Assembly: GCA_021298155.1 (NCBI GenBank)
Contig: JAJTEN010000014.1
Coordinates: forward strand, 1-50,904
DNA: 50,904 nucleotides
Source of the DNA: Sphingobacteriales bacterium
GTDB taxonomy: Bacteria; Bacteroidota; Bacteroidia; UKL13-3
Direction of reading: 5' to 3'
The position numbers were made by a program, and so were the translations under genes. The stretch's first letter is position 1; each line of letters opens with the position of its first letter. Of the stretch, positions 1 to 50,904 are shown piece by piece. The notes under the pieces are model-generated. The model was not told the DNA's origin, searched no databases, and worked only from the letters and a program-made list of their open reading frames with translations.

Positions 1-419
1 GTTAACAGAAAAGTTATTTTCATTTCATTTCTATCAAATATATATAGGTAATCCTCGTATGGAATGCAATCGTCTGCTGTTATTTCTACGCGCACCATAA
101 TTGGATTTTCTTTACTGGGGTTGGCATTCGGACCTAAAATTAATTTTAGACTACCATCTTGAGCTACTTTGAAAATATGTTGCCCAAATTCATCGTATAG
201 ATATTTTGATCCACTTCCTGTAAAAGCAACATTTACATTATTAGGTTTTGAATTTGAGCTGTCATCAAATGCAAAATTTAGTGTAGCAATTGGGTTAATT
301 AGAGCACCACCATTGATGTTTAATTTGAAATCTTGCATTTCATTTAAAGGATTTTTACACGACCATTGAAAAAGGAGTATGCAAGTTAAGCTGGTAAATG
401 TGATTAGTATATTTTTCAT
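1..419 (-). CDS. Putative lipoprotein, 3' end outside window
   Basis: An open frame starts with ATG at 419 on the minus strand and stays open for 139 codons to the window edge, so the C-terminus is not visible. The N-terminus (MKNILITFTSLTCILLF, then QWSC) reads as a signal peptide with a lipobox-like Cys at about residue 21, followed by a polar, Asn/Asp-rich stretch, so I infer an envelope lipoprotein. It lies 5 nt downstream of the gene ending at 425 and is probably cotranscribed with it. I recognise no domain; function unknown. Confidence 0.6.
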   Translation of the reverse strand, partial: MKNILITFTSLTCILLFQWSCKNPLNEMQDFKLNINGGALINPIATLNFAFDDSSNSKPNNVNVAFTGSGSKYLYDEFGQHIFKVAQDGSLKLILGPNANPSKENPIMVRVEITADDCIPYEDYLYIFDRNEMKITFLL

Positions 420-424
420 AAAGC

Positions 425-1147
425 TTAAAACAATTTTATATTCAATTTAAAATTAATAAATGGTAGCCAATTAAATTCAGCAAATGCATCATTTAAAACG
501 CTCACATTATTGGCATCATTTGTTGGACTAAATGCTTTTTCGGCCTCAATAGTGGTATTTAATTTACCCCAATAGGCAGCACCAAGATCGAGACCAAATC
601 CAATTCTCTTATTTGGTATAGCTCTTCCAAATCCAATTCCGGCCAGTGGCATCCATTGAGCACCCTGTAGGTTAAAAGTTAACCTGCCTAATTGGTTTGG
701 TGCAAATATTATTTTGCCATATTCCTGTGAATCTGCTGAAATTGCATCAATTCTGAAGGTGTTTCCAGAATTAACAGCACCTAATACGAAGTGGAAAGAA
801 GAGTTTATAGATGGGTACAGGTTAAAAATAATGGATGTATAATTATTTTTGTTTTGAACAGTTAAATCTACAGATTGTCCATCGAACGTGGTTTGAAGTT
901 TGCTGCTTATTTCAATCATTGAATAGCCAACTGATAGTTCAATTTTTTTTGCAAGTTTTATATTCAAACTGCCTCCAATTCCTGTTGAACCGGCCTGTAA
1001 TGAAATCCCCAATCGCCTTTTAGTGAGCACTTCACTGTCTGTTTTTTTCTCCGTGTTTACTTTGGCAGGTAACGATGCACTGCTTTGTGCAAAGATGTTA
1101 TCTACGCCAAGAGTTAGCATAACTAATACGAGTATGTTTATTTTCAT
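425..1147 (-). CDS. Secreted protein, probable outer-membrane beta-barrel
   Basis: 240 residues with a clear signal peptide (MKINILVLVMLTLGVDNIFAQ, cleavage near residue 21). After a short polar linker the protein shows alternating hydrophobic/polar strands with many Gly and aromatic residues (for example GIGFGRAIPNKRIGFGLDLG), and it ends in FKLNIKLF, an aromatic C-terminus like those of outer-membrane barrels. This suggests a small eight-stranded-type barrel, but no named family is recognised. It is the first gene of a probable two-gene minus-strand operon with the partial lipoprotein 5 nt downstream. Function is unknown. Confidence 0.6.
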   Translation of the reverse strand: MKINILVLVMLTLGVDNIFAQSSASLPAKVNTEKKTDSEVLTKRRLGISLQAGSTGIGGSLNIKLAKKIELSVGYSMIEISSKLQTTFDGQSVDLTVQNKNNYTSIIFNLYPSINSSFHFVLGAVNSGNTFRIDAISADSQEYGKIIFAPNQLGRLTFNLQGAQWMPLAGIGFGRAIPNKRIGFGLDLGAAYWGKLNTTIEAEKAFSPTNDANNVSVLNDAFAEFNWLPFINFKLNIKLF

Positions 1148-1236
1148 AGTTGTAAGGTTTTTAATTATTTACAACTACAAAATAAAACTAAAAAAATCAA
1201 CTTAAACAATTAATTTTAAGACAATTCATTCATTTA

Positions 1237-1264
1237 TTTGAATAATCTTTTCTTATTAGCTTTA
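1237..1264 (+). promoter_or_regulatory. Possible promoter of odhB
   Basis: TTTG at 1237-1240 is followed after 16 nt by TAGCTTTA at 1257-1264, which is one mismatch from the Bacteroidota -7 box TAnnTTTG. The spacing is slightly short. It lies about 28 nt before the odhB ATG. Confidence 0.3.
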
Positions 1265-1292
1265 TTTGCAAATCTATCTAAGCTTTTAAATT

Positions 1293-2402
1293 ATGCTAAA
1301 AATAAACGTTCCAACTGTTGGTGAGTCTATAAGCGAGGTAACAATTGCCCGCTGGAATAAAAAAACGGGTGATTATGTAGAAATGGATGAATTGCTTTGC
1401 GAACTTGAAAGTGATAAAGCTACTTTTGAGTTAAATGCTGAGGCTTCAGGCGTTTTAACTACACACGGAAACGAAGGAGATACCATTAAGGTAGGCGATT
1501 TAATTGCTGAAATAAATACCGAAGCGGCTCGTCCAGAGGGAATGGCTAAGCCAGAAGCTAAAGCTGTTTCAACCAAGCCTGCTGACGCACCTTCAACAAA
1601 AAAAGCAGATGAGCCTGCCAAAACAAGTTATGCAACTGGCTCTGCGGGACCTGCAGCACAGAAAATATTAGCTGAGAAAGGAATTAGTCCAGCACAAGTT
1701 GTAGGTTCAGGCAAAGATGGTCGCATATTAAAAAGTGATGCAGTAAAGGCAGAATTAAAAACTACCCAAAATGAGCAAAAATCTCGTGTGGATAGGGCCG
1801 AAAAAATGACTTCATTACGCAAAACTGTCTCTAAGCGCTTGTTAGCTGCCAAGAACGAAACGGCTATGTTAACTACTTTTAATGAAGCATTGCAGCAATT
1901 TCCTGCCGTAAATGCATATCTGAATGGAGAAGAGATTATTTATCATGATTACTGTGACATCTCTATTGCGGTAAGTGCACCAAAAGGTTTGGTGGTTCCA
2001 GTCATTAGAAATGCAGAGAGCATGAGTTTAGCAGAGGTGGAGTCGGAAGTAATGAGATTAGCCGGCAAAGCACGCGATAACAAATTAAGTATTGAGGAAA
2101 TGACTGGAGGAACATTTACCATAACCAATGGTGGGGTGTTTGGATCTATGTTGAGTACGCCAATAATTAACCCACCACAATCAGCTATTTTGGGTATGCA
2201 CAATATAGTTGAACGCGCGGTGGTTCAAAATGGACAAATAGTAATTCGCCCAATAATGTACGTAGCATTAAGCTATGATCACAGAATTATAGATGGAAGA
2301 GAGTCGGTTGGATTTTTAGTGAAAGTAAAGCAGTGTTTAGAGAATCCGGCTTTATTACTAACGCAAGGAACCGATTTAAATAAGCTTTTACTTGGGTTGT
2401 AG
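1293..2402 (+). CDS. odhB: 2-oxoglutarate dehydrogenase E2 (dihydrolipoyl succinyltransferase), internally shortened
   Basis: E2 of the 2-oxoglutarate dehydrogenase complex transfers succinyl groups from lipoyl-lysine to CoA in the TCA cycle. Residues 1-77 are a single lipoyl domain with the lipoylation Lys at 42 (ESDKATFE). Residues about 116-152 are the E1/E3-binding domain ([20 protein letters not shown]). The catalytic domain runs from about 170 to 369, with the active-site His330 and Asp334 in [15 protein letters not shown]. At residue 198 the sequence passes directly from TTFNE to [14 protein letters not shown]. In family members such as E. coli SucB about 37 residues lie between these two blocks, which explains the length of 369 against the usual about 405. 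The frame is kept, so the protein is either a deletion variant with uncertain activity or an assembly artefact. The 3' end overlaps the convergent glycosyltransferase by 15 nt. The E3 gene lpd follows at 3257; no E1 gene is in the window. Confidence 0.9.
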
Positions 2403-3149
2403 ACTCAAGTAAAGGTATTTTTTGTAGGTATAAATAAAATGAGCTTTGGCAATTTTTAATCCTGCCAATCCATCTAAAAAACCGAACTGTAAAATATATT
2501 CCTTGAAAAATCTAAAGGTGGCACTGCTGAATGCTTTCAGTTTGCCACCTTTTTTATTTTTAGGTCTCATTTTACTCGCATATAATTGGGCATAATTTTC
2601 CATTTTAGCCAAATAATAGGCATCAGTTTGGGTGGTAAAATGATGTAAATGTTCTTTCAAATTAGCCCTATCGGTGCTGCTTGTGTAGTTTAATCCTTCA
2701 TGAACATCGTCGTTCTCCTGCCACTGTAATTTGGTTTTGTCAAATAACCTGAAATGCCAATCAGGATACCAAGCGCCATGTTTTATTGGCTTACCACAAT
2801 AATGATTGATTAAATTAACCCTGTACATGCTTTTTAATTGGGCTGAACCAAAAAGGACACACAATTCCTCGCACAATTCAGGTGAAAACGCTTCATCGGC
2901 ATCAATACTAAATACATAGTTATGTTTAGCCAAGCTATTACCCAAGTTTTTCTGCTTTGAGTAACCTTGCCAATCTTGCAAAATTACTTGCGCCCCCAAG
3001 TGTTTGGCAATATTAACTGTTGCATCAGTGCTGCCACTATCTACCACTATAATATCATCGCAAACGGGCAATACAGATGCTATGGCTCTTCCAATATTGG
3101 CCTCCTCGTTTTTGCTTATTATTACAACAGAAATGGGCAGAATTTTCAT
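2388..3149 (-). CDS. Family 2 glycosyltransferase (WaaE/KdtX-like)
   Basis: 253 residues with the GT-A fold start [20 protein letters not shown], the nucleotide-binding segment [18 protein letters not shown] and a metal-binding DAD in SIDADEAFS. The later [14 protein letters not shown] segment is typical of the LPS-core glycosyltransferase branch (WaaE/KdtX-like) of GT2. It probably adds a sugar to lipopolysaccharide or another envelope glycan at the inner face of the cytoplasmic membrane. It is monocistronic by context, convergent with odhB (15 nt overlap) and divergent from lpd. The donor and acceptor sugars cannot be told from sequence. Confidence 0.85.
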
Positions 3150-3232
3150 GCTACAAGTTTAGGTTAAAGGTAATTATTTAAGAAATCTTTGCAATATTCT
3201 ACACAAACTTTTTCATTTCCTTTGATTCCAAT

Positions 3233-3240
3233 TACATTTG
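3233..3240 (+). promoter_or_regulatory. -7 box of lpd promoter
   Basis: TACATTTG is a perfect match to the Bacteroidota -7 consensus TAnnTTTG. It lies 16 nt before the lpd ATG, which implies a leader of only about 10 nt. No good -33 TTTG is seen at the usual distance. Confidence 0.5.
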
Positions 3241-3256
3241 TACAAATTTTTCATAT

Positions 3257-4651
3257 ATGAAATACGATGTAACAATTATTGGCTCGGGTCCCGGCGGTTA
3301 TGTAGCTGCTATTCGTTGTGCACAATTGGGCTTTAAAACTGCTTTGATAGAAAAGTACAATACCCTTGGAGGAACCTGTTTAAATGTGGGTTGTATTCCT
3401 TCAAAGGCTTTATTAGATAGCTCAGAGCATTTTCATAATGCTGCACATAATTTTAAAACACATGGGATTAACTTAAATGATTTGCAGCTCGATTTGGCTC
3501 AAATGATTGAAAGAAAGAATGGCGTAGTAAAAGTTACATGTGATGGCATTGATTTTTTAATGAAGAAAAATAAAATTGATGTTTTTAAAGGTTTAGGTTC
3601 ATTTATTGATAAAAATACCATTTTGGTAAGTGGAGAAACCGAGCAAAAGATTGAAACAGATAAGGTAATTATTGCCACAGGTTCAAAGCCAAGCACCTTG
3701 CCAGGTATTGCCATAGATAAAACAAGAATCATTACTTCTACCGAGGCATTAGCTATGAAGGAGGTGCCAAAGCATTTAATTATCATTGGTGGTGGAGTAA
3801 TTGGATTAGAGTTAGGTTCGGTATATGCTCGATTAGGTGCTCAAGTTTCAGTGATAGAGTATACCAATACCATTATTCCTACTATGGATGGTACTTTGGG
3901 TAAAGAATTACAACGCAGTTTGAGAAAATTAGGGTTTACTTTTTACTTCAATCATAAAGTAAAAACAGCCACCAATGCAGGATCAGAAGTTACTGTAACG
4001 GCTGAAAACGAAAAGGGAGAAGAAGTAAGTTTTACAGGTGATTATTGTTTAGTGAGTGTGGGCAGAAAACCATTTACTACTGGCTTAAATATAGAATCGA
4101 TTGGGGTGAAATTAGATGAACGTGGAAGAATTGAAACCGATGCACATTTAGAAACCAATGTAAAAGGTGTTTATGCAATTGGTGATGTTGTTAAAGGTGC
4201 TATGCTTGCGCACAAGGCGGAAGAAGAGGGCGTATTTGTGGCAGAAATATTAGCGGGACAAAAACCGCATATTAACTACAATCTAATTCCTGGTGTGGTA
4301 TATACCTGGCCTGAGGTAGCAGGTGTTGGAGCAACAGAAGAAGAGCTTAAAAAAGCGGGCACTAAATACAAAGTTGGTTCTTTCCCTATGCGCGCCTTGG
4401 GTAGAGCCAGAGCGAGTATGGATATTGATGGATTGGTAAAGATTTTGGCTGATGCTGAAACAGATGAGGTGCTTGGTGTTCACATGATTGGCCCACGCGT
4501 AGCCGATTTAATTGCAGAGGCAGTAGTGGCTATGGAATTTAGGGCAAGTGCCGAAGATATTTCAAGAATGAGTCATGCGCATCCTACATACGCTGAAGCG
4601 GTAAAGGAAGCTGCACTTGCTGCAACGGCAAATAGAGCATTGCATATGTAA
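3257..4651 (+). CDS. lpd: Dihydrolipoyl dehydrogenase (E3), copy 1
   Basis: This FAD-dependent enzyme reoxidises dihydrolipoyl groups of 2-oxo acid dehydrogenase complexes and makes NADH. The FAD Rossmann motif IIGSGPGGYVAA is at residues 7-18, the redox-active disulfide C41/C46 is in GGTCLNVGCIPSK, the NAD-binding GGGVIGLELGSVYARLGA is near residue 180, and the C-terminal active-site block is HAHPTYAEA. Length (464) is normal. The GGTCLNVGCIPSK form is that usually seen in E3 of 2-oxoglutarate dehydrogenase, and odhB lies about 0.9 kb upstream on the same strand, so I assign it to that complex. The pairing is inference. A second, more diverged copy lies at 23424-24812. Confidence 0.95.
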   Translation: MKYDVTIIGSGPGGYVAAIRCAQLGFKTALIEKYNTLGGTCLNVGCIPSKALLDSSEHFHNAAHNFKTHGINLNDLQLDLAQMIERKNGVVKVTCDGIDFLMKKNKIDVFKGLGSFIDKNTILVSGETEQKIETDKVIIATGSKPSTLPGIAIDKTRIITSTEALAMKEVPKHLIIIGGGVIGLELGSVYARLGAQVSVIEYTNTIIPTMDGTLGKELQRSLRKLGFTFYFNHKVKTATNAGSEVTVTAENEKGEEVSFTGDYCLVSVGRKPFTTGLNIESIGVKLDERGRIETDAHLETNVKGVYAIGDVVKGAMLAHKAEEEGVFVAEILAGQKPHINYNLIPGVVYTWPEVAGVGATEEELKKAGTKYKVGSFPMRALGRARASMDIDGLVKILADAETDEVLGVHMIGPRVADLIAEAVVAMEFRASAEDISRMSHAHPTYAEAVKEAALAATANRALHM

Positions 4652-4677
4652 TTATTGTTTTTTTTACTACTTTAAAG

Positions 4678-4711
4678 AGCTTGCATATACCTATCCTGTG
4701 CAAGCTTTTTT
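4678..4711 (+). terminator. Rho-independent terminator of lpd
   Basis: AGCTTGCA at 4678-4685 pairs with TGCAAGCT at 4699-4706 around a 13-nt loop, followed by a T tract. Confidence 0.8.
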
Positions 4712-4733
4712 ATTTTAGAAAAATCGCTGAAAC

Positions 4734-4741
4734 TATCTTTG
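4734..4741 (+). promoter_or_regulatory. -7 box of aspA promoter
   Basis: TATCTTTG matches TAnnTTTG perfectly. Transcription would start near 4748, which supports the ATG at 4773 as the start of aspA rather than an in-frame TTG at 4755. Confidence 0.55.
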
Positions 4742-4772
4742 AAAATTAGTATCATTGAGAAAATTTTTAATA

Positions 4773-6182
4773 ATGACATTAACCAGAAAAGAGCATGATT
4801 TCTTGGGAGAATTAGATATTCCAGATCATTTATATTATGGTATACAAACCTATAGAGCCAAAGAAAACTTTAATATCACTGGTATTCCCATTTCTAGGGA
4901 GCAACGTTTTATAAAGGCCTTGGGTTATGTGAAGAAAGCAGCAGCGCTTGCCAATAGAGATTGTGGAGTGCTTACTAATGAAATTACCGAAGCCATTTGT
5001 TTTGGTTGTGATGAACTCATCGCAGGCAAGTATCAAGATCAGTTTGTGAGCGATTTAATTCAGGGTGGGGCAGGTACTTCTTGCAATATGAATGCAAACG
5101 AGGTAATTGCCAATTTGGGTTTAGAATATTTGGGTAAAAAGAAGGGTGACTATGAATTTTTGCATCCGAATAATCATGTAAATTGCTCTCAATCCACAAA
5201 TGATGCCTATCCAACTGCTTTCAGATTGGCTTTATATATGAAGATGACAGATTATCTGAAAATATTAGAAGATTTAGAGCAGGCATTCAGGAAAAAGGCT
5301 AAAGAGTTTAATCAGGTATTAAAGATGGGTAGAACACAATTGCAAGATGCTGTACCTATGACATTGGGACAGGAATTTCATGCTTTTGCTACTACCATTA
5401 GCGAAGATATTAGTAGGTTACAAGAGGCTCAAAAGTTGATATTAGAGGTGAACATGGGCGCTACAGCCATTGGTACAAGGGTAAACGCACCAGAGGCCTA
5501 TCCAGAATTATGTGTTGCTTATTTAGCAAAAGAAAGTGGTATTCCTGTTACTTTGGCGCCAGATTTAATAGAAGCTACAGGCGATACTGGCGCGTATATG
5601 CAAATAATGGGAACCTTAAAAAGGAATGCAGTAAAAATTTCTAAAATTTGTAACGATTTAAGATTACTTAGTAGTGGTCCACGTACCGGTTTAAATGAGA
5701 TAAACTTGCCCCCAAGACAACCGGGTAGTTCAATTATGCCAGGCAAAGTAAATCCAGTTATACCAGAGGTTGTAAATCAAAGTTGCTATTATGTAATTGG
5801 ACAAGATTTAACCGTTACAATGGCTGCAGAGGCTGGCCAGCTGCAACTCAATGTGATGGAACCTATCATCGCTTTTGCGATGTTTACCTCATTTGAGTAT
5901 TTAGGGAATGCCATTATTTCTTTAATTGATAAATGTGTTTTAGGTATTACTGCCAATGTAGAAAATTGTGCAGCTATGGTAATGAATAGCATTGGTATAG
6001 TTACGCAATTGAATCCAATCTTTGGCTATGAGATTTGCGCAAACATTGCCGGTGAAGCCTTAAAAACTGGAAAGAGTATTCATCAAATTGTGGTAGAGGA
6101 GCAAGGCTTAATTACCCAAGAAAAGTGGGATCAGATTTTTTCAGTGGAGAATCTCATTCACCCCAAGTTTATTAATAGGTAA
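4773..6182 (+). CDS. aspA: Aspartate ammonia-lyase
   Basis: A member of the aspartase/fumarase superfamily that converts L-aspartate to fumarate and ammonia in the cytosol. The signature GSSIMPGKVNPVIPE, which carries the catalytic Ser loop, is present, as are GGAGTSCNMNANEVIAN and NHVNCSQSTNDAYPTA, the other conserved regions. The TLGQEFHAFATTISEDI region fits aspartase-type rather than class II fumarase. From the ATG at 4773 the product is 469 residues, normal for the family. The upstream in-frame TTG (4755) would add six residues and lies too close to the promoter. The 3' end overlaps the convergent plug-like gene by 11 nt. Confidence 0.9.
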   Translation: MTLTRKEHDFLGELDIPDHLYYGIQTYRAKENFNITGIPISREQRFIKALGYVKKAAALANRDCGVLTNEITEAICFGCDELIAGKYQDQFVSDLIQGGAGTSCNMNANEVIANLGLEYLGKKKGDYEFLHPNNHVNCSQSTNDAYPTAFRLALYMKMTDYLKILEDLEQAFRKKAKEFNQVLKMGRTQLQDAVPMTLGQEFHAFATTISEDISRLQEAQKLILEVNMGATAIGTRVNAPEAYPELCVAYLAKESGIPVTLAPDLIEATGDTGAYMQIMGTLKRNAVKISKICNDLRLLSSGPRTGLNEINLPPRQPGSSIMPGKVNPVIPEVVNQSCYYVIGQDLTVTMAAEAGQLQLNVMEPIIAFAMFTSFEYLGNAIISLIDKCVLGITANVENCAAMVMNSIGIVTQLNPIFGYEICANIAGEALKTGKSIHQIVVEEQGLITQEKWDQIFSVENLIHPKFINR

Positions 6183-6543
6183 ATCCAGCCAATCCTAAAC
6201 CACTTCTAACCCTTACTCCATCAATAAAGTAGGCGGTTCCGCCTTGTGCGCCCTTAAAAATAGGTTCTTGCCCGTTAAATGAATTTACCCCCATGGTTAG
6301 TCCTGATATTTTATTGATACTGCGCAATGGCATTGCATGTATTTCAGATGCCATATAATCTGAACCAATTACGCCTATCACCTTGCCTACAATTTTAGGT
6401 GCTGTTTTTATTTTTATTATTTCACCGTTTGATAGCGCAATATCTGCATAGGGCTTGGTAATATCATGTTCTCCTCTTTTTTGGGCAAAAATTTTGCTCG
6501 AACAACAATACATGATTAAGGCGAAAAAAATCAACTTTTTCAT
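6172..6543 (-). CDS. Small secreted protein resembling an isolated TonB plug segment
   Basis: 123 residues with a signal peptide (MKKLIFFALIMYCCSSKIFAQ). The C-terminal half (MPLRSINKISGLTMGVNSFN, then FKGAQGGTAYFIDGVRV) closely resembles the part of TonB-dependent receptor plug domains where a loop follows the Gly-Gly-Thr and the strand YFIDGVRV ends the plug. No beta-barrel follows; the protein stops 13 residues later with GLGLAGFTY. Such plug-only proteins occur in Bacteroidota, but their role is not established to my knowledge. It is transcribed opposite to its flanking genes and overlaps the aspA end. Confidence 0.6.
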   Translation of the reverse strand: MKKLIFFALIMYCCSSKIFAQKRGEHDITKPYADIALSNGEIIKIKTAPKIVGKVIGVIGSDYMASEIHAMPLRSINKISGLTMGVNSFNGQEPIFKGAQGGTAYFIDGVRVRSGLGLAGFTY

Positions 6544-6724
6544 ACAACTAAATTTTAATCGAATTTAATCTATTTGTTTGAAAACGCCCAAATCTCTGTT
6601 TTTTTTTAAAAAAACATGAACATATTTTGATTCCTCCTTTTTTTTGCTCAGTTTGCATCTGCTAAGAATAAGCAATATAGAAAATTCAAGCTCAATTCAT
6701 TTCTTAACTAAATAAACTAAAAAT

Positions 6725-8758
6725 ATGAAAAAACAATTACTAACTCTTGCCACCATTGCCCTAGGTATATTGGGTAATGCACAGGCACAAGGGTATTACA
6801 CCCTTCAAAGTAAGGGTGTTAAAGACCCTAACTACAACTACAAGTTTTCTCTAGCCACAGGTAACAATGCAGTAAAGTTAATTGAACCAACAAAAGACAA
6901 TGTGTTCTCAGCAGATCAAACTTTACCATTTTCATGGAATTTCTTTGGTAAGGCTGTAACAAGTTATAAGGTAAGTGATAATGGTTTTTTAACCTTCAAT
7001 ACCACTGAAACCTTAAACACAGGTTCTGCATTGGCTCTTCCAAATGCAAACGCGCCAAAAAATTCAATTTTTGCTTTTTGGTATGATTTCAAATTAGCAT
7101 CAGGTGGCGGTGTGCCAGATCAAATTGTATCATTTACTTATGGTACAGCTCCAAATCGTGTACATGTAATTCAGTGGTTATCTGTTACCAATTTAGCTGC
7201 TAGTTACGCTTCTGCAGCTATCATGATTTATGAAGGTAAGCATTTTGATGTTGTGTTAAACCAAATTGGTTCGGCCATTACAGGTACTGTTGGTGTTAAC
7301 AATGAAGATGGAACAGTGGGTTATTCAGTTCCAGGTTCGCCTGCATTTGCTTGGTCAACTCCAAGTGCAGATGATGCGTATGCTGATATGACTGTATTTA
7401 AATTTAAGCCAGCTCCTCAGCCAGAAAATGATATTGAAATGACTAGTTTAAATTTACCAAAATTTGAAAAGAAGAATGAAAATATCAGCATTAGAGGTAA
7501 AATTACCAATTTTGGTTCACAAAGCTTGAGTTCATTTAGATTACATTATGCTATTAACGGCGATGTTAAATCTATGTTGTTAACAGGTTTAAATGTGGCA
7601 GGAAGCGGTGCTGGTACCTATGATTTTACGCACAATATTCCTTTTAGTTCGAATACACCTGGTGATTACACAATTGATGTATGGGCAAGTAATCCTAATG
7701 CCGGCGCTGATGGAGATTCATCTAACAACAATGCTAAAGGAACACTTACCATAGTAAATTCTACTGTGCCAAGAATGGTTTTGCATGAAATCTTTACTTC
7801 ATCTACCTGTGGTCCATGTAACCCAGGAAATGTAAACTTAAAAACAGTTTTAGATCCTAACAAAGGCAAATGGAACTTAATCAAGTATCAAGTAAATTTC
7901 CCAGGTACTGGTGATCCATATTATACCACTGAAGTTGGAACTAGATTTAGTTATTATGGTGCTGGTTTTGCGCCATGGTTAACGGTAGATGGAAATAGTG
8001 CTTGGGGAGCGAGTGCAAATTCTAACTCTTACACTTCAACGAATTTCAATAATGCAAGTGTTATTCCTTCATTAGCTTCTATTTCAGCGAATTTAGTTAG
8101 AAGTGGAAAAACAGTTACTGTGTCTGGTAATGTTACACCTGTTCAACCTTTCAGCAATTCAAATTTAAAATTACGTGTAGCTGTGTTAGAAACCAGAACC
8201 ACCAGAAATGTGAAAAGCAATGGTGAGTTTGAATTCTTTAATGTATTTAAAAAAATGTTGCCATCTGCTGCAGGTGCTCCAATTAGTTTAACAGCAGGAA
8301 CAGCTGTTCCATACACACAAACCTTTACATTTGCCGGTAACTACCGTTTACCTTCAGATGGACAAGCGGCAAGCATTATTAATTTAGCAACAGAGCATTC
8401 GGTAGAAGAATTTGGAAATTTATTTGCTGTTGTATTCTTGCAAGATGATAACGATAAAACTGTTTGGCAATCGGCTTCAACAGCTCCAAATGGAGGTGTT
8501 TCAGTTGCTGAAATTGATGAGTTAGGTTTAAGTGTTTATCCTAACCCTGCTACTACAAGTTTTGAAGTTAACTTTACAGGTGCAAGCAGCAATGCAACCA
8601 TTCGTATTGTAGACATGAATGGAAGAGAAGTGTTAAAGCAAGATATAAACAGCTTAAACAATACCATTCAGTGCGAGCAATTGATCAATGGTTTATATTT
8701 TGTTGAATTAACTTCAGGTGGTAAAACTGCAGTTAAGAAAATGAATATTGTACGTTAA
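6725..8758 (+). CDS. T9SS-secreted Omp28-like protein with thioredoxin-like CGPC motif
   Basis: 677 residues. A signal peptide (MKKQLLTLATIALGILGNAQA) is followed by a beta-rich N-terminal region to about residue 230, a CARDB-like beta sandwich (NDIEMTSLNLPKF onward, about 236-345), then VLHEIFTSSTCGPCNPGN, which reads as the start of a thioredoxin-like Omp28 domain with a CGPC pair. The last about 80 residues form a type A T9SS sorting domain (LGLSVYPNPATTSFEVNF through FVELTSGGKTAVKKMNIVR). The protein is therefore probably exported through the outer membrane by T9SS and released or anchored to the surface. The CGPC motif suggests disulfide chemistry, but this is inference; Omp28-family function is poorly known. 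Confidence 0.8.
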   Translation: MKKQLLTLATIALGILGNAQAQGYYTLQSKGVKDPNYNYKFSLATGNNAVKLIEPTKDNVFSADQTLPFSWNFFGKAVTSYKVSDNGFLTFNTTETLNTGSALALPNANAPKNSIFAFWYDFKLASGGGVPDQIVSFTYGTAPNRVHVIQWLSVTNLAASYASAAIMIYEGKHFDVVLNQIGSAITGTVGVNNEDGTVGYSVPGSPAFAWSTPSADDAYADMTVFKFKPAPQPENDIEMTSLNLPKFEKKNENISIRGKITNFGSQSLSSFRLHYAINGDVKSMLLTGLNVAGSGAGTYDFTHNIPFSSNTPGDYTIDVWASNPNAGADGDSSNNNAKGTLTIVNSTVPRMVLHEIFTSSTCGPCNPGNVNLKTVLDPNKGKWNLIKYQVNFPGTGDPYYTTEVGTRFSYYGAGFAPWLTVDGNSAWGASANSNSYTSTNFNNASVIPSLASISANLVRSGKTVTVSGNVTPVQPFSNSNLKLRVAVLETRTTRNVKSNGEFEFFNVFKKMLPSAAGAPISLTAGTAVPYTQTFTFAGNYRLPSDGQAASIINLATEHSVEEFGNLFAVVFLQDDNDKTVWQSASTAPNGGVSVAEIDELGLSVYPNPATTSFEVNFTGASSNATIRIVDMNGREVLKQDINSLNNTIQCEQLINGLYFVELTSGGKTAVKKMNIVR

Positions 8759-8780
8759 TCATTCAGCATAAATGAAACAA

Positions 8781-8808
8781 AAAAGGCGAGCCATTTGGCT
8801 CGCCTTTT
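8781..8808. terminator. Bidirectional terminator between convergent genes
   Basis: A 12-bp stem, AAAAGGCGAGCC at 8781-8792 and its complement at 8797-8808, with a 4-nt loop. It has A and T tracts on the two sides, so it can end transcription of both the T9SS gene and the LuxE-like gene. Confidence 0.85.
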
Positions 8809-8811
8809 TTG

Positions 8812-9795
8812 TTAAACGGCCAATAAACTGCAGCCTCTTAACTCACTTCTATCATGCCTGCCTAAAACTTCAAAACTTCCATCTTGCTGTTTTTTACCAA
8901 GGTCGGAACTAAGGATAAACGAACAGGAATATAGGTTAGCTAAATCAATGATTCGGATTAATCCAGTTTTACCATCAGGCACTTGAGTAAATGGATCATT
9001 TGGGTCAACCACCTGTATTTGCATCCAATTGGGCGCCTGGTAAAATCCGTTTTTACCTGCATAGGCCTGACTCATTAACTCGGTCATTCCGTACTCACTG
9101 AAAATAGCATCTGTAGCAAAAGCTTTGCTGAGTTTGCCAATTAATTCGCTGCGTGTTATTTCTTTTTTGCGGCCCTTCATTCCACCTGTTTCAATTATCT
9201 TTCCTGAACTCATTTGGGTTGGAAATTTTTCTGCGAAATCGAGTAAGGCAAAACTTACCCCAAAAAGAATATAGTTTTGCTTATTTTTTTCGAGTTGAAG
9301 CATTCTCTTCTGAAGGGTTTCGTGTTCAAACATAAAAAATCCACTTAAAGGATTTTTAGACGCTTGCATGAGCTTTTGAACCATGTAAATTAATGAACTT
9401 CCTTCGCGCTCCAAATAAGATGGTAATAATCCTAAGAAGCAAGTATCAGAGGTGTTTCCAAAGCATTGTTCAAATGCTTTAAAAAAACTTTTTTCATATA
9501 TTGTTAAGTCTTTTACATGGTGCAAGCTATTGCCTTGTTTGCCCGTTGCCGAACTGTAAAATATCTTTTCTGCTTGTGATTCAAACGATTTTACTTCAAA
9601 TTTTTTAAAAAATTCAATGGGTAAATAAGGGATTTGATTTAGGTTTTTTACCAAATCAGCAGAAGTTATTCCTACTAAGTTGCAATATTTTTGATATATC
9701 GCATTGTGTTGAAATTGAAATTGAAATACGGCTAAACACAAATCCTCAAAATGTGTTATATTTGGTTCAAATATGCGTTCTGCCAGATGATTCAT
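8812..9795 (-). CDS. LuxE/PaaK-family acyl-protein synthetase
   Basis: 327 residues matching the LuxE acyl-protein synthetase branch of the adenylate-forming superfamily: IPYLPIEFFKKFEVKS near residue 60, the short phosphate-binding YSSATGKQGNS, and the characteristic SEYGMTELMSQAY near 240. LuxE activates a fatty acid as acyl-AMP and holds it as an enzyme thioester. There are no lux genes here, so the native substrate is unknown; in Bacteroidota such proteins are stand-alone. The start is firm because the next Met is far downstream. Its start codon overlaps that of the divergent lipoprotein gene (9787-9795). Confidence 0.75.
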   Translation of the reverse strand: MNHLAERIFEPNITHFEDLCLAVFQFQFQHNAIYQKYCNLVGITSADLVKNLNQIPYLPIEFFKKFEVKSFESQAEKIFYSSATGKQGNSLHHVKDLTIYEKSFFKAFEQCFGNTSDTCFLGLLPSYLEREGSSLIYMVQKLMQASKNPLSGFFMFEHETLQKRMLQLEKNKQNYILFGVSFALLDFAEKFPTQMSSGKIIETGGMKGRKKEITRSELIGKLSKAFATDAIFSEYGMTELMSQAYAGKNGFYQAPNWMQIQVVDPNDPFTQVPDGKTGLIRIIDLANLYSCSFILSSDLGKKQQDGSFEVLGRHDRSELRGCSLLAV

Positions 9796-10359
9796 AACAT
9801 CAAATATACATCAATTTATTTTTTACTTGTACTATCCTTTTTAAGCGCTTGTAAAACTAAGGAAATTTATTCTACTGTTCCTGTTATAGAGTACAAGTCT
9901 TCTGTTTTTTTGCGTGGCAATGATGGTACAGATTCAATAATGATTTTAACATTTACTTTTAAGGATGGTGATGGCGATATTGGATTGAACCAACAAGATA
10001 CCTTTCCACCATTTCAACCGAATAGAAATAGGTATAATAAAGCAGCTAATCCTTTTTATTATAACCTACATATAGACTACTTTGAAAAAGATAATAATGT
10101 ATTTAGTCAGGTTATTAAAGAATTAGAGCCAGATTCAATTCCACCTGTGTATGATACCTTAAAATATGTGTACAGAATAGAAAATATTACACCTGAAGGA
10201 AGGCATAAAGCCATTAGAGGTGATATAGAAGTAAAAATTGCACCATCACCTCACTTTGATGCTAAAGATACGGTTGTGTATCAGTTTTATGTTTATGATA
10301 GAAATTTAAACAAGAGTAATGTAGTGCGGAGTCCAGAATTGGTTTGGAAGCGAAACTAA
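9787..10359 (+). CDS. Putative lipoprotein
   Basis: From the ATG at 9787 the product is 190 residues. It begins MIHNIKYTSIYFLLVLSFLSAC, a signal peptide with lipobox and Cys at residue 22. A longer in-frame start at 9751 would add residues that disturb the signal peptide and would extend into the LuxE-like gene, so I prefer 9787. The body has Asp-rich turns (FKDGDGDIGLNQQDTFPPF) and beta-strand patterns. I do not recognise the family beyond a conserved-looking Bacteroidota lipoprotein. Its start overlaps the divergent LuxE-like start. Confidence 0.7.
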   Translation: MIHNIKYTSIYFLLVLSFLSACKTKEIYSTVPVIEYKSSVFLRGNDGTDSIMILTFTFKDGDGDIGLNQQDTFPPFQPNRNRYNKAANPFYYNLHIDYFEKDNNVFSQVIKELEPDSIPPVYDTLKYVYRIENITPEGRHKAIRGDIEVKIAPSPHFDAKDTVVYQFYVYDRNLNKSNVVRSPELVWKRN

Positions 10360-10360
10360 A

Positions 10361-10385
10361 AAACCACCCTTATGAGGTGGTTTTT
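10361..10385 (+). terminator. Terminator of lipoprotein gene
   Basis: AAACCACC at 10361-10368 pairs with GGTGGTTT at 10376-10383 across a 7-nt loop, with Ts following. It begins directly after the stop codon. Confidence 0.75.
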
Positions 10386-10417
10386 AAATATGTTTTTATG
10401 CCTTTCAGCCTATCTTA

Positions 10418-10660
10418 TTAAAAGTCGTCATCATCATCGTCATCATCGTCGAATGGATCGAAGGTTTTGGGCATAACAATATCTGCATCATTTAAATCAG
10501 CATCTAAGTCGTCCTCTTCATTCTCGTCCAAATCATTCTTTTCATCTAAATCATCTTCATCCTCATCGTCTACAAGGTAGTTCTTTTTCGGACTCGTTTT
10601 CTTAGGCGCTTCTTTTTTAATTGCCGCCACTTTTACTGCTGGTTTTTTAGCCTTAGTCAT
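10418..10660 (-). CDS. Small polyampholyte protein with poly-Asp tail
   Basis: 80 residues in two charge blocks. Residues 1-27 are Lys/Ala/Pro-rich (KKPAVKVAAIKKEAPKKTS) and residues 30-80 are almost only Asp, Glu, Leu and Asn, ending in a run of nine Asp and a Phe. No hydrophobic core is expected, so it should be disordered. The basic half could bind nucleic acid, and the acidic half could bind a basic partner or metal; both are inference. A promoter match upstream and its own start support a real gene. The poly-Asp tail is coded by an impure GAT/GAC run that could slip in replication. I do not know a characterised homologue. Confidence 0.65.
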   Translation of the reverse strand: MTKAKKPAVKVAAIKKEAPKKTSPKKNYLVDDEDEDDLDEKNDLDENEEDDLDADLNDADIVMPKTFDPFDDDDDDDDDF

Positions 10661-10682
10661 GCTCCTGAATTTTTTCTCTTTA

Positions 10683-10690
10683 CAAATTTA
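10683..10690 (-). promoter_or_regulatory. -7 box of the polyampholyte gene promoter
   Basis: Read on the minus strand this is TAAATTTG, a perfect TAnnTTTG match, 22 nt before the ATG at 10660. A TTGAC at 10711-10715 (minus) is a possible -33 element. Confidence 0.45.
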
Positions 10691-10788
10691 AGCGTTAAAA
10701 TTTTCAAAATGTCAAGGAAAAAAAAGTTTCCTATTCATTCCGTGAAATAAAGTTTCAAATTTTAAAAAATCAATAGCTTGAAAAGATT

Positions 10789-11691
10789 TTAGAAAAAAAT
10801 ATTTTGTGCTACTTTAAAGGTTTGGCAATGAGCATCCACGATGTCTGAAATTCTTGGAGAATAGCCTCCTCCCATAGCACAAACAACCGGAATTTGAAGT
10901 GCTTTGGCCGAATTAAATACTATTTCATCGCGTATTTTACAACCTTGCATGCTTAAATTTAATTTTCCAAGTTTATCACTAGCCAACACATCCACGCCAC
11001 ATAAATAAAAAATGATATCGGGTTTGTGGGTTGATAATACCAATGGTAAATGTTCTTGCAGCAGACTAATATAGCTAGCGTCATTTGTTCCTGCCTTCAA
11101 TGGAATATCTAAATCGGATACTTCTTTATGAAATGGATAATTATCTCCTGCGTGCATGCTCATAGTATAAACGGCTGGGTTATCTTTAAAGATTGCAGCT
11201 GTTCCGTTTCCTTGGTGTACGTCTAAGTCAACGATTAAAATTCGTTTTACTTTTTGCTGAACCAAAAGCATATTAGCTGCGTAGGCCATATCGTTTAATA
11301 AGCAAAATCCTTCGCCTCTATCTGCAAACGCATGATGGGTTCCACCAGCTATATTCATAGCTACGCCGTCTTGCAATGCAAAATATGCGCAGTCTAAGGT
11401 GCCTTGAATAAGACATTTTTCTCTTTCAATAAGCGCCTTAGAAATTGGAAAACCAATTCTTCTAATAGCTGAAGCATCCAAGGTTAATTCATCTAAGTGT
11501 CTTAAATAATTCGCGCTGTGCGTGTGCAAAATATCTTCTGTTTGAGCCAATGTTGGTTCAAACAAATCAGACTCCTGAATAATTCCTTCGTATAAAAGTT
11601 GCTTGGGTATCAGATCGTATTTTTCCATAGGAAAACGATGTCCCGCAGGTAAAGGATGCTGATATAGAGGCGAAAAGGCAATCTTAAACAT
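10789..11691 (-). CDS. Histone deacetylase-family (AcuC-like) deacetylase
   Basis: 300 residues of the class I/II histone deacetylase/acetoin utilisation (AcuC) family. Zn and active-site motifs are visible: GGTHHAFADRGEGFCLLND near residue 118 (the His-His pair), ILIVDLDVHQGNGTAAIF near 150 (Asp and His ligands), and YLCGVDVLASDKLGKL near 230 (third metal ligand Asp). The family removes acetyl or other acyl groups from lysine, polyamines or small molecules; the substrate cannot be predicted here. It is divergent from pntAA with 89 nt between the starts. Confidence 0.85.
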   Translation of the reverse strand: MFKIAFSPLYQHPLPAGHRFPMEKYDLIPKQLLYEGIIQESDLFEPTLAQTEDILHTHSANYLRHLDELTLDASAIRRIGFPISKALIEREKCLIQGTLDCAYFALQDGVAMNIAGGTHHAFADRGEGFCLLNDMAYAANMLLVQQKVKRILIVDLDVHQGNGTAAIFKDNPAVYTMSMHAGDNYPFHKEVSDLDIPLKAGTNDASYISLLQEHLPLVLSTHKPDIIFYLCGVDVLASDKLGKLNLSMQGCKIRDEIVFNSAKALQIPVVCAMGGGYSPRISDIVDAHCQTFKVAQNIFF

Positions 11692-11780
11692 AATATAATT
11701 TGTAGGAAAATAGATTTTAAAACGTAATATTGAATTAAATTAGCAATGGCAAAGTAAGCTATTGCATAAGCGTATACCAA

Positions 11781-12881
11781 ATGAAGATTGCAGTATTAAA
11801 AGAAACACGTTATGCCGAAAATCGCGTGGCACTTACTCCTCAGGTAGCTCAGCAACTTATTAAAGTTGGGCATACTATACAAATTGAAGAGGGAGCGGGG
11901 TATGCATCAAACTTTAGTAATGATGCCTACGAAAAAGTAGGATGTGAAATTGCTGATAAAACGGCAATCTTGGCTCGAGCCGAAGTTTTACTTAAGGTAA
12001 ATGCACCCGATCCATCGGAAATTGAGTTGATGAAAGAAGGAACTGTTTTAATTTCATACCTGTATGCTACCTTTAACACAGATTTGGTTCAGCAATTGAA
12101 TGCAAAGAAGATAAGCGCTTTTGCTATGGATGCCATTCCAAGAATTTCACGCGCTCAAAATATGGATGCCTTGAGTTCGCAGGCGAATTTGGCAGGCTAT
12201 AAAGCGGTCATTTTAGGGGCTGCTCAAATGGGAAAAATTTTCCCGTTATTAATGACAGCTGCCGGAACATTAACACCTGCGCGTGTATTAATTTATGGTG
12301 CTGGGGTGGCTGGACTCCAAGCGGTGGCTACGGCTAAGCGTTTGGGTGCTGTTGTTGAAGTAAGCGATGTGCGACCAGAAACTAAAGAGCAAGTAGAGAG
12401 TTTAGGAGGTAAATTTATTGAGGTTAAATCTGATGAGACTGCTAAAGTAGAAGGAGGTTATGCCAAAGAAGTTTCTGCCGACTATTTAGCAAAACAAAAG
12501 GAAGCTGTAAATAAGAGTTTGTTTCAGGCAGATTTAGTAATAACTACCGCATTAGTGATGGGTAAAAAGGCCCCAATTTTAATTACAGAAGATCAAGTAA
12601 AGCAAATGAAGTTAGGTGCTGTTATTGTTGATATGGCAGTAGAGCAGGGTGGTAATTGCGAACTAAGTGAATATGATAAAACCATAGTTAAACACGGTGT
12701 TCAAGTAATAGGACCAGCAAACTTACCTGCTACCTTGCCTCAAAATGCGAGTGAACTGTATGCAAAAAACATTCAAAATTTACTCAATCTCCTTGCAACC
12801 AAAGAGGCCTTTAAATGGGAACTTGAAGAAGATATTACCAAAGGAACATTAATCTGCCATGCAGGAAAGTTGATGAAATAA
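11781..12881 (+). CDS. pntAA: NAD(P) transhydrogenase subunit alpha, soluble part
   Basis: 366 residues, domain I of proton-translocating transhydrogenase, which binds NAD(H). The N-terminus (MKIAVLKETRYAENRVALTP) is typical of the alanine dehydrogenase/PNT family, and the NAD-binding Rossmann motif IYGAGVAGLQAVATAKRLGA lies near residue 172. The complex uses the proton gradient to reduce NADP+ with NADH. As in many bacteria outside the enterics, the alpha subunit is split in two genes; the membrane part pntAB follows after a 96-nt gap filled by a heptamer repeat. Confidence 0.95.
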   Translation: MKIAVLKETRYAENRVALTPQVAQQLIKVGHTIQIEEGAGYASNFSNDAYEKVGCEIADKTAILARAEVLLKVNAPDPSEIELMKEGTVLISYLYATFNTDLVQQLNAKKISAFAMDAIPRISRAQNMDALSSQANLAGYKAVILGAAQMGKIFPLLMTAAGTLTPARVLIYGAGVAGLQAVATAKRLGAVVEVSDVRPETKEQVESLGGKFIEVKSDETAKVEGGYAKEVSADYLAKQKEAVNKSLFQADLVITTALVMGKKAPILITEDQVKQMKLGAVIVDMAVEQGGNCELSEYDKTIVKHGVQVIGPANLPATLPQNASELYAKNIQNLLNLLATKEAFKWELEEDITKGTLICHAGKLMK

Positions 12882-12886
12882 TTACG

Positions 12887-12977
12887 AAAACCCAAAACCC
12901 AAAACCCAAAACCCAAAACCCAAAACCCAAAACCCAAAACCCCAAACCCAAAACCCAAAACCCAAAACCCAAAACCC
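12887..12977 (+). repeat. 13-copy heptamer array (AAAACCC)n inside the pnt operon
   Basis: Thirteen consecutive copies of AAAACCC fill 12887-12977. Twelve are exact; the ninth is CAAACCC. The last copy ends on the base before the pntAB ATG. The minus strand is (GGGTTTT)13, a sequence able to form G-quadruplexes. The array occupies nearly the whole pntAA-pntAB gap, including the ribosome-binding region. Confidence 0.97.
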
Positions 12978-13271
12978 ATGCTAACTATATTAACAGAAAA
13001 CGTAGAACTCATTTACCTCATTATCTTAATGATTTTTGTGGGTATCGAATTAATTGGTCATGTGCCAAGTGTATTACACACGCCATTAATGAGTGGGGCT
13101 AATGCCATCCACGGAGTGGTTATAATTGGTTCAATCATTGTTATGGGTGAGGCCGAGCAATTGCCTTCATTACTACTTGGATTTTTGGCTGTAATTCTTG
13201 GTACGCTTAATGTGGTAGGCGGATTTGTGGTAACGGATAGAATGTTAGAAATGTTTAAGAAGAAGAAATAA
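12978..13271 (+). CDS. pntAB: NAD(P) transhydrogenase subunit alpha, membrane part
   Basis: 97 residues with three predicted membrane helices (IYLIILMIFVGIELIGHVPS; GANAIHGVVIIGSIIVMGEA; LPSLLLGFLAVILGTLNVVG). The conserved PLMSGANAIHGVV segment marks it as the PntA domain II piece. It forms the proton channel with PntB. The ATG abuts the heptamer array, so its translation initiation context is repeat DNA. pntB follows after 4 nt. Confidence 0.93.
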   Translation: MLTILTENVELIYLIILMIFVGIELIGHVPSVLHTPLMSGANAIHGVVIIGSIIVMGEAEQLPSLLLGFLAVILGTLNVVGGFVVTDRMLEMFKKKK

Positions 13272-13275
13272 AAAA

Positions 13276-14733
13276 ATGGAAAACAATATACTTCAACTCA
13301 TATACTTATTAGCTTCCATCACATTTATTGTGGGACTAAAATTTTTGGGAAATCCTGCCTCGGCGCGCAAAGGGAATTTAATCGCTGCATTTGGTATGGG
13401 TATTGCCATATTTGGTACAATTTTCTTATATCAGAATCCCGATTCTGGGAAGCATTTGCATAATATCGGGTTTGTTTTTGCGGCCCTAGCCATAGGAACA
13501 TTGTTGGGTTTTATTGCTGCCAAAAAAGTACAAATGACCGCCATGCCAGAAATGGTGAGTTTGTTCAACGGAATGGGAGGCGCTTGTGCCATGCTTATTT
13601 CAATTATAGAATTTCAACATTTAAATCAAACACTGGCCGAACCAATCTCTCTGGTGATGGCTTTAACACCCGGATTCACGAATGCCTTAACGGGAAAGTT
13701 AATTATCATTTTGTTGGGAATGATTATTGGCTCAGTTTCTTTTTCGGGTAGTATGGTAGCTTGGGGTAAGTTAAGTGGTAATGTAAAAGATAAAAGTTTG
13801 GGTCGGCAACAGCTTATAAACATTGGTTTGTTGTTCGTTATTTTTGCTTTTGCTTACCTTGTAATTGGTGGCAATGGTGAACATACAAGCTTGTTCTTCT
13901 ATTTGGTTCTTGCCTTGTCTTTATTGTATGGCGTATTGTTTGTATTGCCAATTGGTGGTGCAGATATGCCTGTTGTTATTTCTTTACTTAATTCATTTAC
14001 TGGAGTAGCTGCCGCTTTTGGTGGTTTCTTATACGATAATAAAGTAATGTTGGTGGGCGGTATTTTGGTAGGTTCAGCCGGAACCTTATTAACCATAGTG
14101 ATGTGTAAAGCAATGAATAGGTCTTTGCTTAATGTGCTTATTGGAAACTTTGGCGGCGGGGCTAAAGGAGAAGCTGCAACTAGCAGCAGTTTTGAGGGGA
14201 GTATCAAAGAGCTTACAGCTAGTGATGCAGCTATTTTAATGCGCTATGCCAAAAAGGTAATTATTGTGCCAGGATACGGATTAGCGGTAGCGCAGGCACA
14301 GCATGTGGTGCACGATTTGGAATTACTACTAGAGTCTGAAGGCGTGGAGGTGAAATATGCCATACACCCTGTAGCCGGTAGAATGCCCGGACATATGAAT
14401 GTGTTGTTGGCAGAAAGTAATGTGAGCTACGATAAATTATTGGAGATGGAAGAGATCAATCCAGAGTTTGCTTCTACCGATGTGGTATTGGTTGTGGGAG
14501 CAAATGATGTAGTAAATCCTGCTGCTAAAACTGATCCAAATTCACCTATTTATGGAATGCCTATTTTGGATGTAGAAAATGCGGCTAATGTTATTGTAAA
14601 CAAGCGTTCAATGAAGGCAGGTTATGCGGGTATAGAAAATGAGTTGTTCTTTAAACCTAAAACGAGCATGTTATTTGGTGATGCCAAGAAGGCATTAACC
14701 GAACTTGTAAATGAGATAAAGGCCTTGGGTTAA
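13276..14733 (+). CDS. pntB: NAD(P) transhydrogenase subunit beta
   Basis: 485 residues. About eight or nine membrane helices in the first 270 residues form most of the proton channel, and the C-terminal soluble domain binds NADP(H): PGYGLAVAQAQHVVHDL near 335 and HPVAGRMPGHMNVLLAE near 372 are the diagnostic NADP-binding loops, followed by LVVGANDVVNPAA. Length is normal. The last gene of the operon; its stop lies 4 nt from the end of the convergent DUF4159 gene, with no hairpin between them. Confidence 0.95.
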   Translation: MENNILQLIYLLASITFIVGLKFLGNPASARKGNLIAAFGMGIAIFGTIFLYQNPDSGKHLHNIGFVFAALAIGTLLGFIAAKKVQMTAMPEMVSLFNGMGGACAMLISIIEFQHLNQTLAEPISLVMALTPGFTNALTGKLIIILLGMIIGSVSFSGSMVAWGKLSGNVKDKSLGRQQLINIGLLFVIFAFAYLVIGGNGEHTSLFFYLVLALSLLYGVLFVLPIGGADMPVVISLLNSFTGVAAAFGGFLYDNKVMLVGGILVGSAGTLLTIVMCKAMNRSLLNVLIGNFGGGAKGEAATSSSFEGSIKELTASDAAILMRYAKKVIIVPGYGLAVAQAQHVVHDLELLLESEGVEVKYAIHPVAGRMPGHMNVLLAESNVSYDKLLEMEEINPEFASTDVVLVVGANDVVNPAAKTDPNSPIYGMPILDVENAANVIVNKRSMKAGYAGIENELFFKPKTSMLFGDAKKALTELVNEIKALG

Positions 14734-14737
14734 TTTA

Positions 14738-15397
14738 CTATTTCATAAACGCATAGCTAACAATATTTGCGCCCATTTGTAGGGCTTTTTGCCTAATTGG
14801 TTCAGGGTCGTTATGCACTTCACGGTCTTCCCAACCATTGCCTAAATCGCATTCATATGTGTAAAAGCAAATTACCCTACCCTCATACATTAACCCAAAA
14901 CCTTGGGCCGGTTTATTGTCGTGTTCGTGCACTTTAGGTAAGCCATTATTAAAACTAAAAGGTTTTTGATATATTGTATGGTTGAAAGGCAATTCAACCC
15001 AGTTTAATTCTGGGAATACCTTTTTCATTTCGCGCCTAAAAAACTTGTCTAAACCATAATTATCGTCGGCATGCAGAAATCCGCCAGCCAATAAATAATT
15101 GCGTAAATTTTTAGCCTCTTGCTCAGAAAAAACAATATTGCCATGACCAGTAAGGTGCACAAATGGATAATTAAATAATTCTGCACTGCCTACTTCAATA
15201 ATATCTTCCTCTGCAGCAATTTGCATATTCAGCTGTTTGTTGCAAAAGGCAATTAGGTTAGGTAGAGAGGTTTTATTGGCATACCAATCGCCACCACCAT
15301 TGTATTTTAACTTCGCTATTTTTATGGCCGGAGCTGGCGAAAATGAAGTAAATAGCAATACAACAAGGGTGTAAAAGAAGACTTTAAATATGCGCAT
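14738..15397 (-). CDS. DUF4159 domain secreted protein
   Basis: 219 residues with a signal peptide (MRIFKVFFYTLVVLLFTSFS). The body KIAKLKYNGGGDWYANKTSL, then YPFVHLTGHGNIVFSEQE and YLLAGGFLHADDNYG, is the DUF4159 fold, related to class I glutamine-amidotransferase/ThuA-like domains. Biochemical function is not known; in Bacteroidota it is commonly periplasmic. It is the last gene of a minus-strand group with the 16177 gene and rsmE, 57 nt after rsmE. Confidence 0.8.
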   Translation of the reverse strand: MRIFKVFFYTLVVLLFTSFSPAPAIKIAKLKYNGGGDWYANKTSLPNLIAFCNKQLNMQIAAEEDIIEVGSAELFNYPFVHLTGHGNIVFSEQEAKNLRNYLLAGGFLHADDNYGLDKFFRREMKKVFPELNWVELPFNHTIYQKPFSFNNGLPKVHEHDNKPAQGFGLMYEGRVICFYTYECDLGNGWEDREVHNDPEPIRQKALQMGANIVSYAFMK

Positions 15398-15454
15398 AGT
15401 GCAAATATGAATGCTAAATCCCTTATTCTGAAATAAAATTTTTGATGGCCAGAT

Positions 15455-16174
15455 TTAAGGGTGTAAAACAGATTTAGAAGCCAAGCAAGCGCATACTAAA
15501 ACGGCCGCTGTTTCGCTTCTCAAAATGGTTGAACCCAATGAGCAAGGGGCAAAATTATGCGCCTTAGCGGCTTCAACTTCTTGGGGGGTAAAATCGCCTT
15601 CCGGACCAATACAAATAATATTTTTGGTGTTTTTTGGGTCTGGCATTAAATGCATTAAATGACCCGTTTTATCACTTTCGCACCAAGCAATCCATTTATT
15701 GCTTATATCTTCTGTTTGATCCAAAAATGATGCAAAAGATTGCATTGGGTGAATCTTTGGGAGGAAGAATTGTTTGCTTTGCTTAATGGCAGAAATGGCT
15801 ATTTTTTCGCAGCGTTCCAGGTTTATTTTATCTCGTTCACTTTGTTTAGTTTCAATAAAACTAATTTCATCAACGCCAATTTCAATACATTTTTCTATCA
15901 TCCATTCTATGCGTTCAATACTTTTTGTAGGTGAAATAGCTATGTGCAGGTGGTAGTTTCTAGTTGGCTTATGAAAAATACGTTGGATTATTTCGCCACT
16001 ACATTTTTTTGGGTTGTCTGATGTGATAGTCGCAACTGCCTCGGTACCTTTCCCATCTATCAGCCTAATTTCATCGCCTTTCTTTTTACGTAAAACACGT
16101 ATGCAATGTTTTGATTCTTCTTCAGAAAATTCAAATGTGGCCTGGTTTAAATGAGGTAAGTAAAAGAGTTGCAT
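15455..16174 (-). CDS. rsmE: 16S rRNA (uracil1498-N3)-methyltransferase
   Basis: 239 residues of the RsmE/SPOUT family. An N-terminal PUA-like domain (HCIRVLRKKKGDEIRLIDGKG) is followed by the trefoil-knot SAM-binding domain with IICIGPEGDFTPQEVEAA near residue 187 and LGSTILRSETAAVLVCACL at the C-terminus, both diagnostic. It methylates U1498 in the decoding region of 16S rRNA. The gene starts 2 nt after the stop of the small membrane protein gene, so the two are probably translated from one message. Confidence 0.93.
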   Translation of the reverse strand: MQLFYLPHLNQATFEFSEEESKHCIRVLRKKKGDEIRLIDGKGTEAVATITSDNPKKCSGEIIQRIFHKPTRNYHLHIAISPTKSIERIEWMIEKCIEIGVDEISFIETKQSERDKINLERCEKIAISAIKQSKQFFLPKIHPMQSFASFLDQTEDISNKWIAWCESDKTGHLMHLMPDPKNTKNIICIGPEGDFTPQEVEAAKAHNFAPCSLGSTILRSETAAVLVCACLASKSVLHP

Positions 16175-16176
16175 AA

Positions 16177-16467
16177 TCAGTTTATCCAGGTTTTAACAAG
16201 CTTAATAATAACAATGATTAATCCAATAAAAGAAAGCGAAAAACTAAACCAAGTGAGGTATAATTCGTTTGTGGTGAAGATTTGAAAAGTTTCACTTTCT
16301 ATGAAGTTAATCTTATACATCATTCCACCTGATGCTTGCATTTGTTTACTAAGGTAGTGTACCAATAGTTTATTCAGGCTAATGATGGTAAAGAGTAACA
16401 GAGTTCCACCAAGCACCATCAGGTTCAGGGAAAACATAAAGCCCGCCAATGGATCTTTTCGCATCAT
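16177..16467 (-). CDS. Small two-helix membrane protein
   Basis: 96 residues with hydrophobic helices at about 9-30 (FMFSLNLMVLGGTLLLFTII) and 69-92 (LTWFSFSLSFIGLIIVIIKL) and a polar middle. No family recognised. It starts downstream of the pckA terminator and its stop lies 2 nt before rsmE. A role in respiration is possible from general appearance but not supported. Confidence 0.55.
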   Translation of the reverse strand: MMRKDPLAGFMFSLNLMVLGGTLLLFTIISLNKLLVHYLSKQMQASGGMMYKINFIESETFQIFTTNELYLTWFSFSLSFIGLIIVIIKLVKTWIN

Positions 16468-16482
16468 GGGGTAAAAATAAAA

Positions 16483-16515
16483 AAAGAGACACCCAATTGG
16501 ATGTCTCTTTTTTTT
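16483..16515 (-). terminator. Terminator of pckA
   Basis: AAAGAGACA at 16483-16491 pairs with TGTCTCTTT at 16502-16510, and an inner CC/GG extends it. With A and T tracts on the two sides it can also act on the opposite strand. Confidence 0.8.
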
Positions 16516-16531
16516 AAAGTATTCACAATAA

Positions 16532-18127
16532 TTAGGCCTGCTGTGTAGCTTTTGGTGCAGCAGCTAAAATTTCTGCATCAACGCCACTGGCATATTGCTC
16601 AAAGTTTTTAACAAACATATTGGCTAATTTGTTAGCTTGTGCATCATAAGCAGATTTGTCTGACCAAGTATTACGTGGGTTCAATAATTCTGCAGGTGCA
16701 TTAGGGCAAGTGCTTGGCATTTGGTATCCAAAAACAGGATGCTGTTCATAATTTACGTGATTTAACTCGCCATTTAATGCAGCAGTAATCATCGCTCTTG
16801 TATAGGCTAATTTCATTCTTGAACCAACACCATACGGACCGCCTGTCCAACCTGTATTAATTAACCAAACATTAATATTTGGATTGGCCTTTAATTTTTC
16901 ACCTAACATTTTTGCATATTTCCCAGGGTGTAAAGGTAAGAAAGCCTTACCAAAACAGGCAGAGAAAGTTGCTTGTGGTTCAGTAACTCCAGCTTCTGTA
17001 CCTGCAACCTTTGCTGTGTATCCGCTAATAAAGCTGTACATAGCCTGTTCGGGTGTTAATTTAGAAATAGGAGGGAGCACGCCAAAAGCATCAGCTGTTA
17101 AGAAGAATACATTCTCTGGTGCTTTACCAACAGATGGCACTGCAATATTATCTATGGCATGAATAGGATAAGCGCAACGTGTATTTTCTGTAACGCTAAT
17201 ATTGGTATAATCTACCGTATTGGTTCCTGGAATAAATCTTGTGTTTTCTAGTAAGGCACCAGATTTAATGGCATTAAAAATTTGCGGTTCTTTTTCTTGG
17301 GTTAAATCAACACACTTTGCATAACATCCGCCTTCAAAATTAAACACACTGTCATCGGCCCAACCATGCTCATCGTCGCCAATTAATTTGCGATCTGGAT
17401 CTGCACTTAAGGTTGTTTTACCTGTTCCAGATAAACCAAAGAAAATGGCAGTATCTCCATTTTTGCCAATATTAGCAGAGCAATGCATTGAAAGCGTATT
17501 TCTTTCCTCTGGTAAAATATAATTTAATACCGTGAAAATACCCTTTTTCATTTCGCCGGTATAACCACTTCCACCCACTAAAATAATTTTCTTGGTGAAA
17601 TTAATGATCGAAAAATTGTGTTGGCGCGTTCCGTCTTCTGCTGCAACCGCCTTAAAACTTGGCGCGTTCAGGATCAACCACTCTGGTTCGTAATTGCTTA
17701 ATTCTTCTTGAGTTGGACGAAGAAATAAGTTGTAGCAAAATAAATTATGGTAAGCAGTCTCGTTGATTACGCGTAATTTTAATTTGTAACGGTCGTCGGC
17801 GCAAGCATAGGCATCGCGCGCATACACTTGTTTGTTGGCATAATGCGCAATAACTTTTTCAAGTAATGCATCAAATTTTGTAGGGTCAAATTTGAAATTT
17901 ACATCTCCCCACCAAACTGTGTTTTCTGTTTTTGCGTCACAAACTGTGAATTTGTCTTTGGGAGATCTGCCGGTAAACTCTCCGGTATCAGCCATAAGAG
18001 CACCTGTGTCATTTAGCGTTCCTTCTCCATTTGTAATGGCGTGTTGAACTAATTCTTCAGGTGTTAAGTTGAAATGCGCCTTACTGGCACTTTCCATTAC
18101 TTTTTGTGAGATATCTTTATTTGTCAT
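16532..18127 (-). CDS. pckA: Phosphoenolpyruvate carboxykinase (ATP)
   Basis: It converts oxaloacetate and ATP to PEP, CO2 and ADP, the first step of gluconeogenesis. From the ATG at 18127 the product is 531 residues, normal for the ATP form. The kinase-1a loop GLSGTGKTTLSADP with the following LIGDDEHGW (metal-binding Asp pair), the oxaloacetate-binding FTGRSPKDKF and GGSGYTGEMKKG are all present. A longer in-frame start at 18193 would lie upstream of the promoter, so it is rejected. Gene context: single gene with its own promoter and terminator, divergent from the export operon. Confidence 0.95.
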   Translation of the reverse strand: MTNKDISQKVMESASKAHFNLTPEELVQHAITNGEGTLNDTGALMADTGEFTGRSPKDKFTVCDAKTENTVWWGDVNFKFDPTKFDALLEKVIAHYANKQVYARDAYACADDRYKLKLRVINETAYHNLFCYNLFLRPTQEELSNYEPEWLILNAPSFKAVAAEDGTRQHNFSIINFTKKIILVGGSGYTGEMKKGIFTVLNYILPEERNTLSMHCSANIGKNGDTAIFFGLSGTGKTTLSADPDRKLIGDDEHGWADDSVFNFEGGCYAKCVDLTQEKEPQIFNAIKSGALLENTRFIPGTNTVDYTNISVTENTRCAYPIHAIDNIAVPSVGKAPENVFFLTADAFGVLPPISKLTPEQAMYSFISGYTAKVAGTEAGVTEPQATFSACFGKAFLPLHPGKYAKMLGEKLKANPNINVWLINTGWTGGPYGVGSRMKLAYTRAMITAALNGELNHVNYEQHPVFGYQMPSTCPNAPAELLNPRNTWSDKSAYDAQANKLANMFVKNFEQYASGVDAEILAAAPKATQQA

Positions 18128-18158
18128 AATCAGGCAATTGTCTATTTTACTAGTGCTG

Positions 18159-18188
18159 CAAAAATAATCTTTACTTTGGCTAATCAAA
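18159..18188 (-). promoter_or_regulatory. Promoter of pckA
   Basis: On the minus strand TTTG (18188-18185), an 18-nt spacer, then TATTTTTG (18166-18159) match the Bacteroidota -33/-7 consensus exactly. Transcription would start near 18152, giving a leader of about 25 nt to the ATG at 18127. Confidence 0.7.
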
Positions 18189-18311
18189 ACCAAATTTTTA
18201 TTTTCAATACTGTAAGTTAAAAATAATTAAAAAAATGATGAAAATCAGTCGGTATTTGCTTTTTTTGTAAAATAATTAAAACCATATTCACCATCAAACG
18301 TTTAGGAGGCA

Positions 18312-20534
18312 ATGCTTAGAAAACAAATAATTGAGTTAGTTGAAAAATTTGCGATGTGCTCTGAGGTTGCAATTGATCATTTCGACTTACACGAACAGAA
18401 GTTTAGATACAGCGATGTATATGGAAATTCTTTTCAATCATTCCATAATCAACTTACAGATATTGGCGATTTTGTTTGTTTTGATTTTACCATAAGAAGT
18501 GCCTCTACCGCAGAGTTTAAAAACTTATTAAGTGGTTTAAGTTTTCCAATCATTGCTTTTCACAAAGATAAAAATGGATTAACTCCCTTGTTAATCAAAC
18601 ATAGATCTACCCACAAAATTGAAGTAGTAAAAGATACTGTGGATGGGTGCGTGGACTTATTTTTTGACCAAGAAGATGATTGTATTAATCAGCTTAAAAC
18701 ATGTGGTGAATTAATAAGAGAAAATGATTTTAATAAAGAGAATATAAGAGGTTCTCAATCTGTTGAAGATGATCATATCATTTACATTACTGGGTTTAAA
18801 ATAGAAAATAATTTTTCTTCTTCATTTGGAAAAAAAGCACTTACGCCATTAAAGCGTCTTTGGTATTTATTGCAGTCTGAAAAGAAAGATATTTACCATT
18901 TGTACTTTTTTGCCATAATGATTGCCCTTGTTAATCTTACTCTGCCACTGGGTATCCAAGCCATTATAGGACTTATGAGCGGGGGCTTAATGATTGAGAG
19001 TGTGTTTGTGCTCATGATATTGGTTATTGCTGCTACTCTGGTTTCTGGTTGGTTACAAATACAACAACTTTCTTTGGTTGAAATTTTACAACAACGTTTA
19101 TTTGCCAAAACAGCTTTTGATTTTGCTTTTCGTATACCGCGATTAAAGCTAGAGTCGCTCAGAAATTTTTATGCGCCTGAATTGGTAAATAGGTTCTTTG
19201 ATGTGCTTAATGTTCAAAAATCTTTACCTAAAATTTTAATAGATTTTACCTCGGCCATAATTCAAATATTTTTTGGATTGGTATTACTCTCTTTCTATCA
19301 TATTTATTTTATCGCATTTGGCTTGGTTCTCATTTTTGTGATTTTCTTGGTATTTTACTTTACCAGTAAAAACGGATTAGAAACCAGTATTAATGAATCT
19401 AAATATAAATACAAAGTTGTGTATTGGCTTGAAGAATTGGGTAGGTCTGTGCAATCTTTTAAATTAGCAGGAAACCCGGGTTTGCCAATTGCCAAAACAG
19501 ATCGTTTGTTAGAAAAGTACATTAGCTACCGTAAAAAACACTTTTCAATTCTGGTTAAACAATTCTCTGCCATTGTTATTTTTAAAACTGCAATAACGGC
19601 CGGTTTACTCATTTTGGGTGGCGCTTTGGTTTTTACCGAACAGATTAATTTGGGTCAGTTTGTAGCCTCCGAAATAATTATTTTATTGGTGATTAATTCG
19701 GTAGAAAAATTAATTGGTAGTGTTGCTGTGGTGTATGATATGCTAACTGCTTTAGATAAAATTGCGCAGGTTACCGATTTAGAAATGGAGAGAAACGCTG
19801 GAAGAGATGTGGCAGATTTGAATATACAAGAGCAATTTCATTTAGAATTGTGCGACCTGTCTTATAAATATCCGGGTGCCAAAGAATATAGTTTTAAAAA
19901 GATAAATTTTGAAATTAATAAGGGGGAAAAAGTTTGTATTGCTGGGTTTAATGATTCGGGTAAAACAACCCTTGTGAAAACCATAGCAGGATTGTTTGAG
20001 CAGTACGAGGGTGTTATCAAATTAAATGGAATTTCCATCAAGGAGTTGAATATGACTAGCTATCGCGATATGATAGGCGATAACCTAAATATTACAGATG
20101 TGTTTGAAGGTACCATTGAAGAAAATATAACCTTGGGTAGAAAAGGAATTTTATTGAAAGATATTTTGGAAGCTTGTAAAACTACAGGTTTAGATACTTT
20201 TATTTCGGGATTACAAGATGGATTGCAGTCTATGGTTTCTCCGGCAGGTTCAAATTTTCCAAGTAATGTTGTTAAAAAAATATTGTTGGCAAGAAGTTTT
20301 GTGCAGCATCCCAAACTAATTTTAATTGATGAGTTTTTTCATAATGTACAATCTGCCGAAAAGCGTAAATTGTTTGACGTGCTATTTTCTGGTAATTATG
20401 CTATTTTAATTGCCAGTACTATTCCAGAAGTGATGCAACGCTGTGATAAAATTGTGGTTTTGAAAAATGGTTCAATAGCTGATATGGGAACCTATAATGA
20501 ATTGTTGTCGCGCAGTACTTTACCTAATTCGTAG
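18312..20534 (+). CDS. Type I secretion-like ABC protein with degenerate ATPase motifs
   Basis: 740 residues: a soluble N-terminal region (1-190) with no recognisable C39 peptidase, a six-helix membrane domain (about 195-475) and a nucleotide-binding domain (about 505-735). Walker A is intact (GFNDSGKT, 545-552) and Walker B too (LILIDE, 669-674). The LSGGQ signature is replaced by FPSNVV near 649-654, the Q-loop lacks its Gln (IGDNLNITDVFEG, 588-600), and the H-loop His is replaced (ASTIPEV, 701-707). ATP binding looks possible but turnover is doubtful, unless a partner ATPase completes the sites. First gene of a three-gene operon with HlyD-like and TolC-like proteins. AGGAGG lies only 2 nt before the ATG, a spacing poor for a classical ribosome-binding site. 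Confidence 0.8.
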   Translation: MLRKQIIELVEKFAMCSEVAIDHFDLHEQKFRYSDVYGNSFQSFHNQLTDIGDFVCFDFTIRSASTAEFKNLLSGLSFPIIAFHKDKNGLTPLLIKHRSTHKIEVVKDTVDGCVDLFFDQEDDCINQLKTCGELIRENDFNKENIRGSQSVEDDHIIYITGFKIENNFSSSFGKKALTPLKRLWYLLQSEKKDIYHLYFFAIMIALVNLTLPLGIQAIIGLMSGGLMIESVFVLMILVIAATLVSGWLQIQQLSLVEILQQRLFAKTAFDFAFRIPRLKLESLRNFYAPELVNRFFDVLNVQKSLPKILIDFTSAIIQIFFGLVLLSFYHIYFIAFGLVLIFVIFLVFYFTSKNGLETSINESKYKYKVVYWLEELGRSVQSFKLAGNPGLPIAKTDRLLEKYISYRKKHFSILVKQFSAIVIFKTAITAGLLILGGALVFTEQINLGQFVASEIIILLVINSVEKLIGSVAVVYDMLTALDKIAQVTDLEMERNAGRDVADLNIQEQFHLELCDLSYKYPGAKEYSFKKINFEINKGEKVCIAGFNDSGKTTLVKTIAGLFEQYEGVIKLNGISIKELNMTSYRDMIGDNLNITDVFEGTIEENITLGRKGILLKDILEACKTTGLDTFISGLQDGLQSMVSPAGSNFPSNVVKKILLARSFVQHPKLILIDEFFHNVQSAEKRKLFDVLFSGNYAILIASTIPEVMQRCDKIVVLKNGSIADMGTYNELLSRSTLPNS

Positions 20535-20542
20535 GATTTATA

Positions 20543-21901
20543 ATGGGAACAGAAAAAGTTAATATGGAAAAAACTACTCATGAAGGTAATCAGTTTTATG
20601 CATTGAGGTTGGTTAACACCCCTAAACGCTATAAAATCATTAGAAATTGGTTATTGGGCGTTTTGGGCTTCTTTTTTTTAGTATTGTTTCTACCTTGGCA
20701 GCAAAATGTGCAGGGTAAAGGTAAGGTTACACCACTTAGGCCAGAGGACAGGCCGCAAGTGATTCCGTCTGTTATTGCAGGTAGAATTGAGAAATGGTTG
20801 GTGCAAGAAGGGCAATTGGTAGCCAAGGGTGATACGATTTGTATTATTACAGAGGTAAAAGATAAGTTTTTCGACCCAAAAATGATCAGCAGAACCAGCG
20901 ATCAAATTTCAAATAAACAAGATGCGGTAAAAGCGAAATTAGACAAAATAGGAGCCACTCAAAAGCAAGTAGCTGCGCTTAAAAACGGACTACGATTTAA
21001 GTTAGAACAATCGCGCAACAAGGTAAAACAAATGCGCTTTAAAGTAGAGGCTGAGCGTGCCGCATTAGATGCCGCTAAGATTAATTATCAGATGGCTCAG
21101 GATCAATTTTCGCGTTTAGATGCGCTGTACAAAAAGGGTTTAGCGTCATTAACTGAGTTGCAAAATAGAAATAATAAAACCCAAGAAGCCAATGCTAAAT
21201 TGGTAGAATCTGATAATAAATTTAACTCGGTTCAGAATGAATTAATTAATGCAGAAATTGAATTAAACGCGGTTGAAGCAGATTATATAGATAAGATTTC
21301 AAAAGCCGAATCGATTATTAATGAAGCAACGGGTGAATTATTTGAAAGTAGGGCAGAGATTTCTAAAATGCAGGTGGAGCTTTCTAATTTAGAATTACGT
21401 GCTAATTTTTATGTGATTCGCGCGCCGCAAACTGGCTATATTGTAAAGGCGATGAAATCTGGTATTGGCGAACTAATTAAGGAGGGTGAAGATCTAGTAA
21501 CCATTATGCCTGCGCATTCTAAAATGGCTGTAGAGTTGTACGTTAGAGCAATGGATTTGCCACTTATGCAAATTGGTACACCAGTGCGCATTCAGTTTGA
21601 TGGTTGGCCTGCTCTTGTTTTCTCTGGTTGGCCAGATGTTGGCGTGGGAACTTTTGGTGGATTGGTACAAGCTGTTGATCGGGTAAATAGTACTAATGGG
21701 CAATTTAGAGTATTAGTTGTACCTGATCCGGCAGATAAACCTTGGCCAGAGTTGGTTCGTGCAGGTGGTGGAATATATGGCTGGGCTATGTTAAAACGTG
21801 TACGCGTTTGGTACGAAATGTGGCGTCAATTTAATGGATTTCCACCAGATTTTATTGCAGGTTTTGAAGGTGCTCCCAAAGATGCTAAAGGCCAAAAATA
21901 A
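20543..21901 (+). CDS. HlyD-family periplasmic adaptor
   Basis: 452 residues. One membrane helix near 34-51 (WLLGVLGFFFLVLFLPW), then a biotinyl-lipoyl-like half-motif (GKVTPLRPEDRPQVIPSVIA; GRIEKWLVQEGQLVAKGD), a long coiled coil (about 110-285, rich in Lys/Glu/Gln), the second half-motif (NFYVIRAPQTGYIVKAMKSG) and a beta-barrel domain. This is the layout of type I secretion adaptors, which bridge the inner-membrane ABC protein and TolC. It starts 8 nt after the ABC gene and ends 3 nt before the TolC-like gene. A second Met at residue 8 is an alternative start. Confidence 0.88.
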   Translation: MGTEKVNMEKTTHEGNQFYALRLVNTPKRYKIIRNWLLGVLGFFFLVLFLPWQQNVQGKGKVTPLRPEDRPQVIPSVIAGRIEKWLVQEGQLVAKGDTICIITEVKDKFFDPKMISRTSDQISNKQDAVKAKLDKIGATQKQVAALKNGLRFKLEQSRNKVKQMRFKVEAERAALDAAKINYQMAQDQFSRLDALYKKGLASLTELQNRNNKTQEANAKLVESDNKFNSVQNELINAEIELNAVEADYIDKISKAESIINEATGELFESRAEISKMQVELSNLELRANFYVIRAPQTGYIVKAMKSGIGELIKEGEDLVTIMPAHSKMAVELYVRAMDLPLMQIGTPVRIQFDGWPALVFSGWPDVGVGTFGGLVQAVDRVNSTNGQFRVLVVPDPADKPWPELVRAGGGIYGWAMLKRVRVWYEMWRQFNGFPPDFIAGFEGAPKDAKGQK

Positions 21902-21904
21902 GCA

Positions 21905-23371
21905 ATGAAAACACTACCATTATCTTATTTTTTTCGTTTTACACTTTTGTTGCTCGTAAGCTTAGCAGGGTTGAACCAACATTCGTTGCGGGCGCAAGGA
22001 AATAATGTACTGGTCTTTGATGCATTTTACGATCAAGTAATCAAATATCATCCGATAGCAAAGGCGGCTAATTTACTGCCAGAAATGGCTAAAGCAGCAT
22101 TGCGCTCAGCTCGCGGAGCCTTCGATCCCGTGGTCCAAGCAGATGTGCGTGGTAAGCAAACAAATGATAAAAATTCTTACCAATATATTGAGCCGCAAAT
22201 TAAAATACCTACTTTCCCTGGAATTGATATTAAGGCAGGATTGGATCAAAGCAGCGGTATATCTGTGAACCCAGAAGTTGGGAAGTATAATGAAACAACC
22301 GGTGGAACCAAAGACATACAATACCAATTATTTTACGCGGGAGTTTCAGTGCCATTAATGCGTGGTTTAATTACAGATGTGCGCAGAAATGAATTAAGGC
22401 AAGCTCAACTCTTGCAAGGTCTGAACCAAGCCGAGCAGATTTCCCAAATAAATAAATTATTGCTAGAGGCTGCCAAGGTTTATTGGGATTGGCAACAATC
22501 GTATGCTCAGTATACATTGATGCAAGAGAATTTTTTATTGGCTCAGAACCGCATTAATTTTATTGTACAAAGAATCATTGCTGGCGAAGAAAAGCCAATC
22601 GATAGTGTAGAAGCATGGGTTGAATACCAACGCCGTGAGGCGCTGTTATTAGAACAAACTTTGGTGTTTCAAAATGCAGGTTTAAACTTGTCGAATTTTT
22701 TATGGAATGATCAAAATCAACCCCTGCAACTTTTGCCTACTGTTATTCCTTCGCCTGTTGGTTCGGCTATTCAAAAAATAAATGCAGATTCTATTCAAAG
22801 GCTGAGTGAAGCGGCTAATTCGGCTCACCCCGACTTACTAAAATTACAGTTTAAGCTCAAGCAATCTGAATTGGATCGGAAATTAGCATTGGAAAATTTA
22901 AAGCCTCAGCTGAATTTGGAATATATCCCATTTCAATCGTATACGGCGGGCAGCAGAGATGAAGTAGATGCCCTTTTTATGCGGAATTATAAATATGGTT
23001 TATCTTTTTATTCGAGTGTATTTTTAAGAAAGGAACGGGGAAAATTGCAGCTTACGAATTACAAAATTCAACAAAATCAATTTCAATTGCAGCAGGGTAA
23101 AAGAGAAATAGAAAATCGAATTTTAATGGCCTATAACCAATTGCAAACAGCCGAGCAAATGATCGAGATTCAACAGCGTTTGGTTCAGAACGCATCTTTA
23201 TTACGAAACGCTGAAGAAATGAGATTTGAAAGTGGCGAGAGCTCCTTGTTTTTAATTAATCAACGCGAACGTGCCTTGCTCGAAGCGCAATCTAAATTAG
23301 CAGAACTTACTGCCAAATATGCCAAAGCAAAATACCAATTGCAATGGGCAAGTGGCACAAAATTATTTTAA
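21905..23371 (+). CDS. TolC-family outer-membrane export protein
   Basis: 488 residues. A signal peptide (about 1-30, ending SLRAQ) is followed by long amphipathic helices rich in Gln, Asn, Leu and Glu with the two-repeat pattern of outer membrane efflux proteins (for example EAAKVYWDWQQSYAQYTLMQ and the C-terminal ALLEAQSKLAELTAKYAKAK). It would form the trimeric outer-membrane channel of the exporter. Last gene of the operon, closed by a strong hairpin. No cargo gene with RTX or similar repeats lies nearby, so the exported substrate is unknown. Confidence 0.88.
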   Translation: MKTLPLSYFFRFTLLLLVSLAGLNQHSLRAQGNNVLVFDAFYDQVIKYHPIAKAANLLPEMAKAALRSARGAFDPVVQADVRGKQTNDKNSYQYIEPQIKIPTFPGIDIKAGLDQSSGISVNPEVGKYNETTGGTKDIQYQLFYAGVSVPLMRGLITDVRRNELRQAQLLQGLNQAEQISQINKLLLEAAKVYWDWQQSYAQYTLMQENFLLAQNRINFIVQRIIAGEEKPIDSVEAWVEYQRREALLLEQTLVFQNAGLNLSNFLWNDQNQPLQLLPTVIPSPVGSAIQKINADSIQRLSEAANSAHPDLLKLQFKLKQSELDRKLALENLKPQLNLEYIPFQSYTAGSRDEVDALFMRNYKYGLSFYSSVFLRKERGKLQLTNYKIQQNQFQLQQGKREIENRILMAYNQLQTAEQMIEIQQRLVQNASLLRNAEEMRFESGESSLFLINQRERALLEAQSKLAELTAKYAKAKYQLQWASGTKLF

Positions 23372-23404
23372 CAAAAAAGGGCGCCTTTGGCGCCCTTTTT
23401 TGTT
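23370..23404. terminator. Strong bidirectional terminator
   Basis: A perfect 16-bp stem (23370-23385 with 23389-23404) around a 3-nt TTT loop, GGGCGCC at the core and A/T tracts outside. It serves both the export operon and the convergent lpd copy 2. Confidence 0.9.
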
Positions 23405-23423
23405 AACTGTTTTGGATTGAATC

Positions 23424-24812
23424 CTATAAATGGATACACTCGCCATATGCTTGTGCAGCTGCTTCCATAATGGCTTCACTCATGGTAGGGTGAGGGTGCA
23501 CAGATTTAATAATTTCCATACCTGTGGTTTCTAGTTTTCTAGCAACTACCACTTCAGCAATCATTTCAGTAACATTCGCACCAACCATGTGAGCGCCTAA
23601 AAACTCGCCGTATTTGGCATCAAAAATAAGTTTTATAAATCCTTCTTTTACGCCGCCTGCACTAGCTTTTCCACTGGCAGAGAACGGAAATTTACCTACT
23701 TTAATTTCGTATCCAGCTTCTTTAGCTGCCTTTTCTGTGTAACCCACAGAGGCTACCTCTGGAGAACAATAGGTACAGCCTGGAATATTGTTGTAATTTA
23801 ATGGCTCTGGGTGGTGCCCCGCAATCTTCTCTACGCAAATAATTCCTTCGGCGCTAGAAACGTGGGCCAAAGCTGGACCTTTAACAATGTCGCCAATGGC
23901 ATAAACACCTTTTATGTTGGTAGCATAAAAATCGTCTACCAATACCTTGCCTTTATCTGTTTTTACACCTACTGTTTCTAATCCTAAGTTCTCTAAATTG
24001 GTTTGAATACCCACTGCAGAAAGCACGATATCGGCTTGTAACTCTTTCATTCCTTCTGCCGTTTTCACTTTTACTTTGCAGCCTGAACCACTAGTGTCAA
24101 CCGATTCTACAGAAGAATTGGTCATAATTTCTATCCCCGATTTTTTGAATGATTTAGCCACTTCTTTACTTACCTCTTCATCTTCTACAGGTAAAATATT
24201 TGGCATAAATTCTACAATCGTTACCTTAGTACCCATCGCATTATAAAAATAAGCAAACTCGCAGCCTATTGCGCCACTGCCCATTACTACAATACTTTTT
24301 GGTTGCTCTGGTAAAACCATTGCTTCGCGGTACCCAATTACTTTTTTGCCATCTAATTTAATATTTGGCAACTCTCTGCTGCGCGCACCAGTTGCTAAAA
24401 TAATGTGTTTGGCATCATGGGTTACTTTTGCGCCAGCAGCGTCTGTAACTTCAACTTTACTGCCACTAACTAGTTTTCCATATCCAGCAATTACATCAAT
24501 TTTATTCTTCTTCATTAAAAAGGCAATTCCCTTGCTCATGCCATTGGCCACATCGCGACTCCTTTTAACAACAGCGCCAAAATCATGGCTGGCCGAACCA
24601 ACCTCTATGCCGTAATCTTTGGCATGTTTAATATAATCGAAAACTTGAGCCGATTTTAATAAAGCTTTGGTTGGGATACAACCCCAGTTTAAACAAACGC
24701 CTCCAAGTTCTGCTTTTTCTACAACGGCAGTTTTTAAACCTAACTGACTGGCACGAATGGCAGCTACATATCCGCCTGGGCCACTTCCTATCACAATTAC
24801 ATCGTATTGCAT
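23424..24812 (-). CDS. lpdA: Dihydrolipoyl dehydrogenase (E3), copy 2
   Basis: 462 residues. FAD motif VIGSGPGGYVAA at residues 7-18, redox-active Cys40/Cys45 in GGVCLNWGCIPTKALLKSA, NAD-binding MGSGAIGCEFAYFYNAMGT, and the C-terminal HPHPTMSEAIMEAA. The GGVCLNWGCIPTK form is common for the E3 of pyruvate dehydrogenase complexes, so the two E3 copies in this window may serve different complexes; this is inference from motif type. It is convergent with the export operon and divergent from ssrA. Confidence 0.94.
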   Translation of the reverse strand: MQYDVIVIGSGPGGYVAAIRASQLGLKTAVVEKAELGGVCLNWGCIPTKALLKSAQVFDYIKHAKDYGIEVGSASHDFGAVVKRSRDVANGMSKGIAFLMKKNKIDVIAGYGKLVSGSKVEVTDAAGAKVTHDAKHIILATGARSRELPNIKLDGKKVIGYREAMVLPEQPKSIVVMGSGAIGCEFAYFYNAMGTKVTIVEFMPNILPVEDEEVSKEVAKSFKKSGIEIMTNSSVESVDTSGSGCKVKVKTAEGMKELQADIVLSAVGIQTNLENLGLETVGVKTDKGKVLVDDFYATNIKGVYAIGDIVKGPALAHVSSAEGIICVEKIAGHHPEPLNYNNIPGCTYCSPEVASVGYTEKAAKEAGYEIKVGKFPFSASGKASAGGVKEGFIKLIFDAKYGEFLGAHMVGANVTEMIAEVVVARKLETTGMEIIKSVHPHPTMSEAIMEAAAQAYGECIHL

Positions 24813-24929
24813 GTGTTATTTATTTAAGTGTTGAGCGTGCAAAATAAAGCAAAATTATGTGTATGAGGAATTTTTGTGATAAATTCTCATAATAATCAGA
24901 ATGTGAATGCGTAATTGCAGTAATTATTG

Positions 24930-24937
24930 TACCTTTG
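24930..24937 (+). promoter_or_regulatory. -7 box of ssrA promoter
   Basis: TACCTTTG matches TAnnTTTG exactly, about 20 nt before the mature 5' end of tmRNA. Transcription would start near 24943, implying a short leader removed in processing. Confidence 0.55.
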
Positions 24938-24956
24938 TAGGGCGTTCTTTATTTCT

Positions 24957-25322
24957 GGGGCTGACCGGTATTGACGGGGTGATTGATTGGCATGTAAGCA
25001 TGTAGTGCATTGGATAGTTGGCACTTTAATCTCAATTTCCAAAACCATAGTTGGCGAAACTCAATTCGCAATGGCTGCCTAATCAGGACGATTACGCATA
25101 TGCCTTCGGTTCGGGTGTGTTTGTCTTGTTGCACATCCACTAGAACCGTCATCAAACAGGGACTTTTTGCAGTGTGGTTACTGGCTGTTAAGAGTATTTA
25201 GTAAATATAGTTTAGGTTGGTAAGCACAACAACCCGCCTAGGCCGAATTTAATGTTGCGCTACACATGTAGAAAGCGTGACCATTGCACTTCCGGACCAG
25301 AGTTCGAATCTCTGCAGCTCCA
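24957..25322 (+). ncRNA. ssrA: tmRNA (transfer-messenger RNA)
   Basis: The 5' end GGGGCTGACCGGTATTGACG and the 3' T-arm/acceptor (AGTTCGAATCTCTGCAGCTCC) pair as a seven-base acceptor stem (24957-24963 with 25315-25321), as in all one-piece tmRNAs. The mRNA-like segment encodes GETQFAMAA and stop TAA (25053-25082), preceded by the Ala charged on the tRNA domain, so the full tag is AGETQFAMAA. It rescues stalled ribosomes with SmpB and marks the product for degradation. After discriminator A25322 the genome reads CTA, so the CCA end must be added by enzyme. Mature length is about 366 nt. Confidence 0.95.
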
Positions 25323-25327
25323 CTAAA

Positions 25328-25438
25328 CTCCACCTTCGCTTACCGAAGCCTTGGCTTAGGTGAGCCACCGAGCACCCAATTAAGATTAGACTTAGTTGGG
25401 TGTTTTTGTTTTCCCAAGCTCGGTGAGCTACGGTGGAG
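25328..25438 (+). repeat. Nested imperfect inverted repeat behind ssrA
   Basis: CTCCACC (25328-25334) pairs with GGTGGAG (25432-25438), and CACCGAGC (25366-25373) pairs with GCTCGGTG (25418-25425), extended by AGC/GCT across a bulged A. The ssrA terminator hairpin lies inside. The whole could form a branched structure in RNA or a cruciform in DNA. Confidence 0.7.
25373..25412 (+). terminator. Terminator of ssrA
   Basis: A 12-bp stem with one G-U pair (25373-25384 with 25391-25402; CACCCAA against TTGGGTG at the base), a 6-nt loop, then a T-rich tract. Confidence 0.85.
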
Positions 25439-25524
25439 AAAATCCGCCTCTGTGGAATATTTTTTTGCCAAGGCCTTAGAAACCTATGCTAATTTTTTCT
25501 TGGTTTTATTCTATACTTTTTATA

Positions 25525-25532
25525 TACATTTG
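25525..25532 (+). promoter_or_regulatory. -7 box of the lipoprotein gene at 25552
   Basis: TACATTTG is an exact TAnnTTTG match 19 nt before the ATG. Confidence 0.5.
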
Positions 25533-25551
25533 ATTATTAATTAATCATATT

Positions 25552-26373
25552 ATGAAAACAAAAAATTACACTATTAATTTTATACCTTGTCATAGTTTAC
25601 TTTTTGCTCCATTTGTTGTATTGTGCCTCCTAATTTTGGTTCAGTCTTGCTCTAAAAATGCAGATACTGTTCCACCTTCAAATGCAGGTAATGGCTTGGC
25701 AGCGGGTGAATGTAGGTTTAAATCTCAAGCAGATTCGGCTCAATATACCTATGATAATCAAAATAGGATTATTAAATTAGCAAATTATGAGTATACGTAT
25801 ACAGCCAATTCTGTAACTTTAAAGGATACTAAGGTAGATAAATCTATTTTAAAGTTTAACCTTAAATCTAATGGATACCCAGCTAATTTAGAAAAAATGG
25901 GTTTAACAGATACCATCGCTCAAAACCTAACTTGGTTTGTTTATAATGTAGATAGCACATTGGCTTTATCTAGAACTTTTGTTTGGGTTAAAGATAGGTA
26001 TGTATTTAGTTCTAAAATGGCATACACGTGGACCAACAAAAATTTAACACGTGTGCTTTCCTACGGGAAAGACACTGTAAGTGCTCAGGTAGTAATTAAT
26101 ATGGCTTACGATACCAGTAAAGTAGATAAACGAAAGCCTATTTTTGAAAAGCAATGTGATTACTTCCCAAATTTCTCTTTAGATTATATGCCTAAATCGG
26201 CAAGTAAGCATTTGGTAAAAAGTATGCAGGTAGTTTTTACAGGTGGTCCAACAAATTATTATGAAGTGTATCATTATTTTGATGCTAAAGGAAATGTGTT
26301 AAGAGAAGCCATGAAACTTCAGGCCGGTGCAGAAGCATTTGCAAAGAACTACACCTATGAATGTAAAGATTAA
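25552..26373 (+). CDS. Putative lipoprotein with YD-repeat-like strands
   Basis: 273 residues. The N-terminus has an unusually long leader before the hydrophobic core (FAPFVVLCLLILVQSCSK), with lipobox VQSC and Cys near 33. The body shows repeated strand pairs such as AQYTYDNQNRIIKLANYEYT, which resemble the YD-type or DUF4595-like repeats of Bacteroidota surface lipoproteins. A single-gene unit with its own promoter. No enzyme motif is seen; function unknown. Confidence 0.7.
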   Translation: MKTKNYTINFIPCHSLLFAPFVVLCLLILVQSCSKNADTVPPSNAGNGLAAGECRFKSQADSAQYTYDNQNRIIKLANYEYTYTANSVTLKDTKVDKSILKFNLKSNGYPANLEKMGLTDTIAQNLTWFVYNVDSTLALSRTFVWVKDRYVFSSKMAYTWTNKNLTRVLSYGKDTVSAQVVINMAYDTSKVDKRKPIFEKQCDYFPNFSLDYMPKSASKHLVKSMQVVFTGGPTNYYEVYHYFDAKGNVLREAMKLQAGAEAFAKNYTYECKD

Positions 26374-26399
26374 ATGGGTTTTATTTTGTAAAACCTGAT

Positions 26400-29300
26400 T
26401 TATTCAATGCTAATTTTTTTGCTTAACAATCCTTTGTGCGTTTCAATTTGTAATACATAAATACCTGAACCAATTTGTTCTGTATAAAGGATATTTTCAT
26501 TTGCTTTCAAGGTATTTATTGTCATTAGTTCTTTTCCTAACAGGTCGTATAACACAAGCTTGGCACCTTCTAAATGGTTGCCATTGATATGTATCATCCC
26601 CTTGCTCGGATTTGGGAAAACCATAATTTCGTTTTCAATCGTTTCTTCAGCAATAGTTAATGCCCAATTGGTGGTAAATGAATACTCAAAGCCACCACCA
26701 AAATCGGGTTGAAATGTTTTTAGAATGGTATTGTTTGCTCTTCTTAATCTAATGAATCCTGTGCCCTGTGCAGAATTAGCCCACCATTGAACACCATCAT
26801 GCCCTTTATCTTCTACCACTAGTTTGTAGCAACCTCCCAAATTATATTGCTTGCTAAAAGTAGTATTGGCATCTGTAAAACTTTTGCTGTCGATTAAATT
26901 ACCCCAATCATCAAATAGTTTATAAGCACTTTCAGTTGGTCTGTTATTGGTTCTAAATTCTAATGTAAATACTGACGGAATAATTTCTGGGAGGGTGAAG
27001 CGTACACTCATTTTATTATTCAATACATAGGCATCATTATCTACTTCATTTACTTTCAAAATTTGAGTGGTAAATGTATTTGTAGTGCCACTTATTCCAC
27101 TGTTCCATAAACTTCCTTTGTGTGGCAATACAATAGTATCTGTTTCCATCGCAGCTAAATTACCTTTCCATTCATGGGTTAATGCAGTGCCATTATTAAT
27201 TCCATAGGAGATGAGCATTTGTGTAATTGGGTTTTTGCCTGAATTCTGAATCACAATTTTTGGGTTGTCGCACATGGGATTTTTCTTGCCATGTACAATG
27301 CCATTATTCGGCTGTAAAATATCCATGATTCTTGCGTCTCTCGTGAAATTAAATTCTCCGTAACTTACCAACTGATGGGCTACATGATAATTGTAATCAC
27401 CACCTGTTTTTAACGGTGCGCTTGCATTGTAATCTATATTGGCTGTAGTTCCAGCCGTAACCAAGGGTGTAAGATTAAATTCTTTTAACAAAGATCTTTG
27501 TCCGGGACACCACCCTTGTCTGTCGTACACCCATGTACCACCCTGCGGAAAAACAGGGTTAAAAGCACATTCTTCACTTATAATCCACTCAAATTCATTG
27601 TCGCCACCATTAAGATTTAAATAATGATTTACCTGACCACCATTGGCTTCAAATTCGCCATCTGCTCCGTGTCCAGTTATACTCGAACGCATTTTAAAAT
27701 ATTTTCCATTTGCAGGTATAGAAACATTTTCTGGAGCAAATCTATTTTGGTTATTTATTGCCGTTAAAGGAGCTTGTCCTGTTCTATTAGTTCCCTGCCA
27801 AATCTGATTAAAACCAACAATATTTCTTGGTGGAGTTCCTACAATAAACCAAAATTCAACATCATTTTGCTCCTGGTTTTGTCCGCCTAAGGTCATTAAA
27901 ATGCGTTTGTCACCTCTTAAAATAGGTTCATAATCTGATACATCAAAATACCAAGTTCTGCCCTCAACTCCCAAGTTTAAACCAATACCATATGGCGTTA
28001 CAAACGACATAATTTCATTATACCAAGGAAACCTACGGAAGAAATTTAAATTGCTCATCGCCAGGCTGCCTTCTACAAGGTTGCTTATACTATCTACAAT
28101 CGGTAAATTGGCTGCATCGCCATTAAATATTAAGCTTGGAGAGGCTGAGTAATAATTGGTAGTGGTAGAAACTACATTCACCACATCATTGCTAATTGGA
28201 TATGCACCTTGTTTAGAGGTAATACTAAATTCATCTATTACGTGTGTAGCACGCACAACAGAATCTGTAACCACATTAGGTGTAATGCTCAAATTAAAAG
28301 TAGATCTGGTGAAAATAAGGCTAGGTCTGTGCATTGTATTCGTAAATCCATAGCTAATTTGTTCGCCTCTATTGTAATTCCATCTGGCGTTTTTAACGGT
28401 AACTGTATTATTGTTTACTCGCTCATTTATTAGGTTTCCGCTTCCTTCGTTCATTGGGTAATAGGAAACCAAGTTTTCTATATAAGGAGCTTGTTGTGTT
28501 TCGTAGTTTCTGGTAATTCTTGGAATCATAGAATCTGGAAGGGCTTTGCTCCATATCATTAATTGATTGATATTTCCTTTGTAATTGCTGTTACCATTCT
28601 GGTCTTTTCCAAGAATAAGATTTATCAGCGTAATTGGCTTAACTTTTCCTGTTCCAGATAACCATAATTGACCGTTTAAAAACACCTTCATGTCTCCCGT
28701 GCTGGCATTTTTTACAAAAGCCCAATGGTTCCATTTGCCGCCCATTTCTGTTGCTGTAGCAATTTTATTTACGCGATCGTATCCACCTGCAGAAAAGCCA
28801 CAGTCAAAATAAACATTTGTGTTGGCATGGGGTAAATGAATATTTAATTGCCTATTGTTTATGTTGGCATCATACCCATACAAGATACTTGTGGTAATTG
28901 GCATTTGATTGGCATTACCAAATGCCCAAAATGAAATGGTAATCTCATTTTTTATTGTTGAGAATTTGGCTGTATCAAGTTTGGCTTCGCCAGAATGAGA
29001 AAGATTTAAAGCGTAATTATTTATTGCAAATAATCCCATGGCCGAACCTAAAGAATCGCTAGTAAATCGGATTGGGTCTTGAGAAATCGTATTCGTGAAA
29101 GAAAATTCTACTAAGATATTGTCGGTTCCATTCCACATAAACGGAGTATGAAAAGGAATTCTATTGGCTCCAGAAACGAATACAAAATCGCTAAAATAAA
29201 CCTCTGTAAATCCCACTAACTCGGGCATTCCATTTTCTAAATTCTGGCGATTTGTATGTTTTAGCTTAACTTTTAAAAAACCAGCTTTGCTGCCATTTGT

Positions 29301-29876
29301 TTGGGCATTTAATATTATGCTGTTTAATGCGCCAGCTTGCAGCGATAAGGCTTGCAATTCTGAAGCGGTATAAAGGTATTGAGATTTGCCCGAACGAGCG
29401 GGCGTGAATATGGGTGCTGCAGAATAGCTATTGCCTGAACCAATGCTATATTGTGAGTCGGATACCACACCATTAACCTGCACTTTTGTTTGAGTAAAGC
29501 GATAGTAATCGTAAATTTCTTTGGTAGAATAAGGGAAATTTGTGCCAGTAAAGTTGCTGATAACATATTTAGCTTGGGTGGCTGAAACAGACTCTACTTT
29601 TGAAGAATCTACAATGTAAGTATTGCAAGAATAATCCCACTCACCACAACCTAAATTGCGGTTATCACTTGTGCTTACCAAAGCGTTTTTGCAACGCATA
29701 TTGTATTTCATAATGATCTTCTCAAAGCTCAGATTTCCGGCCGGAAATCTTGCCAAGGTGTCGCGGGTATTGCTGCCATAATGAAAGGTTTTTATCTTTA
29801 TGGTATCGCCCGGGTTTTGTGCAAACAATAGCAACGAGATGAGTGAAAAGTATAAAGTGAAGGAAAGCTTTTTCAT
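26400..29876 (-). CDS. T9SS-secreted PNGase F-like protein with LamG insert
   Basis: 1158 residues. A signal peptide (MKKLSFTLYFSLISLLLFAQ) is followed by a region like the N-terminal domain of the peptide-N-glycosidase F family (FEKIIMKYNMRCKNA; GCGEWDYSCNTYIVD). A LamG/concanavalin-like insert covers about 275-450 (EITISFWAFGNANQ; WNHWAFVKNASTGDMKVFLN; LGKDQNGNSNYKGNINQLMI). The C-terminal PNGase F-like domain follows (GGDNEFEWIISEECAFNPVF; VYDRQGWCPGQRSL). The last about 75 residues form a T9SS sorting domain (IMVFPNPSKGMIHINGN to the end). It is therefore probably a surface or released protein acting on N-glycoproteins or binding glycans. Glycosidase activity is inference; the catalytic residues of PNGase F were not checked one by one. 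Confidence 0.75.
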   Translation of the reverse strand: MKKLSFTLYFSLISLLLFAQNPGDTIKIKTFHYGSNTRDTLARFPAGNLSFEKIIMKYNMRCKNALVSTSDNRNLGCGEWDYSCNTYIVDSSKVESVSATQAKYVISNFTGTNFPYSTKEIYDYYRFTQTKVQVNGVVSDSQYSIGSGNSYSAAPIFTPARSGKSQYLYTASELQALSLQAGALNSIILNAQTNGSKAGFLKVKLKHTNRQNLENGMPELVGFTEVYFSDFVFVSGANRIPFHTPFMWNGTDNILVEFSFTNTISQDPIRFTSDSLGSAMGLFAINNYALNLSHSGEAKLDTAKFSTIKNEITISFWAFGNANQMPITTSILYGYDANINNRQLNIHLPHANTNVYFDCGFSAGGYDRVNKIATATEMGGKWNHWAFVKNASTGDMKVFLNGQLWLSGTGKVKPITLINLILGKDQNGNSNYKGNINQLMIWSKALPDSMIPRITRNYETQQAPYIENLVSYYPMNEGSGNLINERVNNNTVTVKNARWNYNRGEQISYGFTNTMHRPSLIFTRSTFNLSITPNVVTDSVVRATHVIDEFSITSKQGAYPISNDVVNVVSTTTNYYSASPSLIFNGDAANLPIVDSISNLVEGSLAMSNLNFFRRFPWYNEIMSFVTPYGIGLNLGVEGRTWYFDVSDYEPILRGDKRILMTLGGQNQEQNDVEFWFIVGTPPRNIVGFNQIWQGTNRTGQAPLTAINNQNRFAPENVSIPANGKYFKMRSSITGHGADGEFEANGGQVNHYLNLNGGDNEFEWIISEECAFNPVFPQGGTWVYDRQGWCPGQRSLLKEFNLTPLVTAGTTANIDYNASAPLKTGGDYNYHVAHQLVSYGEFNFTRDARIMDILQPNNGIVHGKKNPMCDNPKIVIQNSGKNPITQMLISYGINNGTALTHEWKGNLAAMETDTIVLPHKGSLWNSGISGTTNTFTTQILKVNEVDNDAYVLNNKMSVRFTLPEIIPSVFTLEFRTNNRPTESAYKLFDDWGNLIDSKSFTDANTTFSKQYNLGGCYKLVVEDKGHDGVQWWANSAQGTGFIRLRRANNTILKTFQPDFGGGFEYSFTTNWALTIAEETIENEIMVFPNPSKGMIHINGNHLEGAKLVLYDLLGKELMTINTLKANENILYTEQIGSGIYVLQIETHKGLLSKKISIE

Positions 29877-29900
29877 GTCAAAAAATTTTCAGCAATATAA

Positions 29901-29941
29901 AAGGAAAAAGGAATGTTTAAAAAGTAAAATTCCTTTTCCTT
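29901..29941 (-). terminator. Probable terminator of the MuiA-like gene
   Basis: A/T-rich hairpin: 29901-29914 pairs with 29929-29941 with one bulged A and a 14-nt loop. Read on the minus strand it ends in a T-rich run. It lies between the two same-strand genes. Confidence 0.5.
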
Positions 29942-29970
29942 TTGGTAAACATTTTAGGCTCAGAGTTCCA

Positions 29971-31635
29971 TTATAAGCCTACAACGACTTTATTTTTAGG
30001 GTATCTTACTTCATACGTGAAGCTTATTTTTTTTGTTTCTTTAGAGGCAATTTTTAAATTCCATGTTAGTAAACCGCTAGTTTCATCCAGATTAGCGCCA
30101 TTAGCATCTATTAAAGTTACTTTTATTTCATTGGGGTTTTGCGATACGGGGATTTGATCTTCAATGTCTATTAAAATGCTTTGCGACTTGGTATTTCTTA
30201 CTAAAATTTCTATGGTTCTGGTTTCTATTTTTTCGTTTTCTAAGGTTTTAATTTTGGTTTTATCCTTTATTTTTTTGCGGTTAACCACCATGCTTTTATC
30301 TCTGCCAAGATTTAATTGAAGGGTATCTGTGTTCGATTGATCTCCCAAATAAGTTTCGCCAACAAATGCACCATCAAAATAAATTCTACCTGCGCCAGGC
30401 AATATTTGCAGGTCTTCCCAACCACTTATTTTACCCATTAAATAAGATTCACTGCTCAATTTGGGCACGGCGGCAAATACCAGTTCTATCGGAATTTGCT
30501 GTTCTTTAATCATTACTTTATGAAATTTGCCATCACAATCAATATCATATTTTAACTTTATGGCATATTCTGTTCTAATTAAGTTTTCACTGATCTGAAT
30601 ATATTCACTTAAGCTTTTTTGCGCTACATACCTTTCGGCTTCCATATCTGATTCTTGCAAGTTATCTGTGGTTCGAACTGTTTGTTTTTGTAATGGCCTA
30701 GCTGCATTGCTCAGCGCTTTTTGCTTCATCTGCTGGTATTCGTAAAAACCAATATACCAGTTGGCTAAATTTGGCTTGATATTTAACTCCATGGGATTGC
30801 TACTGCTTAAACTTAAGTTCGCATTTCGCCAGTTTAAACCAGAGGTCTGACTTATTTTTGCGAAATATTTAATGGCGATTTGTTTGTTGCTGGCATTGGC
30901 CAATAAATCATAGCTTGGAACCCAATTGGCATTAGCAATAAAATAATTAAAGTTGATAAGCGCTAAGCCTGCTTGCTCTGCATAAACGGTAATTAAGATT
31001 TGGTGAATGGGTTCGGCCGCTAATCTTGTATCGTTTAGATTTCCATTTTGCAATAAACTTAATTCTTCATGTCTTAGGTTTAGTCTGTTTTTTTCTTTTT
31101 CAAAGCTGTCTTTGCGACGTTTCCATTTTAACTCTAAATTTAAAATTTCACTCAGTTTTTCTCTAGTAAATTCCATGCTAGATTTTAGCAAAGGAAGTGA
31201 GTCTCTCTGCGATTTTCCATTTATTAATGGGTGATTTAATAACATCTTTTTTTCTTGTTCTAGTGCACTAAGTTGATTCGCAACTTGTAGTAAATGGTAT
31301 TCATTTTCTTCCAGTGAATCGATTACTTGTGCAATGGCTTTGGCATAAATAGGAGCTATAGATTTTTTTTCTTTGTACCTAATTTGCGTATTCACTTCCA
31401 TTAGGGTTCCACCTTTAGCATTGGCTTGTAGCGTATTTTCTTGGATGCTTCCTGAGATGTTTTCAAATATAAATACATTGTTTCCTGCTTGCACATTTAC
31501 CTGTTCGCTGTAATATAAGTGTGCTCCCGATAAATAAACCATCACGCGGTCTAATGAAGCAAAAATTGGTTTACTAGCGCTAAGGCTTTGAACCCATAAT
31601 AAGGCAATCCATAAAATTTTAATTTGATTTTTCAT
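29971..31635 (-). CDS. DUF4139/mucoidy-inhibitor MuiA-like protein
   Basis: 554 residues with a signal peptide (about 1-20, ending SLSASK). The first about 100 residues (DRVMVYLSGAHLYYSEQVNV; ENISGSIQENTLQANAKG) match the DUF4140 N-terminal domain; a coiled coil of about 105-200 follows; residues from about 215 (ILITVYAEQAGLALINFNYF) through the end (SYEVRYPKNKVVVGL) are the DUF4139 domain, with the typical NWRNANLSLSSSNP. The family is named after a mucoidy-related gene, but its biochemical role is not known to me. Single gene, divergent from the sigma factor gene. Confidence 0.85.
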   Translation of the reverse strand: MKNQIKILWIALLWVQSLSASKPIFASLDRVMVYLSGAHLYYSEQVNVQAGNNVFIFENISGSIQENTLQANAKGGTLMEVNTQIRYKEKKSIAPIYAKAIAQVIDSLEENEYHLLQVANQLSALEQEKKMLLNHPLINGKSQRDSLPLLKSSMEFTREKLSEILNLELKWKRRKDSFEKEKNRLNLRHEELSLLQNGNLNDTRLAAEPIHQILITVYAEQAGLALINFNYFIANANWVPSYDLLANASNKQIAIKYFAKISQTSGLNWRNANLSLSSSNPMELNIKPNLANWYIGFYEYQQMKQKALSNAARPLQKQTVRTTDNLQESDMEAERYVAQKSLSEYIQISENLIRTEYAIKLKYDIDCDGKFHKVMIKEQQIPIELVFAAVPKLSSESYLMGKISGWEDLQILPGAGRIYFDGAFVGETYLGDQSNTDTLQLNLGRDKSMVVNRKKIKDKTKIKTLENEKIETRTIEILVRNTKSQSILIDIEDQIPVSQNPNEIKVTLIDANGANLDETSGLLTWNLKIASKETKKISFTYEVRYPKNKVVVGL

Positions 31636-31722
31636 ATGTGTGTATTTAAGGTTTTGCTATATAGATGCGGGTGCACATATAATTCCATAAAATTTTTTAA
31701 AAAAAATGCATATTTGTTTTTC

Positions 31723-32343
31723 ATGCCCGCTGCATTAAAAGATTTGACAGATTTAGAATTGTTGCTGAGCTATCAGAAAGAGGCTGATGCGCCTGCGCTT
31801 GGAGAACTCTTTAAGCGTTACGCATTAATGTGTTTTGCCGTGGCCAATAAATATCTTAAAAATGAAGAGGCTTCGCACGATGCCGTGATGCAAATTTTTG
31901 AGAACCTTTGCACTAATATCCCCAAACAACCCATTCTTCAATTTAAACCTTGGTTGCACAGTGTAACTAAAAACCATTGTTTAATGCAACTGCGAAAGCC
32001 TAATGTATTTAAGCACATATCGCAGTTAGAGGAAGAGAATGAAGAGGGATTTATGGAAAATGTGCCAGAAATGCATCTAACAGATGAAACTTGGCAGTTA
32101 GAAGAAAAATTACAGCATTTAGAATCAGCCATGCTCGGTTTAAACCCAAAGCAACAAACCTGCATTCGTTTATTCTATTTGCAAAATTTGAGCTACGAAG
32201 AAATTGCCTCCCAAACTGGATATGCGCTAAATGAGGTAAAGAGTGCGATTCAAAATGGAAAGCGAAATTTGAAAATAAAATTGGCAGAAAATGGAATTAC
32301 GTATCTTATCATTTGTTTTATATGGATGCAACAGAGTGCTTAA
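31723..32343 (+). CDS. ECF-type RNA polymerase sigma factor
   Basis: From the ATG at 31723 (MPAALKDLTDLELLLSYQKE) the product is 206 residues with sigma region 2 (ALGELFKRYALMCFAVANKY; DAVMQIFENL) and region 4 (LGLNPKQQTCIRLFYLQNLS, then YEEIASQTGYALNEVKSAIQ). A longer in-frame start at 31624 would run into the divergent gene and add no sigma-like sequence. The stop overlaps the start of the next gene, which encodes a Cys-containing membrane protein, the usual sigma/anti-sigma arrangement. Target promoters and inducing signal are unknown. Confidence 0.9.
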   Translation: MPAALKDLTDLELLLSYQKEADAPALGELFKRYALMCFAVANKYLKNEEASHDAVMQIFENLCTNIPKQPILQFKPWLHSVTKNHCLMQLRKPNVFKHISQLEEENEEGFMENVPEMHLTDETWQLEEKLQHLESAMLGLNPKQQTCIRLFYLQNLSYEEIASQTGYALNEVKSAIQNGKRNLKIKLAENGITYLIICFIWMQQSA

Positions 32344-33311
32344 ATAATACCCAGTGGGAAGCCTATTCGCAAGGTAAGCTGGCTGCGCAGGAGCATGCTC
32401 TGATGCAAAGTCATATGCTAACTTGTGAACTATGTGCCGATATCAAAGAAGGAATAGATGCTATGGCAAATCCTGATCAATTGGTTCACATTGTAGGCAA
32501 ATTGAATACAGCAATAGATAAGCAATTAGCTACTAAAAAAGCACGCATATTACCTATTTATTATTGGCTTTCTGCGGCGGCCATATTGCTGGTAAGTTTG
32601 TCGGTTTTGTTTTTTCAATTGCCGCAAGAATCCTTGCTTACATCTGCAGCCATAGAGCCCGAATTATTGCCAAGTTCACCAAATAATTTGCCTGAAAGTG
32701 ATCAAAAAATAAAAACGGGTACACTAAAAAAAGAGTCGCATGCAAACCATTCAGTTAAGGTTCAAATAGCGCAGAAAAGGGCGGATAACAATATGGCTGA
32801 TCTGGTGGAAAAAGAAGCAGTAGTTATGCCTCAAACAGAAGAGGTAGTTGTGGCAAGTAAGCTGGCTGAAGTGCATGCTTCTTCAGCCTCTTTAGCTGAT
32901 GTGGCTGAGTCTGATGCTGCAGAAACTAAAATAGTTAGTAAGACTGAAAATGAGATGTTGAACAGTCCTAGAAAGCGAGGTAAAATCTTGCCTGCGCAGG
33001 TGTCTAATAAAAATAATGAGCCAAACAATGGATTGATATATGCCAAAGATTTGCCTGTTAAAAACCTAGGTTCAGTAGATAGTTTAGCTTGGAAATTGGC
33101 CAACCAACAATTTGATAGGGGAAGTTTAGATTCGGCTCAAGCGAGTTTAGCCCCTTTGCTGCGTATGCCTTTTTGGCGTGATGATGCAGAATGGTTACAG
33201 CTTGAGATTTATCAAAAGCAACAACAGGTTGAAGCGTATCAAGCTTTGCTCAATCGCATTGCATCTAGAAACGGAAAATACAGAAATAAAGCTTTGTTAC
33301 TGCTGAAATAG
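32322..33311 (+). CDS. Putative zinc-finger anti-sigma factor with C-terminal TPR-like region
   Basis: From ATG 32322 the product is 329 residues; an ATG three codons upstream (32313) is possible. The start overlaps the sigma gene by 22 nt, so translation is coupled. Residues 31-38 (HMLTCELC) form the HxxxCxxC of ZAS-type anti-sigma domains. One membrane helix lies near 79-101 (YYWLSAAAILLVSLSVLFF). A low-complexity periplasmic linker (about 110-240) leads to a helical C-terminal part (SLAWKLANQQFDRGSLDSAQ; LEIYQKQQQVEAYQALLNRI) that reads like a TPR. It probably holds the sigma factor at the membrane until a periplasmic signal releases it. Confidence 0.75.
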   Translation: MDATECLNNTQWEAYSQGKLAAQEHALMQSHMLTCELCADIKEGIDAMANPDQLVHIVGKLNTAIDKQLATKKARILPIYYWLSAAAILLVSLSVLFFQLPQESLLTSAAIEPELLPSSPNNLPESDQKIKTGTLKKESHANHSVKVQIAQKRADNNMADLVEKEAVVMPQTEEVVVASKLAEVHASSASLADVAESDAAETKIVSKTENEMLNSPRKRGKILPAQVSNKNNEPNNGLIYAKDLPVKNLGSVDSLAWKLANQQFDRGSLDSAQASLAPLLRMPFWRDDAEWLQLEIYQKQQQVEAYQALLNRIASRNGKYRNKALLLLK

Positions 33312-33340
33312 AAGCTTGTGCTGAAAAAAATCTAAATCAC

Positions 33341-33838
33341 TTATGCCATTTCTATCAATAAGGTGTTTTTTTCAACTACCTGCTTTGGCTCAACCGCTAC
33401 TCTTTTAACCGTTCCATCGCCATCTGCTTTAATCACGTTTTCCATTTTCATGGCTTCTAATACCAATAATGGGTCGCCTTTTTTTACCACATCTCCTTCA
33501 CTGGCAATTACACGCAATACTAATCCCGGCATAGGCGCTTTGATGTTATTGTTTTTATTGGTCATGAGTTTATCCATGCCAAGTTCACTCAACAAAACAT
33601 CATATTTATCTTTGATAGCAATTTCTTGTTTCACACCATTTACTAAAATGCGCATGGTTTTACTATTCTCTGCTTTTTCTAAAAGTTCTATAGAATAGCT
33701 TTTTTGTTGAATAATGAGGTGGAATTTAGTAGGTGATAATTTTACCACATCTGCCTCTACGGGTTTTCCATCTAACATTGCTACACCGCTTACCGCGTTG
33801 TAAACAAAATCCTGATTGTTTACTTTAATATTTAACAT
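33341..33838 (-). CDS. Biotin/lipoyl carrier protein (biotinyl domain)
   Basis: 165 residues. The C-terminal domain (about 95-165) is a biotinyl domain with the modification motif EAMKMENVI (Lys near 132) and APMPGLVLRVIASEGDVVKK. The N-terminal 90 residues form the beta-rich domain seen in carrier subunits of acyl-CoA or pyruvate carboxylases of Bacteroidota. It probably carries carboxybiotin for a propionyl-CoA/acetyl-CoA-type carboxylase. The biotin carboxylase and carboxyltransferase genes usually found beside it are not here, so the partner is unknown. Divergent from the aminopeptidase gene with only 33 nt between starts. Confidence 0.85.
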   Translation of the reverse strand: MLNIKVNNQDFVYNAVSGVAMLDGKPVEADVVKLSPTKFHLIIQQKSYSIELLEKAENSKTMRILVNGVKQEIAIKDKYDVLLSELGMDKLMTNKNNNIKAPMPGLVLRVIASEGDVVKKGDPLLVLEAMKMENVIKADGDGTVKRVAVEPKQVVEKNTLLIEMA

Positions 33839-33871
33839 AGAAATTTCTTTACTTGCAGCTCTATTCGCAAT

Positions 33872-36421
33872 ATGAAAAAAAATATTTTACCATTATTTTT
33901 CTTGCTCAGCGCTGTGATGGGCTGCAAAATAAATAAAAAGGCTGCAATGCCCATAGAAAATTTTATGATGGAGGAGGTTTTGGTTCAGCCAAAAAATGTA
34001 AAGCCTACCAAATATCAGCCTATGCCCACCCAATTGGCCGATTTAATTCATACCAAATTGCATCTCTCTTTCGATTATCAAAAGCAATGGGTTATTGGTT
34101 CAGCCCATTTATGGATAAAACCATACGCAAAAAGTTTGAGTGAAATAGAATTGCATGCCCAAGGTTTTGAACTCAAAAAAGTAGCCATTATTTCAAAAAA
34201 AGATACGATAGAGCGAACCTATAGGTATGATGGAAAAAAACTTAATATTGATTTGGCTCGTGCATACCAGGCAACAGATACTTTTCAAATGTATATTGAT
34301 TATGTAGCAAAACCCTACGCGTTAAAAGCCGAAGGAGGCGAAGCCATTACCGATTCCCGGGGTTTGTATTTTATTAATCCGTTGGGAACTGACCCAAATA
34401 AACCTAGACAAATATGGACACAAGGAGAAACTGAGTATAATTCATGTTGGTTTCCAACCATTGATTTACCCAATGAAAAGCATACCCAAGATATTTTTTT
34501 AGTGGTAGATTCTGCCGAGGTTAGCTTAAGTAATGGCGTATTAAAGCGTTCACAAAAATTGCCACAGGGAAAAAGGCTCGATCATTGGCAGCAGCTTAAA
34601 CCGCATGCACCTTATTTAACCATGATTGCCATAGGTAATTTTGTAGTTACTAAAGATTTTTGGCGCGGAAAAGAGATTAGTTATTACTTAGAACCTGCTT
34701 ATGCTCCTCACGCGCGATTAATATTTGGCAAAACACCTGATATGTTAACTGTTTTCTCTCAAATTACAGGTGTTGAGTATCCTTGGGATAAATTTTCTCA
34801 GGTAGTATGCAGAGATTTTGTAAGTGGCGCAATGGAAAATACTACAGCAGTTGTACATTATGAAAATGTGCAACACAACCCGCGTGAGCACATAGACAAT
34901 CCGCATGAAGATATAATTGCACACGAATTATTTCATCATTGGTTTGGCGATTTGGTTACGAGTAAAACATGGAGTCAGTTACCCCTCAATGAAAGTTTTG
35001 CCACCTATGGAGAGTATTTATACAATGAAAGAGCCTATGGTAAAACCTTTGCAGATAAGGTATTTGATAAAAATATTCAGGCTTATTTACGGAGTTCTAA
35101 TAAATTTAAGGTGAGTCCAGTACGCCATTTTTATGCTCATCCAGATGATATGTTTGATGTGGTGAGCTATCAGAAAGGTAGTTGGATTTTGCATCATTTA
35201 CGGTCTTATGTGGGCGACTCAGCATTCTTTAATGGTATGCATATTTACCTAACCAAAAATGCGTATAAAAGCACAGATATAGATCATTTAAGGCATGCTA
35301 TGGAAGAGGCAAGTGGGAGAGATTTGCACCTCTTTTTTAAGCAGTGGTGGGAAGGAACGGGTCACCCTGTATTACTTACCCAATTACAGTTTGATGCCAA
35401 AGCGAAAGCCTGGAATTTATTGGTGCAGCAACAACAAGATTCTAGCTTCGGATTATTTAACATAGAAACGCATGTGTCTTATTTGCTAGCAGATTCTGCT
35501 TCAGAAAATGTTCAAGTACAAACAATTCCAATAAGCATTCAAAATAAGAAAGAACGTATCCCATTGCCTTTGTTAAGTGGGGGTGAGAATGCACCGAAAA
35601 TAGTCTCTTTTTGGCTCGATCCGTATGGAAATTTACCTGGTGAATTGATTGATGTAAAATTACCTATTGCCAACTTGTTGCAATTAAAATCGTCACCCAA
35701 TTACCGTTCAAAAATGCTGGCCTTAGAGTCGCTTGCTTACTTAAAATATGAAGAAAATAAATCTGTTTTAATTGATGCCGTAAAGTATTGCTTGCAAACC
35801 AAAGAGCCTTATTACATACAAGCAGGAATGAGTTTATTTGGCTTTTATGATTCTTTGTATTATCCGTTTGAAAAAGAAATATGCGCATTGGCAAAGGAAT
35901 CGCGTGAAGCCTATGTTCGAGAGGATGCTAGTTTTTGGGTGGCTGCAAAAAGCAAATGGGAACTGGCCGAACCAATAATACGAAGCGGCTTAAAAGATTC
36001 TTCTTTTGCGGTAGTTGCTACCTGCCTGCAGGCGCTCTTTGAGGCCGAACCTGATCAAGGCATTGTGGCATGTGGAGAGTTGGAACATTTGCCTTCTGCC
36101 ACCTTACAAAAGCGTATTGCTTGGATTTATGCTTCGCAGGTTGCATCTAACAAGAATGCCTATTTTAAAAGTATTTTGGGTAAGTTTGGGTTCAACCGAA
36201 ATGCTATTTTGAGCGCTTATGGTAAATATTTATCTGGTGAAAGTGTGGATGAATTGCAGGTGGGACTCCAAATTTTAACCGAGTATTACCTAACAAATAG
36301 CGATAGAGATAAAGCCAAGCATATGGAGTCTGTGCTTCAAGAAATAAAAGACAGAACAACCCATAACTTAGATCAGGTAGCGGCTTATCAATCGCTTGAG
36401 AAATTGGTTCAGGCTAAATAG
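33872..36421 (+). CDS. M1-family metallo-aminopeptidase lipoprotein
   Basis: 849 residues. The N-terminus MKKNILPLFFLLSAVMGCK is a lipoprotein signal with Cys18. The exopeptidase motif GAMEN is at 319-323 and the zinc site HELFH at 351-355 with the third ligand Glu374 (NESFATYGEYLY), so the HExxHx18E pattern of M1 enzymes is complete. The C-terminal helical domain (from about 590) is also present. It would release N-terminal residues from peptides in the periplasm or on the outer membrane. Its stop is 3 nt from the convergent DUF1223 gene. Confidence 0.92.
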   Translation: MKKNILPLFFLLSAVMGCKINKKAAMPIENFMMEEVLVQPKNVKPTKYQPMPTQLADLIHTKLHLSFDYQKQWVIGSAHLWIKPYAKSLSEIELHAQGFELKKVAIISKKDTIERTYRYDGKKLNIDLARAYQATDTFQMYIDYVAKPYALKAEGGEAITDSRGLYFINPLGTDPNKPRQIWTQGETEYNSCWFPTIDLPNEKHTQDIFLVVDSAEVSLSNGVLKRSQKLPQGKRLDHWQQLKPHAPYLTMIAIGNFVVTKDFWRGKEISYYLEPAYAPHARLIFGKTPDMLTVFSQITGVEYPWDKFSQVVCRDFVSGAMENTTAVVHYENVQHNPREHIDNPHEDIIAHELFHHWFGDLVTSKTWSQLPLNESFATYGEYLYNERAYGKTFADKVFDKNIQAYLRSSNKFKVSPVRHFYAHPDDMFDVVSYQKGSWILHHLRSYVGDSAFFNGMHIYLTKNAYKSTDIDHLRHAMEEASGRDLHLFFKQWWEGTGHPVLLTQLQFDAKAKAWNLLVQQQQDSSFGLFNIETHVSYLLADSASENVQVQTIPISIQNKKERIPLPLLSGGENAPKIVSFWLDPYGNLPGELIDVKLPIANLLQLKSSPNYRSKMLALESLAYLKYEENKSVLIDAVKYCLQTKEPYYIQAGMSLFGFYDSLYYPFEKEICALAKESREAYVREDASFWVAAKSKWELAEPIIRSGLKDSSFAVVATCLQALFEAEPDQGIVACGELEHLPSATLQKRIAWIYASQVASNKNAYFKSILGKFGFNRNAILSAYGKYLSGESVDELQVGLQILTEYYLTNSDRDKAKHMESVLQEIKDRTTHNLDQVAAYQSLEKLVQAK

Positions 36422-36424
36422 CCA

Positions 36425-37192
36425 TTAGGGTTTAAAACTAAAGTTTAATTGGTCGGTGGCTACAACCTCCCAGGTGCGTTTGTGTTGCAGAAAGAGAACG
36501 ATTCTAAAATTTTCAAGGTTTAAATCTGCATTTACTGGAATTTTAAACATGCCTTCGCTGGTTTTTATGTGTTGGGTGAAAATACCCCGAACTACATTGT
36601 GGTGATGTAGCACCAATCCGGCATTTTCGCCACCTTTAACCTGGCTATTGATTTCTTTTTGCACAAATGCCGCCATCAGTTGCATAGAATCAATATTTCC
36701 CCATGTCTGGTATGCAATTAATAAACTATCTTCATTGGCAACTCCAGTAACCCTCGACCGTAAATAGTGTTTGCTGGGTTTGGAAAGTGCAGATTGAATG
36801 GCCATGCCAATGCCCCGTTTATCGCCACCAGCATAATCCTTATCTGATCCATTAATAAATACCATGGGCGTGTAGAGTGCTTTTAAGTTTTTTCTATACA
36901 CATACTCTTGCTGACGCAATGAGTAGGCAGAATCAGAGAATGGATCTACCCAGCCAGATTTATTCCAAATTACCACATGATAATCGATAACGTATACGGG
37001 CGATTTACTGCTATCAGAAATATGAATTACTTCTTTTAAAAATTGATCGGCAAAAGGGCAACTGCCGCAGCCTTCAGAGGAAAAAAGTTCTATTAAAACG
37101 GCGGGTTGGTATAATTTTTCGCTGCTTGTTTGGGCAATAAGTTGGCTCAGGCCGAACCAAAGAAATGCGATGCTAAAAATAACTTTTCTCAT
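36425..37192 (-). CDS. DUF1223 thioredoxin-like secreted protein
   Basis: From the ATG at 37192 the product is 255 residues and starts MRKVIFSIAFLWFGLSQLIAQ, a signal peptide; the longer in-frame start (37228) would place 12 charged residues before it, so it is rejected. The mature part opens with VLIELFSSEGCGSCPFADQF, the CxxC-containing start of DUF1223, a thioredoxin-like domain. The later VIDYHVVIWNKSGWVDPFSD and YTPMVFINGS are also typical. It probably acts in periplasmic thiol chemistry; the family is not well characterised. Confidence 0.85.
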   Translation of the reverse strand: MRKVIFSIAFLWFGLSQLIAQTSSEKLYQPAVLIELFSSEGCGSCPFADQFLKEVIHISDSSKSPVYVIDYHVVIWNKSGWVDPFSDSAYSLRQQEYVYRKNLKALYTPMVFINGSDKDYAGGDKRGIGMAIQSALSKPSKHYLRSRVTGVANEDSLLIAYQTWGNIDSMQLMAAFVQKEINSQVKGGENAGLVLHHHNVVRGIFTQHIKTSEGMFKIPVNADLNLENFRIVLFLQHKRTWEVVATDQLNFSFKP

Positions 37193-37277
37193 ATTTTTTT
37201 CACTTGAAAAATTTGGATCTAATTCCAATAAAATATTGGTCGAATATAAGTCTTTGCCTCAAAAAACGCAGAATTCC

Positions 37278-38177
37278 TTATTTTAATATATCCATGATAG
37301 CGTGCTTTGCGTCTTTAAATTGAAACTGGAAACCTGTTTCAATTATTTTTTCGGCAGAAACATGCTGGCTTGATAACAACATGTCTGCCATTTCCCCTTT
37401 TAGTGCTTTTAGCATAAATTTGGGTACAGGAGGTAAAAACTGGGGCTTATGTAGGGCTTGGCAAATGGCTTGGGTAAGCTCGTTGTTGGTGGCATATTGC
37501 GGCGCCACGCCATTAAAAATGCCCGAATATGGCTTGTTTTTAACTAAATGAATAAAGATATTACTGAGGTCGTTTATGTGAATCCAAGGGGTTTTTAAAT
37601 TTTTTTCGCCCAATGGTGCAGCTAAACCCCATTGGGCAAGCTGCGAAATTTCTTTCACAAATCCGCCTTCTTTAGCCAAAACAATGCCAATTCTAACCAA
37701 ACATGTCCGAATTCCTAGTTCGGCAATTTTTACCGATTCTGCCTCCCATTGTTTGCAAACTTCTGCTAAAAAATTGCTAGCAAATGTGCTTTCTTCATTT
37801 ACAATACCCATTGGATGGGTTCCATAAATGCCAACTGCCGAGGCGCCAATAAAACTCTCTACTTGGTTTGGATTACTTTTTAAGGTATTATACAGTAGCT
37901 GAGTACTTAGGGTTCTACTCTCTAAAATTTCCTTTTTATACGCTTTTGTCCAATTGCTATCTGCAACTCCCGCACCAGCCAAATGAATAATCGCCTGTGT
38001 TTGCTGCAATGCCGCTGTATCTATTTCTCCAGCAGCTGGATTCCAGAAGTACATGGCGCGCTTTCCTTTTTTTGGATTTCTACTCAAAAAAGCAACATCA
38101 AACCCTAAATTTTCTAGATTTTTTGTTAGGTTTGAACCCACTAGTCCAGTACCTCCTGTGATTAAAATTTTATTCAT
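37278..38177 (-). CDS. TIGR01777-family NAD-dependent epimerase
   Basis: From ATG 38177 the product is 299 residues and starts MNKILITGGTGLVGSNL, the Rossmann Gly-rich motif of extended SDR enzymes. IIHLAGAGVADSNWTKAYKK, SFIGASAVGIYG and the C-terminal domain (PPVPKFMLKALKGEMADMLL) are those of the TIGR01777/YfcH group. The reaction is unknown. A longer start at 38207 would overlap the MerR start; the shorter one leaves 29 nt between the divergent genes. Confidence 0.85.
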   Translation of the reverse strand: MNKILITGGTGLVGSNLTKNLENLGFDVAFLSRNPKKGKRAMYFWNPAAGEIDTAALQQTQAIIHLAGAGVADSNWTKAYKKEILESRTLSTQLLYNTLKSNPNQVESFIGASAVGIYGTHPMGIVNEESTFASNFLAEVCKQWEAESVKIAELGIRTCLVRIGIVLAKEGGFVKEISQLAQWGLAAPLGEKNLKTPWIHINDLSNIFIHLVKNKPYSGIFNGVAPQYATNNELTQAICQALHKPQFLPPVPKFMLKALKGEMADMLLSSQHVSAEKIIETGFQFQFKDAKHAIMDILK

Positions 38178-38206
38178 GCTAATACTAAAACAATTTAAGG
38201 TGCCCA

Positions 38207-39154
38207 ATGTTTAAAGATTTAACTATTCATATTAAAAATACTTTGGGAATTTTTTCTATAAAAGATATTGAGGCAATAACCGGAATCAAAAGTCACACCT
38301 TGCGAATCTGGGAGCAGCGCTATGGCATTGTGATTCCAAAGCGCAGCGATACCAATATACGTTATTATGACGATGCCGATTTGAAAACGCTGCTCAATAT
38401 TAGTGCACTAAATGATAATGGCTATAAAATTTCTGATATAGCTAAAATGACTACCCATGAAATTGCCGAGAAGGTAATGCATTTGGGTCAACATAGCACC
38501 GAATACAAAATACATATTCGTTCTTTTATTTCTGCTATGATGAGTTTTGATGAAACTGGTTTTCACAAATTACTCAATACCTATATCTTGCAATATGGCA
38601 TGGAGCACGCATTTTTGCAAATTGTGTTTCCGTTCTTAGCTGAAGTGGGTCTATTGTGGCAAGTTGGATGTATTTTACCGAGTCATGAACATTTTGTGTC
38701 TAACATAATCAATCAAAAAATTTATGTTGCATTAGATGGTCAGGTAGGCAAGTTTAATGGCGACAGAAAAAAGTTTTTGTTGTTCCTGCCAGAAAGTGAG
38801 AAACATTCTATTGGTTTGTTATTTGCCAATTACTTAATTCGTTCGCGTGGACATGAAGTGCTGTATTTGGGACAAGAGGTTCCTTTGGTAGATTTGCGCG
38901 ATGCATTTGGAAAGGAGAGTCCGAATTACCTAGTTACGATGATGACAGCTGCACAGCCAGATATAAACAAACAAGCTTTTGTTGAATTTCTATCTACTTC
39001 ATGGCCAAATAGCGAAATCATATTAACGGGAGCGCAGTTCTCTGATTGTAATTTAGACAATTGCCAAAACGTAAAGTTAATCCATACGCTTCAAGATTTT
39101 ATATTATTTCTTGATTCAAAGAGTTCGCTCGGCCTCATTTCTCATGTAAACTAA
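38207..39154 (+). CDS. MerR regulator with cobalamin-binding domain (CarH/LitR-like)
   Basis: 315 residues. The winged-helix MerR domain is at about 14-85 (FSIKDIEAITGIKSHTLRIW; EQRYGIVIPKRSDTNIRYY). A helical domain follows with W151 and E161-H162, spaced exactly as the Wx9EH motif of AdoCbl-dependent CarH photoreceptors. The B12 Rossmann domain follows with E198-K-H200-S-I-G203, the ExHxxG motif whose His is the lower cobalt ligand. The later SxL and GG positions are less well kept (TMMTA; TGAQF). I infer a light- or cobalamin-responsive repressor. In other Bacteroidota such genes often sit near carotenoid genes; none is in this window. It is divergent from the TIGR01777 epimerase, the only close candidate target. 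Confidence 0.8.
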   Translation: MFKDLTIHIKNTLGIFSIKDIEAITGIKSHTLRIWEQRYGIVIPKRSDTNIRYYDDADLKTLLNISALNDNGYKISDIAKMTTHEIAEKVMHLGQHSTEYKIHIRSFISAMMSFDETGFHKLLNTYILQYGMEHAFLQIVFPFLAEVGLLWQVGCILPSHEHFVSNIINQKIYVALDGQVGKFNGDRKKFLLFLPESEKHSIGLLFANYLIRSRGHEVLYLGQEVPLVDLRDAFGKESPNYLVTMMTAAQPDINKQAFVEFLSTSWPNSEIILTGAQFSDCNLDNCQNVKLIHTLQDFILFLDSKSSLGLISHVN

Positions 39155-39165
39155 GTTTGAGCCTG

Positions 39166-39867
39166 CTAGTTACTTTGCATAACCATTAAAATATTGTTTA
39201 GCTCTTTTTCGCTTACCACTTGGTAGCCTGCCGGAATTTCAAAATAGCTATTTTCTATTGGGAGTTTCATCACTAACTTCACCGTCATGGTCATGCTAAT
39301 TCCGCTTTCTAAGAGGCTATATTGCATTAAAAAGCCAGGAATAGATTTCAGGTTTGGGTCGTTTTGGGTATTGTAGGGAGGGATTTCTTTGGTGAACCAA
39401 CATATGGTTTCTTTGGTTATTCCATTAACCTTTCTGGTAACAATTGCTTTCTGGCAATTAAAGTCGACTATCTTCTTATATTCATCTACTATGTTAACGC
39501 CAAGAAAAGTTGAATTGGAATCTTTCGGCGACATGCTTTTTCGGATTTCAACCATCTCGCTATCCGATTTGATTAAGGCAAATTTTTTTCCTTTTATGTT
39601 GAGTAGGATGATGTTCCTGGCAGAATCGCCATCGTAGATAGTGGTGTTTTTGCCTATTCCTGAAATGCCCATTTCCATGCGTGTTTTTGAGCCTTTAAAA
39701 TAAAAGCTGGCATCATGTGGGAGCATATGTTCATTTCTGAGCATTTCGGGCGGTAAATTTTGATAACTTATAGCATAAAGTATTTTACCTTCTTTTACAA
39801 TATTTTGAAGAAAAGCGCATTTAAAAGAAATGAGCAACGTAAAAACAAGAATCAGTTTTTTTACCAT
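39166..39867 (-). CDS. DUF4412/GLPGLI-like secreted protein
   Basis: 233 residues with a signal peptide (MVKKLILVFTLLISFKCAFL). The body (FKGSKTRMEMGISGIGKNTT; GDSARNIILLNIKGKKFALI; SIPGFLMQYSLLESGIS) resembles the DUF4412 and GLPGLI groups of Bacteroidota envelope proteins, which share a beta-rich fold. Function unknown. Its ATG overlaps the stop of the enoyl-CoA hydratase gene (ATGGTAA), so translation is likely coupled. It is the last gene of the comEC operon. Confidence 0.65.
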   Translation of the reverse strand: MVKKLILVFTLLISFKCAFLQNIVKEGKILYAISYQNLPPEMLRNEHMLPHDASFYFKGSKTRMEMGISGIGKNTTIYDGDSARNIILLNIKGKKFALIKSDSEMVEIRKSMSPKDSNSTFLGVNIVDEYKKIVDFNCQKAIVTRKVNGITKETICWFTKEIPPYNTQNDPNLKSIPGFLMQYSLLESGISMTMTVKLVMKLPIENSYFEIPAGYQVVSEKELNNILMVMQSN

Positions 39868-40637
39868 GAAAGTTTTTCTTTATTTAAAAATGCTTGTATG
39901 CCTTTTTTGCAATCCTCGGATGAGCGTGCTTTTGCGTTCATATTCGCTGCATAGTCTATGGCTTCCAATAAACCTAACTCGGGCACCTTTACAAGCATTT
40001 CTTTTGTTGCCGCAATGCTTTGAGAAGAGGTGGTATGGCAAAGTTTAATGGCAAATTGATGGGTCTCTTCTTGTATGGTGTTGGGGTTTAATACATCAGA
40101 AATTAAGCCCATTTCTAAGGCTTTTTGCGCATCAAATACATCACCGCTTAACAAGATTTTTTTGGCTGCTTTTTCGCCTAGCATTCTCAGTAAAAATACC
40201 ATTACAATAGCAGGTATAAATCCAATCTTTACCTCAGTATAAGCAAATTTTGCCGCTGGGCTTGCAAAGCAAAAATCACAAATAGTAGCTAATCCGCATC
40301 CGCCTGCAAATGCAGCTCCCTCCACTTGTGAAATAATTATTTTTTTGCTTTGATAAATCTGCAAATACAATGCCGCTAAAAGCTTACTGTCTGCTAAGTT
40401 CTCTTCATAAGTATTGTTTTGAAGTTGTTGCAATGAAGCCAAATCAGCGCCAGAGCAAAAGGCATCCCCATTTGCTTTTAGAACAATTACTTTACAGTTT
40501 GAATCCTGCTCTGCATGGCTTAAGGCATCTTTAATTTCTTGCACAAAAGCATAACTAAGTGCATTTCTTTTTTCTGGCCTATTTAGGGTTAAATACCCAA
40601 CCCTATCAACTACTGAATATACTACTAAAGGTTCCAT
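39861..40637 (-). CDS. Enoyl-CoA hydratase/isomerase-family protein
   Basis: 258 residues from ATG 40637 (a GTG one codon earlier is possible). Crotonase fold motifs: LNRPEKRNALSYAFVQEIKD, DAFCSGADLASLQ (oxyanion region), AAFAGGCGLATICDFCFAS and FAYTEVKIGFIPAIV with the catalytic Glu. The last block is like the methylglutaconyl-CoA hydratase-type members of Bacteroidota. The precise acyl-CoA substrate is not clear. It starts 2 nt after the comEC stop and its own stop overlaps the next gene by 7 nt, so the three genes form one operon although no functional link is obvious. Confidence 0.85.
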   Translation of the reverse strand: MEPLVVYSVVDRVGYLTLNRPEKRNALSYAFVQEIKDALSHAEQDSNCKVIVLKANGDAFCSGADLASLQQLQNNTYEENLADSKLLAALYLQIYQSKKIIISQVEGAAFAGGCGLATICDFCFASPAAKFAYTEVKIGFIPAIVMVFLLRMLGEKAAKKILLSGDVFDAQKALEMGLISDVLNPNTIQEETHQFAIKLCHTTSSQSIAATKEMLVKVPELGLLEAIDYAANMNAKARSSEDCKKGIQAFLNKEKLSW

Positions 40638-40639
40638 CA

Positions 40640-42688
40640 CTACAATGATAATTCAAAGGCGCCATTTTCGGTAATATCATGGTAAGGAATTTGTTTTTTT
40701 TGTAAAATTGTTATGTATATTTTTTTTCGATATAAGGGGATGTCGGAATGCAGGATTACTTGTTGAGGTTTGCTCTGGTCCAATAGTTGCATCAAATTTT
40801 GTGGTTTTTTGCCGGCTAAAAGCACGATTGCATGGTCTAAGTTTTTGCTTAAACAGCTTTGTTGTAATACATACAATTTTTGTTTGCTTGGCAAGGTAAG
40901 GCAGTAATTAGTGCTGTCTAGGCTATGCCATTTTTGATGGGTTGCGGGGTATACCATTAGGTAGGGCCGAACCAATTTTTCTTTTATTCCTGCTGAATCA
41001 TTGCCGCGATGCCATATTTGCAAGGTGTACGATTGTTGCACTTGCAGCACAAGGCTATGTTTACGCGCATAAATACACAAACTATTTCTTTTATGATTTG
41101 TCCAACTTCGGTTCAAACCGAAAAAGGCAAGCACAATAAGTATGAGTAATATACTTTGGATGGCCATACTATTTCTGCTAGAAAAGTATTGAATACAGGC
41201 TATGCCAATGAGGTAATAGGCGCAAATACTGGGAATTGACCAAATAATTGAATCTATGGAGGAATAGGGGAGTTGAGCCAAAAAAAGGCTAATTCCTGTG
41301 ATTAGCGTAATGAGTTTTCCTAAAAGAAAGCCAAGCCAAGTGGCCAATATTTGTATCGGTGAAACAATAAGCAGCATAATTCCACCATAAATAATAAGTG
41401 TACTAAGGGGTATGATTAGTAAATTGGCTAGCAGAAAGTAATTTGGAAACTGGTGAAAATAGTAAATGCTAATGGGTATAGTAAGGGTTTGCGCAGCCAA
41501 ACTAATGGCAATGATTTTCCAAATTTCATTGAATAAAGTATATTTAAATTGAAATAGTAAATTGAGAAAGGGGTAAAAACCTAATATGCCAGCAACTGCA
41601 GCAAAACTTAATTGAAATCCAACATTATACAGCATATAGGGTTTTATGGCCAATAGCAAGAACCCGGCTGCACTCAAACTGTTGAATGGATTACTGCTTC
41701 TGCTTAGTTGTTTCCCAACTATTACAAAACTAAACATTACGCAGGCTCTCAGTATTGAAGGCGACAGGCCACAAATGAGCGCATATAGCCATATGCCAAA
41801 GAGTTCTAAAATGGCTTTTATACCTTTGCCGTGAGGTAGTTTTACAAGCCAACTCATGAGCCAATTGAGTAGCATAAATATTAGGCCTACGTGCATCCCA
41901 CTTACAGCAAGTACATGAAGGGTTCCTGTTTTACTAAATGCATCATTTATTTCTTCGTCTATGTCTTTATCATAGCCATAAAGCAATGCTTCAGCAATAG
42001 CAATTTCGTTTTTATTCGATAGGTTTTTTTGAAGCGATTGATGGATATAATCTTGAAAAGTGAAAACCTGTTGAAGGATAGTATTTCCTTGTTTTGGTCT
42101 AAACAGAATGGCCGAGTTTTCTGCTAAAAAACATTGGTGAAAAATGCCTTTTCTCTGCATAAATGTGCGAAAATTAAAACCACCTGGATTGTTGTTAGCA
42201 ACAATTTCTTGGATACCCGATTTAATTAAAAATTGGTTGCCATAATGAGCGGGTAATGCGGGTGTGTTTTTACCAAATAGTAGTAATTTTCCGCTGCAGG
42301 GTATAGCTTTTTTTTCTTCTGTGTAGCAGGCAATAATTTCTGCCTCTGCCTTCCACCTTTGATGTGTAAATTGAGGTTTTTGTGTAATTTGAACCAATAT
42401 AGCTGAATAATTTTGGGCGCTAAAATGGCCTAAGTGCTGCTTATTTATGTCTAGTTTTAAGCAACATGCACCCAGACAAATAAAAATAGTAAAATAGGCT
42501 AAGCCCAGTTGTAATGGGCTATTGATGGTTTTAGAAAATAGACGGGTTAGAATAATGCTAACAAAAGCGGCCAATGCCAATAAAGCACCATTCAGCCAAG
42601 AAAAACTGAAGTGTTCTGTCCAAATAATTCCCATAACAAAGGCAATTAAAATTCGAACAAAAGGCATTTGTTGCCAGAAGCTAGGCAT
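40640..42688 (-). CDS. comEC: ComEC/Rec2-family DNA uptake channel
   Basis: 682 residues. N-terminal helices are followed by a DUF4131-type soluble domain (about 95-205), then the ComEC core with ALLYGYDKDIDEEINDAFSK, TGTLHVLAVSGMHVGLIFML and ICGLSPSILRACVMFSFVIV, the hallmarks of the Competence domain. At least eight further membrane helices reach to about 510. The C-terminal about 170 residues are short and lack a full metallo-beta-lactamase domain, as is common in Bacteroidota. It should carry single-stranded DNA across the inner membrane in natural transformation. It heads an operon with the hydratase and DUF4412-like genes. Confidence 0.9.
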   Translation of the reverse strand: MPSFWQQMPFVRILIAFVMGIIWTEHFSFSWLNGALLALAAFVSIILTRLFSKTINSPLQLGLAYFTIFICLGACCLKLDINKQHLGHFSAQNYSAILVQITQKPQFTHQRWKAEAEIIACYTEEKKAIPCSGKLLLFGKNTPALPAHYGNQFLIKSGIQEIVANNNPGGFNFRTFMQRKGIFHQCFLAENSAILFRPKQGNTILQQVFTFQDYIHQSLQKNLSNKNEIAIAEALLYGYDKDIDEEINDAFSKTGTLHVLAVSGMHVGLIFMLLNWLMSWLVKLPHGKGIKAILELFGIWLYALICGLSPSILRACVMFSFVIVGKQLSRSSNPFNSLSAAGFLLLAIKPYMLYNVGFQLSFAAVAGILGFYPFLNLLFQFKYTLFNEIWKIIAISLAAQTLTIPISIYYFHQFPNYFLLANLLIIPLSTLIIYGGIMLLIVSPIQILATWLGFLLGKLITLITGISLFLAQLPYSSIDSIIWSIPSICAYYLIGIACIQYFSSRNSMAIQSILLILIVLAFFGLNRSWTNHKRNSLCIYARKHSLVLQVQQSYTLQIWHRGNDSAGIKEKLVRPYLMVYPATHQKWHSLDSTNYCLTLPSKQKLYVLQQSCLSKNLDHAIVLLAGKKPQNLMQLLDQSKPQQVILHSDIPLYRKKIYITILQKKQIPYHDITENGAFELSL

Positions 42689-42713
42689 GATATTTACACA
42701 TTAGAAAATTAAA

Positions 42714-42744
42714 TTTGACTTAATTTAATGTTTCATTAGCTTTG
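42714..42744 (+). promoter_or_regulatory. Promoter of the membrane protein/CLC operon
   Basis: TTTG at 42714-42717, a 19-nt spacer and TAGCTTTG at 42737-42744 match the Bacteroidota -33/-7 consensus exactly; the ATG follows 13 nt later. Confidence 0.7.
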
Positions 42745-42757
42745 AAACAAAAACACT

Positions 42758-43192
42758 ATGTACGATTTACTATTAACTATTCACAATTTAGTTCGTTGGT
42801 TTTTTCTTGCTGCTGCTTTATATGCGCTGTTTAGGGCTGTAAAAGGAGTTAGTGGCAATGCAGTGTATTCTAAAAGTGATATGACTGCCGGGGCATTGCT
42901 GGTAGCTGCCGCTCATACCATGCTTTTGTTGGGTTTAATACTTTGGTTTATTAGTCCAAATGTACAAGCAGCACTCGCGCAAATGGCCGTGTCAATGAAA
43001 GACAAGGCTGCCAGATTTATTTTAATTGAGCATCCTTTAACAATGATTATTGCAGTTGCACTTATTCAAATTGGTAGAATTCGTTCAAAGAAAGCCTACG
43101 CAGATATAGATAAACACAAACGCAGTTTAATTTTTTACGGGATAGCCTTGGTATTGGTTCTTTCAAGAATACCTTGGCATGTTGGACTTTAA
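42758..43192 (+). CDS. Four-helix membrane protein
   Basis: 144 residues with hydrophobic segments near 10-27, 43-66, 93-110 and 122-142. Conserved-looking points are HNLVRW near the N-terminus, RFILIEHPLTMIIAVALIQI and the C-terminal LVLSRIPWH. The His and Arg residues inside helices resemble b-type cytochrome-like membrane proteins, but haem binding is only a guess. Its last 14 nt overlap the start of the CLC gene, so the two are translated together. Confidence 0.65.
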   Translation: MYDLLLTIHNLVRWFFLAAALYALFRAVKGVSGNAVYSKSDMTAGALLVAAAHTMLLLGLILWFISPNVQAALAQMAVSMKDKAARFILIEHPLTMIIAVALIQIGRIRSKKAYADIDKHKRSLIFYGIALVLVLSRIPWHVGL

Positions 43193-44342
43193 AACCATTC
43201 TATGGGCAGTGCTAATAGCCCTCATTGTTGGGCTATTATCTGCTTTTTTTCTCTTTAGTTTAGATTTTGTAACCCAACTGCGTGATGAACACCATTGGTT
43301 TATTTTTGCACTACCCTTTGCTGGTTTTTTGTGGGGTTTGTTATACCTGCGTTTGGGTAATGAAGGAAGCTCAGGAAATGAGGTATTCATTCATGCCTAT
43401 GAAGATTCGGCGGTAAAGGTGAGTTGGCGCATGGCGCCTTTGGTATTTCTAGGTACACTCATTTCGCATGTGTTTGGTGCTTCTGCAGGCAGAGAAGGGG
43501 CTGCCGTTCAAATGGGTGGATCGGTGGCGGCTCAATTGGCAAGATTTTATCCTTGTAGTCTTGCTGAAAAACGCTTATTGCTACTTATGGGAATTGGTGC
43601 TGGATTTGCAGCTGTATTTGGCACTCCGCTGGCAGGCTTTGTTTTTGCATTTGAGTTTTTCTGGACGAAAGAAAATCTATCTCAAGCTGCAATTCCGGTT
43701 TTCTTAGCTAGTTTTTTGGCGCATTTTGTTTGTTTATTTTGTGGTGTTCACCATACTGTTTTTCCAGCTATAGTATTGCCCGATTTATCTTTCGGAGTAG
43801 TTTTTAAGGTAATGATAGCAGGGGTAATTTTTGGGCTAACTGCGCGCCTATATATTACAGTAAGTAAATACTTTACACAGCGCTTAGCTTATGTTCAATC
43901 GCTGCCGTTGCGCTTAATGTTGGCAGGATTTATTATGGCTATTTTAGTCTGGTATTTTAAGGCTTATGAGTATATTGGCTTAGGTATTCCAGGTATCATA
44001 CATGCCTTCGAAGAGCCACAAGCTTTTTATGTTTTTGCTATCAAAATATTTTTCACTGCATTAACACTCTCTGCAGGGTTCAAAGGCGGAGAAGTAACGC
44101 CTTTGTTTTTTATTGGGGCAAGTGTAGGAAGTGCATTGGTTTGGATCATCCCATTACCCCTTACTTTTTTAGCAGCCTTGGGATTAGTTGCTGTATTTGC
44201 CGGCGCTGCCAACACTCCCTTGGCATGTATATGTTTGGGTGCAGAATTATTTGGCGCAAACATTTTGATATATGCCGCAATTGTTTGCATTTGTGCTTTT
44301 CTTAGCTCGGCCTTAGTCAATTTCCATAGGAACTTCCATTAA
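43179..44342 (+). CDS. CLC-family anion transporter, probable fluoride/proton type
   Basis: 387 residues with the CLC core: RMAPLVFLGTLISHVFGASA, GREGAAVQMGGSVAAQLARF (gating Glu motif), and AAVFGTPLAGFVFAFEFF. In the first selectivity region the canonical GSGIP is absent and EGSSGNEVFIHAY stands there, with an Asn as in the fluoride-specific CLC-F group, and the length (about 390) also fits that group rather than chloride channels. I infer fluoride export coupled to protons. No fluoride riboswitch is seen upstream. It overlaps the upstream membrane protein gene by 14 nt and the convergent pirin gene by 30 nt. Confidence 0.8.
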   Translation: MLDFKTILWAVLIALIVGLLSAFFLFSLDFVTQLRDEHHWFIFALPFAGFLWGLLYLRLGNEGSSGNEVFIHAYEDSAVKVSWRMAPLVFLGTLISHVFGASAGREGAAVQMGGSVAAQLARFYPCSLAEKRLLLLMGIGAGFAAVFGTPLAGFVFAFEFFWTKENLSQAAIPVFLASFLAHFVCLFCGVHHTVFPAIVLPDLSFGVVFKVMIAGVIFGLTARLYITVSKYFTQRLAYVQSLPLRLMLAGFIMAILVWYFKAYEYIGLGIPGIIHAFEEPQAFYVFAIKIFFTALTLSAGFKGGEVTPLFFIGASVGSALVWIIPLPLTFLAALGLVAVFAGAANTPLACICLGAELFGANILIYAAIVCICAFLSSALVNFHRNFH

Positions 44343-45032
44343 CAATAAGGCTGTATCTGTATTGGGTTTAAATACCACTTCGCTACAATCCCATAATCCC
44401 AAGCCATCCCTATCTGCAAGTAAGTATTCTTCCACTTCCACTTTGCCTTTTAATACAAAAATATACAAGCCATTCTTATTGTCTTTTAACGGGTAAGTAT
44501 GGTTTGAACCAGCCGTTAAATCTGCCAAGTGAAACCATGCGTGTTGGTTCAGCCATACGCCTGGCTCGTTCTGATTTGGGGAAACTATTTGCTGGAATGT
44601 ATTGTGTCTATCTAGTTTGTTTAAACTAATTTGTTGGTATCTTGGCTTTACATTGCGTTGATTGGGGAACACCCAAATTTGTAAAAACTTTACAGGTGCT
44701 GTTTGGCTTTTATTGTATTCGCTATGGGTTATTCCAGTGCCGGCACTCATAACCTGTATATCTCCGTTTTTAATGACAGAAACATTTCCCATGCTGTCTT
44801 TGTGCTCCAAATCGCCTTCCAATGGAATAGATATAATTTCCATGTTGTTATGTGGGTGACTCCCAAATCCCATTCCTGGTGCCACATAATCGTCGTTTAA
44901 TACCCTTAAGGCGCCAAAGTGCATTCTTTCTGGATTATGGTAGTGGCCAAAGCTAAAGGTGTGTTTACTTACCAACCAACCATGATTGGCATTTCCGCGT
45001 GTTTCTGCTTTATGTAATACTGATTTGCGCAT
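44313..45032 (-). CDS. Pirin-family (YhhW-like) cupin protein
   Basis: 239 residues with the pirin N-terminal cupin: NHGWLVSKHTFSFGHYHNPE and GFGSHPHNNMEIISIPLEGD (metal-binding His and Glu), then GDIQVMSAGTGITHSEYNKS. Bacterial pirins of this type bind iron and can cleave quercetin; the cellular role is often unclear. It begins 12 nt after the oxyR stop on the same strand, which suggests an operon and a link to redox or iron balance. Its end overlaps the convergent CLC gene by 30 nt. Confidence 0.88.
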   Translation of the reverse strand: MRKSVLHKAETRGNANHGWLVSKHTFSFGHYHNPERMHFGALRVLNDDYVAPGMGFGSHPHNNMEIISIPLEGDLEHKDSMGNVSVIKNGDIQVMSAGTGITHSEYNKSQTAPVKFLQIWVFPNQRNVKPRYQQISLNKLDRHNTFQQIVSPNQNEPGVWLNQHAWFHLADLTAGSNHTYPLKDNKNGLYIFVLKGKVEVEEYLLADRDGLGLWDCSEVVFKPNTDTALLLMEVPMEID

Positions 45033-45044
45033 AATATCGTTTCT

Positions 45045-45980
45045 TTAAATGGGTTGCAACTGTTTGTCTTTTCTACCTATGCTAGGTAGTTTTGGGTCGA
45101 TTTTAGCTTTAATTTCTTGTTTAAGTATACTCAATATTTGTTTTCTTACAAAATGTTTGTGTACCACAATGCCTATACTTCTATATGGCACCGGTGCAGC
45201 AAATTGAACGATTTTATTTTGTTCAGTTGCCGGTAAATCAATAGCAGCTAAATAGGGGAGTAAGGTATCCATTTTATTTGCCAATACAAATTTCATTAGG
45301 CTGTCTATGGAACCTGCACTGTATTTAAAATTTTCAATTTTATTCCTTTTTTTCAATTGAATATTGCATAGCTCTAGGGCTTGCGCACGCATGCAATGCC
45401 GCTCTTCCAATAGGCATAAATTTTTAGTTTCTAATTGATTTGTTTTAATGGTTTTTTGGATCGACCCCATTTCTGTATAATACACAAAGGGTTCATTATA
45501 TAAATGATGCTCTACCAATTCTTTTTCATGAAGTGGCGTAGAAACAATACCGATATCTAATTGCCTTGATTTTACCAATCGAATAATTTCCTCGGTAGTT
45601 TGCTCCCGCACGCTAAGTTCAAGTTTGGGGAGTTTTTGCGAAAAACTACGCAATACAAGTGGAATAACATAAGGCGCAATGGTTGGAATAACAGATATAC
45701 TTAAAGTGCCTTTTACTTCTCCTTTAATTTCTTGTGTAAGTACAGTGAGGCTGTCAATTTCTTTGTTGATCTTTTTTATTTGTTCAAGTATGGCCTCTCC
45801 TTCAATGCTTAAGGCAATAGGCTTTTTTTTGCGGTCGAATATCTGTATCCCAAGCTCGTCTTCAAATTTAGATATCATAGTGCTTAGGGTCGACTGAGAA
45901 ATAAAACAGCTTTCTGCCGCGCGCTCAAAATGTTTGCTTTCTGCCAAAGCAAGAATGTACTTAAATTGTTGAATGTTCAT
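45045..45980 (-). CDS. oxyR: OxyR-type LysR regulator
   Basis: 311 residues. N-terminal LysR helix-turn-helix (MNIQQFKYILALAESKHFER; ISQSTLSTMISKFEDELGI), then a two-lobed sensor domain. Cys196 and Cys205 in RHCMRAQALELC have the same nine-residue spacing and the same surroundings as the peroxide-sensing C199/C208 pair of E. coli OxyR. This, together with the divergent katG gene 98 nt away, makes it a hydrogen peroxide sensor that probably activates katG. Pirin lies downstream in the same operon. Confidence 0.92.
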   Translation of the reverse strand: MNIQQFKYILALAESKHFERAAESCFISQSTLSTMISKFEDELGIQIFDRKKKPIALSIEGEAILEQIKKINKEIDSLTVLTQEIKGEVKGTLSISVIPTIAPYVIPLVLRSFSQKLPKLELSVREQTTEEIIRLVKSRQLDIGIVSTPLHEKELVEHHLYNEPFVYYTEMGSIQKTIKTNQLETKNLCLLEERHCMRAQALELCNIQLKKRNKIENFKYSAGSIDSLMKFVLANKMDTLLPYLAAIDLPATEQNKIVQFAAPVPYRSIGIVVHKHFVRKQILSILKQEIKAKIDPKLPSIGRKDKQLQPI

Positions 45981-48364
<2,384 letters not shown>

Positions 48365-48376
48365 AGCACTGCGCGC

Positions 48377-48427
48377 GCGATAAAAAAAAGAGGCTGCCTG
48401 GAACAGGCAGCCTCTTTTTTTTATCGC
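48377..48427. terminator. Very strong bidirectional terminator
   Basis: A perfect 24-bp stem (48377-48400 with 48404-48427) with a GAA loop: core GAGGCTGCCTG, then A8/T8 tracts, then GCGAT/ATCGC. It serves both katG and the convergent kinase gene. Confidence 0.92.
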
Positions 48428-48439
48428 TATGTGCTAAAA

Positions 48440-49378
48440 TTAATGCCCAGCAGATTGGTTGGCATCAATATTAAATTTCACCAATTGTTTAAACTGGTTG
48501 ATGCGTTGGTCTAGCTCTTCTCTGCTTAAATCTATAATTCTCTCTGTTCCAAATTTTTCAACACAGAAAGAGGCCATGGCCGAACCATAAATGATGGCAT
48601 TTTTCATATTTTCAAAACTGATATCACCCGTTTTGGCTAAGTATCCAATAAATCCGCCGGCAAAAGTGTCTCCTGCTCCAGTTGGATCAAACACTTCTTC
48701 AAGCGGAAGTGCAGGTGCGAAAAACACCTCCTTGCCATGAAACAATAGCGCGCCATTTTCGCCTTTTTTAATAATCAAGTATTTGGGTCCCATGGCTTGG
48801 ATTTTAGCCGCAGCCTTTACCAAAGAATATTCACCCGAAAGTAAACGCGCTTCTTCGTCGTTAATGGTTAAAACATCTACCATTTTAAGTGTTTGCTTTA
48901 AATCATCTAGGGCAATTTCCATCCAAAAGTTCATGGTATCCATTACAATTAAACGCGGGCGCTTATGCAATCTTTCAATAACGGTTTGTTGTACTTTTGG
49001 CGTTAAGTTTCCGAGCATCAAAAATTCACAATCTTGATATGCATCAGGAACAATTGGGTCAAAATTACCAAGTACATTTAATTCGGTAACCAAGGTATCT
49101 CTTGAGTTCATATCTGTATGGTATTTACCACTCCAGAAGAAAGATTTTTCACCTTTTTTAATTTGTAAACCCTCAGTATTTACGCCATGCGTATTCAGGT
49201 GTTCAATAAATTCATTGGGAAAATCTTCCCCAACAACAGCCACTAAATTGGCGTTTTTGGTAAAGTAAGAAGAGGCTAAAGCAATATAGGAAGCAGCTCC
49301 TCCAACTATCTTATCTGTTTTTCCAAATGGTGTTTCAATGGCGTCAAATGCCACACTACCAACGACTAATAAACTCAT
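48440..49378 (-). CDS. PfkB-family carbohydrate kinase
   Basis: From ATG 49378 (MSLLVVGSVAFDAIETPFGK) the product is 312 residues; the in-frame ATG at 49408 would add a Lys-rich prefix and is less likely. The substrate region GGAASYIALASSYF and the C-terminal PfkB signature DPTGAGDTFAGGFIGYLA with the catalytic Asp are present. It phosphorylates a sugar or nucleoside; the ribokinase/adenosine kinase-like subgroup fits but the substrate is unknown. Convergent with katG, upstream of tRNA-Asn in the opposite direction. Confidence 0.88.
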   Translation of the reverse strand: MSLLVVGSVAFDAIETPFGKTDKIVGGAASYIALASSYFTKNANLVAVVGEDFPNEFIEHLNTHGVNTEGLQIKKGEKSFFWSGKYHTDMNSRDTLVTELNVLGNFDPIVPDAYQDCEFLMLGNLTPKVQQTVIERLHKRPRLIVMDTMNFWMEIALDDLKQTLKMVDVLTINDEEARLLSGEYSLVKAAAKIQAMGPKYLIIKKGENGALLFHGKEVFFAPALPLEEVFDPTGAGDTFAGGFIGYLAKTGDISFENMKNAIIYGSAMASFCVEKFGTERIIDLSREELDQRINQFKQLVKFNIDANQSAGH

Positions 49379-49434
49379 GTGATTTTTTTTTAAAATTTTA
49401 TGCTGCAAATATTGCGAAATTAAAAATGAATTCC

Positions 49435-49442
49435 TATCATTG
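49435..49442 (+). promoter_or_regulatory. Possible -7 box of tRNA-Asn
   Basis: TATCATTG differs from TAnnTTTG at one position and lies 22 nt before the mature tRNA. Confidence 0.35.
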
Positions 49443-49464
49443 CATCCCCGAAAGGGAAATAAAT

Positions 49465-49538
49465 TCCTTCTTAGCTCAGCTGGTTAGAGCACATGACTGT
49501 TAATCATGGGGTCCCTGGTTCGAGCCCAGGAGAGGGAG
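49465..49538 (+). tRNA. tRNA-Asn (GTT)
   Basis: A full cloverleaf can be drawn. The acceptor TCCTTCT (49465-49471) pairs with AGAGGGA (49531-49537); the D-stem is GCTC/GAGC; the anticodon stem CATGA/TCATG holds the loop CTGTTAA with anticodon GTT at 49499-49501; the T-loop is TTCGAGC. The discriminator is G538 and no CCA is encoded. Confidence 0.96.
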
Positions 49539-49541
49539 CGA

Positions 49542-49584
49542 ATAAAAGTAAAAGGGTTATACTTGTATAGTGTAACCCTTTTTT
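49542..49584 (+). repeat. 43-bp hairpin element, copy 1 (behind tRNA-Asn)
   Basis: A 13-bp stem with one G-U pair (49551-49563 with 49569-49581), a 5-nt loop and a T run: a terminator for tRNA-Asn. The same 43 bp occur without change at 50313-50355. A TATACTTG inside is one mismatch from a -7 box and lies about 20 nt before the next gene, so it may also be a promoter. Confidence 0.88.
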
Positions 49585-49590
49585 GTTTTT

Positions 49591-50172
49591 ATGAATATAT
49601 TTTCTACTTGCCTTCTAATATTACTCTCTTTAAACTTGTACGGGCAGTCAGTTCAAAATAAGAATTGGGAGTATTCAAAAGTTGTCTATAATTCTAAAAT
49701 CAATAATAAAATAATTATTACCAATAGCCTACCTAAGGGAGGTGGAATCGTTTCCCATAAAGGAAAAGAGTACAACTATTTTATTTTTTGGACTAATGTA
49801 CGTAATGAAGCATCATTACCTCTGGATTTAAAAATTAAATTCCCGACAATCATTACTTTTAAATCTAAAGAATCGTACGCCAAAGTTGTCTTTACTAAGT
49901 CAAATATGACACTTGACAAAGTGCAAGAGTTCGACTATGGTCTTACGGGCATACCATCTCTTATAAATAATGAATCAAATGAATTAAAGGATTTGAATAA
50001 TAGAATTTCGCCTTTCGAGAATTATTTATTCTACAGTGTAATTTTCATCCATAAAACAAAATGGCCTGTTAGGGCAGAATATGTCATAAAAGATAAAAAC
50101 CTATTTTACAAGATTACAGCCGGTACAGATGTTGTAATGGTTCCTTGCGGTAGTCTTGATTTTAGAAATTGA
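49591..50172 (+). CDS. Small secreted protein of unknown function
   Basis: 193 residues with a signal peptide (MNIFSTCLLILLSLNLYGQS, cleavage near 18-20). The mature part is beta-rich with no Cys until near the C-terminus and no motif that I recognise (NKNWEYSKVVYNSKINNKII; KFPTIITFKSKESYAKVVFT). It starts 6 nt after the hairpin element that ends tRNA-Asn. The codon usage is more A/T-rich and less like the housekeeping genes, which fits recent acquisition, but this is an impression. Confidence 0.6.
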   Translation: MNIFSTCLLILLSLNLYGQSVQNKNWEYSKVVYNSKINNKIIITNSLPKGGGIVSHKGKEYNYFIFWTNVRNEASLPLDLKIKFPTIITFKSKESYAKVVFTKSNMTLDKVQEFDYGLTGIPSLINNESNELKDLNNRISPFENYLFYSVIFIHKTKWPVRAEYVIKDKNLFYKITAGTDVVMVPCGSLDFRN

Positions 50173-50225
50173 TTATTGCGATTTTTGCTAAAAGGAAATT
50201 AAAGAATGAACCTTCTTAAAAAATT

Positions 50226-50308
50226 TACGAAATTCAACCCTTCAATTTGCTAATTGTCACATACTCAATCATCGCATTATAGCTGCATCTTTCGTCGAAA
50301 AGGGGAGC
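50226..50308 (+). repeat. 83-bp direct repeat, copy 1
   Basis: Shares 74 of 83 positions with 50762-50844 without gaps (my count by eye). It begins TACGAAATTC and ends AAGGGGAGC. It is not coding and lies 53 nt after the stop of the upstream gene. Its last bases resemble the 3' acceptor end of tRNA-Asn (GAGGGAGC). Confidence 0.9.
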
Positions 50309-50312
50309 GGAT

Positions 50313-50355
50313 ATAAAAGTAAAAGGGTTATACTTGTATAGTGTAACCCTTTTTT
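50313..50355 (+). repeat. 43-bp hairpin element, copy 2
   Basis: Identical over 43 bp to the element behind tRNA-Asn (49542-49584), including the stem (50322-50334 with 50340-50352) and T run. It follows the 83-bp repeat after 4 nt and lies 13 nt before the DUF3703 gene. Confidence 0.92.
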
Positions 50356-50368
50356 ATTTCTTTAAAAA

Positions 50369-50734
50369 ATGAAAATACATACTAAAATGCCTGATAGGCT
50401 AACTCCCTTTTTTCTTAAAGAGTTAGAAATTGCTGGTAAATATTTCTCAATGAACGATTTCAGAACTAGCTGGTATCATCTTGAGAGAGCCCATATCCTT
50501 GGCCAACCCTATCCGTACCATCACACGCTAGTTCATTGGAAAATGTTACTCTTTGGTATCAAAATAAAGGATGTAAGAGAAATTATTGGTCAAATTCCCC
50601 GCTTACTAGTGGGTGGTGTTAAATCTTTTGTTGGCGAAATTCCAGCTGGTAATACCGGCGGAGCAAATGTGCCACCACTTGAAAGTATGGAGATACCGGA
50701 AGAATTGAAAAAAATTATTGAGGAGAATAAGTAA
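50369..50734 (+). CDS. DUF3703 domain protein
   Basis: 121 residues. WYHLERAHILGQPYPYHHTL, VREIIGQIPRLLVGGVKSF and the C-terminal IPAGNTGGANVPPLESMEIP are the conserved parts of DUF3703, a family of small cytosolic proteins often found beside metal-resistance genes. Its biochemical role is not known. No metal-resistance gene is seen here. A second in-frame ATG at residue 7 (MPDRLTPFF) is a possible start. It lies between hairpin element copy 2 and the second 83-bp repeat. Confidence 0.75.
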   Translation: MKIHTKMPDRLTPFFLKELEIAGKYFSMNDFRTSWYHLERAHILGQPYPYHHTLVHWKMLLFGIKIKDVREIIGQIPRLLVGGVKSFVGEIPAGNTGGANVPPLESMEIPEELKKIIEENK

Positions 50735-50761
50735 CACTTATTATCACTTTTTGTAAAATTG

Positions 50762-50844
50762 TACGAAGTTCAACCCTTCAATTTCCTGATAGGCACATAC
50801 TCAATTATCGGATTATAGCTGCATCTTTCGTCAATAAGGGGAGC
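50762..50844 (+). repeat. 83-bp direct repeat, copy 2
   Basis: Second copy of the repeat at 50226-50308, with nine substitutions and no gaps. It begins 27 nt after the DUF3703 stop, and it is followed at once by a different terminator. Confidence 0.9.
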
Positions 50845-50845
50845 A

Positions 50846-50876
50846 AAAAGCCTCACAGCAATGAGGGGTTTTTTTT
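50846..50876 (+). terminator. Terminator behind the second repeat
   Basis: CCTCA at 50851-50855 pairs with TGAGG at 50862-50866, with flanking A and T tracts extending it across a mismatch, then a T run. It differs in sequence from the 43-bp hairpin elements. Confidence 0.7.
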
Positions 50877-50904
50877 GTGCGATTCTTGGAATCATCGATC
50901 AACG

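Follow-up and report, generated by a model that had tools for sequence, protein, structure and literature searches.

Two small genes, each closed by the same conserved repeat, stand in a row behind a tRNA-Asn gene near the right end of this contig, which raises the question of what these units are and how they came to be stacked there. The initial annotation took them for gene cassettes inserted at the tRNA 3' end. The window analyzed here is the entire contig of 50,904 bases, and there is no sequence to the right of position 50,904.

Organization of the tRNA-Asn locus

The tRNA-Asn(GTT) gene occupies positions 49465–49539 of the plus strand, and its 3' end, GGGAGC (49534–49539), forms the core and the proposed attB. 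Two units follow on the same strand, each running from core to core. Cassette A (49540–50308), delimited by alignment to six other genomes, begins with a 43-nt left-end module of type A (49542–49584, plus strand) that contains a hairpin with arms at 49550–49563 and 49569–49582. Its single gene, gene A (49591–50172, plus strand; 193 amino acids), is an open reading frame without a Pfam match, and six genomes carry relatives of it in this cassette context. The right-end arm is the first 83-bp repeat (50226–50308, plus strand), identified by BLAST and profile and ending in the terminal core GGGGAGC. Cassette B (50309–50844, plus strand), delimited by alignment with L107, L147 and L143, has the same layout: a second copy of the left-end module (50313–50355, plus strand), identical at 43 of 43 nucleotides to the first; gene B (50369–50734, plus strand; 121 amino acids), assigned by Pfam to DUF3703 (PF12487, E = 7.6e-42); and the second 83-bp repeat (50762–50844, plus strand; BLAST), again a right-end arm closed by GGGGAGC. 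The two repeats agree at 74 of 83 positions (89%). This order of tRNA-Asn, hairpin, gene and repeat confirms the initial annotation in all the parts that it listed. The start codon of gene A adjoins the T-tract of the hairpin (49576–49591), leaving almost no leader, and the start codon of a type A cassette in another genome (L035, 5099–5136) likewise abuts the hairpin T-tract.

Each conserved element is present in exactly two copies in the 2.50-Mb genome, all of them in the window; this holds for the 83-bp repeat by BLAST and for the 43-nt hairpin with up to three mismatches allowed. Since each occurs only twice, both times here, and the same elements recur in other genomes, the repeats are more than chance.

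A terminator-like hairpin (50850–50876, plus strand), different from the 43-nt module, stands 3' of the second repeat. It resembles, above shuffled sequences, the stretch behind tRNA-Asn in three of nine relatives, is similar to the array ends of L035 and L052, and is probably resident sequence to the right of the array. The expectation of an integrase just beyond the right end is therefore not favored: this hairpin matches the tRNA-Asn flank of relatives and the two array ends, and the window genome has no match to the large serine recombinase (LSR) discussed below at E ≤ 1e-5. As the contig stops there, such an integrase keeps some residual probability.

The units recur as whole cassettes in other hosts

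Cassette A aligns from position 2–5 to its last base (769 of 769) with L151 (91.5% identity), L133 (89.8%), L111 (87.1%), Aquirufa rosea (L134, 86.6%), Sandaracinomonas limnophila (L127, 86.5%) and A. aurantiipilula (L120, 86.3%), and in the last of these the copy again lies directly behind tRNA-Asn. Less complete or more diverged copies, at 68–85%, were found in L152, L105, L163, L162, L154, L175 and L190. Cassette B aligns over positions 12–536 of 536 with L107, L147 and L143 (84.8–85.6%), and gene B has further, shorter or weaker matches elsewhere. Other cassettes behave in the same way: one with a regulator and an acyltransferase is 94.8% identical over 1,995 bp between L036, from the family of the window, and L123, a Cytophagaceae MAG, and L035 and L190 share a TfoX cassette with 99.3% identity over 406 bp.

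Host divergence was gauged by the core gene for phosphoenolpyruvate carboxykinase, which was found in 6 of the 15 genomes asked and thus gives host divergence for few pairs. Its DNA is 67% identical between the window genome and the L133 genome (against 89.8% for cassette A there) and the two TfoX hosts agree in it at 69% of 917 aligned bases. In addition, L035 and L052 have both flanks in common and differ in the content between them. Because cassette identity lies far above host gene identity and content differs between shared flanks, it is well supported by these comparisons that the window units are discrete cassettes which spread horizontally. The insertion of whole cassettes at the tRNA-Asn 3' end, as first proposed, is likewise borne out by the shared flanks of L035 and L052 and by the nearly core-to-core recurrence of the window cassettes. 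Misbinning could affect single MAG contigs, hardly the strain genomes.

Distribution and array structure

With a sequence-only profile, the 83-bp element was found in 17 of 64 genomes of the family (8 of 14 genera), which shows that the locus is not conserved in all relatives. At the level of the class, it occurs in 14 of 395 genomes (12 of 196 genera). A scan of named genomes with one exact pattern containing AGGGGAGC, and hence biased to that core, returned at least 117 stretches with the repeat. The titles of the 117 matches listed name Bacteroidota in 112 cases, "uncultured bacterium" in 3 and other groups in 2 (L166, Acidobacteria; L185, Bacilli), which we suspect to be misbinned. The taxa include Flavobacterium, Sediminibacterium, Aquirufa, Sandaracinomonas, Spirosoma, Chitinophagaceae and Haliscomenobacter, among others, and several titles name lakes or ponds. 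Most named records are MAGs; RefSeq records comprise the strain-named A. rosea, A. aurantiipilula, A. antheringensis and S. limnophila as well as Sediminibacterium sp. C3. Aquirufa and Sandaracinomonas belong to the Cytophagales, Sediminibacterium to the Chitinophagales.

A viral or plasmid home of the system was rejected. Viral contigs contained neither the repeat (one exact pattern) nor an LSR relative, plasmids gave no LSR match at 1e-20, and all 92 LSR-matching phage records stayed below 60% identity, the best 20 of the 92 reaching at most 26.6%.

The repeats form arrays. The follow-up repeat search covered 96 sources, including 80 of the at least 117 named loci, and the array search covered 109 loci, with five duplicates removed. 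Among these, 97 loci hold 174 repeats, with two or more repeats in 46 loci, and within each fetched stretch the repeats are co-oriented. A single contig of A. antheringensis contains the loci L225 and L226, whose repeats are some 14 kb apart and have opposite orientations. A tRNA-Asn gene is in view at 24 repeat loci; in 23 of them it precedes the repeats on the same strand, the exception being L090, so the repeats are not intergenic elements unrelated to tRNA genes. Repeats away from tRNA-Asn were found in L214, L217, L225, L226 and L229.

Counting only units shorter than 6 kb, we obtained 98 units from 60 loci with a median length of 916 bp. After removal of overlaps, 118 ORFs run in the direction of the array and 36 in the opposite one; 55 units contain one ORF of at least 80 amino acids, 25 contain two, 10 contain three to five and 8 contain none. 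Of 141 cassette proteins, 120 entered the alignment set; the 21 omitted came from six units, mostly long ones, and included the short tyrosine recombinase of L202. The 120 proteins match 76 Pfam families (E ≤ 1e-5), and the 25 families listed of these 76 include short-chain dehydrogenases, hydrolases, DUF3703, HigB toxins, cyclic-nucleotide-binding regulators, acyltransferases and TfoX C-terminal domains. With the recombinase queries used, a recombinase-like ORF was detected in one of the 98 units, namely the short tyrosine recombinase of L202. By ORFs and Pfam, neither window unit carries a recombinase; both keep attachment ends without integration genes, as CIMEs do. Cassettes of one genus (g5; L201, L204 and L206) carry HigB/HigA-like toxin-antitoxin pairs, with HigB_toxin in three members, and these pairs gave PD-Lambda-2 matches. 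By eye, no co-variation of the repeat ends with the host tRNA end was seen among the matches listed.

The 83-bp element reads as the end of a large serine recombinase gene

Read backwards from the core, the 83-bp element usually encodes APLTDERCNYNAMIEYVTIRKLKG-stop. The window copies read APLFDERCSYNAMIEYVTISKLKG-stop in the first repeat (50234–50308, minus strand) and APLIDERCSYNPIIEYVPIRKLKG-stop in the second (50770–50844, minus strand; tblastn and frame reading), both taken as the 3' end of an LSR gene. By tblastn, the former frame is 87.5% identical to residues 61–84 of an LSR fragment, L102. In L102 and L118, LSR fragments lie directly behind the repeat core and continue in frame through the core into the 83-bp tail; LSR matches also start at the core in L170 and, weakly, in L175. 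Matches to the LSR C-terminus at E ≤ 0.01 were found downstream of 5 of 173 repeats and upstream of 0 of 162, compared with 2 of 173 random stretches.

The alignment of repeats held 150 of 170 matches, a few duplicated loci included. Of 166 distinct copies with a GGAGC end, the frame was examined in the 129 that agree with the consensus to at least 72%. The LSR frame gains 7 stops, compared with 31–60 in the five other frames, and codon-position entropy in it is highest at the third position (0.68, against 0.48 and 0.47). One forward frame has the same third positions and more synonymous changes than the LSR frame, which makes the stop counts the more telling measure. An alignment of six LSRs shows no variation in the AP codons at the core, so all six would pass from the LSR body to the 83-bp tail in a common frame. 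These observations suggest that the 83-bp end is likely descended from an LSR gene.

Of the earlier proposal that each insertion regenerates the tRNA tail and its terminator, the short GGGAGC core stands and the rest is not supported. Read on the reverse strand, the 83-bp part looks like the 3' end of an LSR gene instead of a tRNA tail, and the 43-bp hairpin is part of the left end of the cassette and moves together with the cassette, instead of being a regenerated tRNA terminator.

A short word near the core of the 83-bp arm, TAGTTGCATCTTT (TAGCTGCATCTTT in the window copies), appears again in left-end modules of type B (for example L036, 5197–5275) and as an inverted pair in the LSR-derived stretch of A. 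rosea; it is possibly a binding site.

Cognate large serine recombinases lie on tRNA-Asn

The LSR of A. rosea is intact (Resolvase and Recombinase domains, PF00239 and PF07508), and its 3' end overlaps tRNA-Asn, giving the protein the tail ...APSPGLEPGTP. The LSRs checked, whether cognate genes or fragments, lie on tRNA-Asn in six of six cases (A. rosea, G072, G069, G012, G071 and G068). Family matches with at least 50% identity are those of G072, G069, G012 (with stops) and G071 (a fragment), and G068 holds a distant fragment (24%). Among relatives from the class, L254 (45%) is on tRNA-Asn and L253 (55%) is not. The serine of the RVST motif, which we take to be the catalytic serine, is invariant in six aligned LSRs, and the nearest solved structures by sequence are the TP901-1 integrase and a resolvase-family protein.

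In L297 and L224, the LSR element and cassettes share one array. A single contig of L297 contains an LSR cut by the contig end, a DNA methylase, a small serine recombinase, an acetyltransferase and four repeats with cassettes between them. The small serine recombinase was recognized by PF00239 in L297, through sequence relatives in L224 and by eye in L295. The counterpart of the ParB-domain gene of ssrA-type islands looks ParB-like by eye, and Pfam gave N6_N4_Mtase for it in L297 and nothing in L214.

Of the 56 array-bearing genomes outside the family, 4 have a cognate LSR (at least 45% identity) and 52 lack one. In a rough count, cognate LSRs occur in 6 of 73 array-positive and 3 of 410 array-negative genomes (Fisher test, p about 6e-4), numbers assembled by hand from differing samples with estimated overlap. 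Arrays that mostly lack an enzyme of their own are expected of decayed or trans-mobilized elements, and are equally compatible with spread by homologous recombination.

More distant LSRs (L231–L281) use various tRNAs: among 50 genes examined, 36 stop no farther than 250 bp from a tRNA gene, one gene being counted twice; the tRNAs are those for Asn, Arg, Glu, Met, Lys, Leu, Val, Phe and Pro. Targeting of tRNA genes by serine integrases may be common in Bacteroidota. In a genome of the same genus as the window (G014; L047, 3025–4278), the gene immediately after tRNA-Asn encodes a tyrosine recombinase of the Bacteroidetes type, which indicates that this tRNA is also the target of other elements. 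Another same-genus genome (G010; L046, 11000–12750) has two tandem, near-identical small-gene units behind tRNA-Asn, GIY-YIG-like by eye, each followed by a further tRNA 3' end into which a palindrome is set; this is a different kind of unit, and it regenerates the tRNA tail. On the minus strand of L039 (3130–3240), a tRNA-Asn-like fragment broken by CCCGATAGCTATCGGG-type palindromes lies between a repeat and further tail copies.

Left-end modules

Behind the core, 165 distinct modules were collected and split by word patterns into type A, with the hairpin of the window (32), type B (51) and others (82). A profile of type B hits the 3' end of one LSR at E = 2e-5, where the best of 300 shuffled sequences reaches 0.02; against the other five of the six LSR ends it scores no better than shuffles, although in four of these the alignment keeps the same register. 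The A. rosea genome has a type B module joined to LSR codons 446–476. The type A module is open in the LSR frame as judged by eye, and no LSR ending in a type A module was found, for which reason an LSR origin of the left end in the window is inferred and not proven.

A proposed origin of the cassettes and its alternatives

We propose, with a probability of about 0.58, that the window units are non-autonomous cassettes derived from integrative elements of a tRNA-Asn-specific LSR whose attP lies inside the LSR gene. In the parent element, attP would be located within the 3' end of the LSR gene, in the array-strand order 83-bp arm, GGGAGC core and hairpin arm, and the gene would read backwards across all three. 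The tRNA-Asn 3' end (GGGAGC) would serve as attB. Upon integration at the tRNA, the last LSR codons (...APLTDERCNYNAMIEYVTIRKLKG) would be exchanged for the tRNA-encoded ...APSPGLEPGTP. Deletion derivatives in which the two arms enclose just one or a few cargo genes would be the cassettes. An LSR acting in trans would release these as circles, which it would then integrate at tRNA-Asn or at an existing core, producing tandem arrays. A typical serine integrase joins only attP to attB, so this presumed manner of adding a second cassette needs an extra assumption. The LSR reading is further weakened by the array genomes without an LSR, which are the majority, by the small number of downstream LSR C-terminus matches (5 of 173, with 2 of 173 in random stretches), by the five of six LSR ends that the type B profile does not match, by the failure to find an LSR ending in a type A module, by the repeats away from tRNA-Asn, and by other recombinases close to some repeats, one of them inside a unit (L202). 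The broader picture, of an integron-independent, hairpin-free cassette system in several Bacteroidota orders, with a serine integrase that has its attachment site at the 3' end of its own gene, where exchange of the integrase C-terminus at tRNA-Asn might switch activity and mostly one-gene cassettes exploit the integrase in trans, is put forward tentatively and is rather less certain.

The absence of an LSR from 52 of the 56 array-bearing genomes would be accommodated if cassettes spread mainly by homologous recombination between arrays, for example through natural transformation, with the tRNA gene and the conserved ends as substrates and the LSR as the ancient origin only. Conserved ends at every unit would serve this as well, although they are present by definition of the search; they are short, only about 80–90% alike between units and poor substrates between distant hosts, and LSR genes are commoner in array-bearing genomes by the rough count above. 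We regard this route as unlikely. Movement by a tyrosine or small serine recombinase beside some arrays appears more unlikely again. A short tyrosine recombinase does lie in the L202 unit just before the repeat, a short one also lies upstream of the repeats in L228, a tyrosine recombinase lies behind tRNA-Asn in L047, and a small serine recombinase ends at a repeat in L214; however, each is near few arrays, one unit in 98 has a recombinase-like ORF by the queries used, no clear repeat directly adjoins the short tyrosine recombinases of L213 and L216, and none of these enzymes accounts for the reverse-strand reading frame of the repeat. Tyrosine recombinases of about 500 amino acids we link to tRNA-Arg, which stands beside one of them in L218, and for which a tRNA remnant read by eye in L214 also speaks.

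Unit size, the predominance of single genes, the shared orientation and the kinds of cargo are all integron-like, and the 83-bp element might accordingly be read as attC, with IntI acting from elsewhere. Its identity as attC was rejected on folding: three copies, on both strands, fold no better than shuffles (z from 0.10 to 1.22). Moreover, arrays begin at a tRNA gene in 23 loci, and an integron is highly improbable here. PF00589 proteins occur in 16 array genomes, a family-level match that is not specific to IntI. It is just as improbable that ordinary, vertically inherited genes happen to lie among dispersed intergenic repeats. The repeats are indeed short, and no role in mobility is known for gene A or gene B, but a dispersed repeat agrees poorly with two copies in the genome, both at this locus, and vertical descent with presence in 17 of 64 family genomes, with different content between shared flanks and with cassettes far more alike than their hosts.

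Relation to known systems and significance

The closest known system is that of the ssrA-specific genomic islands of Dehalococcoides (DsiB/DsiA). In these, the LSR 3' end always overlaps the attachment site and its stop codon falls beyond the island; a small serine recombinase is present as a second enzyme, islands stand in tandem behind one RNA gene, and each boundary has an alignable region of about 85 bp (PMC3146451). In that system, the target is tmRNA and the islands are whole, within up to 100 kb (PMC3146451). The likeness lies in the LSR over the attachment site, the small serine recombinase, the tandem units and the boundary element, about 85 bp there. An LSR 3' end over the target RNA gene was found in six of the six LSRs checked here, whereas the window units are without an LSR. 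Compared with the ssrA islands, the target here is tRNA-Asn and not tmRNA, the units have a median of 0.9 kb and usually one gene, the boundary element itself reads as an alternative LSR C-terminus, and the phylum is Bacteroidota. CIMEs have lost their integration genes, kept their attachment sites and accreted in tandem, and tRNA 3' ends are assigned there to tyrosine integrases (PMC5704250). The cassettes share with CIMEs attachment sites without integration genes and tandem stacking; in contrast, they are much smaller and recur as discrete units in different orders.

The functional analogue of the arrays is the integron cassette. Integron cassettes are small, mostly single-gene and mostly co-oriented, have a conserved 3' element and form arrays at one anchor, all of which applies to the units here. 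Unlike in integrons, there is no folded attC, the anchor is a tRNA gene, and the conserved element can be read as a portion of a gene for a serine recombinase. In SSV1-type archaeal integrases, attP lies in the integrase gene and integration at a tRNA gene alters that gene, which is split in two. As proposed here, the LSR resembles them in having attP within the integrase gene and in being changed by integration at a tRNA gene, and differs in being a serine recombinase that exchanges a short tail, whereas in the SSV1 type a tyrosine recombinase is divided in two.

No prior description of such arrays was found among the open-licence PMC papers listed; the cassette system is real, widespread and, as far as those papers show, undescribed. 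It makes two ideas testable, namely the regulation of a serine integrase by exchange of its C-terminus on integration and cassette-style tandem insertion by serine integrases. The 83-bp element provides a precise sequence tag for listing the cassette pool. For freshwater Bacteroidota, the finding suggests a large shared pool of small genes, with enzymes, regulators, toxin-antitoxin pairs and many unknowns, that moves outside the integron system.
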